The notes below the pieces were generated by a model. The model saw only the letters and a list, made by a program, of their open reading frames with translations. It was not told where the DNA came from and did not search any database. A stretch of 64,000 bases of DNA from positions 1,178,001 through 1,242,000 of the forward strand of contig NZ_SACM01000001.1 of the NCBI RefSeq assembly GCF_004004565.1, read 5' to 3'. Source of the DNA: Inhella crocodyli. GTDB taxonomy: Bacteria > Pseudomonadota > Gammaproteobacteria > Burkholderiales > Burkholderiaceae_C. Both the position numbers and the translations under genes were made by a program. Below, piece by piece: positions 1 through 64,000 of this stretch; the first letter of the stretch is position 1, and each line of letters opens with the position of its first letter.

Positions 1-133
1 CCCGCGCGTCGACGGAATCCGGCTGGACCGCCACCACCCGGTGCCAAGCGCGCAAGGCCCGGTCCCATCGGCCCGTCCAAGCCGCCCCATGCGCCACCAC
101 GCACCAGTGCAGCGCGCGCCACCCCGGCCTCAT
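1..133 (-). CDS. TPR-like protein, N-terminal fragment (runs off left edge)
   Basis: An ATG at 131-133 opens a stop-free frame of 44 codons that continues beyond the left edge. The start overlaps the TGA of the next gene by the ATGA arrangement, which supports translational coupling. The stretch GRWDRALRAWHRVVAVQPDS has the spacing of a tetratricopeptide helix pair (small residue, then A and L, then P at the turn). That resemblance is my reading of one repeat only. The cellular role cannot be told from this fragment. It is probably the last visible member of an operon with the membrane protein upstream of it. Confidence 0.5.
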   Translation of the reverse strand, partial: MRPGWRALHWCVVAHGAAWTGRWDRALRAWHRVVAVQPDSVDAR

Positions 134-435
134 GCGCACACCACCCGACCCGCGTCCACGCACAGGCTTAGCTTGGCCACCGCGGCACCGAGCCACACCG
201 CCAGCGCGAGCGCGGCCGCGCACCAAGGCACGAGCCGGGGCGACGGCGTCCCCGGCCAGCAGCGGCGCACCAAGCCCTCCACGGGCTGCGTCACCGTCCA
301 AAACAGGCGATGCATGAGGTTGTCGGGGGCGCGAGACCCGGCCAGCACGGCCAAGACGCCACGGGCGGCGAAGGCCATCAAGGCCACCTCCGCCAGCAAC
401 TTCATGCTCGTCACGAACCACAACATGCGCCACAT
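130..435 (-). CDS. small two-helix membrane protein of unknown function
   Basis: About 101 residues with two hydrophobic segments, near residues 4-30 and 71-95, joined by a loop rich in Pro, Arg and Cys. Nothing in it identifies a catalytic function. Two starts are possible: ATG at 435, where a TTTTAGG stretch directly abuts the codon, or ATG at 426, for which the same AGG lies at a more normal distance. It follows the MHS transporter on the same strand after a 98-nt gap that holds a possible attenuator hairpin, and its TGA overlaps the start of the TPR-like fragment. I do not recognise the family. Confidence 0.6.
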   Translation of the reverse strand: MWRMLWFVTSMKLLAEVALMAFAARGVLAVLAGSRAPDNLMHRLFWTVTQPVEGLVRRCWPGTPSPRLVPWCAAALALAVWLGAAVAKLSLCVDAGRVVCA

Positions 436-438
436 CCT

Positions 439-468
439 AAAAGCCCCGAATCCCGTCCGACGGGGGCT
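439..468 (-). terminator. possible terminator or attenuator after the MHS transporter
   Basis: Read on the minus strand, AGCCCC pairs with GGGGCT (463-468 with 442-447) around an inner CCCG/CGGG pairing and is followed by TTTTAGG. The T-tract is short, and the next gene begins immediately after it, so it may only reduce read-through from the transporter gene. Confidence 0.35.
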
Positions 469-533
469 CCCAAAGGAAAGGGGCGGAGCCGTCGCCGACC
501 CCGCCCGCCTCGTCACTGGAAAACCGTCAGGCT

Positions 534-2258
534 TCAGCGCGTGTCGTCGGCAAAGATGTCCTTGTCCTTGTTCTCGGGCACGAACAGCAGGCCCAGAACG
601 ACCGTCATCAGCGCGATCACGATGGGGTACCACAGGCCGTAGTACACGTCACCCGACTGGGCGATCATGGCAAAGGCCGTGGCCGGCATCAGGCCACCGA
701 ACCAGCCGTTGCCGATGTGATACGGCAGCGACATGCCGGTGTAGCGGATGCGCGTGGGGAACAGTTCCACCAGCGCCGCAGCGATGGGGCCGTAGACCAT
801 GGTCACCAGGAGCACCAGGTAGGTCAGGATCAAGACCAAGGGGAAGGCCTGGCCGTTGAAAACGCCGAAGAAGCCCTCGACCTTGACGGCGCCCTCACCC
901 GCCTTGCCCGGCGCGGGGTAGCCCGCCGCGGCCAGCTTTTCGTTCACCGCCTTGGCGAACGCAGCCGGCACGGCCTTGACATCGTCGCCCGAGAGCTTCG
1001 TGGTCTCGTAGGCCACGATCTCGGCGTCGCCCACCTTGACCTTGGCCGGAATGGCACCGGGTTGGTAGTCGACCGAGTAGTTGACCGAACTGCGTGCCAG
1101 CAAAGCCTTGGTCACGTCGCAACTGCTGGTGAACTTGGCCGTGCCCGTGGGGTTGAACTGGAACGAGCAGTCGTTCTTGTCGGCCACGATCGTGACCTTG
1201 GTGTTCTGTTGGGCCGCGTGCAGAGCCGGGCTGGCAATGCTCGTGATGGTCTTGAACACCGGGAAGTAGGTGATCGCTGCGAGCACGCAACCGGCCAAGA
1301 TGATCGGCTTGCGGCCGATGCGGTCCGACAGCGAGCCAAAGATCACAAAGCCCACCGTGCCCAAGATCAGCGACCAGGCGATCAGCACGTTGGCCGTGAA
1401 CATGTCGATCCGCAGGATGGTCTGCAGGAAGAACAGTGCGTAGAACTGGCCCGTGTACCAAACCACGGCCTGACCGGCCACCAGGCCGAACAGGGCGATC
1501 AGCGCGAACTTGGCGTTCTTCCACTGGCCAAATGCTTCGGACAGCGGCGCCTTGGACTGCGTGCCCTCGGCCTTCATCTTCTTGAAGGCCGGCGACTCTT
1601 CCATCTGCAAGCGGATCCAAACCGACACGGCGAGCAGGAAGATCGACAGCAGGAACGGCACGCGCCAGCCCCAGGCCTTGAACGCGTCCTCGCCCACGAA
1701 GGTGCGAACGCTCAAGATCACCATCAGCGACAGCAGCAGGCCCAGGGTGGCCGTGGTCTGAATCCAGCTGGTGAAGAAACCGCGACGACCGTGCGGGGCG
1801 TGTTCGGCCACGTACACGACCGCGCCCCCGTACTCACCCCCCAGGGCCAAGCCCTGCAGCATGCGCAGCGCGATCAGGATGATCGGCGCCGCCCACCCGA
1901 TGGTGTCGTAGCCGGGCAGCAAGCCGACGATGAAGGTCGACGCGCCCATGATCAGGATCGTCATCAGGAAGGTGTGCTTGCGGCCGATCAAGTCGCCCAA
2001 GCGCCCGAAGAACAGCGCGCCAAACGGACGCACCAAGAAGCCGGCAGCGAAGGCCAACAACGCGAACACGTTGCGCGTGGCCTCCGGGAACGACGAGAAG
2101 AACTGCGCGCCGATGATGGCGGCGAGCGAGCCGTACAGGTAGAAGTCGTACCACTCGAAGATGGTGCCGGCCGACGACGCCAAGATGACGCGCTTTTCCT
2201 CGCGTGTCATCGGTCGCTTGCGGTCGGCGAGGTTGGGTACCGCGTTGCTGGTTGCCAT
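534..2258 (-). CDS. MHS-type major facilitator (metabolite:H+ symporter family)
   Basis: A 574-residue inner-membrane transporter resembling ProP/KgtP/ShiA-type MHS permeases. Family signatures are visible: FEWYDFYLYG in the first helix, GRLGDLIGRKHTF in the loop after TM2, and a second GSLSDRIGRKP loop in the C-terminal half. The start at 2258 is chosen because GAGGAGA precedes it by a normal distance; an upstream in-frame ATG lacks this. A polar insert of roughly 110 residues, with two Cys about 16 residues apart, lies in the C-terminal half between hydrophobic segments. Family members carry organic acids, betaines or shikimate; the substrate here cannot be inferred. It stands alone, with a small membrane gene downstream. 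Confidence 0.88.
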   Translation of the reverse strand: MATSNAVPNLADRKRPMTREEKRVILASSAGTIFEWYDFYLYGSLAAIIGAQFFSSFPEATRNVFALLAFAAGFLVRPFGALFFGRLGDLIGRKHTFLMTILIMGASTFIVGLLPGYDTIGWAAPIILIALRMLQGLALGGEYGGAVVYVAEHAPHGRRGFFTSWIQTTATLGLLLSLMVILSVRTFVGEDAFKAWGWRVPFLLSIFLLAVSVWIRLQMEESPAFKKMKAEGTQSKAPLSEAFGQWKNAKFALIALFGLVAGQAVVWYTGQFYALFFLQTILRIDMFTANVLIAWSLILGTVGFVIFGSLSDRIGRKPIILAGCVLAAITYFPVFKTITSIASPALHAAQQNTKVTIVADKNDCSFQFNPTGTAKFTSSCDVTKALLARSSVNYSVDYQPGAIPAKVKVGDAEIVAYETTKLSGDDVKAVPAAFAKAVNEKLAAAGYPAPGKAGEGAVKVEGFFGVFNGQAFPLVLILTYLVLLVTMVYGPIAAALVELFPTRIRYTGMSLPYHIGNGWFGGLMPATAFAMIAQSGDVYYGLWYPIVIALMTVVLGLLFVPENKDKDIFADDTR

Positions 2259-2593
2259 GGGGTGTCTCCTCTTGGATGTCAAGCCATGTTGGACGGGTCG
2301 ACTTGATCAGGATCAGTGTTGCCAGCCAAACTGACCGCTTCCTTACATCCCTGACAAGCGGAAAGGAAGTTCGTCCGCTCGCGTTTTCGCCCGGTTTCAT
2401 AGGGGGCCGACGGGGTGGCTCACGCAGAATTCGGGGCGGTCCCGACCGGGAAGTCCCCATGCGGAGTTACCCGAGACGTGGCCAACGCGGCCTGTGAGGC
2501 CTCGGTCCGGGCCGCCAAAACCCCGTGAAACCTAGAATCCGCGCTTTCGCCGCCCCTGGGGCGGCCCACGCACGCCACAACGCAAAGAGACCT
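2259..2593. other. 335-nt intergenic region between MHS transporter and prfB
   Basis: No credible gene is seen on either strand. It must hold the divergent promoters for the transporter (leftward) and prfB (rightward). A TAGAAT -10-like hexamer at 2533-2538 is followed by a GCCGCCCC/GGGGCGGC inverted repeat at 2549-2565, inside the prfB leader. No convincing -35 is visible 17 nt before the hexamer. Confidence 0.5.
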
Positions 2594-3698
2594 ATGGACG
2601 CCGAACGCATCAACGCCTTGGGCACGCTGATCAATGACCTCCGTGCGCGCACCGACGCGCTCCGGGGGTATCTTTGACTACGACCGCAAAGCCCTGCGCC
2701 TGAACGAGGTCAACGCCGCCCTCGAAAACCCCGCGGTCTGGAACGAACCCAAGCGCGCCCAGGAACTGGGCAAGGAAAAGCGCGAACTCGACCGGGTGGT
2801 GGAGACCATCAACCACTTGGACGCCAACCTTGGCGACAACCTCGAACTCTTCGAGATGGCCAAGGAAGAAGGCGACTTCGACTCCATCGAAACCCTGGAA
2901 GGCGAGACCGCCAAGCTGACCGCCCTGGTCGAGGAGTTCGAGTTCCGCCGGATGTTCAACAACCCGGCCGACCCGAGCAACTGCTTCATCGACATCCAGG
3001 CCGGCGCCGGCGGCACCGAGGCCTGCGACTGGGCCGGCATGCTGCTGCGCCAGTACTTGAAGTACTGCGAGCGCAAGGGCTTCAAGGCCACCGTCGAAGA
3101 CGAAACCCCGGGCGACGTGGCCGGCCTCAAGAGCGCCACGATCAAGGTGGAGGGCGAGTACGCCTTCGGCCTGCTGCGCACCGAAACCGGCGTGCACCGC
3201 CTGGTCCGCAAGAGCCCCTTCGACAGCGCGGGCGGCCGCCACACCAGCTTCGCCTCGCTGTTCGTGTACCCGGAAATCGACGATTCCATCGAGATCGAGA
3301 TCAACCCGGCCGATGTGCGCACCGACACCTACCGCGCCAGTGGCGCCGGCGGCCAGCACATCAACAAAACCGACTCGGCCGTGCGCCTGACGCACATCCC
3401 GACCGGCATCGTGGTGCAGTGCCAAGACGGGCGCAGCCAGCACAGCAACCGCGACGTGGCCTGGAAACGCCTGCGCTCGCGCTTGTACGACCACGAGATG
3501 CGCAAGCGCCAAGAAGAGCAGCAAAAGCTGGAAGACACCAAGACCGACGTGGGCTGGGGCCACCAGATCCGCTCCTACGTGCTGGACCAGAGCCGCATCA
3601 AGGACCTGCGCACCAACGTCGAAATCTCCAACACCCAAAAGGTGTTGGACGGTGACTTGGACGCCTTCATCACCGCCAGCTTGAAGCAAGGCGTGTGA
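2594..3698 (+). CDS. prfB: peptide chain release factor 2 (programmed +1 frameshift)
   Basis: RF2 recognises UGA and UAA stop codons and triggers peptide release on the ribosome. The start is ATG 2594 behind AAAGAGA. Codons 1-27 are read to CTT (2672-2674), an in-frame TGA follows at 2675-2677, and translation resumes at GAC 2676, giving 367 residues, close to the 365 of E. coli RF2. The recognition-domain SPF (in [15 protein letters not shown]) and the catalytic GGQ at about residues 252-254 are both present. The RF2-dependent frameshift provides autoregulation: low RF2 favours the shift. lysS, a common neighbour, is not adjacent. Identification is secure. Confidence 0.97.
2664..2678 (+). 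promoter_or_regulatory. prfB programmed frameshift site
   Basis: The run CGGGGGTATCTTTGAC has all three elements: a Shine-Dalgarno-like GGGGG (2664-2668), the slippery CTT (2672-2674), and an in-frame TGA followed by C, a poor termination context. It matches the E. coli site apart from the base before the G run. Reading through in zero frame would give a 27-residue peptide. Confidence 0.95.
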
Positions 3699-3705
3699 TC
3701 CATGG

Positions 3706-3759
3706 CCCCCGGTCTCCCTTCGGTCGCCACCCCCCAAGGGGGCCGCGGTCGCCTTGGGG
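3706..3759. repeat. intergenic G/C palindromic element (REP-like)
   Basis: Between prfB and the next gene lie nested inverted repeats: CCCTT (3716-3720) with AAGGG (3736-3740), and CCCCAAG (3732-3738) with CTTGGGG (3753-3759). From general knowledge, elements of this form are scattered between genes in many Burkholderiales genomes. I see only one clear copy in this window, so its repeat status is inferred. Confidence 0.4.
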
Positions 3760-3781
3760 CGGCCCGGCGCCGACCGGCCGC

Positions 3782-4219
3782 ATGAAAACGACGTTTGCGC
3801 TCGCGCTCGGCATCGCCATCGTCGGCCAGGTCCTGTACCAGGTCACGCAAAAGACGGTGCACGCCGAGGCCCACCCGGTGCTGGCCCTGATCGCCTTCTA
3901 CTTGGTGGCGGCCGTGCTGTCGCTGCCCTTGTTCTTCCTGTTTCCCCTGCAGGGTTCGCTGTCGGGCGGCATCGGCCAGCTCAACGCCTCGGTGCTGGGC
4001 GTGGCCCTGTCGATCGTGCTGATCGAGCTGGGCTTTTTGCTGGCTTATCGCGCCGGCGGCAGCCTCTCCAGCACCTACGTGCTCAGCGCGTCCGTCGTGA
4101 CCTGCGTGATGCTGCTGCTCGGCACCCTGTTTTTCAAGGAGGCCGTGACGGCCTCGAAGCTGGCCGGCATCGGCCTGTGTTTTGCGGGCATCTGGCTGCT
4201 GACGCGGCCCGCCGCCTGA
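3782..4219 (+). CDS. small EamA/SMR-like membrane transporter
   Basis: A 145-residue protein made almost wholly of four to five hydrophobic segments. The C-terminal pattern of LLLGTLFFKEAVTASKLAGI followed by a final helix and a short basic tail resembles the last helices of an EamA (DMT) half-unit. Small DMT proteins of this size usually work as dimers in the inner membrane to export metabolites or cations; the substrate here is unknown. ATG 3782 is the first start beyond the palindromic element. It ends 25 nt before pepN, so the two may be co-transcribed. Confidence 0.7.
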   Translation: MKTTFALALGIAIVGQVLYQVTQKTVHAEAHPVLALIAFYLVAAVLSLPLFFLFPLQGSLSGGIGQLNASVLGVALSIVLIELGFLLAYRAGGSLSSTYVLSASVVTCVMLLLGTLFFKEAVTASKLAGIGLCFAGIWLLTRPAA

Positions 4220-4244
4220 CCCCCTGATTTCCAAAGGAACCGCC

Positions 4245-6899
4245 ATGCGCGAAGGCAACGCCACCGCCATCCAACGTCTGGACTACCGAGCCCCGACCTA
4301 CTGGATCGCCACTGTCGACCTGACGTTCGACCTCGACCCGGCCAAGACCCTGATCACCAGCAAGATGGCCGTCAAGCGAAACAGCGCGCAGGCCCACGGC
4401 CCCCTGGTGCTGGTGGGCGAAGAGCTGACCCTGCTGCGCTGCCTGATCGACGGCGAGCCCGTGAGCTTCCGGCAGGAAGGCAACGACCTCGTCATCGACG
4501 CGCCCGACCGCGACTTCGAGCTGACCCTGCGCAACACCTGCGCGCCTGAAAAGAACACGGCGCTCAGCGGCCTGTACACCTCGGGCGGCAGCTTCTTCAC
4601 CCAGTGCGAGGCCGAGGGCTTCCGCCGCATCACCTACTTCCTGGACCGCCCGGACGTGATGGCCGTCTACACGGTCACCCTGCGTGCCGACGCCGCCAAG
4701 TACCCGGTGCTGCTGAGCAACGGCAACTTGCTGGAGCAGGGCACGCTGGACGGTGGCAAGCACTTCGCCAAGTGGCACGACCCCTTCCCCAAGCCCAGCT
4801 ACCTGTTTGCTGTGGTGGCCGGTGACCTCGTCGCGCGCGAGCAGCGCATCACCACGCGCTCGGGCAAGGACCACCTGCTGCAGGTCTACGTGCGCCGCGG
4901 CGACCTGGACAAGACCGAGCACGCGATGAACTCGCTCATCGCCTCCATCGTGTGGGACGAGAAGCGGTTCAACCTGCCCCTGGACCTGGAGCGCTTCATG
5001 GTCGTCGGCGTGTCCGACTTCAACATGGGCGCGATGGAGAACAAGGGCCTGAACATCTTCAACACCAGCGCCCTGCTGTGTTCGCCCGCCACCGCCACCG
5101 ATGCCGACTTCCAACGCGTCGAGGCCATCGTGGCCCACGAGTACTTCCACAACTGGACCGGCAACCGCGTGACCTGCCGCGACTGGTTCCAGCTCTCGCT
5201 CAAAGAAGGCCTGACCGTCTTCCGCGACCGCGAGTTCAGCATGGACATGGCCGGCAGCGCCAGCGCGCGCGCCGTCCAACGCATCCAGCAGGTGCGCAAC
5301 CTGCGCGCCATCCAGTTCCCCGAAGACGCGGGCACGATGGCGCACCCGGTGCGCCCTGACAGCTACGTCGAGATCAACAACTTCTACACCGCCACCGTCT
5401 ACGAAAAGGGCGCCGAGGTGGTGGGCCTGTACCAAACCCTGCTGGGCCGTGACGGCTTCGCCAAGGGCATGGCCCTGTACTTCGAGCGCCACGACGGCCA
5501 GGCCGTGACCTGCGACGACTTCGCCCAGGCCATGGCCGACGCGAACCCCGGCTCGCCGCTGAGCAGCCGCCTGGACGCCTTCAAGCGCTGGTACAGCCAG
5601 CCCGGCACGCCTCACGTGGCAGCCCAAGGCGAGTACGACGCCGAAGGCCACACCTACACGCTGCGCCTGAGCCAGCGCAACGCCAAGGGCCCGCTGCCGC
5701 AGGTCATCCCGGTGCGCATGGGCCTCGTCGGCCCCGAGGGCCAGGCCCTGCCCTTGCAACTGCAAGGCGAGATCGCGGCCCGCGGCACCGACACCGTGCT
5801 GATCTTGGAAGAGGCCGCGCAGGCCTTCACCTTCGTGAACGTCATGGTGCCGCCGGTGCCCTCGTTGCTGCGCGGCTTCTCGGCCCCGGTGCTGCTGGAA
5901 GACGGCCTGAGCGACCCGCAACTGCTGACCCTGCTGCGCTTCGACGCCGACGCCTTCAACCGCTGGGAAGCCGGCCAGCGCCTGAGCCTCAAGCGCCTGC
6001 TGCGCGCGGCCCGTTCGGGCCAGCCCTTGCAGCTGGACAACGCCTACGTGGAAGCCATGCGCGCCGTGCTGCGCCATGCCGACCTGGACCCGGCCTTCAA
6101 GGCCGAGGCCCTGAAGCTGCCCGACGCGGCCTACATCGCCGAGCAACTCGAGGTGGTCGATCCGCAGGCCATCCACGCCGCGGTGGAAGCCGCGTGGGAC
6201 CAACTGGCCGCCGCCCTGCGCGACGACTGGGCCTGGGCTTTCGACGCCCACCAAGTGACGGGCGGCTACAGCCCGAACGCCGTGGACGCGGGCAAGCGCG
6301 CCCTGGCCAACCTGGCCCTGGCCATGCTGGTGCGCGGCGCCGTGGCCCAAGGCGACCCGGTGTGGCCCGGCCGCGCCTACCAGCGCGTCAAGACCGCCAG
6401 CAACATGACCGAGCGCTTCGGCGCCTTGGCCGCACTGGTCAACGCCCATGCCGAGCTGGCCGAGCCGGCTTTGGTGCACTTCCACGCCCTCTTTGCCGAC
6501 GACGCCCTGGTCATCGACAAGTGGTTCATGCTGCAAGCCCGCACGCCCGAGCGCGGTGGCGCCGTGTTCGAGCGCGCGAAGAAGCTGCTCCAGCACCCCG
6601 ACTTCACGCTGAAGAACCCGAACCGCGCGCGCAGCCTGCTCGTGCAGCTGTGCAACATGAACCCGGGCGCCTTCCATCGCAGTGACGCGGCCGGCTACGT
6701 GCTGTGGGCCGAGCAAGTGGCGGCCATCGATGCCATCAACCCGCAACTGGCCGGCCGCCTGGCCCGCGCCATGGACCGTTGGAGCACCTTGGCCGAGCCC
6801 TACCGCACCGCCGCGCAAGAAGCCCTGAAACGCTTGGCCGAACGCTCTACTTTGTCCAACGACGTTCGCGAGATCGTCACCAAAGCCTTGGGGGCCTGA
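4245..6899 (+). CDS. pepN: aminopeptidase N (M1 family)
   Basis: A cytoplasmic zinc aminopeptidase that removes N-terminal residues from peptides in protein turnover. It has 884 residues; E. coli PepN has 870. The exopeptidase motif GAMEN is at residues 262-266. The zinc site HEYFH starts at His298 (His298, Glu299, His302), and the third ligand is Glu321 in LKEGLTVF. The C-terminal half carries the helical superfold of the PepN subgroup. The start is preceded by AAAGGA. fbp begins 2 nt after its stop, so the two are almost certainly on one transcript. Confidence 0.96.
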
Positions 6900-6901
6900 A
6901 G

Positions 6902-7921
6902 ATGGCACAGCGCATCAGCCTGACCCAGTACCTCGTCGAACAGCAACGCGCCCACGGCCACATCCCGCAGCAGCTGCGCCTGCTGATCGAGGTGGTGGCC
7001 CGCGCCTGCAAGCGCATCGCGATCAGCGTCAACAAGGGCGCCCTGGGCGACGTGCTGGGCACGGCGGGCAGCGAGAACGTGCAAGGCGAGGTCCAGAAGA
7101 AGCTGGACATCATCGCCAACGAGGTGCTGATCGAGGCCAACGAGTGGGGCGGCCACCTGGCGGCCATGGGCTCGGAGGAGATGGACAGCATCCACGTCGT
7201 GCCCAACCGCTACCCGCAGGGCGAGTACCTGCTGCTGTTCGACCCGCTCGACGGCAGCAGCAACATCGACGTCAACGTCAGCATCGGCACCATCTTCTCG
7301 GTGCTGCGCAAGGTCAACAACCAGCGCGGCATCAGCGAGGAAGACTTCCTGCAGCCCGGCAAGCAGCAGGCCGCTGCGGGCTATTGCATTTACGGCCCCC
7401 AGGTCACCCTCGTGCTGACCGTAGGCGACGGCGTGGCCATGTTCACCCTGGACCGCGAGATGGGCTCTTGGGTGCTGACCGAGGACGACATCAAGATCCC
7501 GGCCGACACCAAAGAGTTCGCCATCAACATGTCGAACATGCGCCATTGGGCGCCGCCGGTGAAGCGCTACATCGACGAGTGCCTGGCCGGCAGCACCGGC
7601 CCGCGCGAGAAGGACTTCAACATGCGCTGGGTGGCCAGCATGGTGGCCGACGTGCACCGCATCTTGACCCGCGGCGGCATCTTCATGTACCCCTGGGACG
7701 CCCGCGAGCCCAACAAGGCCGGCAAGCTGCGCCTGATGTACGAGGCCAACCCCATGGGCTTCATCGTCGAGCAGGCCGGTGGCATGGTGACCGACGGCAA
7801 GCGCCGCATCCTGGACATCGTGCCCACCAAGCTGCACGAGCGCGTGGCCGTGGTACTGGGCTCCAAGAACGAGGTGGAGCGCGTGACGCGCTACCACCTC
7901 GAAGCCGCAACGGGCGATTGA
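6902..7921 (+). CDS. fbp: fructose-1,6-bisphosphatase class I
   Basis: Hydrolyses fructose 1,6-bisphosphate to fructose 6-phosphate in gluconeogenesis. It has 339 residues, normal for class I. The metal- and substrate-binding signature [20 protein letters not shown] is present, as are the [20 protein letters not shown] block and the downstream EQAGG segment. The ATG at 6902 starts 2 nt after the pepN TGA. No cbb (Calvin cycle) genes are nearby, so a housekeeping gluconeogenic role is most likely. Confidence 0.96.
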
Positions 7922-8043
7922 CACCAGCCGGGCTCCATCCGTGAAAAGCATCCGCTAATGGCGGGTGCAAAAGCCCCGGGGCTTGTCCGGCATCAAGGCA
8001 GCGCGCATCATCGACGCACCTCCTTCACCTCGAAAGGTGCTTC

Positions 8044-8529
8044 ATGAAGCTGCTTCACTTTGCCGCCGCCTTCAGCGTGGTTGCCATGGGCGGGATTGCC
8101 AATGCACAGGACCCCAAAGCCACCATCGCCGATCTGGAAGCTCGCCTCGGAAAGATCGGGGCACCCAAGGTCGAAGGCACGGACACCGTGGCTGGAAAGA
8201 CCGTGCCCGCCCTGTTTTTTGGGGATCGCAAGATCAACAACAACTACGAAGTGGTGGATGCCGTCCGGAAAGCGCATGGGGCCACGGCCACCTTGTTCGT
8301 CAAGGACGGCGACGAGTTCATTCGCGTCAGCACCAACGTCCTGACACCCGAAGGCAAGCGGGGCGTTGGCACGGCGTTGGCGCGCAATCCGGCCTATGAA
8401 GCCCTTTCCAAGGGCAGCAACTACTGCGGCACGGTTGACGTGCTAGGAACCTCGTTCGACGCTTGCTACAACCCGATCAAGGTGGCGGGCAAGGTGGTCG
8501 GAGCCACTTATATCGGACACAAGAAGTAA
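8044..8529 (+). CDS. secreted single Cache-like sensor protein
   Basis: A 161-residue exported protein with a clear signal peptide (residues 1-21, cleavage after IANA) and no membrane anchor. The mature part resembles a small periplasmic sCache fold (Cache_3-Cache_2 type): [20 protein letters not shown], then the core containing [17 protein letters not shown], and the closing [12 protein letters not shown] strand. Two Cys near residues 125 and 138 could form a disulfide. AAAGG precedes the start. It lies 53 nt upstream of a chemoreceptor whose own periplasmic domain is of another type, so it may present a ligand to that receptor; this is inference. The fold assignment is moderately sure. Confidence 0.72.
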
Positions 8530-8534
8530 CTCCC

Positions 8535-8556
8535 GAACCCCGCCATGGCGGGGTTC
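8535..8556 (+). terminator. hairpin between the Cache protein and the chemoreceptor
   Basis: GAACCCCGCC (8535-8544) pairs with GGCGGGGTTC (8547-8556), followed by GCTTTATTT. The T-tract is interrupted, so it may attenuate rather than fully stop transcription into the chemoreceptor gene. Confidence 0.55.
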
Positions 8557-8582
8557 GCTTTATTTCATTGGAGTGGCTCGCC

Positions 8583-10160
8583 ATGAATCCCTGGACCAAG
8601 CTGCAATCGGCGTTGGGTCGCCTCCCCATCGGGTGGCAATTGACCTTGGCGTTTGGGGTCATCCTTGTTTTGAGTGCCGTCGCTGGGCTGGGCTCGCTGG
8701 CGGCATTGGCGCGCGTGGAGTCCCAAGCCCAAACGCTGAGTAGCAAGTGGCTCGCTGGCGTGGGAAGCCTGGCGACTGCGCGCAGCGCACTGATTGACAT
8801 GCGGGACTGGGAGATCAAGCACAGCCGAACCTCGGACAAGAGCTACCACAGCGAGTACGAAGACAAGATCAACAGCAGCACTGAGACGCTGGAGAAGTCC
8901 TTGAGTTCCTTCGAGGCCCTCGTCAGCGAATCCGCCGAGCGGGACATGATGAAGAAGCTTCGTGCGGGATGGGAGGAGTACGCCAAGTTCCGCAAGACCG
9001 TCCTCAGCCTGGGGCGGGAGGGGCAACAGACAGACGCCGCCGATGTGAGCGATGGCGCGGCGAGCATGGGTTTTGACAACGCGCTCACGGCCCTGGATGC
9101 ATTGACGCGGCACAGCTTCGATGGGGGACGTCAGGCCGCCCAGGACTCCAAGCGCACGTACGAAACGGCGCGCAATGCCCTTCTAGGCTTCCTCATGCTG
9201 AACCTGGGGATCGGCCTGTTGTTTGCCTTGGCCATCACGCAGGTGCTGGTTCGACAGCTCGGCGGGCAACCCACCACCGCTGCCCAAATCGCCCGTTCAG
9301 TGGCCGATGGCGAACTCAGCCAAAGCATCCGCGTCCGCCATGGCGATGAGGACAGTTTGATGGCCAGCCTGAGCCAGATGCAAACATCGCTTCGCGACGC
9401 AGTCAGCCGCGTGCGGCAGGGGTCAGAGAGCGTGGCCACGGCGAGCGCAGAGATCGCCACAGGGAACCAAGATCTGTCCAACCGCACCGAGCGGCAGGCC
9501 AGTGCCCTTCAACAAACGGCAGCGGCCATAGACCAGTTGAACCAAACCGTCACGGCCAACGCCGACAGTGCCAGCCAAGCCGCGCGCTTGGCCCAGAGTG
9601 CCTCGGACGTCGCTTCGCGCGGCGGCACGGTCGTCACCCAGGTCGTCGACACCATGGGCGGCATCCAAGAAAGCAGCCGCCGCATTGGCGACATCATCGG
9701 CGTGATCGACGGCATCGCGTTCCAGACCAACATCTTGGCCTTGAACGCAGCGGTTGAGGCCGCCCGTGCGGGTGAGCAAGGGCGCGGGTTTGCCGTGGTG
9801 GCGGGCGAAGTCCGCAATTTGGCGCAGCGCAGTGCCGAAGCGGCCAAGGAGATCAAGACCTTGATCGGCACGAGCGTGGAACGCGTTGAACAAGGCACCG
9901 CACTGGTGGGCGAAGCTGGGCAGACCATGCGAGAAATCGTCAATGCCATCGAACGAGTGACCACCATGGTGCAGGAGATCAGCGTCTCAAGCGCCCAACA
10001 GCGTTCGGGCATTCAACTCGTCAGTGACGCGATCTCGGAGATGGACCACGCGACGCAGCAGAACGCGGCGCTGGTGGAGGAAAGTGCAGCCGCGGCGGAA
10101 AGCTTGAAGCAACAAGCCCGTGGTCTGGTCGATGCGGTTGCCGTGTTCCGCGTGGACTGA
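8583..10160 (+). CDS. methyl-accepting chemotaxis protein
   Basis: A 525-residue inner-membrane chemoreceptor. TM1 lies near residues 20-40, a periplasmic four-helix-bundle-type domain spans about 41-198, TM2 lies about 199-222, HAMP follows to about 275, and the cytoplasmic methyl-accepting and signalling domain completes it. The hairpin tip, running from [20 protein letters not shown] to [12 protein letters not shown], sits near residues 377-417 and matches the class that binds CheA and CheW. The C-terminus ends in FRVD with no NWETF-type CheR-binding tail. The start is ATG 8583 with GGAG upstream. It converges on the unusual chemosensory operon. Its ligand is unknown. Confidence 0.93.
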
Positions 10161-10232
10161 GCAACAACAGCACAAACACCCCGCCGCATTGAGAGAAGCT
10201 CGACACCGAACAGAGGTGAGGCGAACAAAAAT

Positions 10233-10253
10233 GGGGCCCGTGGGCCCCTTTTT
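10233..10253. terminator. bidirectional terminator between the chemoreceptor and cheY-like gene
   Basis: GGGGCCC (10233-10239) pairs with GGGCCCC (10242-10248), with AAAAA on the left and TTTTT on the right, so it can end transcription from both convergent units. Confidence 0.8.
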
Positions 10254-10272
10254 CAAGCCGAGGTAGCGACCC

Positions 10273-10638
10273 TCACTCGCACAGCTTCTTGAAGGTGGCG
10301 ATCACCGCGTCGCCCTTGAAGGGCTTGACGATCCAACCCTTGATGCCGGCGGCCTTGCCCCGCTCCTTCATCACCGGGCTGTTTTCGGTGGTGAGCATGA
10401 CGATGTTGACCGTCTTGTTGCCCAACTCGCCGCGGATCTTTTCGGCCATGGTCAGGCCATCCATGTTGGGCATGTTGACGTCGCTGACCACGAGCTTGAT
10501 CTTCGGGTCCATCTTCAGCTTGGCCAGGCCATCGCGGCCGTCCACGGCCGTGGCCACGTCCAGGCCACTCTTCTTCAAAAAGCCGGCGACTTCGTCGCGC
10601 ACGGTGCTGGAATCATCGACAACGAGGACTTGGGCCAT
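10273..10638 (-). CDS. CheY-like single-domain response regulator
   Basis: A 121-residue stand-alone receiver domain. The acidic pocket Asp8/Asp9, the phospho-acceptor Asp53 in VVSDVNMP, the Thr83/Thr84 pair and Lys105 in IVKPF are all present, so it should accept phosphate. There is no output domain, so it acts by binding a partner, as CheY does. It is the last gene of the minus-strand operon, 30 nt after the pseudo-receiver CheX-like gene, and is followed by a terminator. The obvious phosphodonor is the HPt of the operon's kinase. Whether it targets the flagellar motor cannot be told. Confidence 0.9.
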   Translation of the reverse strand: MAQVLVVDDSSTVRDEVAGFLKKSGLDVATAVDGRDGLAKLKMDPKIKLVVSDVNMPNMDGLTMAEKIRGELGNKTVNIVMLTTENSPVMKERGKAAGIKGWIVKPFKGDAVIATFKKLCE

Positions 10639-10668
10639 GGTGATGCTCTTGTTGAAAGTGACGGGGAT

Positions 10669-11640
10669 TCAGAACAACTCTAGCTCGCCCGAGGCCAGCA
10701 TCGACTCGACGTTGGCCTGGTTTTCGCGGAAGAGTTCCGGGGACCAGTTCAGGTTGAACACGAAGCGCTGATGCAACTCGATGGGCTCGCCCTGCTGCAG
10801 CAGGTTGTCCCAGATGTGATAGCGGAAACAGAGCTGCGGGTCCTCGGAGCCGAAGGAGATGTAGCGCTGCGGGTGATTGATGACGATGGGCACCTGGGTC
10901 ATCTTGGCCAGGGCCGTGTCGTCGTAGGCGATGAAGCGGTTCTTGAACGCGCCCCAGATCAAATTGGTCGTCTCCGAGAAGACGTTGTTGATGGCCCGGA
11001 TCGAATCCTTGTGCACCGGGTCCATGTCGCCCAACTGGTGCATTTGCAAGCGGCGCAGGCTGCGCTCCTCGACCTGCAGCATCATGTACCCGCGGCACCA
11101 GCTCGCTTCCAACGGGATCAGCGAATACACCTCGCCGTAGATGAGCCGGTCGCGGACGATCATCGGGGCCTCGGCCACCACGCTGATCTCCTTGAATTGC
11201 CCCTTCAGCGCCCCCAAGGTGAGGTCCGAGATGCCACGCACCAAGGCCTCCGGATAAACGAGGCAGAACAAGGACTCGCGCACGACCTCCGTCATCGTGG
11301 CAAGTTCCCCCAGGTGATAGGCATGGCGAACGAAGCGCCGCTCGCTGTCGCTGAGCGTGTGCGGTGCCGCCGTGCGCATCAAGATGGGCAATTCCGGCCG
11401 GATCCGGTTGAGCTCCTGGGCCAGCCGCATGCCACTCAGGCTGTGGCTTTCGAAGCCCTCGGCCAGGAAGACCGCCCCGAGGTCGATGCTGGAGCGCAAG
11501 ACCGGCATCAAGTTGTCGGGCAGCACCTTCACCGGCACCAGGTCGTGCGCCTCGCAGAAGGCGCGCACCTGCTCGGCGGCGGCAGGGTCTTCGTCGAGCA
11601 CCAGCACCTTCACTTGGATCTTGGCTGCAGAGGCTTCCAT
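10669..11640 (-). CDS. pseudo-receiver/CheX-like fusion protein
   Basis: 323 residues. The N-terminal 120 or so look like a receiver fold (KVLVLDEDPAAAEQVRAFCE, then strand-helix alternation), but the phospho-acceptor position reads AVFLAEGF, with no Asp, so it is probably a pseudo-receiver. The C-terminal part resembles the CheX/CheC fold and carries an E-x2-N phosphatase-type motif at Glu223/Asn226 in FSETTNLIWGAFKN. The protein ends in SGELELF, almost the same tail as its neighbour. ATG 11640 is chosen over a TTG 21 nt upstream because GGGAG precedes it. Likely role: dephosphorylating or localising the operon's CheY. The domain call is from motif and context only. Confidence 0.65.
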   Translation of the reverse strand: MEASAAKIQVKVLVLDEDPAAAEQVRAFCEAHDLVPVKVLPDNLMPVLRSSIDLGAVFLAEGFESHSLSGMRLAQELNRIRPELPILMRTAAPHTLSDSERRFVRHAYHLGELATMTEVVRESLFCLVYPEALVRGISDLTLGALKGQFKEISVVAEAPMIVRDRLIYGEVYSLIPLEASWCRGYMMLQVEERSLRRLQMHQLGDMDPVHKDSIRAINNVFSETTNLIWGAFKNRFIAYDDTALAKMTQVPIVINHPQRYISFGSEDPQLCFRYHIWDNLLQQGEPIELHQRFVFNLNWSPELFRENQANVESMLASGELELF

Positions 11641-11657
11641 CGCACCAGACTCCCGGT

Positions 11658-12284
11658 TCAAAACATTTCGAGTTCGCCCGAATCGACCGCGTCTTCCAAC
11701 TGCTCCACCTCGGCGCGGAAATCGACCGTGCTGGTGGCCGCGACGAACAAGGCCGCGTAAAAATCAATGGCCAGTCCGGTGACGTGGAACAGGCGCTTGT
11801 GCCCCGGCCCCAACGCATCCAGGTAGCTCAGCGCCTCCCGGTCCAGCAGGTTGGGCGTCGACATCCCCACGTTGGGAAAGTAGCGCCCCACGTCGCGGTT
11901 CATGGCCCCGACGATGATGTTCCCGCACTCGTTGACTGCGTCCTGGAACGCTTGGTCGGACCAATCGGCCGGGTCCACGCGGTTGAGCCGCGCAAAGTGC
12001 GCCTTGCTGTCCTCGTCCAGGCGGCACATCAAGGCCAGCACCAAGCGGAAGCGGTCGCTGGCGATCGACAGGACCACCGCCTTCTTCTCTTTCATCCGGC
12101 GGGGCAGTTCGGACACGATGGCCACCTGCGCCGACTCGCCTTCGGGCGCCAAGCTCTTGGCCAGGGCCACCGAGGCGATCGTTTCGAAGCTCGTCTTCGC
12201 CTGCTCCGAAAGGGTGCCGGCCGGCGCACTCGGCTTGCCGCCGCGCGACGGACCCTGGGTTGACGGGCGACCCGGGGCACTCAT
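11658..12284 (-). CDS. CheX-like phosphatase-family protein
   Basis: 208 residues. After a Pro/Ser-rich N-terminus of about 25 residues comes a single CheX/CheC-like domain. [20 protein letters not shown] places Glu119 and Asn122 in the E-x2-N arrangement that removes phosphate from CheY in CheX and CheC. It ends in SGELEMF. The start overlaps the stop of the MCP-tip gene by ATGA, so the two are translationally coupled. It probably resets the adjacent CheY. Two CheX-like proteins in one short operon is unusual. The fold assignment is inferred from the motif and position. Confidence 0.68.
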
Positions 12285-13009
12285 GCTTCCAGGGCTCCAA
12301 GGGTGTCACGGGTGCGGTTGGCCACGAGGTCCACGCCGGAAATCGCCGACGTGATCATCTTGGCGCCCGCCTGCAGGTCCTGGAAGGTGGCCGTCGTGAT
12401 CATGTCGTTCTTGAACAGGTTGGCCCGGTACTCCTTGGACAGCTTTTCCGCGCGACCAGCCAGGCTGCGGATCTCGCTGGCGACGACGCCGAAGCCCCGG
12501 CCGTGCTCGCCCGCCCGTGCGGCCTCGATCGAGGCGTTCAAGGCCACGATGACCACCTGCTCCACGATGGCCGCAAACTCTTCGTTGCGCGTGTGCATCT
12601 CGCGGTTGTGCGCCAGCAGGTGGTGCATCTCGCTTTCCCAGCGCTCGAAGGTGCGCACCACGCTGTGCATGTGGCCCATCTGATCGCCCAGGCCTTGCAG
12701 CGTGGACAAGGCGTTGTGGCGCACCTGCGCGTTGCTGTTCAGCAATTGGGTCAGCGCCTGTTCCACGTCTTGACGCGCGGTGTTGCAGTCCCGGGCGGCT
12801 TGCGCTTGCTGCTGGGACAGTTCACGGCGAAGGCTCTCCACCTCCGCCTGCGCCGCATCCCGCTCGGCCTTGAGTTCGGTCAGCACCTCCCGGTCGGGCC
12901 CCGCCTCGGTGGCCATTTCCGTCGGGCCTCCCGCGCGCTGCCGGCACCAAAACCACATGGCCCCGGCGCCCAGAAGCAAGCCCACCAGCCCCGCCATCCA
13001 ACTTGTCAT
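12281..13009 (-). CDS. one-TM protein with MCP signalling tip
   Basis: 242 residues: one N-terminal membrane helix (about 5-21), a coiled coil rich in Ala, Glu and Gln (about 40-90), then a short version of the MCP hairpin. [20 protein letters not shown] followed by [20 protein letters not shown] (about 154-193) closely follows the canonical receptor tip. There is no periplasmic sensor domain, no HAMP, and the methylation helices are too short to hold the usual sites. A strong GGGAGG precedes ATG 13009. The gene lies 27 nt after the kinase gene and overlaps the CheX-like gene. It may dock the kinase into a receptor array or act as its adaptor; this is inference. Confidence 0.8.
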
Positions 13010-13036
13010 GGAATCCTCCCTGGGGACCCGGCCGCG

Positions 13037-15841
13037 TCAGCCGGCCACCGCCGCCGCACCCGGCAAGCGGATCACGAACTCGGCCGCACGGAACGCCTGG
13101 CCAGCGTCCGCGCTGCTGCGGAAGCGCAACTCAATGCGACCCGATTCTCGGGCCAAGAAGTCGCGCACCGCGTCCATGCCCACCCCGCGGCCCGACACCT
13201 CGGTCACCACCTCGGCGGTGGAGAAGCCGGGCAAGAAGATCAGGTCGGCGACTTGCTCGTCGGACAACTGGGCCCCCTCATCGATGAAGCGCCGCTCCAG
13301 GGCGCGCTCGCGGATCTTGGCCAGGGCCAAACCACGACCGTCGTCGCTGAGGGTGATGACGAAGTCGTCGTTCTCCACGGCCGCGCGAACGTCGATGCGG
13401 CCCTGGGCGGGCTTGCCTGCGGCCTGCCGCTCGGCAGGGGCCTCGAGCCCGTGATCGACCGCGTTGCGCAGCAGGTGCGTGAACAGGTTGCGCAGCAAGC
13501 CCGAGAGTTGGCTCTTCACCAACAGGCCTTGGTCGTCGATCACGACCTTGGGCGGCTCCTTGCCCAACTCCCGCGCCAAGGAAGGCAGGGACTCGACCAC
13601 GCCCGAGAGGGCTTCCGGCAGTGGCTCGGTGCCCATGCGACGCAGGGTCTGCTGGACGCCCGCGATGGCGGCCATCATGGCGGCCACGTCGTTGCGGTCC
13701 AGGCCGTCGAGTTGGCGCAGCGCCTTGCCCAGGTGGTCCTTGTCGACCATCAAGAACTTCTCGACGTTGCCGCGACGGCCCGGGCCCTTGCGGCCCAGGG
13801 TGTGGTCGTTGATCTTGGCGTACTCCTCGACCAGCGCCTCCACCGCGTTCAACTGCGCCAGAAGCGACGCGGCGTCCCACACGGCGTCCTCGTCCTTGCG
13901 CAGCACGTCGTAGGCGACCTCGGCCTCGTGCACCGCGTTGGTCATGTTCAGCAAACCGTACGTGCGGGCATTGCCCTTGATGGTGTGCATGTTGCGGAAC
14001 AGCAGGTTCACCGCGTCGGCGTTGCGCCCGGTTTGCGCTTCGATGACCTGGCGGTTCTCGACGATGAAGGCCCGCGAGGATTCGACGAAGGACTGGAACT
14101 TCTCCTGACTGACGCGCAGGATTTCCCCGATCAGGTCCAGCTCGCGCTTCTGGCCGGCGGCTTCGGCGGCCAAGCGCTTGTACTCGGTCACGTCGCGCAC
14201 GCAGAGCATGAGCTTCTCGACATTGCCCGCCTCGTCGGCGATGGGGGACCAGCTGAACTCCAGCGACTTCTTCGCCCCACTGCCCGTGAACAACTCGCAC
14301 TCCGACACCAAGAGGTGGGAGTTGAACTCGTAGTTCATGCTGTCTTCGCCGATCACCGACGACATCGCGGTCTCGACTTGCGAGCGCGCGTCAGATCCCA
14401 GGTTGGAGCCGCCGAACAAGAAGTCCATCGCATCGCGACCGGCGATGTTCTTGGTGTCGAAGATCGTCTCCAAGTACGCCGAGTACTCGGGGTGGATCTT
14501 GCTGCCGGCCACGATGGTCAACACGCCTTGCGGCATGTTCTGCAGCATCGACTGGATGTCGTTGGTCTTCTCACGCAAGGCCGCCGTGCGGTCGCTGACC
14601 AAGCCCTCCAAGTTCTCGTTGATGCTGGTCAGGTCGCGCACCAAGCGCTTGTTCTCGACGAAGGTGTCAGAGAAGCGGCGGCTCGCCACGAAGAGCATGG
14701 CGCCCAGGTACAGCGACAACCCGGTGGCGCCCAGGCTGACCGACTGGATCACGCCCATGCCGAGCAAGGCATCGTTGAAGCTCGACACCGAGAACAAGAG
14801 CATGCCCACCAGCATGATCCCCGCGCCTTGCTGGCGCGCCATCACGCCCCTGGCGTAGAAGTAGATGCACGCCACCGACATGGCCAACAGCATCAAGAAG
14901 AACACCGACCGAAGCGCCTGGAACACCGCCAGGTTCTCGTGAACGGCCATGGCGGCAATGCCCAAGACGGGAATGGCCGACACGATGGCAAAGGCCACAT
15001 TGAGCCGCGGGAAGAACTTGTAGAAGTACTGGGCAAACACGAAGAACAGCATCACCCCGTACAGGCCCACGTAGTGCAGGTACGTGAGCGTCTTGGTCGG
15101 GAACAAGGCCATGAAATAGTCGGCCGGAAAGCTGAGGAAGATCCACCCCAGCATCGTGCTCAGCGACGCCACCAAGTACATCGAGTACTTGACCTTGACG
15201 TACACGAGCATGAAGAACAGGCCGAAGAAGAGCGCGATCCAGCCAACGGTCACGCGCATCTCCCCGCCCCACACCGCCCAGCCCACCAAGGTGTTGTCGT
15301 GCGGGTCGTAGCGGTGCAACTCAAACGGCAGTTGGTACACGCCCGTCATCAGCGGCGTGTTCACTCGGATCGCGATGTCCACCTTGCCGTCGGGAATGAC
15401 AAAACGCACCGGCGCGGCCTGGATCGAGTAGTAGCGGTCCACGTTGGCATGGTTCGGCCGGCGGTAGACCTCCTTGCCATTGACGAACACCTGCATGTGG
15501 GCCATGTAGGTGTTGAGTAGCAGCGCCACCTCTTGGCCCACCAAGGCCTGGTTGAACTCGAAGCTGCCGCGGTACCACCCAACTTGGTAGACCTGCTTGT
15601 CGTCGTAGGCCTTCTTCCAGGGCCCCGGGGCTTTGATGACCTTCCAGGCCGAGGTGTCGATCCCGGGCTGGGCGTTGGTCGGCGCGTCATCGCGCGTGAA
15701 CAACCAAGTGCCGGCGAGTTTGACCGGCTGGTCCAACGAGTCGATCCGTTTGCCGCAAGCGTCGCAGCGCGACTGCGCTTGCGCGCCAGAACCCCACACC
15801 AAAAACCAAGCTGCTACCAGCAGAGCGAGCCAACGCATCAT
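13037..15841 (-). CDS. 7TM-DISM sensor, PAS, HPt and CheA-type ATPase kinase
   Basis: 934 residues. A signal peptide (about 1-23) is followed by a CxxC (RCDACGKR), a beta-rich ectodomain to about 195 (7TMR-DISM extracellular type), seven hydrophobic segments (about 198-388), a coiled coil and PAS-like region (about 400-560), an HPt with His619 in NMHTIKGNARTYG, and a CheA-type ATPase (about 760-925) with N box HLLRNAVDHGLE, DDGRGL and GFSTAEVVTEVSGRGVGMDA. It ends right after the ATPase: no CheW-like P5 and no receiver. ATG 15841 is preferred because GGAG precedes it and the signal peptide then starts correctly. It heads the operon. The stimulus is unknown; DISM ectodomains often bind small extracellular molecules. 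Confidence 0.85.
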   Translation of the reverse strand: MMRWLALLVAAWFLVWGSGAQAQSRCDACGKRIDSLDQPVKLAGTWLFTRDDAPTNAQPGIDTSAWKVIKAPGPWKKAYDDKQVYQVGWYRGSFEFNQALVGQEVALLLNTYMAHMQVFVNGKEVYRRPNHANVDRYYSIQAAPVRFVIPDGKVDIAIRVNTPLMTGVYQLPFELHRYDPHDNTLVGWAVWGGEMRVTVGWIALFFGLFFMLVYVKVKYSMYLVASLSTMLGWIFLSFPADYFMALFPTKTLTYLHYVGLYGVMLFFVFAQYFYKFFPRLNVAFAIVSAIPVLGIAAMAVHENLAVFQALRSVFFLMLLAMSVACIYFYARGVMARQQGAGIMLVGMLLFSVSSFNDALLGMGVIQSVSLGATGLSLYLGAMLFVASRRFSDTFVENKRLVRDLTSINENLEGLVSDRTAALREKTNDIQSMLQNMPQGVLTIVAGSKIHPEYSAYLETIFDTKNIAGRDAMDFLFGGSNLGSDARSQVETAMSSVIGEDSMNYEFNSHLLVSECELFTGSGAKKSLEFSWSPIADEAGNVEKLMLCVRDVTEYKRLAAEAAGQKRELDLIGEILRVSQEKFQSFVESSRAFIVENRQVIEAQTGRNADAVNLLFRNMHTIKGNARTYGLLNMTNAVHEAEVAYDVLRKDEDAVWDAASLLAQLNAVEALVEEYAKINDHTLGRKGPGRRGNVEKFLMVDKDHLGKALRQLDGLDRNDVAAMMAAIAGVQQTLRRMGTEPLPEALSGVVESLPSLARELGKEPPKVVIDDQGLLVKSQLSGLLRNLFTHLLRNAVDHGLEAPAERQAAGKPAQGRIDVRAAVENDDFVITLSDDGRGLALAKIRERALERRFIDEGAQLSDEQVADLIFLPGFSTAEVVTEVSGRGVGMDAVRDFLARESGRIELRFRSSADAGQAFRAAEFVIRLPGAAAVAG

Positions 15842-15942
15842 GTTGTGTGTCTCCATGCGCCCCCCGCCGACGCGGCGAGAGCGTGGTGTAGGTTGCCGCA
15901 CCTAAAGTCCAACGCATCCGAGTGTTTGCCCGATGGCGCGTC

Positions 15943-15967
15943 ATAAATCGCGAATTGGCCGATTTAT
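15943..15967. promoter_or_regulatory. inverted repeat upstream of the chemosensory kinase operon
   Basis: ATAAATCG (15943-15950) and CGATTTAT (15960-15967) form a perfect 8-bp inverted repeat with a 9-nt spacer, about 100 nt before the kinase start. The half-sites and the nearby GCATT loosely resemble FlhDC-type boxes. That resemblance is partial and the regulator is not identified. Confidence 0.4.
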
Positions 15968-16042
15968 TCGCATTGATGCGGGAGCTTGCTTGGCGGCGCT
16001 GTGGCGCCGGCGCGGCAAGCACCAGTGCATCGTTTTGCGGAT

Positions 16043-16073
16043 TTGCCGGGAGCGCCAAAAATCTGGCTAGAAT
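16043..16073 (+). promoter_or_regulatory. probable promoter of tRNA-Thr
   Basis: TTGCCG (16043-16048) and TAGAAT (16068-16073), spaced 19 nt, place a start site near 16080, about 10 nt before the tRNA. The -10 is good; the spacer is longer than ideal. Confidence 0.5.
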
Positions 16074-16089
16074 GGCGGGCTTCGCCGGC

Positions 16090-16165
16090 GCCGGTGTAGC
16101 TCAGTTGGTAGAGCAGCGCATTCGTAATGCGAAGGTCGGGGGTTCAACTCCTCTCACCGGCACCA
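16090..16165 (+). tRNA. tRNA-Thr (anticodon CGT)
   Basis: A complete 76-nt cloverleaf with encoded CCA. The acceptor GCCGGTG pairs with CACCGGC, the D arm is GCTC/GAGC, the anticodon loop TTCGTAA gives CGT, and the T loop is TTCAACT. The encoded CCA ends at 16165. Confidence 0.95.
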
Positions 16166-16182
16166 TCAGAAGAAGAACGCAC

Positions 16183-16211
16183 AAAGCCCGGTCCAGCCGG
16201 GCTTTCGTGTT
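16183..16211 (+). terminator. terminator-like hairpin between the two tRNAs
   Basis: AAAGCCCGG (16183-16191) pairs with CCGGGCTTT (16197-16205), followed by CGTGTTT. It separates tRNA-Thr from tRNA-Arg, so the second tRNA may have its own promoter or be cut from a longer precursor. Confidence 0.55.
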
Positions 16212-16222
16212 TCTGTGCCCCA

Positions 16223-16297
16223 CTCGCCATAGTTCAATGGATAGAACGGGCCCCTCCTAAGGGTCAGATGCAGGTTCGATTCCTGCTGGCGGGGCCA
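16223..16297 (+). tRNA. tRNA-Arg (anticodon CCT)
   Basis: A 75-nt cloverleaf with encoded CCA. The acceptor CTCGCCA pairs with TGGCGGG (one T-G wobble), the D arm is GTTC/GAAC, the anticodon loop CTCCTAA gives CCT, and the T arm GCAGG/CCTGC is intact. Its CCA ends 2 nt before the stop of the convergent permease gene. Confidence 0.93.
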
Positions 16298-16299
16298 CC

Positions 16300-17904
16300 T
16301 CAGCGCAGGCGCATCGCGCGCCACAGCAGCGCCACGGGCAGCAGGCCCACCACCGCGATGGCGACGGCCGGCAAGGCCGCTTCGCCCAAGCGCTCGTCGC
16401 GCGCCAACTGGTAGGCCATCACGGCCAAGGTGTCGTGGTTGAACGGACGCAGCAACAGCGTGGCCGGCAACTCCTTCATCACGTCCACGAACACCAGCAA
16501 GGCCGCGGCCAGGCCAGCGCGCCGCAGCAGCGGCAGGTGCAAGCGGCCCAGCAAGCGCAGGCGCGAAGCCCCCAGCAGGCGGGCGCTGTCGTCCAAGGTG
16601 GGCGGGATGCGGGCGTAACCCGCTTCCACGCTCTGCAAGGCCACCCCGCCGAAGCGAACGGTGTAGGCCACCAAGAGCCCCAGCACCGTGCCGGTGAAGG
16701 CCAAGGTGGCGCCCGACCACAGTTGCTGCAACCAGCCCATGGGCAGCAACAAGCCCACGGCGATCACCGCACCGGGCACGGCGTAGCCAAGGCCCAGCAG
16801 CCGCGTGGCGGCGCGCGCCATCCAGCGGCGCAGGCCCTGCTGTTCGAAGCGCTGCACCGCCACCAGGGCGAAGGCCAGCACCACGGTGATGGCCGACGCC
16901 CAGCCCGCCAGCTTCAGGCTGGCCCAGGTCCATTGCCAGAAGCGCGGGCCCAGTGCCAGTTCCGACACCCGCCACTCCTGCCAGGCCAGCCAACCCAGCC
17001 ACGTCAGCGGCGCGAAAAAGCCCAGCAGCACCGGCAGGCTGCACAGGGCCAGGGCCACCCCCGCCCGCCAACCCCGCAGCGGCACCCGCGGCGCGGGTGC
17101 ACCGCCCGCGTTGCGAGCCCCGGCAAAGCGCATGCGGGCCTGCGCGTGGCGCTCCAGGGCCATGCACACCAACACCACGACGAGCAGCAAGGACGCCAAC
17201 TGCGCCGCCGCTTGGCGATCGCCGTTGACCAGCCACGCCTTGTAGACCCCTGTGGTCAAGGTGGACAGGCCGAAGTAGCTGCCCACGCCGTAGTCGGCCA
17301 AGGTTTCCATCAACACCAACAGCACGCCGGCCGCCAACGCGGGTCGGGCCAGCGGCAAGGCCACGCCGAGGATGCGACGCGGCAGGCTGGCCCCCAGCAA
17401 CTGCGCCGCCTCCAGCAGGGCCGCCGCGCGCTCGGCCAGGGCCGTGCGGGTCAGCAGGTAGACGTAGGGGTAGAGGCAGAGCACGAACAACAACACCGCC
17501 CCAGGCAGGCTGCGCACCTCGCCCCAAAGCCGCCCCTGCAGTCCCAAGGCCTCGCGCAGCCCCGACTGGAGGGCGCCGCTGTACTGCAGGGCGTCGGTGT
17601 AGGCATAGGCCGCCACGTAGGCCGGCATGGCCATGGGCAGCAGCAGCGCGAAGTCCAACCAGCGGCGGCCGCGGAACTCGAAGAGGCTCACCAGGGCCGC
17701 GGCACCCCCGCCCACCATCAGGGTGCCCAGGGCCACGCCCAGAGAAAGCAGGGCCGACTCGACCGCGTAGCCCGGCAGCACCGTGGCGGCCAGGTGCTGC
17801 CATTGGGCCCAGCCGGCGGCGTCCAGCGCGAACCAGGCCCCCAGCACCGTGAGCACCGGCAAGACCAGCAAGAGCACCAATCCCAGCAACAACAGCAGGC
17901 CCAT
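16300..17904 (-). CDS. fbpB: iron-type ABC transporter permease (FbpB/SfuB family)
   Basis: A 534-residue double-length permease with about twelve membrane helices in two homologous halves, as usual for ferric-iron FbpB-type importers. Each half has an EAA-type cytoplasmic loop: EAAQLLGASLPRRILGVALP in the first and ARLLGASRLRLLGRLHLPLL in the second. It pairs with the divergently transcribed ATPase 64 bp away. The periplasmic binding protein (FbpA) is not in this window, so iron specificity is inferred from family and the Fur-like site. The gene ends 2 nt from tRNA-Arg on the other strand. Confidence 0.85.
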   Translation of the reverse strand: MGLLLLLGLVLLLVLPVLTVLGAWFALDAAGWAQWQHLAATVLPGYAVESALLSLGVALGTLMVGGGAAALVSLFEFRGRRWLDFALLLPMAMPAYVAAYAYTDALQYSGALQSGLREALGLQGRLWGEVRSLPGAVLLFVLCLYPYVYLLTRTALAERAAALLEAAQLLGASLPRRILGVALPLARPALAAGVLLVLMETLADYGVGSYFGLSTLTTGVYKAWLVNGDRQAAAQLASLLLVVVLVCMALERHAQARMRFAGARNAGGAPAPRVPLRGWRAGVALALCSLPVLLGFFAPLTWLGWLAWQEWRVSELALGPRFWQWTWASLKLAGWASAITVVLAFALVAVQRFEQQGLRRWMARAATRLLGLGYAVPGAVIAVGLLLPMGWLQQLWSGATLAFTGTVLGLLVAYTVRFGGVALQSVEAGYARIPPTLDDSARLLGASRLRLLGRLHLPLLRRAGLAAALLVFVDVMKELPATLLLRPFNHDTLAVMAYQLARDERLGEAALPAVAIAVVGLLPVALLWRAMRLR

Positions 17905-17924
17905 CGGTGCCCAGCCACCCTCTT

Positions 17925-17948
17925 AAATGCGAACGATGTGCATTTGCA
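17925..17948. promoter_or_regulatory. Fur-box-like site between the divergent ABC genes
   Basis: AACGATGTGCATTTGCA (17932-17948) agrees at about 12 of 17 positions with AATGATAATCATTTTCA, a common Fur-site form. It lies in a perfect AAATGC/GCATTT inverted repeat (17925-17930 with 17940-17945). It sits within 30 bp of both start codons, where Fur-Fe2+ could repress both genes. Confidence 0.45.
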
Positions 17949-17968
17949 CTGCCGGCTATCATAGGCGG

Positions 17969-19060
17969 ATGCTTCTTGCTCTCGAGGACGTGGGCCTGCA
18001 CTACCGCCAACGCGGCCAGGCCGTGGAGGCCGTTCGCGGCGTGTCGTTCGGCCTGGCGCGGGGCGACATCGGGGTGCTGATCGGCCCGTCGGGCTGCGGC
18101 AAGACCTCGCTGCTTCGCGCCATCGCCGGCCTGGAGCCCCTCAGCAGCGGCCGGCTGCGCGTGGGCGGCGAGCGCATGGCCGACGCCGAGGCCGGCCTTC
18201 ACCGCGCGCCGGAAACCCGCCGCATCGGCATGGTGTTCCAGGATTTCGCGCTGTTTCCGCACCTCAGCGTGCGCGCCAACGTGGCCTTTGGTCTGGCAAA
18301 GCTGGCCGACAAGGAACAGGCCGAGCGCGTGGAGCAGATGCTGCGCCTCGTCGGCTTGGAGGCCCTGGGCAAGCGCATGCCCCACCAACTCAGCGGCGGC
18401 CAGCAGCAGCGCGTGGCCCTGGCCCGGGCCCTGGCCCCGGCGCCGGACCTGCTGCTGCTCGACGAGCCCTTCTCCAGCCTCGACGTGGACCTGCGCGAGG
18501 AGCTGTCGCAGGAATTGCGCGCCATCCTGAAGGCCGATGGCACCACGGCCCTTTTCGTGACCCACGACCAGGCCGAGGCCTTCGCCCTGGGCGACCGGGT
18601 GGGCGTCATGCACCAAGGCCGCCTCGTGCAGTGGGACGAGGCCTACACCGTCTACCACCGCCCGGCCACGCGCTTTGTGGCCGACTTCATCGGCCACGGG
18701 GTGTTCACCCCCGCGCAGTTGGAGATGGGCCCCGACGGCCCGCAACTGCGCACGCCCCTGGGCGTGCTGCGCGACGCCACCGAGTGCCCCCTGCCCGACG
18801 CCTACCCCGGCGGTCGCTGCGAGGTGCTGCTGCGGGCCGACGACGTGGTGCACGACGACCACGCGCCCGTCCAGGCCCGCATCGAGCGCAAGGTCTTCCG
18901 CGGCGCCGAGTTCCTCTACACCCTGCGCTTGGCCGACGGCACGCAGGTCGTGGCCGCCGTGCCCTCCCACCACGACCACCACGTGGGCGAGTGGATCGGC
19001 GTGCGCGCCCAGGTGGACCACGTGGTGACTTTCGCCCCCCTGCCGCCAGCGGCCGTGTAA
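17969..19060 (+). CDS. fbpC: ABC transporter ATP-binding protein (FbpC-like)
   Basis: A 363-residue cytoplasmic ATPase that energises the divergently encoded permease. It has Walker A GPSGCGKTS, the Q-loop VFQDFALFPHLS, signature LSGGQQQR, Walker B LLLLDEPFSSLD and the switch His in VTHDQAEA. The C-terminal 120 residues form the regulatory OB-like extension typical of CysA/FbpC-type ATPases, ending in a His-rich stretch (SHHDHHVGEW). ATG 17969 is preferred because the upstream in-frame ATG lies inside the putative Fur site. Confidence 0.9.
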   Translation: MLLALEDVGLHYRQRGQAVEAVRGVSFGLARGDIGVLIGPSGCGKTSLLRAIAGLEPLSSGRLRVGGERMADAEAGLHRAPETRRIGMVFQDFALFPHLSVRANVAFGLAKLADKEQAERVEQMLRLVGLEALGKRMPHQLSGGQQQRVALARALAPAPDLLLLDEPFSSLDVDLREELSQELRAILKADGTTALFVTHDQAEAFALGDRVGVMHQGRLVQWDEAYTVYHRPATRFVADFIGHGVFTPAQLEMGPDGPQLRTPLGVLRDATECPLPDAYPGGRCEVLLRADDVVHDDHAPVQARIERKVFRGAEFLYTLRLADGTQVVAAVPSHHDHHVGEWIGVRAQVDHVVTFAPLPPAAV

Positions 19061-19112
19061 TACGGGGCAATCTCGTCGTTTTCCTACCCGCCACGGGGAG
19101 AAAGCGGCTGCC

Positions 19113-19118
19113 TATACT
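19113..19118 (+). promoter_or_regulatory. possible -10 element for ctpA
   Basis: TATACT lies 36 nt before the ctpA start, in a 94-nt gap after fbpC. No good -35 is seen at 17 nt, so this is a weak call. Confidence 0.3.
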
Positions 19119-19154
19119 GAAATCGAGTCGGTCTTTCGGAAGTTGAGGCGCACC

Positions 19155-20621
19155 ATGGGCGCAAAGTTGAAGGTTGTCGGTTGGGTCACGGTGGGCGCCA
19201 TCGCGGGCGCCCTCACCTCCCTGCAGTTCAGTGCCACGGCCCGGTCCACGCCCAGCGTGGGCCTGCCCCTGGAGGAGTTGCAACAGCTGGCCCAGGTGTA
19301 CGGCCTGGTGCGGGCCAATTACGTCGACCCGGTCGATGACAAGAAGCTGATCAGCGACGCCATCGCCGGCATGGTCAGTGGCCTGGACCCGCACTCTCAG
19401 TATTTCGACAAGAAGTCCTTCGGCGAATTCCGCGAAGGCACCTCCGGCAAGTTCGTCGGCGTGGGCATCGAAATCGGCATGGAAGACGGCTTGGTCCGCA
19501 TCGTGTCGCCCATCGAAGGCTCGCCCGCCCACCGCGCCGGGCTGCGCTCGAACGACCTCATCACCCGCATCGACGACACCAACGTCCGCGGCCTGACCAT
19601 GGACCAGGCGGTCAAGCGCATGCGCGGCCAGCCGAACACCAAGGTCGTGCTCAACATTTGGCGCAAGAGCGAGAACCGCAACTTCCCGGTGACCATCGTG
19701 CGCGAAGAAATCCGCACGCAGTCGGTGCGCGCCAAGCTCGTCGAGCCCGGCTACGGTTGGATCCGCGTGTCGCAGTTCCAAGACCGCACCGTGGACGACT
19801 TCGCCCGCAAGGTCGAAGAGCTGTACAAGCAAGACCCCAAGCTCAAGGGCCTGGTGCTGGACCTGCGCAACGACCCCGGCGGCAATCTCGAGGGCGCCAT
19901 CGCCATCTCGTCGGCTTTCTTGCCGGCGGGGGTCGAAGTCACCTCCACCAAGGGCCAGGTCGAGGCCGCGCAGTTCAGCTACCGCGCCGTGCCCCAGCAC
20001 TACCTGCGCCCGGGCCAGGCCGACGTCATCAAGCGCCTGCCCGCCGCGCTGAAGACCGTGCCGCTGGTCGTCTTGGTCAACGAAGGCTCGGCCTCGGCCA
20101 GCGAGATCGTGGCCGGTGCCCTGCAGGACCACAAGCGCGCCACCATCATGGGCGGCCAAACCTTCGGCAAGGGCTCGGTGCAAACCGTGCGCTGCCTGGC
20201 CGGCAACGTGCGCCTGGACGAGTGCCCCGGCGCCGCCATCAAGCTCACCACCGCCCGCTACTACACACCCAACGACCGCAGCATCCAGGCCCAAGGCATC
20301 CTGCCCGACGTGCCGCTGGACGAAACCGCCGAGGGCAACGTGTTCGCCGCCTTCTACACGCGGGAGGCCGACCTGGAGCGCCACCTGAACAACGGCGACA
20401 AGGCCGCCGAGGAAGAGGCCACCAAGGCTCGCGAGGCCGAGCGCAAGCGCCTCGAAGAACTGCGCGCCAAGCGCAACGAGCCCTTCAAGCCCCTGCCCGA
20501 TTTCGGCTCGCCCGAAGACTGGCCGCTGCAGCAAGCCCTGAACCAGTTGCAGGGCAAGACCGTCGTCATCGCCAAGGCCGCGGCCGAACGCAAGGCCCAG
20601 GCGAACGCCAAGCAGCCCTGA
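19155..20621 (+). CDS. ctpA: S41 carboxy-terminal processing peptidase
   Basis: A 488-residue periplasmic protease that trims C-termini of envelope proteins and often controls peptidoglycan hydrolases. A signal/anchor helix (about 5-27) leads to a PDZ domain (about 90-180, GVGIEIGMEDGLVRIVSPIE) and the S41 core. The Ser of NEGSASASEIVAGAL and the Lys of GGQTFGKGSVQT form the Ser-Lys dyad. The C-terminus is a charged coiled coil. ATG 19155, with GAGG upstream, is preferred to the in-frame TTG at 19143. moeB/thiF follows after a terminator; envC and gpmA, frequent upstream partners, are absent. Confidence 0.93.
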   Translation: MGAKLKVVGWVTVGAIAGALTSLQFSATARSTPSVGLPLEELQQLAQVYGLVRANYVDPVDDKKLISDAIAGMVSGLDPHSQYFDKKSFGEFREGTSGKFVGVGIEIGMEDGLVRIVSPIEGSPAHRAGLRSNDLITRIDDTNVRGLTMDQAVKRMRGQPNTKVVLNIWRKSENRNFPVTIVREEIRTQSVRAKLVEPGYGWIRVSQFQDRTVDDFARKVEELYKQDPKLKGLVLDLRNDPGGNLEGAIAISSAFLPAGVEVTSTKGQVEAAQFSYRAVPQHYLRPGQADVIKRLPAALKTVPLVVLVNEGSASASEIVAGALQDHKRATIMGGQTFGKGSVQTVRCLAGNVRLDECPGAAIKLTTARYYTPNDRSIQAQGILPDVPLDETAEGNVFAAFYTREADLERHLNNGDKAAEEEATKAREAERKRLEELRAKRNEPFKPLPDFGSPEDWPLQQALNQLQGKTVVIAKAAAERKAQANAKQP

Positions 20622-20643
20622 TGCGGGCCTTCTCTTTCTCACC

Positions 20644-20669
20644 AAGGGCGCTGCACAGCGCCCTTTTTT
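20644..20669 (+). terminator. intrinsic terminator after ctpA
   Basis: AAGGGCGCTG (20644-20653) pairs with CAGCGCCCTT (20656-20665) and runs into a T-tract to 20669. It lies just 13 nt before the moeB/thiF start, so it probably lowers downstream expression. Confidence 0.75.
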
Positions 20670-20682
20670 GTCGCCGCTTGGG

Positions 20683-21450
20683 ATGAACGACGAGCAACTG
20701 CAGCGCTACGCCCGGCACGTCATGCTGGACGGCATTGGCATCGAGGGCCAAACCCGCTGGATGGCCAGCCACGCCTTGGTCGTCGGGGCCGGCGGTTTGG
20801 GCGCCAGCGCCTTGCTGCAACTGGCCGCCGCGGGGGTGGGCCGCATCACCGCGATCGACCCCGACACCGTCGACCTCACCAACCTGCAGCGCCAGGTGGT
20901 GCACACCACGGCCCGCGTGGGCCAGGCCAAGGTCGAATCGGCGCGGGTCGCCCTGCAGGCGCTCAACCCCAACGTCGACGTGGTGGCCCTGCAAGCGCGG
21001 GCCGATGCCAGCACCCTCCCCCCGCTGGTGGCCGGCGCCGACGTGGTGCTGGACTGCAGCGACAACTTCGCCACCCGCCAGGCCGTGAACGCCGCCTGCG
21101 TGGCCGCCGGCAAGCCCCTGGTGTGGGCCGCCGGGGTCACTTGGCACGCCCAGGGCTCGGTGTGGTGGCCGGGGCACAGCGGCCCCTGCTACGCCTGCCT
21201 GTTCCCCCCCGACGCCCCGGTGCAAGACGTGGCCTGCAGCACCCTGGGCGTGTTCGCGCCCCTGGTGGGCCTCGTGGGCACCTGGCAGGCGGGCGAGGCC
21301 CTCAAGGGCTTGGCCGGCCTGCCCACCGCCACCGGTCGCCTGTGGCTGTGGGACGCCCGCCAGGCCCAGGCCGACACCCTGCAGGTGCAACCGCGGGCGG
21401 CATGCCCCGTTTGCCGCCCCCAGCCAACCCCAGCTCCAAACGAACAATAA
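20683..21450 (+). CDS. moeB: ThiF/MoeB-family adenylyltransferase
   Basis: A 255-residue E1-like enzyme that adenylates the C-terminal Gly of a ThiS/MoaD sulfur carrier. The nucleotide loop GAGGLGASALLQLAAAGVG, the DPDTVDLTNLQRQ segment with catalytic Arg, and CSDNFATR are present. Zinc Cys pairs are CYAC (about residue 168) and CPVC near the C-terminus. There is no rhodanese domain, so it is the short bacterial form. MoeB and ThiF cannot be told apart by sequence alone, and no moa or thi gene is adjacent. ATG 20683 is chosen over a TTG inside the terminator. Confidence 0.85.
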   Translation: MNDEQLQRYARHVMLDGIGIEGQTRWMASHALVVGAGGLGASALLQLAAAGVGRITAIDPDTVDLTNLQRQVVHTTARVGQAKVESARVALQALNPNVDVVALQARADASTLPPLVAGADVVLDCSDNFATRQAVNAACVAAGKPLVWAAGVTWHAQGSVWWPGHSGPCYACLFPPDAPVQDVACSTLGVFAPLVGLVGTWQAGEALKGLAGLPTATGRLWLWDARQAQADTLQVQPRAACPVCRPQPTPAPNEQ

Positions 21451-21456
21451 TTTCTC

Positions 21457-21486
21457 GTTGATGGCACTATGCTTGCCATAGTCAAC
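21457..21486. promoter_or_regulatory. imperfect inverted repeat upstream of the LOG gene
   Basis: GTTGATGGCA (21457-21466) faces TGCCA-TAG-TCAAC (21474-21486), with a 3-nt bulge in the right arm. It lies in the 58-nt gap where the LOG promoter would be. It could be an operator; no regulator is identified. Confidence 0.3.
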
Positions 21487-21508
21487 AGCGATCCCTGAGG
21501 AGAACGCC

Positions 21509-22393
21509 GTGTCACCCAAAAAAGACCTGCGGATGAGAAATTTTTCTTCCGCCGAAGAAGACCTCCGCCGAACCCCGCCGCCCCTGGGCGTGGTGGACCA
21601 GGCTCCCAGCTACCGCCTGGCCTTTGCCGACGACGACTTTTTGGTGCGCGAAGAGCTGCGCCCCGTGCGCATGCAACTGGAGCTGCTCAAGCCCGAGCTG
21701 CTGCAGCAAGAGGCCGGCATCGAGTCCACCCTCGTCATCTTCGGCAGCGCGCGCATCCCCGACCCCGTCAAGGCCCAGGCCGAGCTGGATGCCGCGGTGA
21801 ACAGTGGCGACGCCGCCCGCGAGCAGCGCGCCCGCACCCAGCTGGGCATGAGCGCCTACTACGAAGAAGCCCGCCGCCTGGCCGAGATCGTCACCCGCGA
21901 AACCCAGCGCTGCGGCGCGCCGATCTACGTCGTGACCGGGGGCGGCCCCGGCATCATGGAGGCCGGCAACCGCGGCGCTTTCGACGCCCACGGCAAGAGC
22001 ATCGGCCTGAACATCGTGCTGCCCCACGAGCAGCACCCCAACCCCTACATCACGCCCGAGCTCTGCTTCCGCTTCCACTACTTCGCCATGCGGAAGTTCC
22101 ACTTCCTCATGCGCTCGGTGGCCCTGGCCTGCTTCCCCGGGGGCTTCGGCACCCTGGACGAGCTCTTCGAGTCGCTCACCCTCATCCAAACCGGCAAGTG
22201 CCGCCGCCGCCCCATCCTGATGTTCGGCCGCGAGTTCTGGACGCGCCTGATCGACTTCGACTACCTGATCGAAACCGGAATGATCAGCCCCGGCGACGAG
22301 AAGCTGTTCCGCTTCGTCGAGACCGCCGAAGAGGCCTGGGAAATCCTCGAGCACGAGTACGACCTGAAAGGCGCCGCCCAGTGCGCCGTTTGA
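21509..22393 (+). CDS. LOG-family (TIGR00730) nucleotide phosphoribohydrolase
   Basis: 294 residues. The core has the LOG signatures TGGGPGIMEAGNRGA and PGGFGTLDELFE, found in enzymes that split nucleoside 5'-monophosphates into base and ribose 5-phosphate. Proteins of this family were often mislabelled lysine decarboxylase. An N-terminal extension of about 70 residues precedes the Rossmann core, longer than in minimal LOG proteins but common in proteobacterial ones. GTG 21509 is the start, with GAGGAG 7 nt upstream. Arginase follows 16 nt later, probably in the same operon. The natural substrate is unknown. Confidence 0.87.
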   Translation: MSPKKDLRMRNFSSAEEDLRRTPPPLGVVDQAPSYRLAFADDDFLVREELRPVRMQLELLKPELLQQEAGIESTLVIFGSARIPDPVKAQAELDAAVNSGDAAREQRARTQLGMSAYYEEARRLAEIVTRETQRCGAPIYVVTGGGPGIMEAGNRGAFDAHGKSIGLNIVLPHEQHPNPYITPELCFRFHYFAMRKFHFLMRSVALACFPGGFGTLDELFESLTLIQTGKCRRRPILMFGREFWTRLIDFDYLIETGMISPGDEKLFRFVETAEEAWEILEHEYDLKGAAQCAV

Positions 22394-22409
22394 CGAAAGA
22401 GCCCCCACC

Positions 22410-23339
22410 ATGACCCTCCTGCGCAACGTCTCCCTGATCGGCGCGCCCACCGACATCGGCGCCGGCGCCCGCGGCGCCTCCATGGGCCCCGAAGCCATCC
22501 GCGTGGCCGGCCTGGCCGAAGCCCTGCAAGCCCACGGCGTGGACGTGGAAGACCGCGGCGACCTCAGCGGCCCGCGCAACCCATGGCAGCCGCCCGTGGA
22601 CGGCTACCGCCACCTGCCCGAGGTCGTGGCCTGGAACCGCGCCGTGCACGACGGCGTGCACGGCATCCTGAAAGACGGCCGCCTGCCCATCTTGCTGGGC
22701 GGCGACCACTGCCTGGGCATCGGCTCCATCAGCGCCGTGGCCCGCCACTGCCGCGACACCGGCAAGAAGCTGCGCATCCTCTGGCTCGACGCCCACGCCG
22801 ACTTCAACACCAGCGCCCTCACCCCCAGCGGCAACATCCACGGCATGCCCGTGGCCACCTTGTGCGGCTTCGGCGCGCCAGACCTCGTGCAGGTCGGCGG
22901 CTTCAGCGCCGAGCGCCCCGCCATCAGCCCGAAGTGGGTGCGCCAGATCGGCATCCGCAGCGTGGACCAAGGCGAAAAGCGCTTCGTGCACGAGCAAGAG
23001 CTGGAGGTGTTCGACATGCGCTACATCGACGAGATGGGCATGAAGCACACCATGGAGCTGGCCCTGGCCACCCTGGACGCCAACACCCACCTGCACGTCA
23101 GCTTCGACGTCGACTTCCTCGACCCCGCCATCGCCCCCGGCGTGGGCACCACCGTGCCCGGCGGACCCAGCTACCGCGAGGCCCAGCTGTGCATGGAAAT
23201 GATCGCCGACACCGGCCGCCTGGCCAGCCTGGACGTGATGGAGCTCAACCCCGCGCTGGACGAAAAGAACCGCACCGCGCTGCTGGCGGTGGACTTGATC
23301 GAGTCGCTGTTTGGCAAGTCGACGTTGATGCGGAAGTGA
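22410..23339 (+). CDS. rocF: arginase
   Basis: Hydrolyses L-arginine to L-ornithine and urea using a binuclear manganese centre. It has 309 residues, a standard length. All three ureohydrolase metal motifs are visible: GGDHCLGIGS, DAHADFNT and SFDVDFLDP. The substrate loop TPSGNIHGMPVA and the C-terminal ELNPALD segment favour arginase over agmatinase. It follows the LOG gene by 16 nt and ends at a strong terminator. No urease or ornithine catabolic genes are present in the window. Confidence 0.92.
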   Translation: MTLLRNVSLIGAPTDIGAGARGASMGPEAIRVAGLAEALQAHGVDVEDRGDLSGPRNPWQPPVDGYRHLPEVVAWNRAVHDGVHGILKDGRLPILLGGDHCLGIGSISAVARHCRDTGKKLRILWLDAHADFNTSALTPSGNIHGMPVATLCGFGAPDLVQVGGFSAERPAISPKWVRQIGIRSVDQGEKRFVHEQELEVFDMRYIDEMGMKHTMELALATLDANTHLHVSFDVDFLDPAIAPGVGTTVPGGPSYREAQLCMEMIADTGRLASLDVMELNPALDEKNRTALLAVDLIESLFGKSTLMRK

Positions 23340-23361
23340 TCGACGCCTTCACGATGAAGCC

Positions 23362-23384
23362 AGGGCCCCTCGGGGCCCTTTTTT
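23362..23384 (+). terminator. intrinsic terminator after arginase
   Basis: AGGGCCCC (23362-23369) pairs with GGGGCCCT (23372-23379) and is followed by six T. The convergent DUF429 gene ends in the same T-run. Confidence 0.82.
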
Positions 23385-24207
23385 ATTCCGCCCCTGCAAT
23401 CCACCCTTCCACTGGATCGAGATCGGCCGGCAACCCCCAATCCGGCCGCCCGGCCGCCCAGGCCGCCTGCAGCAGGCACATCGCCGCGTCCAGCGGGTCG
23501 CCGCTGGGGTCGTCCAGCATCAGCGTGTGCAAGTCCTCTGGCCAGTTCATGGCCAGCCCCAGGCCCCCGCCGTCGCGGCGCAGCGCGGCCAGCAGGTCGG
23601 CGCGGGCCGCACGGCGCTCGGCGTCGTCGGTGTTCTTGTACGAGCGGCGGCCGATGGCCTGTTGGGCCAGCCAGCCGGGGTAGGCCTCCAGGGCCAGGCG
23701 CGCGGGGTCGGCGGCGTGTTGGCCGAGCAGGGTGACGCCGGCGTCCAGCACGCGGGGCAGGCCCTCGAACAGCATGAAGCCCACGGGCACGTAGCGCGTT
23801 TGCAGCGGGCTGGTGGAGCGAGCGCCGCCGGGCAAGGCGGTGTCGCAGCGGCGGTGGACGAGGCGCTGGCCGGCGGGGCGGGCGTTGCCCCAGGTGTCGA
23901 TCAGGGCCTGCCATTCGCGGCGTGTGCGTCGGCCGCGCTGGCGCAGGGCATGGGCCAGGTCGGGCAGCGTCGGGCCCCAGCCTTGGGCGTCGACGAACGC
24001 GCGCGGCAGGCCCAGGGGCAGATCCAGCCCGGCCAGCCAGGGGCCGGGGCGGCGCAGCCAGGCCTCAAAGCCCGTCCAGTCGGTCAGGGGGTACAGGGCC
24101 TGCAGGCGAACGCCAGACAATGCGGCCTCGCCTTCGGCGACCCAGATGGGCTTGCGCTTGCTGGGTGCGCTGCTGAAGTCCACCCCGAACAACCGTTGTG
24201 TGTGCAT
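23383..24207 (-). CDS. DUF429 protein (predicted RNase H-like nuclease fold)
   Basis: 274 residues. The opening GVDFSSAPSKRKPIWVAEGE and the later GLDLPLGLPRAFVD are typical of DUF429, a family with an RNase H-like fold whose biochemical activity is not established. The C-terminal DPLDAAMCLLQAAWAAGR supplies another conserved acidic residue. The start codon is at 24207, only 2 nt from the start of the divergent S10 peptidase, so the two promoters must lie inside each other's coding sequences. Function is unknown. Confidence 0.78.
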   Translation of the reverse strand: MHTQRLFGVDFSSAPSKRKPIWVAEGEAALSGVRLQALYPLTDWTGFEAWLRRPGPWLAGLDLPLGLPRAFVDAQGWGPTLPDLAHALRQRGRRTRREWQALIDTWGNARPAGQRLVHRRCDTALPGGARSTSPLQTRYVPVGFMLFEGLPRVLDAGVTLLGQHAADPARLALEAYPGWLAQQAIGRRSYKNTDDAERRAARADLLAALRRDGGGLGLAMNWPEDLHTLMLDDPSGDPLDAAMCLLQAAWAAGRPDWGLPADLDPVEGWIAGAE

Positions 24208-24209
24208 GC

Positions 24210-25688
24210 ATGGATGCTAAGGACCCTTCCCCCGCCCCGTCGGTGACGGCACCGAATCCGGCCCCCATGCCGGTGTTCGAACGCGAACACAGCGTCACGC
24301 TGAACGGGCAGGCCATCCGTTACCTGGCGCGCGCCACCTGGCACGAGATCCGCGAGCCCAAGCAGGGCAAGGACGGCGAGCACGAGGGCGAGCCGCCGCG
24401 CGCCAAGCTGTTCGCCATGAGCTACACGCGCTTGGACGTGCCGCGCGAAGGCCGGCCGCTGCTGTTCGTGGTGAACGGCGGGCCGGGCTCCAGCAGCGTG
24501 TGGCTGCACCTGGGCCTGGTGGGACCGCAGCGCGTGGCGGTGGACGACTTTGGCCGCACGGGCGCCCCGCCCTACGCGCTGACGCCCAACGACGACAGCC
24601 TGCTGGCCGAGGCCGACCTGGTGTTCATCGACCCCATTGGCACCGGCCTGTCCACCATGCACGAGGGGCAGAAGACCACCGAGTTCCACACCTACCAGCG
24701 CGACCTGGATTCGCTGGGCGAGTTCATGCGCGCTTACCTGACGCGCGAGAACCGCTGGGGCAGCCCGAAGTACCTGATGGGCGAAAGCTACGGCAGCACG
24801 CGCGGCGCGGCGCTGGCGCGGCAGCTGCAAGAGAAGCACCAGATCCACCTCAACGGCGTGGTGCTGATCTCGCTGGCGCTGGACTTCCAGCTCTTCAGCT
24901 TCGACCCGGTCAACGACCTGCCCTACACGCTCTTCCTGCCCACCTACGCGGCCACGGCCTGGTTCCACCAGCGCCTGAGCCCCGCGCTGCAAGCGCTGCC
25001 GCTGCGCACGCTGCTGGACGAGGTGGAGGCCTTTGCCCAAGGGCCCTACGCCAGCGCCTTGCTGCAGGGCGACCGCCTGCCGGCCAGCCTGTTCGACAGC
25101 ATCGCCACGCAGCTGGCGGCTTACTCGGGCCTGGGCGTGGACTTCGTGAAGCGCAGCCGCCTGCGCGTGAGCGACGAGCGCTTCTTCAAGGAACTGCTGC
25201 GCGAACAAGGCCTGGCCACCGCGCGCCTGGACAGCCGCTTCGTGGGCTTCGACGCCGACGACGCCGGCGAGAAGGTGGAAGACGACGCCAGCTACAGCGC
25301 CATGGCCGGGGCCTTCAAGGCCGGCATCCAGCAGGTGCTGGGCGCGCAGTTCGGCTGGACGGGCGAGGCGCCCTACCACCTGCTGGCGCCGCTCTACAAA
25401 AGCTGGCGCTACAACGACCACGAGAACAAGTACCTGGCCACCGGCCCGCTGCTGCGCGACGCCCTGCACCGCGACCCGCACCTGCGCGTGTACGTGGCCA
25501 GCGGCTACTACGACCTGGCCACGCCCCACGCCGCGGGCGACCACAGCCTGGCCCACCTGGGCCTGCGCCCCGGCGTGCGCGAGCGCATCCAGGTGCGCTA
25601 CTTCGAGGCGGGCCACATGATGTACCTGCAGGCCGAGGCCCGCCGCCGCATGGCCGAGGACCTGCGCCGCTTCCTGCTGCCGGCATGA
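24210..25688 (+). CDS. S10-family serine carboxypeptidase-like peptidase
   Basis: About 492 residues. The S10 fold is shown by NGGPGSSSVWLHLG (oxyanion region), the nucleophile Ser in GESYGSTRG, the Asp in ASGYYDLATP and the His in FEAGHMMY. No signal peptide is seen, so it may act in the cytoplasm, unusual for a family that is often secreted. The start is uncertain: ATG 24210 has no Shine-Dalgarno sequence, nor does ATG 24267. Its stop overlaps the start of the diguanylate cyclase gene by ATGA. Homologues release C-terminal residues from peptides at acid pH; the substrate here is unknown. Confidence 0.82.
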   Translation: MDAKDPSPAPSVTAPNPAPMPVFEREHSVTLNGQAIRYLARATWHEIREPKQGKDGEHEGEPPRAKLFAMSYTRLDVPREGRPLLFVVNGGPGSSSVWLHLGLVGPQRVAVDDFGRTGAPPYALTPNDDSLLAEADLVFIDPIGTGLSTMHEGQKTTEFHTYQRDLDSLGEFMRAYLTRENRWGSPKYLMGESYGSTRGAALARQLQEKHQIHLNGVVLISLALDFQLFSFDPVNDLPYTLFLPTYAATAWFHQRLSPALQALPLRTLLDEVEAFAQGPYASALLQGDRLPASLFDSIATQLAAYSGLGVDFVKRSRLRVSDERFFKELLREQGLATARLDSRFVGFDADDAGEKVEDDASYSAMAGAFKAGIQQVLGAQFGWTGEAPYHLLAPLYKSWRYNDHENKYLATGPLLRDALHRDPHLRVYVASGYYDLATPHAAGDHSLAHLGLRPGVRERIQVRYFEAGHMMYLQAEARRRMAEDLRRFLLPA

Positions 25689-27355
25689 GCGAGGTCGGCA
25701 TGAGCGCCGAGGCGCCACACGCCGCCTGGCAGGAGGCCCTGGCCCGCCTGCGCCACGACACGCGACAAGCGGACGTGGACGCGCTGGTGGCCGCCATGCC
25801 CTCGCGCGAGCACGAGGCCGAGCGCGCCGCCGCCTTGCTCGGGCTGACGCGCGCCCTGCCCCGCGTGGGGCGCCTGGCCGAGGCCGTGCGCAGCGGCAGC
25901 GAGGCCTTGCACCACTTCGAGCTGCTGGGCGACCTGCCCGGGCTGGTCGACACGCGCTGTGCCCTGGCGGTGGTGTACGCCCACCTGGAGCTGGGGCGCG
26001 AGGCCATGGAGCACGCGCTGGGGGCCCTGGACCTGGCGCGCCAACTGGGCGACCGGGAGCGCGAAACCTGGGCCCTGCTGCGCATGGGCAACGCCTACCA
26101 GGCGCTGGGCGACCCGGTGCAGGCCCGCGAGACCACGCAGCAGGCCCGCGAGTTGGCGCAGGCCATGAACCTGACCGAGCTGGAGTTCGGCTGCCTCAAC
26201 AACCAGGCCCACTTCACCTTGGACGAGTGCGAGCAGCTGCTGCGCGACGGCGAGCTGGAGCGCGTGCCCTTGGTGCAAGCCCTGGCCCAGACCCTGGCCC
26301 AGGACGCCGTGCTGCTGGCCCAGCGCGAGGGCCACGCCTACTGGCAGGCCCTGGCGCTGAGCAACCTCATCGACGCCCTGATGCTGGGCGACGACTGGCG
26401 GCGCGCCGAGCCCCTGCTGATGTCCTTGTCCGAGTTGGCCGAGCGCTGCGGCTACGCCACCCTGCGCCTGGAACTGCGCCTGCAGCACGCGCGGGTGTCG
26501 GCGGCCCAAGGCCATGTCGACGTGGCCCTGGCACAGGCCGAGGCCCTGCTGCACGACAACGACCCCGCCAAGGCCCGCCGGCTGGAGCGCCGCACCCTGC
26601 AGGTGCTGTACGCCGTGAACAAGCAGCACGGGCGCACCGACGCCGCGCTGCACCACCTGGAGCGCCTGCTGGCGGCCGACCGCCGCGCCACGCGCCAGGC
26701 CCAGGCGCTGCAGATCCAGGCCTTGCTGATCCGGCAAGAGGTGAAGTCGGCCATGGCCCGGGCCGCGCACGCCCAGGCCGATGCCCAGGCCGCCCAGGCG
26801 CGGGCCCGCCACCTAGAGATGGAAAAGCAGCGCTTGCAAGAGCGCCTGACCCGCACCGAGCACGACGCACTGGAAGACCTGCTGACCCGGCTGGCCAACC
26901 GCCGCCATGCCGAGACCGCCTTGCCCTTGTTGATGCAGCGCACGCTGAACGAGCCCTTGGCCCTGGCGCTGCTCGACATCGACCACTTCAAGCGCGTGAA
27001 CGACCGCTTCGGCCATGCCGTGGGCGACCGCGTGCTGCGCGAATTCGCCAACCTGGTGCGCCAACAGGTGCGAGGCGCCGACCTGCTGGCCCGCTGGGGC
27101 GGCGAAGAGTTCGTGCTGGTGCTGCTGGGCAACGGCGCGCAGCAGGCCTTGCCCATCATGGAGCGCTTGCGCGAGGCCGTGGCCCAGCATCCCTGGGGCC
27201 AGGCGCAGGAGGGCCTGACCCTGTCCACGTCCATCGGTTTCACGCTGCAGCCGGCAGGCAGCCCGGCGCCGACCTGGCCCGTGGTGATGCAGCGCGCCGA
27301 CCAAGCGCTGTACCGCGCCAAGGCTGGCGGGCGCAACCAGGTGTGCAGCGCTTGA
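25685..27355 (+). CDS. TPR-sensor diguanylate cyclase (GGDEF)
   Basis: 556 residues, with no membrane segment. The N-terminal 360 residues are a series of TPR-like helical hairpins, followed by a coiled coil (about 360-400) and a GGDEF domain. The active site reads GGEEF (472-476). The inhibitory site RGAD (463-466) lies five residues before it, so the enzyme should make cyclic di-GMP and be product-inhibited. The start overlaps the S10 stop (ATGA), so the two proteins are made together. The TPR array probably binds a protein partner that controls activity. No EAL domain is present. Confidence 0.88.
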   Translation: MSEVGMSAEAPHAAWQEALARLRHDTRQADVDALVAAMPSREHEAERAAALLGLTRALPRVGRLAEAVRSGSEALHHFELLGDLPGLVDTRCALAVVYAHLELGREAMEHALGALDLARQLGDRERETWALLRMGNAYQALGDPVQARETTQQARELAQAMNLTELEFGCLNNQAHFTLDECEQLLRDGELERVPLVQALAQTLAQDAVLLAQREGHAYWQALALSNLIDALMLGDDWRRAEPLLMSLSELAERCGYATLRLELRLQHARVSAAQGHVDVALAQAEALLHDNDPAKARRLERRTLQVLYAVNKQHGRTDAALHHLERLLAADRRATRQAQALQIQALLIRQEVKSAMARAAHAQADAQAAQARARHLEMEKQRLQERLTRTEHDALEDLLTRLANRRHAETALPLLMQRTLNEPLALALLDIDHFKRVNDRFGHAVGDRVLREFANLVRQQVRGADLLARWGGEEFVLVLLGNGAQQALPIMERLREAVAQHPWGQAQEGLTLSTSIGFTLQPAGSPAPTWPVVMQRADQALYRAKAGGRNQVCSA

Positions 27356-27386
27356 TCGGCCCCTGATCGGGCCCGATCGGCCCCTG
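27354..27386. repeat. direct repeats flanking a palindrome between convergent genes
   Basis: GATCGGCCCCTG occurs twice (27354-27365 and 27375-27386) with the 14-bp palindrome GATCGGGCCCGATC (27365-27378) between them. It fills the gap between the diguanylate cyclase and hutF. There is no T-tract, so it is at best a weak bidirectional terminator. Confidence 0.45.
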
Positions 27387-27387
27387 C

Positions 27388-28701
27388 TCAGTCCCGCTGA
27401 CGCCCTGCCACCCACACGCCCGACCACAGCGGGCCGGCGCTGGCGAACACCAGCGCGTCCAGCCACTGCTCGCAGGGCAGGCTGTCGAGGTCGGCGGTGG
27501 CCAGGTCCAGCAGCAGCGCGTCGGCGCGCGCCCCTGGGCGCAGGCCCCAGCCGGCAAAGCCCGCCGTGGGGCCGGAGCCGGCGCGCATGGCCTCGAAAAG
27601 GCGTGCGCCGGTGCTGGGCTGCGAGCCCGGGGCGGCGCACACGTTTCGGCGGCGGTGGCGCAGGCGCTGGCCGTATTCCAGCCAGCGCAGCTCCTCGCGC
27701 CATTCGCGGCCCACCTGGCTGTCGCTGCCCAGGCTCAGCGGCACACCGGCCTCCAGCCAACCGGGCACGTCGGTGAAGCCGTCGCCCAGGTTGGCCTCGG
27801 TGCTGGGGCACAGCACCACGCCGGCCCCGGACGTGGCCACGGCCTCGATCTCGTGCGGCAGCGCGTGCGTGGCATGCACCAACTGCCAGCGGGCGTCCAG
27901 GGGCACGTGGCTGCTCAGCCACTCGATGGGGCGCTGGCCGTGCCGGCGCACGCAATCGTCCACCTCGCGGGTTTGCTCGGCCACGTGGATGTGGATGGGG
28001 CACTCGGTGTCGCCCACGTGCGCCAGCAGGGCATGGATGTCGGCCTCGTGCGCGGCGCGCAGCGAATGCAGGGCCACGCCCGCGTTCACCAGCGGCAGGC
28101 CGGCCGCTTGAAGCCGCTGCTGCGCCCGCCACACCCAGTCGGCGTCGGTGGCAAAGCGGCGTTGCTCGGGGCGCAGGCCGGGTTCGTCGAAACCGCGGTG
28201 CGCGTACAGCGTGGGCAACAGGGTCAGGCCGATGCCCACCTCCTGCGCCGCCTCGGCCAGGGCCCAGGCCATGGCCAGCTCGTCGTCGTAGGGCTGGCCG
28301 TCGGGCGCGTGGTGCAGGTAGTGGAACTCGACCACCTGCGTGTAGCCGCCGAGCAGCAGCTCGCGGTAGAGGCGCGTGGCGATGCGCCGCAGGCTCACCG
28401 GGTCCAGCGCCAGCGCCGTGCCGTACATGGCCTCGCGCCAGCTCCAAAAGTCGTCGTCGCCGGCGTGCTCGCGCACCTCGGCCAGGCCGGCCATGGCGCG
28501 CTGGAAGGCATGGCTGTGCGCGTCCACCAGGCTGGGCAGCAGAGCGCCCTGCAGCACGCGGGTGCCTTCGGGCGGCTGCACCACGCCGCTGGTGATGGCG
28601 CCCCAGTGCCCGTCGGGCTGGATGGGCAGCAGCACCTGCTGCTGCCAGCGGCCATCGACCCAGGCCCAGGGGGCCCAAAGAGCGGGTTCGAGCGGCTTCA
28701 T
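27388..28701 (-). CDS. hutF: formimidoylglutamate deiminase
   Basis: Converts N-formimino-L-glutamate to N-formyl-L-glutamate and ammonia in histidine degradation. It has 437 residues of the amidohydrolase fold. Zinc ligands are visible as DAHSHAFQRAM, the His of HIHVAEQTRE, and SLGSDS near the fourth strand. ATG 28701 overlaps the hutG stop by ATGA, so hutI-hutG-hutF are translationally linked. Its presence shows the two-step HutF/HutG route is used, not direct formamide release by formiminoglutamase. Confidence 0.93.
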   Translation of the reverse strand: MKPLEPALWAPWAWVDGRWQQQVLLPIQPDGHWGAITSGVVQPPEGTRVLQGALLPSLVDAHSHAFQRAMAGLAEVREHAGDDDFWSWREAMYGTALALDPVSLRRIATRLYRELLLGGYTQVVEFHYLHHAPDGQPYDDELAMAWALAEAAQEVGIGLTLLPTLYAHRGFDEPGLRPEQRRFATDADWVWRAQQRLQAAGLPLVNAGVALHSLRAAHEADIHALLAHVGDTECPIHIHVAEQTREVDDCVRRHGQRPIEWLSSHVPLDARWQLVHATHALPHEIEAVATSGAGVVLCPSTEANLGDGFTDVPGWLEAGVPLSLGSDSQVGREWREELRWLEYGQRLRHRRRNVCAAPGSQPSTGARLFEAMRAGSGPTAGFAGWGLRPGARADALLLDLATADLDSLPCEQWLDALVFASAGPLWSGVWVAGRQRD

Positions 28702-29504
28702 CGCGAGGCGGTCTCCAGGTAGGTTTGCAGCAGCTGCTGCAGCAGCGGGCGCAAGACGTCCACCTTCTGCGGCACCAGCGGTCGGGGCGTGGGATGGGCC
28801 TTGTCTTCCAGCATGTAGATGGCCTGCACCATTTCCATCTGGATGGCCTGCACGCCCTCGTGCGGGCGGCCGTAGTGCCGGGTGATGTGGCCGCCCTTGA
28901 AGCGGCCGTCCACCACCTGCGTGTAGCGCGTTTGTGCGGCCAGCACGGCGCCCAGGGCCTCGCGCACGGCTGGGGTGCAACTGGCGCCACTCGCGGTGCC
29001 CAGGTTCAGGTCGGGCAGGCGGCCCTCGAACAGCCAGGGCAGTTCGCTTTCGATGCTGTGGCCGTCCCACAGCAGCGCGTGGCCGTGCCGCGCCTTCAAG
29101 CGCGCCAACTCAGCGGCCAGGGCCTGGTGGTAAGGGCGCCAGTGGCTGTCCACACGGCGGGCCTGCTCGGCCGCATCGGGGGCGCGGCCGTCTTGGTAGA
29201 TCGGCGTGCCGTCGAAGAAGCGCGTGGGGCAGAGCTCGGTGTTGTTCGCCCCGGGGTACATGGGCGCGTTGTCGGCCGGGCGGTTGAGGTCGATCCAGTA
29301 GCGCGAGGCCTCGGGCACCAAGAGGCTGGCGCCCAGGGCCTGCGCAATGGGGGCGTACACGGCCTCGAGGTGCCAGTCGGTGTCCTCGCTGGCCAGGGCG
29401 CGCGGGCGGTAGGCGTCGCGGCCCTCAACTGGGATGTGCGTGCCCACGTGGGGCAGGCTGATGAGCAGCGGGGCACTGCCCGGGATCAAGCGGTAGCTCG
29501 TCAT
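28698..29504 (-). CDS. hutG: N-formylglutamate deformylase
   Basis: Hydrolyses N-formyl-L-glutamate to L-glutamate and formate, the last step of the pathway. It has 268 residues of the FGase family, with SLPHVGTHIP near the N-terminus, LLWDGHSIESELPWLFEGRL in the middle and GGHITRHYGRP near the C-terminus. It is not a ureohydrolase-type HutG (no GGDH motif), which fits the neighbouring hutF. Both ends overlap neighbouring genes by ATGA. Confidence 0.92.
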   Translation of the reverse strand: MTSYRLIPGSAPLLISLPHVGTHIPVEGRDAYRPRALASEDTDWHLEAVYAPIAQALGASLLVPEASRYWIDLNRPADNAPMYPGANNTELCPTRFFDGTPIYQDGRAPDAAEQARRVDSHWRPYHQALAAELARLKARHGHALLWDGHSIESELPWLFEGRLPDLNLGTASGASCTPAVREALGAVLAAQTRYTQVVDGRFKGGHITRHYGRPHEGVQAIQMEMVQAIYMLEDKAHPTPRPLVPQKVDVLRPLLQQLLQTYLETASR

Positions 29505-30739
29505 GCGGGCAGCCTCCCGTCGGCGCGACCGGCGTGAACGCGCTCCAGCAAGGGGCGGTGGCCCAGCCAGTAACTCAACTCGCGCGGGTGCTCCACGTCC
29601 CACGCGCAGAAGTCGGCGCGCAGGCCCTTCTGCAAGCGGCCGCGGTCGTGCAGGCCCAGGGCCTTCGCGGCCACGTGGGTGCAGCCGCGCAGGGCCTCTT
29701 CGGGCGTGAGGCCGAACAGGGTGCAGGCCAAGTTCATCATGAGGGTGAGCGACAGCGCAGGCGAGCTGCCGGGGTTGTGGTCGGTGGCCACGGCCATGGG
29801 CACGCCGGCGGCGCGCAGGGCGGCCACGGGCGGCAGGTGGGTGTCTTTGAGCGTGAGGTAGGCGCCCGGCAGCAGCACGGCCACGGTGCCGGCCTGGGCC
29901 ATGGCCTGGATGCCGGCCTCGCTCAGCCACTCCAGGTGGTCGGCACTGAGCGCGCCGAACTCGGCGGCCAGCGCCGCGCCGCCTTGGTCGCTGAGTTGCT
30001 CGGCGTGCAGCTTCACGGGAAGGCCCAGGCCTTCGGCGTGCTGGAACAGGCGCGTGACCTGCCCCGGCGTGAAGCCGATGCGCTCGCAGAACGCATCGAC
30101 CGCGTCCACCAGGCCTTCGGCGTGCAGGGTGTCGAGCCACTGGCAGGCGGCCTCGGTGTAGCCGTCGGCATTGCCATCGAACTCGGGCGGCACCGCGTGC
30201 AGGGCCAGGTAGGTGCTGCGCACGTCCACCCCGTGGCTGGCCAGGTGCCGGGCCACGCGCAGCATCTTGCGCTCGTGCGCCAGGTCCAGGCCGTAGCCGC
30301 TCTTGATTTCGACGGTGGTCACGCCGTCGGCCTTGAGCTGCGCCAGCCGGCGCTGGGCGTGCTTGAGCAGGTGACTCTCAATGCTGTGCCGCGTGGCCGC
30401 CACGGTGCTGCGGATGCCGCCGCCTGCGCGGGCGATCTGCTCGTAGCTCACGCCCTGCAGGCGCAGTTCGTGCTCGTGGGCGCGGGTGCCGCCGTAGACC
30501 AGGTGCGTGTGGCAGTCCACCAGGCCCGGGGTGACCCAGGCGTTGTGCAGGTGCACCTCGTCGTTGACGCGTGACGCCCATTCGCGCGGCAGCTCGGGCA
30601 GCGGGCCCACCCAGGCCAGGCGGTCGCCCTGGACGACGAGGCAGGCGTTGTCGATGGCGCCCCAGGCCGCGTCGCCGGCGAGGGTGGCGGCGCGCAGGTC
30701 GCGCCACAGGGTGATGGGCAGGTCGGGGCTCGAACTCAC
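29501..30739 (-). CDS. hutI: imidazolonepropionase
   Basis: Opens the ring of 4-imidazolone-5-propionate to give N-formimino-L-glutamate. It has 412 residues and amidohydrolase metal motifs DCHTHLVYGGTR, KLHAEQLSD and ATDHNPGSSP. The start is GTG 30739, overlapping the hutC stop as GTGA, with AGGAAAAG upstream. Two ATG codons further in would remove the first beta-sandwich, so the GTG is preferred. It lies in the hutC-I-G-F operon. Confidence 0.92.
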   Translation of the reverse strand: MSSSPDLPITLWRDLRAATLAGDAAWGAIDNACLVVQGDRLAWVGPLPELPREWASRVNDEVHLHNAWVTPGLVDCHTHLVYGGTRAHEHELRLQGVSYEQIARAGGGIRSTVAATRHSIESHLLKHAQRRLAQLKADGVTTVEIKSGYGLDLAHERKMLRVARHLASHGVDVRSTYLALHAVPPEFDGNADGYTEAACQWLDTLHAEGLVDAVDAFCERIGFTPGQVTRLFQHAEGLGLPVKLHAEQLSDQGGAALAAEFGALSADHLEWLSEAGIQAMAQAGTVAVLLPGAYLTLKDTHLPPVAALRAAGVPMAVATDHNPGSSPALSLTLMMNLACTLFGLTPEEALRGCTHVAAKALGLHDRGRLQKGLRADFCAWDVEHPRELSYWLGHRPLLERVHAGRADGRLPA

Positions 30740-31464
30740 GTTGTGACTTTTCCTTGCAGCACGTAGCGGTCGCCCGGGTGCACCAGCCGCACCCAACTGA
30801 CCGGACCTTCGTGGCTGTGGGTCAGGCGCTGCACCACCAAGCAGGGCTGGGCATCGCTCAAGCCCAGCAACCGGGCCTCGTGGGGCTGCGCCAGCGCGGC
30901 CTCGATTTGAACCTCGGCCCCCACCAGGGGCGCCACCTGCAGCAGATAGGCGGTGGGCGTGACCTGACCGAAGTCCTGCTTCAGGTACTGCGGCGCCCGC
31001 GCCGGGTGGACCCAACGCGACTCGACCTGCAGCGGCACGCCGTTGTCCAGGTGCAGCAGCTGGCTGTAGAAGGCCGTGCCGCCCTTGCGCAGCTGCAGCG
31101 CCGCGGCCACCGCCGGCGGTGGCGTTTGGCGGTCCAGCGCCAGCACCTGGGCCTGGTGAACGTGCCCGCGCTCGGCGATTTGCTCGTGCACGTCGCGCAC
31201 CTGCAGGGTGGCGGCCAGGCGCTCCAACGGCGCCACGAAGCTGCCCGAGCCCTTCACCCGCCGCACCAGGCCTTGCGCGTGCAGCTCCGTCAGCGCGCGG
31301 TTCACGGTCATGCGGCTCAGGCCGAACTGGGCCACCAGCTCGGCCTCGCTGGGCAGGCGATCGCCCACGCGCCAGCGGCCTTGGGTGATGCCCTCGCGCA
31401 GCCAGCGCTGCACGGTCAAGTAAGCGGGGTCAGGAGGGGCGACGCGGGTCGGCATGGCCGGCAT
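30736..31464 (-). CDS. hutC: histidine utilisation repressor (GntR family)
   Basis: About 242 residues. A GntR winged helix ([20 protein letters not shown] through [20 protein letters not shown]) is followed by a UTRA effector domain ending in [18 protein letters not shown]. HutC proteins are released from DNA by urocanate. Starts at 31464 and 31455 are both possible; neither has a strong ribosome site. A 16-bp palindrome lies 20 nt before the start, so autoregulation and control of the divergent hutUH are expected. Confidence 0.93.
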
Positions 31465-31483
31465 CGTAAGCCGGCTTGACGCG

Positions 31484-31499
31484 AGTTGTCTAGACAACT
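31484..31499. promoter_or_regulatory. HutC operator
   Basis: AGTTGTCTAGACAACT is a perfect 16-bp palindrome lying midway between the divergent hutC and hutU starts. Its core TTGTCTAGACAA fits the TTGT-n4-ACAA pattern of HutC operators. One site could control both operons. Confidence 0.85.
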
Positions 31500-31546
31500 T
31501 ACGATGCCCATCGCCCACCCCTCACCCTGTTGTTTGGAGCCTTCCC

Positions 31547-33220
<1,674 letters not shown>

Positions 33221-33234
33221 ACGACACCCGCGCC

Positions 33235-34737
33235 ATGCAGCTCCAACCCGGACACCTCACCCTCGCGCAGCTGCGCGTCATCGCCGACGGCACCGAGACG
33301 CTGACGCTCACCGACTGGTCCGCGCTGGACGCCAGCGCGGCCCTCGTGGCCGCCGCGGCCGCGGGCGACGCGCCGGTCTACGGCGTCAACACTGGCTTTG
33401 GCAAGCTGGCCAGCACGCGCATCGCCAAAGACCAGCTGGCCGCGCTGCAGCTCAACCTCATCCGCAGCCACAGCGTGGGCGTGGGCGCGCCCATGTCGCC
33501 GCCCGTCGTGCGCCTGATGCTGGCCACCAAGGCCGCCAGCCTGGCCCGCGGCTACAGCGGCGTGCGCCGCGAGGTGGTGCAGTCCCTGCTGGACGCCTTC
33601 AACGCCGGCTTCGTCCCCTACATCCCGGCCCAAGGCTCGGTGGGCGCCAGCGGCGACCTGGCCCCCTTGAGCCACATGACCCTGGCCCTGATGGGCGAGG
33701 GCGAGGCCCTGGTGGACGGCCAACGCCGCCCCGCCCTGGCCGAGCTGCAACGCCTGGGCCTCAAGCCCCTGACCCTGGCCGCCAAGGAAGGCCTGGCGCT
33801 CATCAACGGCACGCAGGCCAGCACCGCCTTGGCCCTGCACGCCCTGCTGCGCTTCGACACCCTGTTCGCCACGGCGCTGGCCGCCGGCGCCATGACCCTG
33901 GACGCCGCCCGCGGCAGCGACGGGCCCTTCGACCCCCGCATCCACGCCGTGCGCGGCCAGCCGGGCCAGATCGAAACCGCGGCCGTGTACCGCGAGCTGC
34001 TGGCCGGCAGCGCCATCCGCCAAAGCCACAAGGAAGGCGACGAGCGCGTGCAAGACCCCTACTGCCTGCGCTGCCAGCCCCAGGTGATGGGCGCCTGCCT
34101 GGACCAAGCCCGCCACGCCGCCGAGGTGCTGGTGCGCGAGGCCAACGCCGTGACCGACAACCCGCTCGTGTTCGACGACTGCATGGTCTCGGGGGGCAAC
34201 TTCCACGCCGAGCCCGTGGCCCTGGCCGCCGACGGCCTGGCCCTGGCCATCGCCGAGGTGGGCGCCATCGCCGAGCGCCGCATCGCCATGCTGATCGACC
34301 CGGGCATCAGCCGCCTGCCGCCCTTCTTGACGGCCGACGCTGGCCTGCACAGCGGCTTCATGATTGCCCACGTCACCGCCGCCGCCCTGGCCAGCGAGAA
34401 CAAGAGCCTGGCCCACCCGGCCAGCGTGGACAGCCTGCCCACCAGCGCCAACCAGGAAGACCACGTCAGCATGGCCACCTTCGCGGCCCGGCGCCTGCAC
34501 GCCATGATCGACAACACCGCGCACATCGTGGCCATCGAGCTGCTGGCCGCCGCGCAGGGCATCGACTTCCTGCGCCCGCTGCGCAGCTCCGCGCCCGTGG
34601 AGGCCCTGTACGAGCGCCTGCGCCAAGACTGCGCCAGCCACCCCGCCGACCACTACCTGGCGCCCGACATCGAGCGCGCCGCGGCCTTGGTGCAAGGCGG
34701 GGCGCTGCAGGCGCCCGGGGCGCCCCACGTGGGTTGA
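33235..34737 (+). CDS. hutH: histidine ammonia-lyase
   Basis: Removes ammonia from L-histidine to give urocanate, the first pathway step and the source of the HutC inducer. It has 500 residues. The self-made MIO cofactor comes from Ala-Ser-Gly at about 138-140 in [13 protein letters not shown]. The active-site loop [13 protein letters not shown] and the later [14 protein letters not shown] are intact. It is co-transcribed with hutU. No histidine permease gene is adjacent. Confidence 0.96.
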
Positions 34738-34748
34738 TCCTCGGCTGA

Positions 34749-35633
<885 letters not shown>

Positions 35634-35646
35634 CCCTGCGCAGGCT

Positions 35647-36936
35647 TCAGTACCGCTCGTTGCCAGCCATGCGCAGGTAAAGCTGCGCCGCCCAGGCCAC
35701 CAGGCGGCGGCGCAGCCAGCCGCGCAGGCCGCGCCACCCCGGCGGCGGTCGCTCGGCCAACACCTCCTCGGCGCCCTCCAGCGCCGCCTCGAAGGCCTGG
35801 CGCACTTGGGCGGCCACGGCCTCGTCCCAGACGACGACGTTGGCCTCCAGGTTCAGCACCAGCGAGGTCGGGTCCAGGTTGCTGGAGCCCACCGTGGCCC
35901 AGCGCCCGTCCACCTGGGCCACCTTGGCGTGCAGGAAGGCCGCGCGGTACTCGAACACGCGCACGCCCCGCGCCAGCAGGTCGGCGTAAAGGGCGCGAGC
36001 GGCCATTTCGGCCAGGCGGTAGTCGAACTGCCCTTGCAGCAAGAGGCGGATGCGCACGCCGCGCCCGGCGGCACGGTGCAAGGCGCGCAGCAGCCGGGCG
36101 CTGGGGTAGAAGTAGGGACAGATGAGGTCGATGGCCTGCTGCGCCTCGCGCAGGGCGTGCAGGTACTCGCGCTCGATGGCGTGGCGCTGCACCAGGTTGT
36201 CGCGGCGCACGAAGGCGGCCCGCACCGGCCGCAGGTCGGCCAAGGCCTCGCGGCGACTTCGCCGCCAGGCCAAGGCCTCGGCACGCGCCCCCTGCCAGTC
36301 GCGCCAGCGCGCGTCGATCCACTGCCGGGCCCGGTGCAAGGGCTCCGGCGCGGTCAGCAAGGCACGCAACTCGTCGCCGAAGTCGGCGCCCAGCCAGGCC
36401 CGCGTCCAAAGGCGGCGCACCGTGCGGTGCACGTCGGCCACGATGGGTCCGCTGACGCGCACGGCGAAGTCCAGACGCGGCGTGGGCAGGGCGCCGTGGC
36501 GAAGGTCCCAGCGGTCGTCCAGCAGGTTGATGCCGCCGACGAAGGCCACGGCCTCGTCCACCACGCACAGCTTCTGGTGCAGCCGGCGCAGCTGGCCGGG
36601 CTGGAACCAATGCCACCAGCGGTCGATGGGACGGAACACCGCCAGCGCCACCCGGCTGCCTTGCAAGCGCTCGCGCCACCACGGCAGGGCCTCGCGCGCG
36701 CCGAAGCCGTCCACCACCACGCGCACGCGCACGCCGCGCCGGTCGGCGCGCAGCAGGGCTTGCACGATGGCCTCGGAGGCCGCGTCGGTGTGCACGATGT
36801 AGCTGGCCATCCACACATCGTGCGCCGCGCGGTCGATGGCCTCGGCCATGGCCGGGAACAGCGCGTCCCCGCCCTGCAGCAACCCCAACTCGTGCCCGCC
36901 TTGCGGCAGGGCGCGCTCGCGCCAGCCGCGCATCAT
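35647..36936 (-). CDS. clsB: cardiolipin synthase (ClsB-type phospholipase D)
   Basis: Makes cardiolipin or related phospholipids at the inner membrane. It has 429 residues with two HKD motifs, HQKLCVVDEAVAFVGGIN and HAKVAQVDGRWATVGSSN. No N-terminal transmembrane pair is present, which separates it from ClsA and fits ClsB (YbhO). Its start overlaps the EEP gene stop by ATGA. The ClsB-EEP pairing matches ybhO-ybhP of E. coli. The last helix-rich segment is strongly basic and may hold it at the membrane. Confidence 0.88.
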   Translation of the reverse strand: MMRGWRERALPQGGHELGLLQGGDALFPAMAEAIDRAAHDVWMASYIVHTDAASEAIVQALLRADRRGVRVRVVVDGFGAREALPWWRERLQGSRVALAVFRPIDRWWHWFQPGQLRRLHQKLCVVDEAVAFVGGINLLDDRWDLRHGALPTPRLDFAVRVSGPIVADVHRTVRRLWTRAWLGADFGDELRALLTAPEPLHRARQWIDARWRDWQGARAEALAWRRSRREALADLRPVRAAFVRRDNLVQRHAIEREYLHALREAQQAIDLICPYFYPSARLLRALHRAAGRGVRIRLLLQGQFDYRLAEMAARALYADLLARGVRVFEYRAAFLHAKVAQVDGRWATVGSSNLDPTSLVLNLEANVVVWDEAVAAQVRQAFEAALEGAEEVLAERPPPGWRGLRGWLRRRLVAWAAQLYLRMAGNERY

Positions 36937-37724
36937 GCGGGGTGCAGGTCGACGAGCAGGGGCAGGTGGTCGCTCATGCGCACCCAGGGCCCGCCGCGCG
37001 GCACGTGCGCTTGGCTGGCGCGCAGACCGCGGGTGTAGACCCGGTCGAGCGCGAACAGCGGCGCCCGCGCCGGGAAGGTGCGGTGCAGGCCCTGCGGTTC
37101 GCGCGCCAGGCCCAGCTCGCGCATGGGCCGGTCGAGTTGCTCGCGCCAGTCGTTGAAGTCGCCGGCCACCAGCACGCGGGCCTGGGCCGGCACCTCGTCG
37201 GCCAGGTACTGCCCCAGTTGCTGCACCTGGCGCACACGACTGCCATGGAACAGGCCCAGGTGCAGCACCAGCACGTGCAGCGGCTGCCCGTGCCAGTCCA
37301 CCTCCACGTGCAGCAGGCCGCGCTGCTCGAAGCGGTGGTCGGAGACGTCGTGCTGGCGCACGCCCTGGATGGGCAGGCGCGACAGCAAGGCGTTGCCGTG
37401 CTCGCCCCCCCGGGTGATGGCGTTGCTGCGGTAGGCCACGTGGTAGCCCTCGGGCGCCAGGTACTCCGCCTGCGGTCCTGGCCAACCCAGCAGGGGGTGC
37501 GAGAAGCGCCGCGCGTCGCCCAGGTGGTGGCTGCGCACCTCTTGCAGGCACACCAGGTCGGCGCCGAAGGCGTGCACGCCCAGCTTCAGCGCGTGGATCT
37601 CCAGGCGCTTGGCCATGGCCAGCCCGCGCACGCCCTTGTGGATGTTGTAGGTGGCCACCCGCAGCGGGCGGTCCAGGTCGGGCGCGCGGGCACCTTCCGG
37701 GCCCAAGGCACCCAGCGGGCTCAC
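36933..37724 (-). CDS. endonuclease/exonuclease/phosphatase (EEP) family protein
   Basis: 263 residues with the EEP metal phosphoesterase motifs ATYNIHKGVRG, CLQEVRSHHLGD, VAGDFNDWREQL and the terminal SDHLPLLVDL. It resembles YbhP, the partner of ClsB, whose substrate is not established; a lipid-related phosphodiester is possible. The start is GTG 37724 with AAGGGG upstream, overlapping the REC-GGDEF stop (GTGA). Both ends are therefore coupled to neighbours. Confidence 0.83.
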   Translation of the reverse strand: MSPLGALGPEGARAPDLDRPLRVATYNIHKGVRGLAMAKRLEIHALKLGVHAFGADLVCLQEVRSHHLGDARRFSHPLLGWPGPQAEYLAPEGYHVAYRSNAITRGGEHGNALLSRLPIQGVRQHDVSDHRFEQRGLLHVEVDWHGQPLHVLVLHLGLFHGSRVRQVQQLGQYLADEVPAQARVLVAGDFNDWREQLDRPMRELGLAREPQGLHRTFPARAPLFALDRVYTRGLRASQAHVPRGGPWVRMSDHLPLLVDLHPA

Positions 37725-38664
37725 GGCGCGGCCCCTTCGCGCGCGGGCTCGAAGCCCTGAACGCGGTCCCGGCCGGCCGATTTGGCTTGGTACAGCGCGG
37801 CATCGGCCCCCGCCAGCAGGGCCTGCGGGGTGAGCACGGGCACCTGGGTGGTGCAGGCCACGCCGAGGCTGATGCTGAGGTGCGGCTGCACCTCGCTGGT
37901 GGGGTGCGGCATCCGCAAGGCGGCCACGGCGGCGCGGAGGCGCTCGGCCACGGCCAGCGCCCCGGGCAGGTCGGTGCCGGGCAGCACGCAGGCGAACTCT
38001 TCGCCGCCGAATCGGGTCACGAGGTCCATGGGCCGGAGCATGCCAGCCCGCAGCGCCGCGGCCACCTGCCGCAGGGCGTCGTCGCCCGCCAGGTGGCCGT
38101 AGTGGTCGTTGTAGCGCTTGAAGCGGTCGACGTCGATCATGACCAGGGACAGGGGCGTGCGATCGCGTGCCGCGTGGCGCAACTCGGCGGCCAGGCGCTC
38201 GTCGAAGGCCCGCCGGTTGTGCAGGCCGGTCAGGCCGTCCAAAAACGCCAAGTCGCGCAGCACGTCGCCCTGGCGCTTGAGGAGCAGGTGGGTCTGCACC
38301 CGCGCCCGCACGATGGCCGGCCGGATGGGCTTGCCGATGAAGTCCACCGCCCCCAGGGCCAGGCCGCGGGCTTCGGCGGCCTCGTCGTTGTGGGCGGTGA
38401 CGAACACCACGGGGATGTGGCGGGTGGCCGGATCGGCCTGCAGCCGGGTGCAGACCTCGAAGCCGTCGAGGTCGGGCAGGTCCAGGTCCAGCAGCACCAG
38501 GTCGGGCCGGCGTTCCTGCGCCAACTCCAGCGCCTGCCGGCCGCTGGTGGCCATGAAGACCTGGTGGTCGCTGGCGAAGGTGCGGTACAGCGCTTGGATG
38601 TTGGCGGGCTGCTCGTCCACCACCAGCAGGCGGGGCCGGTCCAAAGGGGGCAGGGGCATCGAAC

Positions 38665-38668
<4 letters not shown>
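37721..38668 (-). CDS. REC-GGDEF response regulator (diguanylate cyclase)
   Basis: 315 residues. The receiver domain (about 12-128) has phospho-acceptor Asp61 in LVLLDLDLPDLDG and Lys113 in IGKP. The GGDEF domain has an active GGEEF at 221-225 and the inhibitory RPMD at 212-215. It should make cyclic di-GMP when phosphorylated. The WspR/PleD-like layout and the ATGA overlap with the large hybrid kinase gene make that kinase the natural phosphodonor. It is also coupled downstream to EEP and clsB. Confidence 0.92.
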
Positions 38669-43017
<4,349 letters not shown>

Positions 43018-43073
43018 GGCCGGATCATGCTGAAGCGCCCTGCTCGCGGCCCTTCGGGTTTGCGCGGGTGCGC

Positions 43074-43532
43074 TCAGGCGGGGGCGACCCAACGCGGCAG
43101 GTGCGAGATGGCCTCGGCGTTGGACGGCGAGAAGCAGGCCTCGGCGGCGGCGGCCCAAGGCAGCCAGCGCGAGGCGGCGTGCTCGCGCGGCGACAGGCGC
43201 ACGGGCGTGCCCTCGGGCACCAAGAGACCGAAGACCCGCTCGCGGTTGTGGGTCACGCCCGGCGCGTAACGGTGGCGCCAGCGGGGGTAAATCTCGTAGA
43301 CGTTCTCCAAGCCCCAGTCGCACAACTGGCAGCCGGGCGCCCGGGCGTCGATGCCCGTTTCCTCGGCCACCTCGCGCAGCGCCGTGGCCTCCCAGGATTC
43401 GTCCTCGTGGTCCTTGGAGCCGGTGACCGATTGCCAAAAGCCCGGCGCATCGGCCCGCTCGATCAAGAGCACCTGGAGCGACGGGGTGTGGATGACAACG
43501 AGGACCGACTCGGGAACCTTGAACGCGGGCAT
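43074..43532 (-). CDS. nudB: dihydroneopterin triphosphate diphosphatase
   Basis: Removes pyrophosphate from 7,8-dihydroneopterin triphosphate in folate synthesis. It has 152 residues. The Nudix box GSKDHEDESWEATALREVAE continuing into ETGI fits the consensus GX5EX7REUXEEXGU. The downstream EIYPRWRHRYAPGVTHNRE is typical of NudB and separates it from other Nudix hydrolases. It lies between the CsgG-like lipoprotein gene (10 nt upstream) and the hybrid kinase gene. In related genomes it is commonly followed by the EEP and cls genes. Confidence 0.88.
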   Translation of the reverse strand: MPAFKVPESVLVVIHTPSLQVLLIERADAPGFWQSVTGSKDHEDESWEATALREVAEETGIDARAPGCQLCDWGLENVYEIYPRWRHRYAPGVTHNRERVFGLLVPEGTPVRLSPREHAASRWLPWAAAAEACFSPSNAEAISHLPRWVAPA

Positions 43533-43542
43533 GCCGGCAGTA

Positions 43543-44337
43543 TCAACCGCCCTTCTTCGGCACCGGCGGCGGGAGGTCTTTGGCCGCCAATTCGCGCACC
43601 TGAGCGACGAGTTGGTTGTGCGCGTCCAAGAAGGCCGCGGCGATCACCTTGCCTTCGTTGCTGTTGGCCCAACCGGCCCCGCCGCCGCTCAAGCGCCCCA
43701 CCACCAGGCCGCCCACACCCAGGTCGGTCACGCGCACCGAGCCCGTGGCCGCAGCCACCTGCTCGGTGGTTTCGTTGTCGGTCAGCAGCAGGGTGACCTG
43801 CGCTTCCTTCAGCTTGACCTGCTCGGCCGCGCCCACGAAGTTGCGCAGCACGGGGATCTGCGCCATCAGGCCACCCACTTGTCGCCCGGCGTCCATCTCG
43901 CTGAAGTTGAGCGCCGGCGTGAGCGAGTACTGCGCCTCGTAGCCCTTGCCCTTGTGCACCGTGCTGCCCGTTTGCCGCAGCACGCCAGCCTCTTTCAGCT
44001 CCTGCTCACGGATGGTGGCCTTGAGGCCCGCGCTGCGGTCGACGACGCGAAAGCAGCCGCTTTGCTGCGCCAGCAAGCGCACCAGTGGCAAGGGCGACGG
44101 GGGCAGGCCGTTGGCGCTGCCGTACTGGTAGCCGTTGGGGTTCTCCACCAGGGCCAGCGTGGCCACCGGCGCGTCGCAGGTCACCAAGGACTTGGCACCG
44201 TGCCGTGCCCCGGCCGGACCGGCCGAGCCGCTGACGGCCGAGCCGCCCTCCCCCAGCGCCTCGCCCTGCTTGCCGCAGCCCACCAACACACCCAAGGCCA
44301 TCACGGCCATGCCCAACTTCAACTTCGATGCACCCAC
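43543..44337 (-). CDS. CsgG/HfaB-like lipoprotein
   Basis: 264 residues. A signal peptide ends in the lipobox LGVLVGC, so the mature protein starts at a lipidated Cys. The middle, with LPLVRLLAQQSGCFRVVDRS and later YSLTPALNFSE, resembles CsgG-like assembly proteins, which form outer-membrane export pores for curli. No csgA, csgB, csgE or csgF gene is near. The start is GTG 44337 with GGAGG 7 nt upstream, just after the aspS terminator. Function is unproven; a structural lipoprotein is an alternative. Confidence 0.68.
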   Translation of the reverse strand: MGASKLKLGMAVMALGVLVGCGKQGEALGEGGSAVSGSAGPAGARHGAKSLVTCDAPVATLALVENPNGYQYGSANGLPPSPLPLVRLLAQQSGCFRVVDRSAGLKATIREQELKEAGVLRQTGSTVHKGKGYEAQYSLTPALNFSEMDAGRQVGGLMAQIPVLRNFVGAAEQVKLKEAQVTLLLTDNETTEQVAAATGSVRVTDLGVGGLVVGRLSGGGAGWANSNEGKVIAAAFLDAHNQLVAQVRELAAKDLPPPVPKKGG

Positions 44338-44368
44338 GCCCGATCCTCCGCTACGTTTGCTCACACGC

Positions 44369-44398
44369 CAAAAAAAAAGGGCAGCCGAAGCTGCCCTT
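44369..44398 (-). terminator. intrinsic terminator after aspS
   Basis: On the minus strand AAGGGCAGC pairs with GCTGCCCTT (44390-44398 with 44377-44385) across a TTCG tetraloop and is followed by nine or more T. A textbook terminator. Confidence 0.9.
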
Positions 44399-44419
44399 GG
44401 GGGTTGCTGGCCAACGGCA

Positions 44420-46213
44420 TCAGGCCGTGGCGGCCGCCGCGTTGCGCAGGCGGATGTGCAGCTCGCGCAGCTGCTTTTCGTCCACCATGCTGGGGGCGCC
44501 GGTCAACAGGCACTGCGCGCGTTGCGTCTTGGGGAAGGCGATCACGTCGCGGATCGACTCGGCCTTGGTCATCAGCGTGACCAAGCGGTCCAGGCCGAAG
44601 GCCAACCCGCCGTGCGGGGGCGCGCCGTACTGCAGCGCGTCCAGCAAGAAGCCGAACTTCAGGCGCTGGTCGTCTTCGCTGATGTTCAGGGCCTCGAAGA
44701 CCTTGGCCTGCACGTCGGCGCGGTGGATCCGCACCGAGCCGCCGCCCAGTTCCCAGCCGTTGAGCACCATGTCGTAGGCCTTGGCGATGCACTGGCCCGG
44801 GTCGGTGGCCATGAGGTCCTCGTGCCCGTCCTTGGGCGCGGTGAAGGGGTGGTGCACGGCCGCCCAGCGGTTGTTCTCGTCGTCGTGCTCGAACATCGGG
44901 AAGTCCACGACCCACAACGGCGCCCAGCGGTCTTCGAACAGGCCCTTGGCCTTGGCAAAGTCGCTGTGACCCACCTTCAGGCGCAGGGCACCGATGGCGT
45001 CGTTGACGATCTTGGCCTTGTCGGCGCCGAAGAACAGGATGTCGCCGTCTTGGGCGCCGGTGCGCTTCAGCACCTCGGCGATGGCGGCGTCGTGCAGGTT
45101 CTTCACGATGGGCGACTGCAGGCCGTCACGGCCCTTGGCCACCTCGTTGACCTTGACCCAGGCCAGGCCCTTGGCGCCGTAGATCTTCACGAACTCGGTG
45201 TAGGCGTCGATGTCGCCGCGGCTCAGCTCGGCGCCACCGGGCACGCGCAGGGCCACCACGCGGCCGCCCGGGGTGGTGGCCGGGCCGCTGAAGACCTTGA
45301 AGTCCACGTCCTTCATGCAATCGGTCAGCTCGGTGAACTCGAGCTTCACGCGCAGGTCGGGCTTGTCCGAGCCGAAGCGGTGCATGGCCTCGGCGTACTG
45401 CATCACCGGGTAGTCGCCCAGCTCCACGTTCATGGCCTTGCGGAAGACGTGGCGGATCATCCCTTCGAACATCGCGCGGATCTCCTCTTCTGTCAGGAAC
45501 GAGGTCTCGATGTCGATCTGGGTGAATTCCGGCTGGCGGTCGGCGCGCAGGTCTTCGTCGCGGAAGCACTTGGTGATTTGGTAGTAGCGGTCGAAACCGG
45601 CCACCATCAAGAGCTGCTTGAAGAGCTGGGGCGACTGCGGCAGCGCGAAGAACTGGCCGTCGTGCACGCGGCTGGGCACAAGGTAGTCGCGCGCGCCCTC
45701 GGGCGTGCTCTTGGTCAGCATCGGGGTCTCGATGTCGACAAAGCCCAGCTCGTCCAGGTACTTGCGGCACTCCATGGCCACGCGGTAGCGCAGCATCAGG
45801 TTCTTCTGCATCTGCGGGCGGCGCAGGTCCAGCACGCGGTGCGTCAAGCGCGTGGTTTCGCTCAGGTTCTCATCGTCGAGCTGGAAGGGGGGCGTGACGC
45901 TGGGGTTCAGCACCGTCAGCTCGTGGCACAGCACCTCGATCTTGCCGCTGACCAGGTTGCCGTTTTCGGTGCCGGCCGGGCGGGCGCGCACCTTGCCTTT
46001 GACCTGCAGGCAGAACTCGTTGCGCACGCCCTCGGCCGTCTTGAACATCTCGGCGCGATCGGGGTCGCAGACGATCTGCACCAGGCCCTGGCGATCGCGC
46101 AGGTCGATGAAGATCACCCCGCCGTGGTCGCGCCGGCGATGGGCCCAGCCCATCAAAGTCACGTCTTGGCCCAACAGGGCCTCGCTCACATCGCCACAGT
46201 AACTCGTACGCAT
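44420..46213 (-). CDS. aspS: aspartyl-tRNA synthetase
   Basis: Charges tRNA-Asp with aspartate. It has 597 residues: an N-terminal anticodon-binding OB domain, the class II catalytic core with motif 2 [18 protein letters not shown], the bacterial GAD insertion (about 290-420), and motif 3 [16 protein letters not shown] 46213 (MRTSYCGDV) is chosen with GGAG upstream; the in-frame ATG at 46237 would add eight uncharacteristic residues. fmdB-DUF502-aspS is a conserved order in Burkholderiales. Confidence 0.97.
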
Positions 46214-46306
46214 TGCATTGCTCCAAACCGGCCGCATTCGCCGGCCTTGTCATTCAAAAAGAGGGGGGAGTGGCGCTGACCCTGGCTGAACCCGACGCCG
46301 GCGGGC

Positions 46307-46978
46307 TCAGCCGATCGGATTGGGGTCGCTCGGCGCTGCCGCTGCCGCCGGGGTGCTGGGCGCGACGACGCCCATGGAAATGATGTGCTTGAGCGCGGCG
46401 TCCACGCTCATCGCCAAGGGGCGGAGCTGGTGCTTGGGCACCATCAGAAAGAAGCCCGAGGTCGGGTTCGGGGTGGTGGGCACATAAATCGACACGTGCT
46501 CGCGGCCGTCACCCAGCAGGGGGGCGACTTCGGGGGCCGGCGTGCCGGTCACGAAGGCGATGGTCCAGCTGCCAGCGCGCGGGTACTCGACCAGCACGGC
46601 CTCGCGAAAGGCGTTGCCCTTGCTCGAGAACAGGGTGTCGGAGACCTGCTTGACCGAGCTGTAGATGCTTTTGACGATGGGCACCTGGTGCAGCACCCGG
46701 TCCCACTGCTTGAGCCACCACTGCCCCACGATGTTGGCGGCAAATACTCCCGTGCCCAAGAGCAGCAGCACCAGGGTGAGCACCCCCAGGCCGCGCACGT
46801 TCTTGAGCTCGCGCAGCGCGTCGCCCATGGCCTGGGGCAGCACCGAGGCGGCGGCGCCCACGACCCCGCCAAAGATGCCGTCCATCAGGCCGAGCACCCA
46901 CAGCAGCACCCAGACCGTGATGGCCAAGGGGAGCCACACCAAGAGGCCGGCGAGGAGGTACTTGCGGAACAGGGCCAT
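46307..46978 (-). CDS. DUF502 membrane protein
   Basis: 223 residues with two membrane helices (about 6-28 and 64-86) and a conserved DUF502 body containing VPIVKSIYSSVKQVSDTLFS and VYVPTTPNPTSGFFLMVPK. Its molecular role is unknown; relatives are linked to envelope or trafficking functions. It sits between fmdB and aspS, as is common in betaproteobacteria. The Ala/Pro-rich C-terminal tail is probably disordered. Confidence 0.88.
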   Translation of the reverse strand: MALFRKYLLAGLLVWLPLAITVWVLLWVLGLMDGIFGGVVGAAASVLPQAMGDALRELKNVRGLGVLTLVLLLLGTGVFAANIVGQWWLKQWDRVLHQVPIVKSIYSSVKQVSDTLFSSKGNAFREAVLVEYPRAGSWTIAFVTGTPAPEVAPLLGDGREHVSIYVPTTPNPTSGFFLMVPKHQLRPLAMSVDAALKHIISMGVVAPSTPAAAAAPSDPNPIG

Positions 46979-47004
46979 CAGGGTCCGATCGGGGGAGCGC
47001 GTGC

Positions 47005-47295
47005 TCAGTGGCAGCCGGAGCCGGCGCAGCTGGTGCCGCAGCCGCCCGCGGCGGGTGCGGGGGCCGGCGTGGCGTCGGCCGACGCCGGGGCGGGCGCGCT
47101 CGACGAAGCGCCGCCGCCTTTGAAGTCGGTCGCGTACCAGCCCGAGCCCTTGAGCTGGAAGCCGGCGGCGGTGAGTTGCTTGCTGAAGGCCTCGGCGCCG
47201 CACGCCGGGCAGGCGGTCAGCGGCGCGTCGGACAGCTTTTGCAGCACGTCCTTGGCGTGGCCACAGGCGCTGCAGCGGTAGGCGTAAATGGGCAT
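47005..47295 (-). CDS. FmdB-family zinc ribbon protein
   Basis: 96 residues. The N-terminal MPIYAYRCSACGHAKDVLQK and the following CPACGAE supply two CxxC pairs that should bind one zinc. YRCSACGH is the FmdB signature. The C-terminus is a low-complexity Ala/Pro/Ser stretch ending in a second Cys cluster, GGCGTSCAGSGC. The family is thought to be regulatory, but its function is not settled. It is the first gene before DUF502 and aspS. Confidence 0.85.
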   Translation of the reverse strand: MPIYAYRCSACGHAKDVLQKLSDAPLTACPACGAEAFSKQLTAAGFQLKGSGWYATDFKGGGASSSAPAPASADATPAPAPAAGGCGTSCAGSGCH

Positions 47296-47382
47296 GGTCG
47301 TTCCGAACGAAAAGCGGGCGATTCTACGAAGTCGGCCCGGCGCCCCCCGCTGGAGCGCCGGCCGGCGCCCCGCAGATGCGGT

Positions 47383-48846
47383 TCAGGGGTGCGGTTTCAA
47401 GTGGTGGCTGACGTGGTCGTGGCGGTTGGCCAGGACCTGCGGCGCCAAGGACCCGACCAGCATGCCGGCGAAGGCGGCGATCAGGCCGGCCAGCTGCCCC
47501 GGGAAGGCTTCGCCCCAGGTCGTGACCTGGGGGAAGAACAGCACCCAGGTGGCGATGCCGGCAAAAATCGAGAAGATCGCCCCCTGGGTCGTGGCGCGCT
47601 GCCAGTACAGGCCCATCACCAGGGGCACGAAGGCCCCAACCAAGGTGACCTGGTAGGCGCCGCTGACCAATTCGTAGATCGGCGTGCCCTGCATGGCGAT
47701 GGCGTAAACCAGCACGGCAAAGGCGAACACGACCAACGCCACGCGCATCGCCAGCAGCTGTTGCTTGTCCGTCATGCCCGGACGGATCTGCTTGAGGATG
47801 TTCTCCACGAAGCTGGTCGTCGGGGCCAGCAAGGTGGCCGACGAGGTGCTCTTGATGGCCGAGAGCAGCGCCCCGAAGAACAAGATCTGCATCAGCAGCG
47901 GCATGTGGCCCATGATGAAGCTGGGCAGCACGCGCTGGTAGTCGTTCTGGGCCAGGTCCATGGCCTTGTCGCCCATCACCACCACGGCGGCCAGCACGAT
48001 GAACATGGGCACGAAGGCGAACAGGATGTAGCTGATGCCACCGATCACCGCACCGCGCTGCGCGGTCTTGGCGTCTTGGGCCGACATCACCCGCTGGAAG
48101 ACGTCCTGCTGCGGGATGGAACCCAGCATCATGGTCAAAGCCGCAGCGATGAAGAAGGCCAGATCGGTGAAGGTCATGGCGGGCAGGAACTTGCCCAGGT
48201 CCTTCTGCACGGCCAGGTCCAGCACCACGCCCGCACCACCGGCCAGGTCGGCGGCGAACACGGCGATGGCCGACAGGCCCAGCACCAGCACGATCATCTG
48301 GATGAAGTCGGTCCAGGCCACGGCCAAAAAGCCGCCGATGACGACATAGATGAGCACGGCCAGGGTGCCGATGACCATGCCGGTGGCGGGGCTCATGGCG
48401 CCGTTGGTCAGCACGCTGAACACCAGGCCCAGGGCCGTGATCTGCGCGGCCACCCAGCCCAGATAACTCAGGATGATGGCCAGCGAGCAGAAGATTTCGA
48501 CGCCCTTGCCGAAGCGCTGACGGTAGAAGTCGCCGATCGTCAGCAGGTTCTTTTGGTAAAGCTTGGCGGCAAAGAACAGGCCCACCAGCACCAGGCACAT
48601 GCCGGCGCCGAAGGGGTCCTCGACCACCGCGCCGAGCCCGCCTTGGACGAACTTGGCCGGGATGCCCATGACCGTCTCGGCACCAAACCAGGTGGCAAAG
48701 GTGGTCGTGACGACCATGATCAAGGGCAGGCTGCGGCCGGCGATGGCGAAGTCGGCCGTGTTCTTGACCCGCGTGCCCGCCCAAACGCCAATGGCCAGGG
48801 TGCCCAGCAGGTAGAGCACGACGAAGACGATCAAGGTGGTGTTCAT
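47383..48846 (-). CDS. sodium:solute symporter (SSS family)
   Basis: 487 residues with about 13 hydrophobic helices. DFAIAGRSLPLIMVVTTTFA, TWFGAETVMGIPAKF and GDFYRQRFGKGVEIF are typical of SSS carriers such as PutP and PanF. ALLSAIKSTSSATLLAPTT in a later helix holds the Ser/Thr pair expected at the second sodium site. The substrate is not evident. It lies between ubiB and fmdB on the same strand, a place where relatives usually have no transporter gene, so it may be an insertion. Confidence 0.88.
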   Translation of the reverse strand: MNTTLIVFVVLYLLGTLAIGVWAGTRVKNTADFAIAGRSLPLIMVVTTTFATWFGAETVMGIPAKFVQGGLGAVVEDPFGAGMCLVLVGLFFAAKLYQKNLLTIGDFYRQRFGKGVEIFCSLAIILSYLGWVAAQITALGLVFSVLTNGAMSPATGMVIGTLAVLIYVVIGGFLAVAWTDFIQMIVLVLGLSAIAVFAADLAGGAGVVLDLAVQKDLGKFLPAMTFTDLAFFIAAALTMMLGSIPQQDVFQRVMSAQDAKTAQRGAVIGGISYILFAFVPMFIVLAAVVVMGDKAMDLAQNDYQRVLPSFIMGHMPLLMQILFFGALLSAIKSTSSATLLAPTTSFVENILKQIRPGMTDKQQLLAMRVALVVFAFAVLVYAIAMQGTPIYELVSGAYQVTLVGAFVPLVMGLYWQRATTQGAIFSIFAGIATWVLFFPQVTTWGEAFPGQLAGLIAAFAGMLVGSLAPQVLANRHDHVSHHLKPHP

Positions 48847-48931
48847 GGGCCAGGCGGGGGTAGAAGGGGGCCGCTGCGGCGCAGCGGAATTTCGGCGCGC
48901 GGGATTATGGCGGCGGTGGCTCGCGCGCCGG

Positions 48932-50500
48932 CTAGAGCGCAACCCCCAAGACGCGCACGGCCACCAGGGCGATGACCCCGCCGGCGGCAAAGCCAGCGAT
49001 CGCCCACAAGCCGGCCGTCAGCAGGCGGTTGGTGCGGCGCAACTCGGCCAGCAAGGGCGCCAGGTGCGCGTGCTCGGGCCGACCTTGGGCCTGGGCCTTG
49101 AGCGCGTCGTGCAAGAGGCGGGGCAACTCGGGCAGAAAGGGGGCGAAACGGGGCGCCTCCTTCTTCAAGGCCTTCAGGAAGGCGCGCCCCCCCACCTGCT
49201 CGTCCATCCAACGCTCCAGGAAGGGCTTGGCGGTGCTCCACAGGTCCAGGTCGGGGTCGAGTTGCCGCCCCAGGCCCTCCACGTTCAGCAAGGTCTTCTG
49301 CAAAAGCACCAGCTGCGGCTGGATCTCGACGTTGAAGCGGCGCGAGGTCTGGAACAGGCGCATCAGGACCTGGCCGAGCGAGATGTCCTTCAAGGGCCGG
49401 TCGAAATGCGGCTCGCACACCGCGCGGATGGCGCCCTCCAGGGCGTCGATGCGGGTCTCGCGCGGCACCCAACCGCTTTCGACGTGCAACTCGGCCACGC
49501 GCTTGTAGTCGCGGCGGAAGAAGGCGATGAAGTTCTGCGCCAGGTACTCCTTGTCCACCTCGGACAGGGTGCCGATGATCCCGAAGTCCAGCGCGATGTA
49601 GCGCTGGAAGGTCTCGGGCGCCAGGCTGACCTGGATGTTCCCGGGGTGCATGTCGGCGTGGAAGAAGCCGTCGCGAAACACCTGGGTGAAGAAGATGGTG
49701 ACGCCATCGCGCGCCAGCTTCTTGATGTCGACCCCGGCGGCGCGCAGGGTGTCGAGCTGGCTGATGGGCGTGCCGTGCATGCGCTGCATCACCATCACCT
49801 GCGGCGTGCACAGCTCCCAGACCATCTCGGGCACCAGCACCAAGTCCAGCCCCGCCATGTTGCGGCGCAGCTGCGCGGCATTGGCGGCCTCGCGGACGAG
49901 GTCCAGCTCGTCGTGCAGGTACATGTCGAACTCGGCCACCACCTCGCGCGGCTTGAGCCGGCGTCCGTCGGCGCTGAGGCGTTCCACCCAACCGGCCAGC
50001 CAACGCAGCAGGGCCAGGTCGTCGTCGATGACGGCCAGCATGCCCGGCCGCAGCACCTTGACGGCGACCTCCCGCCCGTCGGGCAACTGGGCAAAGTGGA
50101 CCTGCGCGATCGATGCACTGGCCACCGGCTCGGGGTCAAAGCGGGAGAAGACCTGCTCGATCGAACGGCCAAAGGCCTGTTCCACCAGGCGCCGGCTCTC
50201 CGCCGCCGGGAAGGGCGGCACCCGGTCCTGCAGCTTGGCCAGTTCCTCGGCGATGTCCGGCGGCACGAGGTCGCGTCGCGTGCTCAGCACCTGGCCGAAC
50301 TTGACGAAGATCGGGCCCAGGCGCTCCAGCGCCAGGCGCAAGCGCACGCCGCGCGGCTGCTCCCAACTGCGCCCCAGGCCGATGAGCCGACGCAGCCAGC
50401 GGGCCCGGCGGTGGCGCTGCAAGCCCGACAGGGCCAGGTCGTCCAGGCCGTAGCGCAGGACGGTCCAGCCGATGACCCAGGCGCGAAGGAAGTTGCGCAC
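48932..50500 (-). CDS. ubiB: UbiB-family atypical kinase for ubiquinone synthesis
   Basis: 522 residues. The ADCK/ABC1 KxGQ motif reads [16 protein letters not shown]. The ATP-site Lys is in [11 protein letters not shown], the catalytic loop is [10 protein letters not shown], and the metal motif is ALDFGIIG. Near the C-terminus (about 495-518) is a membrane segment, as in UbiB, which assists the Ubi complex with lipid intermediates. The start is GTG 50500, 2 nt after the ubiJ stop; no ATG is available at that position. It is an operon partner of ubiJ. Confidence 0.92.
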
Positions 50501-50502
50501 GG

Positions 50503-50997
50503 TCAGCGTGCGCCGCGTTGCAGGAGCGCCGCCAGGCCGTCCTTCAGGCCCTGCCCCACCTGGGCCACGAACTGGGCCGGTGCCGGCCCCACGGCCCGGG
50601 CCAATTCGTCGGCCGGGTCGAAGCGCAGGTTCTCGAACAGCCAGTTCACCGCGCCGGCCAGGGCCGCGTCGCCGCTGACATTGACCCCTTGGCGCTGGCC
50701 CTTCAGCGCGGCCATGGCGCTGGCCACCGGGTTGCTGGCGTCCAGCGTGACGCGCAATTGCGCATCGGCCACGGGCTCGGCCACGCGCTCCAGCAGGCCC
50801 GCGGGCGTGATGCGCAGGGCCAGATCCGGCAGCGCCGGCGCCCAAGCCGGGGCCCCTTGCACCGAAACGACCATCGTCGACTGCTGGAAGGGCAAGAGGC
50901 GGGCCATGGCGGCCGGCTCGCGACCGATGACGTGGTTGAGGAGGAGCACCAAGCGCTCTTGCAGCGCGGGAGCCAGGACGTTGGGCCAATCGATCAT
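50503..50997 (-). CDS. ubiJ: UbiJ, SCP2-type lipid-binding accessory factor
   Basis: 164 residues with an SCP2-like body ([20 protein letters not shown], then [20 protein letters not shown]) and a C-terminal helix. UbiJ binds ubiquinone biosynthetic intermediates within the soluble Ubi complex. Position directly before ubiB supports the name. ubiE, normally close upstream, is about 9 kb away on the same strand, beyond the nucleotide-sugar block. Confidence 0.87.
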
Positions 50998-51083
50998 GCG
51001 ACCGATTCTAGGGACGCCCCCCCGGGCCCCGGGGTCGGCAGGGCCTTGCCGGGCAGCGCTGAACTACGATCCCGCCGCTCACC

Positions 51084-52121
51084 ATGACCGCACGCATCCT
51101 GCTCACCGGCGCGACCGGGTACATCGCCACGCACACCTGGTTGGCCCTGCACGAGGCCGGCTTCGAGGTGCTGGGCGTCGACAACTTTGCCAACAGCTCG
51201 CCGCGGGTGTTGGACCGCCTGGCCACCCTGCTCGGTCACCGCCCCCGCTTCGAGGAACTCGACGTCACCGACACCGCCGCGCTGAGTGCCCTGCTGACGC
51301 GCGAACCCGTTCAGGCGGCGGTGCATTTCGCGGCGCACAAGGCCGTGGGCGAGTCCACGCAGCAGCCGTTGGCCTACTACCGCAACAACTTGAGCGGCCT
51401 GATCAGCGTCTGCGAATCGCTGCGCGCCACCGGCTGCCATCGCCTGGTGTTCAGCTCCAGTGCCACGGTGTACGGCGACCCGGCCACCCTGCCGATCCGC
51501 GAAGACGCCCCGATCAGCAGCACCAACCCCTACGGCGCCACCAAGCTCATCGGCGAGCAAATCCTGCGCGACCTGGGCACCGCCGACCCGCACTGGCAAA
51601 CCGGCTGCCTGCGCTACTTCAACCCGGTGGGCGCGCACGCCAGCGGGCTCATCGGCGAGGACCCGCGCGGCACGCCGAACAACCTGATGCCCTACGTGGC
51701 CCAGGTGGCGGTCGGCCGTCGGGCGCGCTTGCAGGTCTTCGGCAACGACTACCCGACGCACGACGGCACGGGCGTGCGCGACTACATCCACGTCGTCGAC
51801 CTCGCCGAGGGCCACGTGGCGGCGCTGCGCCGCCTGCTGGACACACCGGGCTCGTTCACCGTGAACCTGGGCACCGGCCAGGGCTACAGCGTGCTGGACC
51901 TGGTGCGGGCCTACGAGGCCGCCAGCGGCCAGCCCGTGCCCTACGAGCTGGCGCCCCGCCGACCCGGCGACGTGGCGGCCTGTTACGCCGACCCGACCCT
52001 GGCCGCCGAGCTGTTGGGCTGGCGCGCCCGGTACGGCCTGGACCGCATGTGCGAAGACTCCTGGCGCTGGCAACGCCTCAACCCCCAAGGCTTCGACAGC
52101 CCCCTGCCGAGCACCGCATGA
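51084..52121 (+). CDS. galE: UDP-glucose 4-epimerase
   Basis: Interconverts UDP-glucose and UDP-galactose. It has 345 residues. The NAD loop reads GATGYIATHT, a slightly unusual form of GGxGYIGSHT. The catalytic FSSSATVYGD and the YGATK of the Tyr-x3-Lys pair are present, followed by RYFNPVGAHASG, typical of GalE. It begins the sugar-nucleotide operon, diverging from ubiJ with 86 nt between, and overlaps manC (ATGA). No good Shine-Dalgarno sequence precedes ATG 51084. Confidence 0.92.
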   Translation: MTARILLTGATGYIATHTWLALHEAGFEVLGVDNFANSSPRVLDRLATLLGHRPRFEELDVTDTAALSALLTREPVQAAVHFAAHKAVGESTQQPLAYYRNNLSGLISVCESLRATGCHRLVFSSSATVYGDPATLPIREDAPISSTNPYGATKLIGEQILRDLGTADPHWQTGCLRYFNPVGAHASGLIGEDPRGTPNNLMPYVAQVAVGRRARLQVFGNDYPTHDGTGVRDYIHVVDLAEGHVAALRRLLDTPGSFTVNLGTGQGYSVLDLVRAYEAASGQPVPYELAPRRPGDVAACYADPTLAAELLGWRARYGLDRMCEDSWRWQRLNPQGFDSPLPSTA

Positions 52122-53557
52122 GCACCTTGAACGTACAACCCGTCGTGATGGCCGGTGGCTCCGGCACGCGCCTGTGGCCCTTGTCGCGCGCCGGCTACCC
52201 CAAGCAATTCCTCGTGCTGTCGGGCAACCAGAGCCTGTTCCAGCAGGCCGTCGCCCGCCTGGCGGCCTTGGCCGACGCCGACTTGGCCGTGCGCCCTCCC
52301 CTGGTGGTGGGCAACGAAGAGCACCGCTTCTTGGTGCTGGACCAGTTGCGCGAGTTGCCGGTGCCGCCGGCCGACGTGCTGCTGGAGCCCTGCGGCCGCA
52401 ACACGGCGCCGGCCGTCACCTTGGCCGCGCTGCAGGCCATGAGCCAGGGCGACGACCCGGTGATGGTGGTGACGCCGGCCGACCAGACCGTGACCGACGC
52501 CGACGCCTTCACCGCCGCCCTGCGCCGTGCCGTGCACCGCGCGGCCGGGGGCGACCTGGTGGTCTTGGGCGTCGACCCCGACCGCCCCGAAACCGGCTAC
52601 GGCTACATCCAGGCCGCTGGGCTCGCCGGGGCCCAGCGCGTGGCGCGCTTTGTCGAGAAGCCCTCGCTGGCCACGGCCCAGGCCTATTTGGCCGAGGGCG
52701 GTTACTACTGGAACGCCGGCCTGTTTGTGCTGCGCGCCAGCACCTGGTTGAAGGCCTTGGGGCAGTTCCGCCCTGACATCCTGGCGGCCACGCGCACCGC
52801 CTACGACGGCGCGCAGCGCGACGGCGCCTTCTTGCGCCCCAACGCCGCCGCCTTCGCCGCGGTGCCCGCGGAGTCGGTGGACTACGCGGTGATGGAAGCC
52901 TGCCCAGGCAGCGCCTTCCACCTGGCCATGGAGCCGCTGAAGGCCGGGTGGAACGACCTCGGCGCGTGGGAGGCCGTCTGGCAGGTGGGCGAGCACGACG
53001 CCCAAGGCAACGTGGCGCGCGGCGACGCCCTGCTGAGCGGCTGCGAGAACACGCTGGTGCAGGCCGGCGAGCGCCTGGTGGCGGCCGTGGGCCTGCGCGA
53101 CGTGATGGTGGTGGAAACCGCCGATGCGGTGCTGGTGGCCGACCGCAGCCGCAGCCAAGAGGTCAAGCACATCGTGGCCCAGCTGGCCCAGTCGGGCCGG
53201 GGCGAGGGCCTGCTGCACCGCAAGGTGCACCGCCCCTGGGGCTGGTACGACAGCATCGACCAGGGCGAGCGCTTCCAGGTGAAGCGCATCTTGGTCAAGC
53301 CCGGGGCCGCCCTGAGCCTGCAAATGCACCACCACCGCGCCGAGCACTGGATCGTGGTCAGCGGCACGGCCGAGGTGACCGTGGGCGACAAGACCCTGCT
53401 GCTGGGCGAGAACCAAAGCACCTACATCCCGCTGGGCGTGGTGCACCGCCTGGCCAACCCCGGCAAGCTGCCGCTGGAAATCATCGAGGTGCAGTCGGGC
53501 AGCTACTTGGGCGAAGACGACATCGTGCGGTTTGAAGACACCTATGGAAGGACTTGA
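52118..53557 (+). CDS. manC: mannose-1-phosphate guanylyltransferase / mannose-6-phosphate isomerase
   Basis: A bifunctional type II enzyme supplying GDP-mannose. It has 479 residues: an N-terminal nucleotidyltransferase with [20 protein letters not shown] and FVEKPSLATAQAYLAEGGYY, and a C-terminal cupin isomerase with GAALSLQMHHHRAEHWIVVS. ATG 52118 overlaps the galE stop. No manB (phosphomannomutase) is in the window, so mannose 1-phosphate must come from elsewhere. Confidence 0.94.
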   Translation: MSTLNVQPVVMAGGSGTRLWPLSRAGYPKQFLVLSGNQSLFQQAVARLAALADADLAVRPPLVVGNEEHRFLVLDQLRELPVPPADVLLEPCGRNTAPAVTLAALQAMSQGDDPVMVVTPADQTVTDADAFTAALRRAVHRAAGGDLVVLGVDPDRPETGYGYIQAAGLAGAQRVARFVEKPSLATAQAYLAEGGYYWNAGLFVLRASTWLKALGQFRPDILAATRTAYDGAQRDGAFLRPNAAAFAAVPAESVDYAVMEACPGSAFHLAMEPLKAGWNDLGAWEAVWQVGEHDAQGNVARGDALLSGCENTLVQAGERLVAAVGLRDVMVVETADAVLVADRSRSQEVKHIVAQLAQSGRGEGLLHRKVHRPWGWYDSIDQGERFQVKRILVKPGAALSLQMHHHRAEHWIVVSGTAEVTVGDKTLLLGENQSTYIPLGVVHRLANPGKLPLEIIEVQSGSYLGEDDIVRFEDTYGRT

Positions 53558-53560
53558 GGC

Positions 53561-54619
53561 ATGACGATCCTCGTCACCGGCGGTGCCGGCTTCATCGGCA
53601 GCAACTTCGTGCTGGACTGGCTGGCGCAGTCGGACGAGCCCGTGCTCACCCTGGACGCGCTGACCTACGCCGGCAATCGCGAAAACCTGGCATCGCTCGC
53701 GGGCGATGCGCGCCACACCTTCGTGCACGGCGACATCACCGACCGGGCCTTGGTCGACCGGCTGATGGCCGAGCACCGTCCGCGCGCCATCGTCCACTTC
53801 GCGGCCGAGAGCCACGTCGACCGCTCGATCCACGGCCCGGGAGCCTTCATCCAGACCAACATCCAAGGCACCTTCACCCTGCTGGAGGCGGCGCGCACGC
53901 ACTGGCAATCCTTGGCGGACGAGGCCAAAGCGGCCTTCCGCTTCTTGCACGTCAGCACCGACGAGGTCTACGGCAGCCTGGCCGCCGACGCCCCGGCCTT
54001 CACGGAGACCCACCCCTTCGAGCCCAACAGCCCCTACAGCGCCAGCAAGGCGGCCAGCGACCACCTCGTGCGCGCTTGGCACCACACCTACGGCCTGCCG
54101 GTGCTGACCACCAACTGCAGCAACAACTACGGGCCCTACCACTTCCCCGAGAAGCTGATCCCGCTGATGATCGTCAACGCGCTGGCGGGCAAGCCCCTGC
54201 CCGTGTACGGCGACGGGCAACAGATCCGCGATTGGCTGTACGTCAAGGACCACTGCGCCGCCATCCGCCGCGTGCTCGAGGCCGGGCGCTTGGGCGAGAC
54301 CTACAACGTGGGCGGCTGGAACGAAAAGGCCAACATCGACATCGTCAAGACCGTGTGCGCGCTGCTGGACGAGATGCAGCCCAGCGCCGAGGGCCCCTAC
54401 GCCCGCCTGATCACCTACGTGAAGGACCGGCCCGGGCACGACCGGCGCTACGCCATCGACGCCCGCAAGCTGGAGCGCGAGTTGGGCTGGAAGCCGGCCG
54501 AAACCTTCGAGACCGGCATCCGCAAGACGGTGCGCTGGTACCTCGACCACCCGGATTGGGTGCTGCGCGTGCAGTCGGGCGCCTACCGCGATTGGGTGGC
54601 CACCCAGTACCAAGCATGA
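53561..54619 (+). CDS. rfbB: dTDP-glucose 4,6-dehydratase
   Basis: First committed modification in dTDP-L-rhamnose synthesis: dTDP-glucose to dTDP-4-keto-6-deoxyglucose. It has 352 residues, with [35 protein letters not shown] and [12 protein letters not shown] all present. GAAGGA within the end of manC serves as its ribosome site, 3 nt after the manC stop. It overlaps rfbD by ATGA. Confidence 0.96.
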
Positions 54620-55488
54620 AGCTGCTGGTCTTGGGGGCCAATGGCCAGGTCGGCTGGGAACTGCAGCGCGCCCTGGCCCCGCTGGGCGAGGTGCACGCCT
54701 GGGACCGCACGGCGGGCGACCTGGGCCAGCCCGAGGCCCTGGCGGCGGCAGTGCAGGCCTTGGCGCCTGCGGCCATCGTCAATGCCGGGGCGTACACGGC
54801 CGTGGACAAGGCCGAGTCGGAAGCCGCCTTGGCCCACACCGTGAACGCGGAAGCCCCGGCGTACCTGGCCCAGGTGGCCACGCGCCTGGGTGTGCCCTTG
54901 GTGCACTACAGCACCGACTACGTGTTCGACGGCAGCGGCACGCATGCCCGAACCGAAGACGCCCCCACCGGCCCCTTGAGCGTGTACGGTCGCAGCAAGC
55001 TGACCGGGGAAGACGCCATCCGTGCCAGCGGCTGCCACCACCTGATCCTGCGCACCAGCTGGGTGTACGCCGCCCGTGGGGGCAACTTCGCCAAGACCAT
55101 GCTGCGCTTGGGCCAAGAGCGCGAACGACTGCGCGTGGTGAACGACCAGTGGGGCGCCCCCACCGGCGCCGAGCTCCTGGCCGATGCGACGGCCCACGCG
55201 CTGCGCGCGGTGCTGGCGCAGCCCCAGCTTGGCGGCACCTACCACCTGTGCGCCGCCGGTGAAACGAATTGGGCGGCATACGCCCGCTTTGTCGTCGACA
55301 CCGCGCGCGCGATGGGCCGCACACTCGCCTGTCAAGCGGTGGACGGCATCCCGACCAGCGCCTACCCCACGCCGGCGCAGCGCCCCCTGAACTCGCGGCT
55401 CGACTGCCGTCGCTTCGAGCAGGCCTTCGGGCTGCGCCTGCCGGCCTGGGAGCAAGGCGTGCGACGGATGCTGGCCGAAATCACCTGA
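54616..55488 (+). CDS. rfbD: dTDP-4-dehydrorhamnose reductase
   Basis: Final NAD(P)H-dependent reduction to dTDP-L-rhamnose. It has 290 residues. [15 protein letters not shown] is the nucleotide loop, [12 protein letters not shown] holds the catalytic Thr/Asp region, and YGRSKLTGE is the Tyr-x3-Lys. It is translationally coupled to rfbB; rfbA follows after 10 nt. Confidence 0.95.
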
Positions 55489-55498
55489 AGGACGCGCC

Positions 55499-56365
55499 AT
55501 GCGCAAAGGCATCATCCTCGCCGGGGGCTCGGGCACCCGGCTGCACCCGGCCACCTTGGCCGTCAGCAAGCAGCTGCTGCCGGTGTACGACAAGCCCATG
55601 GTCTATTACCCGCTCAGCACCCTCATGCTGGGGGGCATGCGCGACGTGCTCTTGATCAGCACGCCACAAGACACCCCGCGCTTCAGCCAGTTGCTGGGCG
55701 ACGGCAGCGCCTGGGGCATGAACATCCAGTACGCGGTGCAACCCAGCCCCGACGGCCTGGCCCAGGCCTTTCACATCGGGCGGGATTTCATCGGCGGCGC
55801 CCCCAGCAGCCTGGTGCTGGGCGACAACATCTTCTACGGCCACGACCTGCCGGCCTTGCTGCGCGAGGCCAATGCCCGCACGGAAGGGGCCTCGGTCTTC
55901 GCCTACCACGTGACCGACCCGGAGCGCTACGGCGTGGTCGAGTTCGACGGCCAGCAGCGCGCCATCTCCATCGAGGAAAAGCCGCGCCAGCCCAAGAGCA
56001 ATTTCGCCGTCACGGGCCTGTACTTCTACGACGAACAGGTCTGCGATCTGGCCCGCGACCTCCGGCCCAGCCCACGCGGTGAGTTGGAGATCACCGACCT
56101 CAACGCGCTCTACTTGGCCCAAGGGCAGTTGCACGTCGAGACCATGGGTCGCGGCTACGCCTGGCTGGACACCGGCACGCACGACAGCCTGCTCGATGCG
56201 GGGCAGTTCATCGCCACCCTGGAGCGGCGGCAAGGCCTGAAAGTGGCGTGCCCCGAAGAGATCGCCTACGTGCAGGGCTGGATCGACGCCGAGCAGCTGC
56301 TGAGGCTGGCCGCTCCGCTGGCCAAGACGCAGTACGGCCAGTACCTGCAAAGGCTGGTGAAGTGA
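55499..56365 (+). CDS. rfbA: glucose-1-phosphate thymidylyltransferase
   Basis: Makes dTDP-glucose from dTTP and glucose 1-phosphate and is normally inhibited by dTDP-rhamnose. It has 288 residues, with [20 protein letters not shown] as the nucleotide loop and [20 protein letters not shown] near the C-terminus. AAGGA precedes ATG 55499. Its last codons overlap the GTG start of rfbC. Confidence 0.96.
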
Positions 56366-56919
56366 AGGTCGTGCCCACCGCCCTCGACGGGCTGTTGATC
56401 CTCGAACCCCAGGTCTTTGGCGACGCCCGGGGCTTCTTCACCGAAAGCTGGAACGCCGAACGCTTCAACGAGGCGGTCGGCCGCGAGGTGCGCTTCGTGC
56501 AGGACAACCACAGCCGCTCGCGCCGCGGGGTGCTGCGCGGCCTGCACTTTCAGCGCGCGCCGCATGCGCAAGGCAAGCTCGTGCGCTGCGTGTCGGGCGC
56601 CGTGTTCGACGTGGCGGTGGACCTGCGCGCGGGCAGCCCCACCTACGGCCGCTGGGACGGCGTGGAACTGAGCGCCGACAACCACCGCCAGCTCTGGGTG
56701 CCGCCGGGCTTTGCGCACGGCTTCTTGGTGCTCAGCGAAAGCGCCGACTTCCTCTACAAGACGACGGACTACTACGCCCCCCAGGCCGAAGGGGCCGTGC
56801 GCTGGGACGACCCCGACATCGGCATCGTCTGGCCCGACCTGGGCAGCCCGCCCCAACTGGCGGCCAAGGACGCCGCGGCCGCGGCCTTGAAAGACACCGC
56901 GCCGCTGCAGCCGGCCTGA
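56362..56919 (+). CDS. rfbC: dTDP-4-dehydrorhamnose 3,5-epimerase
   Basis: Epimerises dTDP-4-keto-6-deoxyglucose at C3 and C5. It has 185 residues in a cupin fold with [20 protein letters not shown] (catalytic His) and the later [20 protein letters not shown]. The GTG start at 56362 lies in the last two codons of rfbA. It completes rfbBDAC. Its stop codon lies inside a hairpin shared with the convergent epimerase gene. Confidence 0.94.
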
Positions 56920-56939
56920 GCCCAGGTCGGGCTCAGGCC
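56913..56939. terminator. 11-bp hairpin containing both convergent stop codons
   Basis: GGCCTGAGCCC (56913-56923) pairs perfectly with GGGCTCAGGCC (56929-56939) around AGGTC. Each arm contains one gene's TGA. There is no T-tract, so it may slow polymerase in both directions or protect mRNA 3' ends. Confidence 0.55.
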
Positions 56940-57940
56940 TTGAAGTAGTTACGGTACCAGGCGACGAAGTTGCCGATGCCTTGGGGCACCGGCATGGCCG
57001 GCTTGAAGCCGGTCCAAGCCTCCAGTTCGCTGACGTCGGCGTGCGTGGCGGGCACGTCGCCGTCTTGCAGGGGCATGAAGTTCTTTTCAGCCACCCGGCC
57101 GGTGGCCGCCTCGATGGCCTCGATGAACTCCATCAAGGTCACGGGGTTGTGGTTGCCGATGTTGAACACGCGGTAGGGCGCGTTCGAGCGCGCCGGGTCG
57201 GCCTGCACCGGGTCGTAGGCCGGATCGATCTCGGCCGGGCGGTCCAGCACGCGCACCACGCCCTCGGCGATGTCGTCGATGTAGGTGAAGTCGCGCACCA
57301 TCTTGCCGTGGTTGAACACATTGATGGGCTTGCCCTCCAAGATGGCCTTGGTGAACAAGAACAGGGCCATGTCGGGGCGGCCCCAGGGACCGTAGACCGT
57401 GAAGAAGCGCAGGCCCGTGGTGGGCAGGCGGAACAGGTGGCTGTAGGTGTGGGCCATCAGCTCGTTGGCCTTCTTCGTCGCGGCGTACAGGCTCACCGGG
57501 TGGTCCACGCTGTGGTGCTCGCTGAACGGCATCAGGGTGTTGCCGCCGTACACGCTGCTGCTGCTGGCGTAGACCAAGTGCTGAACGCCGTGGTGGCGGC
57601 AGCCCTCCAGGATGTTCATGAAGCCCTGAACGTTGGCGTCGATGTACGCGTGCGGGTTGGTCAGCGAATACCGCACCCCGGCCTGGGCGGCCAGGTGCAC
57701 CACGCGGTCGAACTTCTCGGCGGCGAACAGCGCGGCCATGCCCTCGCGGTTCTCGACGTCCAGCTTGACGAAGCGAAAGCCAGCGTGCGGCGTCAGTCGC
57801 GCCAGACGGTCGTGCTTGAGTTGCGGGTCGTAGTAGTCGTTGAGGTTGTCCAGGCCCACGACCTCGTCGCCTCGCGCCAGCAGGATCTGGCTCACGTGCA
57901 TGCCGATGAAACCGGCGGCGCCGGTGACGAGGATCTTCAT
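56933..57940 (-). CDS. NAD-dependent epimerase, UDP-glucuronate 4-epimerase-like
   Basis: 335 residues of the extended SDR family. [14 protein letters not shown] is the NAD loop, [11 protein letters not shown] and [19 protein letters not shown] hold the active site, and [20 protein letters not shown] is characteristic of UDP-glucuronate 4-epimerases (CapI type), which make UDP-galacturonate. No UDP-glucose dehydrogenase is in view to supply the substrate. GGAG precedes ATG 57940. It is transcribed away from wecB with 87 nt between. Confidence 0.88.
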
Positions 57941-58027
57941 GGAGGACTCCGCATTCAGGGGGATCAAGGGTCGGGGCGCATTGTCGGCGCGCCACAATGA
58001 CTGGCCCGTTGCCACCCCCTGATTCCA

Positions 58028-59134
58028 ATGGCCAAACCCCTGCTCCACCTCGTCGCCGGCGCCCGGCCGAACTTCATGAAGATCGCGCCCCTGGTGCGGG
58101 CCCTGCAGGCCGATGGCCGCCTGGACTTCCAGATCGTGCACACCGGCCAGCACTTCGACCGCGACATGAACGAGGTGTTCTTCGAAGAGCTCGGCATCCC
58201 CCAACCCGACGTGCGCCTGGGCTGTGGTGGGGGCAGCCATGCCGAGCAGACCGGCAAGATCATGCAGGCCTACGAGCAACTGATCGCCACGGCCAAGCCC
58301 GCCTGCTGCCTGGTGGTGGGCGACGTGAACTCCACCCTGGCTTGCGCCATCGTGGCCAAGAAGGCCGGCGTGCCGGTGGCGCACGTGGAAGCCGGCCTGC
58401 GCAGTGGCGACATGTCCATGCCCGAGGAAATCAACCGCCTCGTCACCGACGCCATCACCGACTGGTTCTTCGTCACCGAGCCCTCGGGCCTGGCCCACCT
58501 CCAGCGCGAGGGCAAGCCCATGGAAGCGGTCTTCGACGTCGGTCACGTGATGGTGGACAACGTGCTGTACCAAGCCGCCAAGCTCCAAGACATGGACACC
58601 TCGGGCTTGGAGACCGATGCCTTCAAGAAGGCGCATCCACGCTACGTGGCGGTGACCTTGCACCGCCCCAGCAACGTCGACGGCGAGGTCAACCTGCGCC
58701 GCGTGGCCGGGGTGCTGCGCCGCGTGGCCGAGCACCTGCCCATCGCGTTTGCGGTGCACCCGCGCACGCGGAAGAACCTGGAAGCCGCTGGCATCGACCT
58801 GGGGCCCAACGTCACGCTGATGGGCCCGCAGCCCTACATGAGCTTCTTGCACCTCTGGAAAGACGCAGCCCTGGTGCTGAGCGACAGCGGTGGCTTGCAA
58901 GAAGAGACCACGGCCCTGGGCGTGCCCTGCGTGACCATGCGCGACAACACCGAGCGGCCGGTGACGGTGGACGAAGGCAGCAACGTGCTGGCCGGCACCG
59001 ACCCCGACACCGTGGTGGCCGCCTGCCTGGACGTGATCCAGCACGGCGGCAAGCGCGGCCGCCGACCGGCGCTCTGGGACGGTCAAGCCGCCCAGCGCAT
59101 CGTCGACCTGCTGGCCTCCCGCCTCGTGGCCTGA
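58028..59134 (+). CDS. wecB: UDP-N-acetylglucosamine 2-epimerase (non-hydrolysing)
   Basis: Converts UDP-GlcNAc to UDP-ManNAc for surface polysaccharides. It has 368 residues, with [17 protein letters not shown] at the start, [19 protein letters not shown] in the middle and [17 protein letters not shown] near the UDP site. wecC (the usual next enzyme, a dehydrogenase) is not adjacent. Its stop lies 3 nt from the convergent epsD stop. Confidence 0.94.
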
Positions 59135-59137
59135 GCC

Positions 59138-59992
59138 TCAGGGCCCGGCCGAGGCCGCGGCGCTGGCCGGGGCGGCCATGCTGCCCAGGTAGGTGACGCT
59201 GGCCTTCTCTCGCAAACGGCGCAAGCCGGCTTGCACCTGGGCTTGGCGGCGCTCGGCCCACAGCTGCTGCTCGATCGCCGGTCGCGCCTGGGCCAAGGTC
59301 CACGGCGCGGCCTGCGCACCCAGGCGCTGCACGACCCACAGGCCGCCCGGGCGGGCGACCACGGTCCATTGTCCGTCGGCCAGCGCCGGCAAGGCGCCCT
59401 GCAAAGCAGCCGGCCATTGCTCGGTGGGCCGCAACACCGACGCAGGTTGCACCCGCAGGCCAGCGGCCTGGGCCTGCGTCAGCCACAGCCCGAAGTCGGC
59501 GCCGGCGGGCACCTGCGCCTGCAGGGCGCCCAGGGCCGAAGGCGGGCCGTCGATCAGCAGCTCTTGCGCCCGGAACACTTGGCGCTGCGCGTAGAGCTGG
59601 GGCACCGAGGCGTAGTGCTTCGCCACCTCCTCGTCCGTGGGGGCCGGCACGTCCGCAGCCAAGGACTGCGCGTAGGCCCGTGCCATCAACTCGCGCCGGG
59701 CCGCGTCCAGTTGCGCCGCCACCCGGGAGTCGCGGTCCAGCTTCAAGGCCTCGGCCTGCTGCAACGCCAGTTCCTGGTCGATCAGGCGCTCCAGCACCTG
59801 CGGGGCCAGCGCGGCGCGCTGCTCGGGGCCCAGCGCGCCTTGGCGCTCCAACGCGTCTTGCAACTGGCGCACGGAGATCGTTTCGCGGTTGACCTGCACC
59901 ACCGGTCGCAGGGCGGGGTCCTGCGGGGTGCAGGCCGTCAGCGCCAGCAGCAGGCCCAGGGCCTGAACGGCCTTAGCAGCGAATGCCGACAT
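59138..59992 (-). CDS. epsD: EpsD-like peptidyl-prolyl isomerase lipoprotein
   Basis: 284 residues. The signal peptide ends in LLALTAC, so it is a lipoprotein. A SurA-like N-terminal region ([36 protein letters not shown]) is followed by a parvulin-type region with weak motifs. EpsD-type proteins accompany exopolysaccharide export genes, but none are in this window. The start lies inside ubiE, overlapping its 3' end by 20 nt, an unusual junction. Confidence 0.78.
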
Positions 59993-60704
59993 GCAAAGCC
60001 ACCGCGCCCGCGGCCATGTTGTGCACGTCCACGTGGCCGAAACCGGCCGCCTTCATCATGGCCTTGAGCGTGGCCTGGTCAGGGTGCATGCGGATGCTTT
60101 CGGCCAGGTACTTGTAGCTGTCGGCATCACCCGCCAGCCACTGCCCGAGCTTGGGCAGCACCTTGAAGGAGTACCAGTCGTAGGCCTTGCGCAGCGGCTC
60201 GGCGATTTGCGAGAACTCCAGCACCAGCAAGCGCCCGCCCGGCTTGAGCACCCGCGCCATCTCGGCCAACGCCAAGTCTTTGTGCGTCATGTTGCGCAGG
60301 CCGAAGGCCACGCTGACCAGGTCGAAGGACTGCGACGCGAAGGGCAGCTTTTCGGCGTCGGCCAAGAGGCTGGGGGTGAGCACGCCCTCGTCGAGCAGCC
60401 GGTCGCGGCCCGTGCGCAGCATGGCCTCGTTGATGTCGCTGTGCAGCACCAGGCCCGTGGGACCCACGCGCTTGGCGAAGGCCTTGGTGAGGTCGCCGGT
60501 GCCCGCCGCGATGTCCAGCACGCGCTCGCCACCTTGCAGGTTGGCCACCGCCACCGTGTAGGCCTTCCACGCCCGGTGCAAGCCCCCGGACATGGCGTCG
60601 TTCATCAGGTCGTACTTGCTGGCGACCGAGTCGAACACACCGCGCACCTTGCGCGCCTTGACCTGCTCGTCGACGGTCTCGAATCCGAAATGCGTTTGGC
60701 TCAT
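59973..60704 (-). CDS. ubiE: ubiquinone/menaquinone C-methyltransferase
   Basis: SAM-dependent C-methylation in ubiquinone synthesis. It has 243 residues. [40 protein letters not shown] and [19 protein letters not shown] are the UbiE signatures. AAGGAG sits in the end of the DUF971 gene, and the start overlaps its stop (ATGA). ubiJ and ubiB lie about 9 kb further on the same strand. Confidence 0.96.
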
Positions 60705-61096
60705 CGCGCCACTCCTTCAGGGTCTCGGCTGGCCCCGGCCGCGGCCAAGCGGGCCTCGTACTCGGCCCACAGTCGCGCCTCGTTCTGGCCCAGGTGGTAG
60801 AGGTAGTCCCAGCTGAACAGGCCGCTGTCGTGCCCATCGCTGAAGCTCGGCCGCAGGGCGTAGTGGCCCACCGGTTCAAGGCCCAGGATCTGAACCCCTC
60901 GCTTGCCCACTTGCAGCACTGCCTGCTCGGGGCTGTGCCCCTGCACCTCGGCCGAGGGGCTGTAGACCCGCAGCAGTTCGGCGGGCAAGGCGAAGCAGGC
61001 CCCGTCGTCGAACGCCACCTCGAGGCGCTGCGTGCCCTGGTGCAGGGTGATCGCGCTGGGACGAGGGAACTCGGGACGCAAACCGGCCATGGCCAT
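60701..61096 (-). CDS. DUF971 protein (GBBH-like N-terminal domain)
   Basis: 131 residues with the DUF971 core [36 protein letters not shown] and [20 protein letters not shown]. The domain is found alone in bacteria or at the N-terminus of gamma-butyrobetaine hydroxylases; alone it is probably linked to iron-sulfur cluster handling, but this is not settled. It is translationally coupled to ubiE. Starts at 61096 and 61090 are both possible; either lies directly behind the subtilase terminator. Confidence 0.87.
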
Positions 61097-61101
61097 GCCA
61101 A

Positions 61102-61134
61102 TGAAAAAGGGGCCGCCAGTGTAGGCGGCCCCTT
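61102..61134 (-). terminator. intrinsic terminator after the subtilase gene
   Basis: On the minus strand AAGGGGCCGCC pairs with GGCGGCCCCTT (61124-61134 with 61107-61117), followed by five T. It ends only 6 nt before the DUF971 start. Confidence 0.88.
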
Positions 61135-61158
61135 GGGCGCACAAGGAAGTGCGAAGGC

Positions 61159-62931
61159 TTACCAGCTCAGGCCCAGGGTGTAGGTGCCCGCGCCGCCGCT
61201 GTAATAGCGAACGCGCACGTAACGGGTGGTCGTGGTCGTGCCGGTGTTGGCCGAGGTGGCCGAATCCACCTGACCCGCACCCTTGGTGCTGGAGGTCAGC
61301 TGCGTGCCCGCGCTGTTGTAGATGTACAGGTCGTAGTCCTTGGTGCCGCCGTTGAGCGTGGCGGTCAAGGTCTTGCCGGCCGGCAGGTTGACGCGGAAGT
61401 AGTCCGTGTCGGTCGTGGTCGACAGCGAGCCGTTCACCGTGGCCGGGGCGCTGACCAGGTTGGCGGTGCCGGTCGTGTTGTTCGACTCGGTCTCGTTCAC
61501 GCCCGTCGGGGGCGGCGTGGTGCCACCGACGATGGCCGCGATCGCTGCCGTGGCATTGACGATGCCGGTGCCGCAACCGCTGCAGGTGGCCGGGAAGGCG
61601 CGGGCGCTGGACTTCAGGGCCGACTCGATCTGGTCCGGCGTGGCCGTGGGCTTGACCGCGTACATCAGGGCGACGACGCCGGCCACGTGGGGCGTGGCCA
61701 TCGAGGTGCCTTGGTAGTAAGCGTAGTTGTCGGCGCCCGGCGTGGTCGTGCCGGCATTCAGCGTCGACAAGATGCCGTTGGTCGTGCCGGTGCTCATCTC
61801 ACCGCCAGGCGCGGCCACGTCCACCAAGGTGCCAAAGTTCGAGTACGACGCGCGGCCGCCCGTCGGGCCCACGGCCGCCACGGCGATCACGCCCGAGCAG
61901 TTGGCCGGGTTGCTGTTCGAGACGTTCTGGTTCTCGTTGCCAGCGGCCACCACCACGGTGGTGTTGCGCGAGCGGGCGCTGTTGATGGCGTTTTGCGTCG
62001 TGGTGTCGCAAGCGCCGCCGCCGCCCAGGCTCATGTTGATGACCTTGGCCGGGGTCGGGTTGGCGGGCAGGCCACTGACCGTGCCGCCGCTGGCCCAGAT
62101 CATGCCGTCGGCGATGTCCGAGGTGTAGCCGCCGCAACGGCCGAGCACGCGCACGGCCTGCACCTTGGCGCCGTAGGCCACGCCGATCACGCCGGTGCTG
62201 TTGTTGCCCACGGCCGCGATGGTGCCGGCCACGTGGGTGCCGTGCCAGCTGGAGTTGCTGGCCTGCGAGCCCGTGCCGCACTGGCCGGCGGTGTTCCAGT
62301 CGCCGGGGTCGGAGGGGTCGCTGTCACGGCCACTGCCGTCGTTCGAGACCGTGGTGTCCACGATCATGTCGTAGCCCGACACGATGTTGGCGGCCAAGTC
62401 AGGGTGCGGGCGAATGCCGGTGTCCAGCACGGCCACGGTCACGCCAGCGCCGTTGGTGGTGTCCCACGCGGTGTTGGCACGGATGCCGCCATTGCCGCTG
62501 CCCAGGCCCCACAGGCTGCTGTAGTTGGTGTCGTTGGGCGTCAGCAGCGGGTACATCTTGCGATCGGGCTCGGCGTACTCGATGGTCGGGTCCTCGGCCA
62601 TCATCTTGGCGGCCAAACCGCGCAGGTCGGCGACCGGCATGGCGCGGTTCAGTTGCATCACGTCGGCGCCCAGGCCGTTGCGGCGCAGTTGCGACATGGC
62701 CAAGCCCATCTCGGCCGCCAAGCGGCCGCGCACGGCGCTGGCCTGGCTCGAGGCCTCGGCCACCAGTCCGTTGGTGGCGCGGTACTTGATGATCATGCGA
62801 TCGGTGTGATCGGCCGCCTCGGCCGGCGCGCGGAACAACTGCTGCGCTTGGGCCATGCCCGCACAGGCCGTGGCCACGCACAAAGAAACCAACAACTTCA
62901 CCGGCAACTGCTTCGAATCCATCCAAGACAT
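61159..62931 (-). CDS. secreted S8 subtilisin-like protease with C-terminal PPC domain
   Basis: 590 residues. A signal peptide (about 1-29) and a propeptide with the I9-like [12 protein letters not shown] precede the catalytic domain. The triad is Asp170 in [14 protein letters not shown], His230 in [14 protein letters not shown] and Ser410 in [11 protein letters not shown], with the oxyanion Asn331 in [10 protein letters not shown]. The C-terminal 90 residues form a pre-peptidase C-terminal (PPC) domain, often removed after secretion. GGAG precedes ATG 62931. It has a long structured leader and its own terminator, so it is a single-gene unit. Confidence 0.95.
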
Positions 62932-63331
62932 GGGAAAGCTCCAGAGATCGGGTTTTGAACGCGCCTTCGGGTGGCGAAGGCGCTTGGGGGGGGAGGCCCG
63001 GGGTAACGGGCGGGTCGACAGACGCCTCGGGCGTTGGCCCGGGTGCTGGCTGAAACGGCTGACCCCCTCCTTGCCTGCGGTGGGCAAGTGCTCAGCGGCT
63101 TCTTCGGCACAGGGGGAGCGTCGCCCCCTATTTCTTCTTCCATCGCGACGTCCCTTCGGGCCCGGCGAACCGAACCTTCTTGGACGCCGCGCAGTCTAAA
63201 AAATGACAAGGCCGTGAAATGTGACCGGTGGCAAAACGACACAACGGACTTTCCCGGTCGGGTGCAACCCTGTGTCGGCACCTGGAGTGCTCGCTCTACG
63301 CTGCGCGCCCTTCGGGTTTACCTGCGTCCCC
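62932..63331. other. 400-nt intergenic region with structured subtilase leader
   Basis: No gene is seen. Read toward the subtilase it can fold several hairpins: GGGGG/CCCCC (63112-63116 with 63124-63128), CTTGCC/GGCAAG (63070-63075 with 63083-63088) enclosed by GCTGA/TCAGC (63058-63062 with 63092-63096), ACGCC/GGCGT (63022-63026 with 63030-63034), and the perfect 9-bp hairpin at 62961-62983 just before the ribosome site. The right part must hold the divergent promoters for the subtilase and the M13 peptidase. I cannot match it to a known riboswitch. Confidence 0.5.
62961..62983 (-). promoter_or_regulatory. perfect 9-bp hairpin in the subtilase 5' leader
   Basis: GCGCCTTCG (62961-62969) pairs with CGAAGGCGC (62975-62983). 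It lies about 30 nt before the subtilase ATG, with no T-tract, where it could affect translation or mRNA stability. Confidence 0.6.
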
Positions 63332-64000
63332 ATGACTTCGACGAAACGCCTTCTGCTGCCCCTGTCTTTGGCCCTCCTCGCACTGGGGGCTCGCGCCCAA
63401 TCCGAGGCCCCGGCGGCCTGCCAAGACTTCTACGGCCACGTGAACGCCGCGTGGCTGGCCCAGACCGAGTTGCCCGCCTCGCGCTCGCGAACCGGCTCGT
63501 TCGACGAACTGGCCCGGCGCAACGAAGCGGTGTTGCAAGCGGCCCTGGCGAGTCTGTCGGCCCAGCAGGCCCCGACGGCGGGCTTGCGCCACGCCGCCAC
63601 CGTGTGGGCCAGTGCCACGGACGAAGCAGCGCTCGAGCGCCAGGGCGTCGCGGCCCTGGCGCCCCTGCTTCAGCCGATCGCGGCGCTGCGCACGCGCGAC
63701 CAGTTGCCCGCGCTGATGGCCATGCTGGCCCGCGCCCAGGTGGCCGCCCCCATCGCCATCGGGGTGCGCCCCGACCCGATGGACACCCGCCGCTACACGC
63801 TGATGCTGGGCCAGGCCGGCCTGACCCTGCCCGACCGCGACGACGCCACGGGCACCGACGCCACCGCCCAGCGCCTGCGCGAGGCCGCGCGGCGCTACCA
63901 AGCGGCCTTGCTGACGGCCTGGCAAGGCCAGGCCCCCGACGCCGCCCGACTGGACGCCTTGGCGGCCTTCGAAGCACGGCTGGCCCAGGCCAGCACGCCC
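63332..64000 (+). CDS. M13-family (neprilysin/PepO-like) peptidase, N-terminal part
   Basis: A stop-free frame from ATG 63332 runs 223 codons to the right edge. A signal peptide (about 1-23, ARA-QSE) is followed by CQDFYGHVNAAWLAQTELPA and SFDELARRNE, the usual opening of M13 zinc metallopeptidases. The HExxH active site would lie beyond the window, so catalytic competence cannot be judged. It is transcribed away from the subtilase; both are probably exported proteases. Confidence 0.88.
   Translation, partial: MTSTKRLLLPLSLALLALGARAQSEAPAACQDFYGHVNAAWLAQTELPASRSRTGSFDELARRNEAVLQAALASLSAQQAPTAGLRHAATVWASATDEAALERQGVAALAPLLQPIAALRTRDQLPALMAMLARAQVAAPIAIGVRPDPMDTRRYTLMLGQAGLTLPDRDDATGTDATAQRLREAARRYQAALLTAWQGQAPDAARLDALAAFEARLAQASTP

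Follow-up and report, generated by a model that had tools for sequence, protein, structure and literature searches.

A receptor-fused CheA-type kinase without a P5 domain and its conserved five-gene signalling module in Inhella crocodyli and related bacteria

Sequence comparison and structure modelling together establish, at the level of predicted domains, a kinase that carries a receptor, a PAS domain and the HPt and P4 domains of CheA on a single polypeptide with no P5, in an operon that is conserved and with an input part that has been exchanged. The gene lies in the window, by which we mean the whole stretch of 64,000 nucleotides from Inhella crocodyli that was analysed. We consider it probable, at roughly two chances in three, that the protein serves as receptor and kinase in a self-contained pathway of the chemosensory class that does without CheW, in which receptor and CheA would be one protein, input would arrive through the PAS and HPt domains, and CheX would reverse the phosphorylation of CheY. 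The order of domains is signal peptide, CxxC, beta ectodomain, 7TM, coiled coil, PAS, HPt, P3-like hairpin and CheA-type P4, and the corresponding features are as follows.

13037..15841, minus strand: receptor kinase of 934 aa (translation without internal stop, Pfam, PDB matches, structure model, hydropathy).
15755..15766, minus strand: CxxC (C26-D-A-C29), directly after the predicted signal-peptide cleavage site (sequence, relatives).
15311..15751, minus strand: beta-rich periplasmic ectodomain, residues 31-177 (structure model; Pfam GH2 sugar-binding-like, below cut-off).
14684..15253, minus strand: seven membrane segments, residues 197-386, 7TMR-DISM_7TM-like (hydropathy, Pfam).
14186..14533, minus strand: PAS domain, residues 437-552, an input node common to the family (Pfam of family cores, structure model).
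13799..14107, minus strand: HPt, CheA P1-like, residues 579-681, with the invariant phospho-acceptor His619 (Pfam, alignment, fold match to 1i5n).
13637..13765, minus strand: short helical hairpin in the P3 position, residues 693-735 (structure model).
13055..13634, minus strand: CheA-type P4 ATPase, residues about 736-929, with N, G1, F and G2 boxes present and G3 (GT) replaced (Pfam, fold match, alignment).

The N-terminal half had been described in the original prediction as a signal peptide, a beta-rich ectodomain and seven membrane segments, and hydropathy agrees for the signal peptide and the membrane segments, the structure model for the ectodomain. The coordinates of that prediction were also right. 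Hydropathy gives a signal peptide at residues 4-22 and exactly seven further segments (197-215, 220-238, 252-270, 282-300, 312-330, 342-360 and 368-386). The 7TM assignment comes from hydropathy and Pfam, the structure model of this part being of low confidence (pLDDT 33-60). With 7TMR-DISM_7TM (PF07695) the window kinase scores 24.4 bits, under the 29-bit cut-off, and one relative passes it with 29.1 bits; at E ≤ 0.01, 8 of 42 relatives' N-termini match the model, the best at 9.3e-9. The ectodomain matches GH2 sugar-binding N-domains below the Pfam cut-off and gave no Pfam match to DISMED1 or DISMED2. The CxxC that had been predicted close to the mature N-terminus is present, and all 11 of the 11 relatives with a full-length 7TM protein keep both of its cysteines (C26 and C29); it may form a disulfide or hold a cofactor.

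Between the membrane and the HPt lies a PAS domain that the predicted layout had missed. It is among the best-conserved parts of the protein across all input types, with H450, P451, E452, G498, E499, D500, N507 and H509 invariant in nine sequences, and it may be a common integration point of the kinase family. In one relative (G009, loci L005/L034) the kinase gene is split by a frameshift in the PAS, through decay or sequencing error.

The catalytic half is built from the parts of a CheA. Pfam Hpt matches residues 585-667 with 29.9 bits (cut-off 24.6) and is found in all 48 family cores, and the modelled domain superposes on the CheA P1 structure 1i5n with Z 13.8 and an rmsd of 2.3 over 103 residues. 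For the ATPase, Pfam HATPase_c matches residues 783-918 with 41.7 bits (cut-off 26.4), the top PDB sequence matches are all CheA (6s1k, 1.2e-31), and the top structural matches of the model are CheA P4 (1i5c, Z 19.2, rmsd 2.8, 177 residues). The P3-like hairpin aligns loosely with P3 of 1b3q, and PF02895 (H-kinase_dim, P3) matched none of the 48 family cores; in a 2023 census of CheA, the P3 dimerisation domain was frequently missed by HMMER (PMC10782961). Together with hydropathy, these Pfam, PDB and fold matches uphold the central claim of the original prediction, that a CheA-type kinase is fused to a 7TM-DISM receptor, the 7TM match being below cut-off here and passing in a relative.

The claim that P5 is absent and that the protein ends shortly after the ATPase fold also stood, since the last aligned P4 residue is approximately 929 of 934 and no CheW-like domain was found at the C-terminus, either by Pfam or by a dedicated model. 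Pfam CheW (PF01584) has no match in the window kinase or in any of 48 family cores. The dedicated CheW/P5 model, for which canonical CheAs and the CheW of E. coli were used, detects as a control all five CheAs presented to it (four from the same genome, one from E. coli) and the adjacent CheW genes. It found nothing in 92 related kinases, in the 4371 ORFs that surround 78 related loci or among the 253 ORFs of the window, and a CheW gene concealed nearby could be rejected over this range. Limits for P4 could be set in 90 of 92 relatives, and all of these share the P5-less C-terminus: counted from a fixed position behind P4, relatives have a median of 9 residues left, compared with 114-267 in 13 control CheAs. 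The same genome encodes four canonical CheAs, each with P5. The kinase appears CheA-like at the level of its domains but has no P5, and on sequence grounds we would not file it as a strict CheA.

The kinase gene is the first of an operon of five, followed by a mini-MCP, a CheX, a pseudo-receiver-CheX and a CheY, with gaps of 27, -4, 17 and 30 bp.

12281..13009, minus strand: mini-MCP of 242 aa, with one N-terminal membrane helix, a coiled coil and an MCP hairpin tip, and no ligand-binding domain.
11658..12284, minus strand: CheX-like phosphatase 1 (CheX1), with the ExxN...G motif in 70 of 70 relatives.
10669..11640, minus strand: CheX2, a receiver-like domain without the phospho-Asp (pseudo-receiver) fused to CheX, with ETxN...G in 56 of 56 relatives.
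10273..10638, minus strand: CheY-type single-domain response regulator, with D8, D9, D53, T83 and K105 invariant in 74 of 74 sequences.
10233..10248, minus strand: intrinsic-terminator-like hairpin directly 3' of cheY (read 10248 down to 10233; consensus match only).

The N-terminus of CheX2 gives only a weak profile match to receivers (27 columns, probability 63%). Its model, by comparison, has a (beta-alpha)5 fold with receiver matches, and on this account we call it receiver-like; the remainder of the protein matches CheX. The best PDB match of the operon CheY is CheY4 of Vibrio cholerae (4h60/4hnr), at 5e-26 compared with about 1e-14 for E. coli CheY. Convergent with the operon, on the plus strand at 8044-10160 of the window, are genes for a small secreted Cache-domain protein and then a 4HB-type MCP, a pair that was not seen at a related Inhella locus (L031).

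A scan of 84,980 genomes gave 464 stretches encoding relatives of the kinase, and the best 78 of the 464 were examined as loci; being the best-scoring, these 78 lean to close relatives and are not independent. Burkholderiales, Neisseriales, Rhodocyclales and Pseudomonadales are represented among them; most occurrences of the module are beta-proteobacterial, and the best full-length kinase relative is from Inhella proteolytica. In the loci with more than 17 kb of sequence, the kinase, mini-MCP, CheX1 and CheY occur together in 47 of 47; 36 of these have all five genes, 11 are without CheX2 only, and none has the kinase alone. The mean column identity of the family core is 60%. The distribution is patchy, with the module in at least 18 of 399 order members and at least 4 of 369 class members (strict cut-off, three candidates scored per genome). 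CheX2 was found in 42 of 401 family members, 29 of which are without the kinase core, although in one of these 29 genomes (G001) the contig ends inside the kinase gene. Where CheX2 occurs without the P5-less kinase it is mostly as a CheX2-CheY pair, often adjoining apparent metK, dapF and xerC (seen at L076-L080, L082, L084 and L085); the presence of this pair in many genomes that have no such kinase suggests that the operon CheY may also serve other kinases. A module copy on a plasmid of Ideonella dechloratans (L187, 8309-11518) adjoins an integrase gene and diversity-generating-retroelement genes (avd, reverse transcriptase). One annotated copy, from Ideonella dechloratans, has the kinase as 'Hpt domain-containing protein' and its neighbours as 'methyl-accepting chemotaxis protein' and 'hypothetical protein', generic labels under which the module is easily overlooked.

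The same core is found behind different N-termini: 72 relatives have two TM segments (mostly 4HB-HAMP), 12 have 7TM and 4 have a Ser/Thr-kinase-AAA-GAF part. The last (L070, L071, L100 and L102) are proteins of 2003-2011 aa in which a eukaryote-like Ser/Thr kinase (PknB), an AAA ATPase and a GAF domain precede the PAS-HPt-P4 core. A tree built from 88 cores requires four changes of the 7TM label, two of them forced by well-supported branches alone, which indicates that inputs have been exchanged during evolution. At an Aquabacterium locus (L092, 1528-9683), two P5-less kinases, one with a 2TM and one with a 7TM sensor, flank one set of mini-MCP, CheX, CheX and CheY. The interpretation of the original prediction was supported in substance but proved too narrow, given that the family uses other inputs besides the 7TM-DISM receptor and that the kinase is part of a conserved operon.

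The mini-MCP is the component that fits least easily with a pathway free of arrays. It has the MCP signalling hairpin, MCPsignal matching 24 of 24 mini-MCPs over part of the model only. Its tip retains the residues with which ordinary receptors bind CheW and P5, and the module encodes neither; the conservation of a tip that normally binds CheW and P5 would be odd if the pathway were array-free. The module could instead be an accessory of canonical arrays, the mini-MCP tip inserting through CheW or through the P5 of a canonical CheA, and the P5-less kinase adding its sensor input to a shared pool of phosphorylated CheY. Such a role would agree with the near invariance of the tip residues LNAxIEAARAGxxGxGF in 76 mini-MCPs, with their strong profile matches to solved MCPs, and with the four canonical CheAs of the genome. 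We nevertheless consider it unlikely. The mini-MCP has no ligand-binding domain, its MCP helix bundle is without the second half, and it carries after the hairpin (residues 201-215) a nearly invariant family-specific motif, NDxITTxTFQDxQAG. It is, moreover, encoded with the kinase in every well-covered locus, with no CheW there. The C-terminal FQDLQAG of the mini-MCP resembles the start of the active-site motif of CheZ, FQDLTGQ; a CheZ-like activity was rejected on finding no CheZ Pfam match and a Gly at the position of the catalytic Gln.

The replacement of the G3 box in P4 may not be neutral. H619 is invariant in the family alignment. Of the ATPase boxes, N, G1, F and G2 vary little or not at all, among them the H/N/D/H/G of the N box and the DDGxG motif. 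The G3 box (GxGT), present in nearly every control CheA, is replaced throughout the family by an insertion of about 7 residues bearing an invariant Arg (window 13037-13200). The original prediction of intact HPt and ATPase boxes thus holds for the HPt and for N, G1, F and G2, and fails for G3. Owing to this replacement, the protein may handle ATP differently or have weak kinase activity. Carried further, the same change would allow the protein to be catalytically weak or dead and to act mainly as a receptor-controlled HPt that exchanges phosphate with CheY, as a sink or a shuttle, and two CheX-type proteins per operon would suit such a dephosphorylation-heavy pathway. We regard this as distinctly improbable, because near invariance of the other four boxes is unexpected for a dead ATPase under long conservation.

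That the protein is an ordinary 7TMR-DISM two-component sensor of the RetS or LadS kind is very improbable. RetS, LadS and SagS do share its input, a beta-rich ectodomain and a 7TMR-DISM_7TM-like membrane part. However, these proteins use HisKA kinases and not an HPt with a CheA P4, and are not known to have an operon of CheX, CheY and mini-MCP. Pfam found no HisKA domain in 48 family cores. In the P4 tree the P5-less kinases form a single group on the CheA side (SH-aLRT 92), apart from EnvZ and PhoR (97), on a long stem that makes any placement among the CheA classes tentative; HMM and fold scores likewise place the ATPase with CheA instead of with HisKA kinases. A HisKA reading was rejected on the domain search and the tree, and with the structure matches and the other sensors carried by most relatives, the simple form of the two-component alternative is refuted. 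Least credible of all is a damaged CheA gene that has lost P5 by truncation, for which only the bare fact of ending after P4 could be cited; truncation or pseudogene formation was rejected because relatives share the same end point, their residues are strongly conserved and the operon stays linked in several orders.

Returning to a self-contained receptor-kinase pathway, its mechanism can be sketched from the predicted architecture. With P5 absent, the sole continuous physical route runs from the receptor through the coiled coil and the PAS to the HPt, from which we infer that sensor input sets the phosphorylation of H619 by P4. Ligand binding on the outside would alter the membrane unit, the change would travel down the coiled coil through the PAS into the HPt, and the signal arriving there would set the rate at which P4 phosphorylates His619. 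The HPt would then hand the phosphate to D53 of the operon CheY, whose output is perhaps not directed at FliM. The CheX proteins would strip the phosphate from CheY, the pseudo-receiver tuning one of them, and the mini-MCP might either act as a membrane tether for the kinase or connect the module with the chemoreceptor arrays of the cell. In this manner, sensory input would have shifted from P5 and the receptor arrays to the N-terminus, turning a CheA into an ordinary one-protein sensor kinase that keeps a fast CheY/CheX output. More tentatively, and at somewhat less than even odds, the module may represent a chemosensory class that needs neither CheW nor an array of its own. Its input would be exchangeable in evolution (7TM, 4HB-HAMP or eukaryote-like Ser/Thr kinase-AAA-GAF), and a mini-MCP that lacks a ligand domain would link the one-protein kinase to chemoreceptor tips or cluster it.

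Several known systems share parts of this arrangement. Like the canonical CheA of E. coli and T. maritima (P1-P5), the kinase has a P1-type HPt, a CheA-type P4 (Z 19 to T. maritima CheA) and a CheY partner; it differs in having no P2 and no P5, a shortened P3-like hairpin, a replaced G3, and a receptor and PAS of its own. According to the 2023 census, 100% of the CheAs surveyed have the CheW domain and all have the four core domains; its text never uses the word 'transmembrane' (PMC10782961). The membrane-anchored (TMX) isoform of CheA1 in Azospirillum brasilense also has a membrane domain N-terminal to CheA but, unlike our kinase, has two P5 domains and binds CheW; it is dispensable for chemotaxis (PMC6759762). 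For the 7TM-DISM input, glucose-6-phosphate is reported as an extracellular signal of SagS (PMC8544897). The operon CheX proteins share the fold and the ExxN active-site motif of the CheX phosphatases of T. maritima, Borrelia and Shewanella (SO_3915), but there are two per operon, one of them fused to a receiver-like domain without the phospho-Asp. CheY4 of V. cholerae, the nearest solved structure to the operon CheY, does not bind FliM and belongs to a cluster that contains CheW (PMC3774744), whereas the module has none.

In the literature searched, mostly that open without subscription, there was no description of P5-less receptor-fused CheA-type kinases, nor of a CheW-less or atypical CheA on this point. 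The five-gene signalling module, which joins a variety of sensors to one common kinase core, is conserved and apparently undescribed. CheA has generally been treated as a sensorless kinase, for which P5, CheW and receptor arrays are the sole means of control. A widespread P5-less family allows one to ask whether the chemistry of CheA can be controlled from its N-terminal side, and bears on the need for P5 and on the role of an MCP tip without CheW. Chimeras with a CheY output could also be drawn readily from this family.
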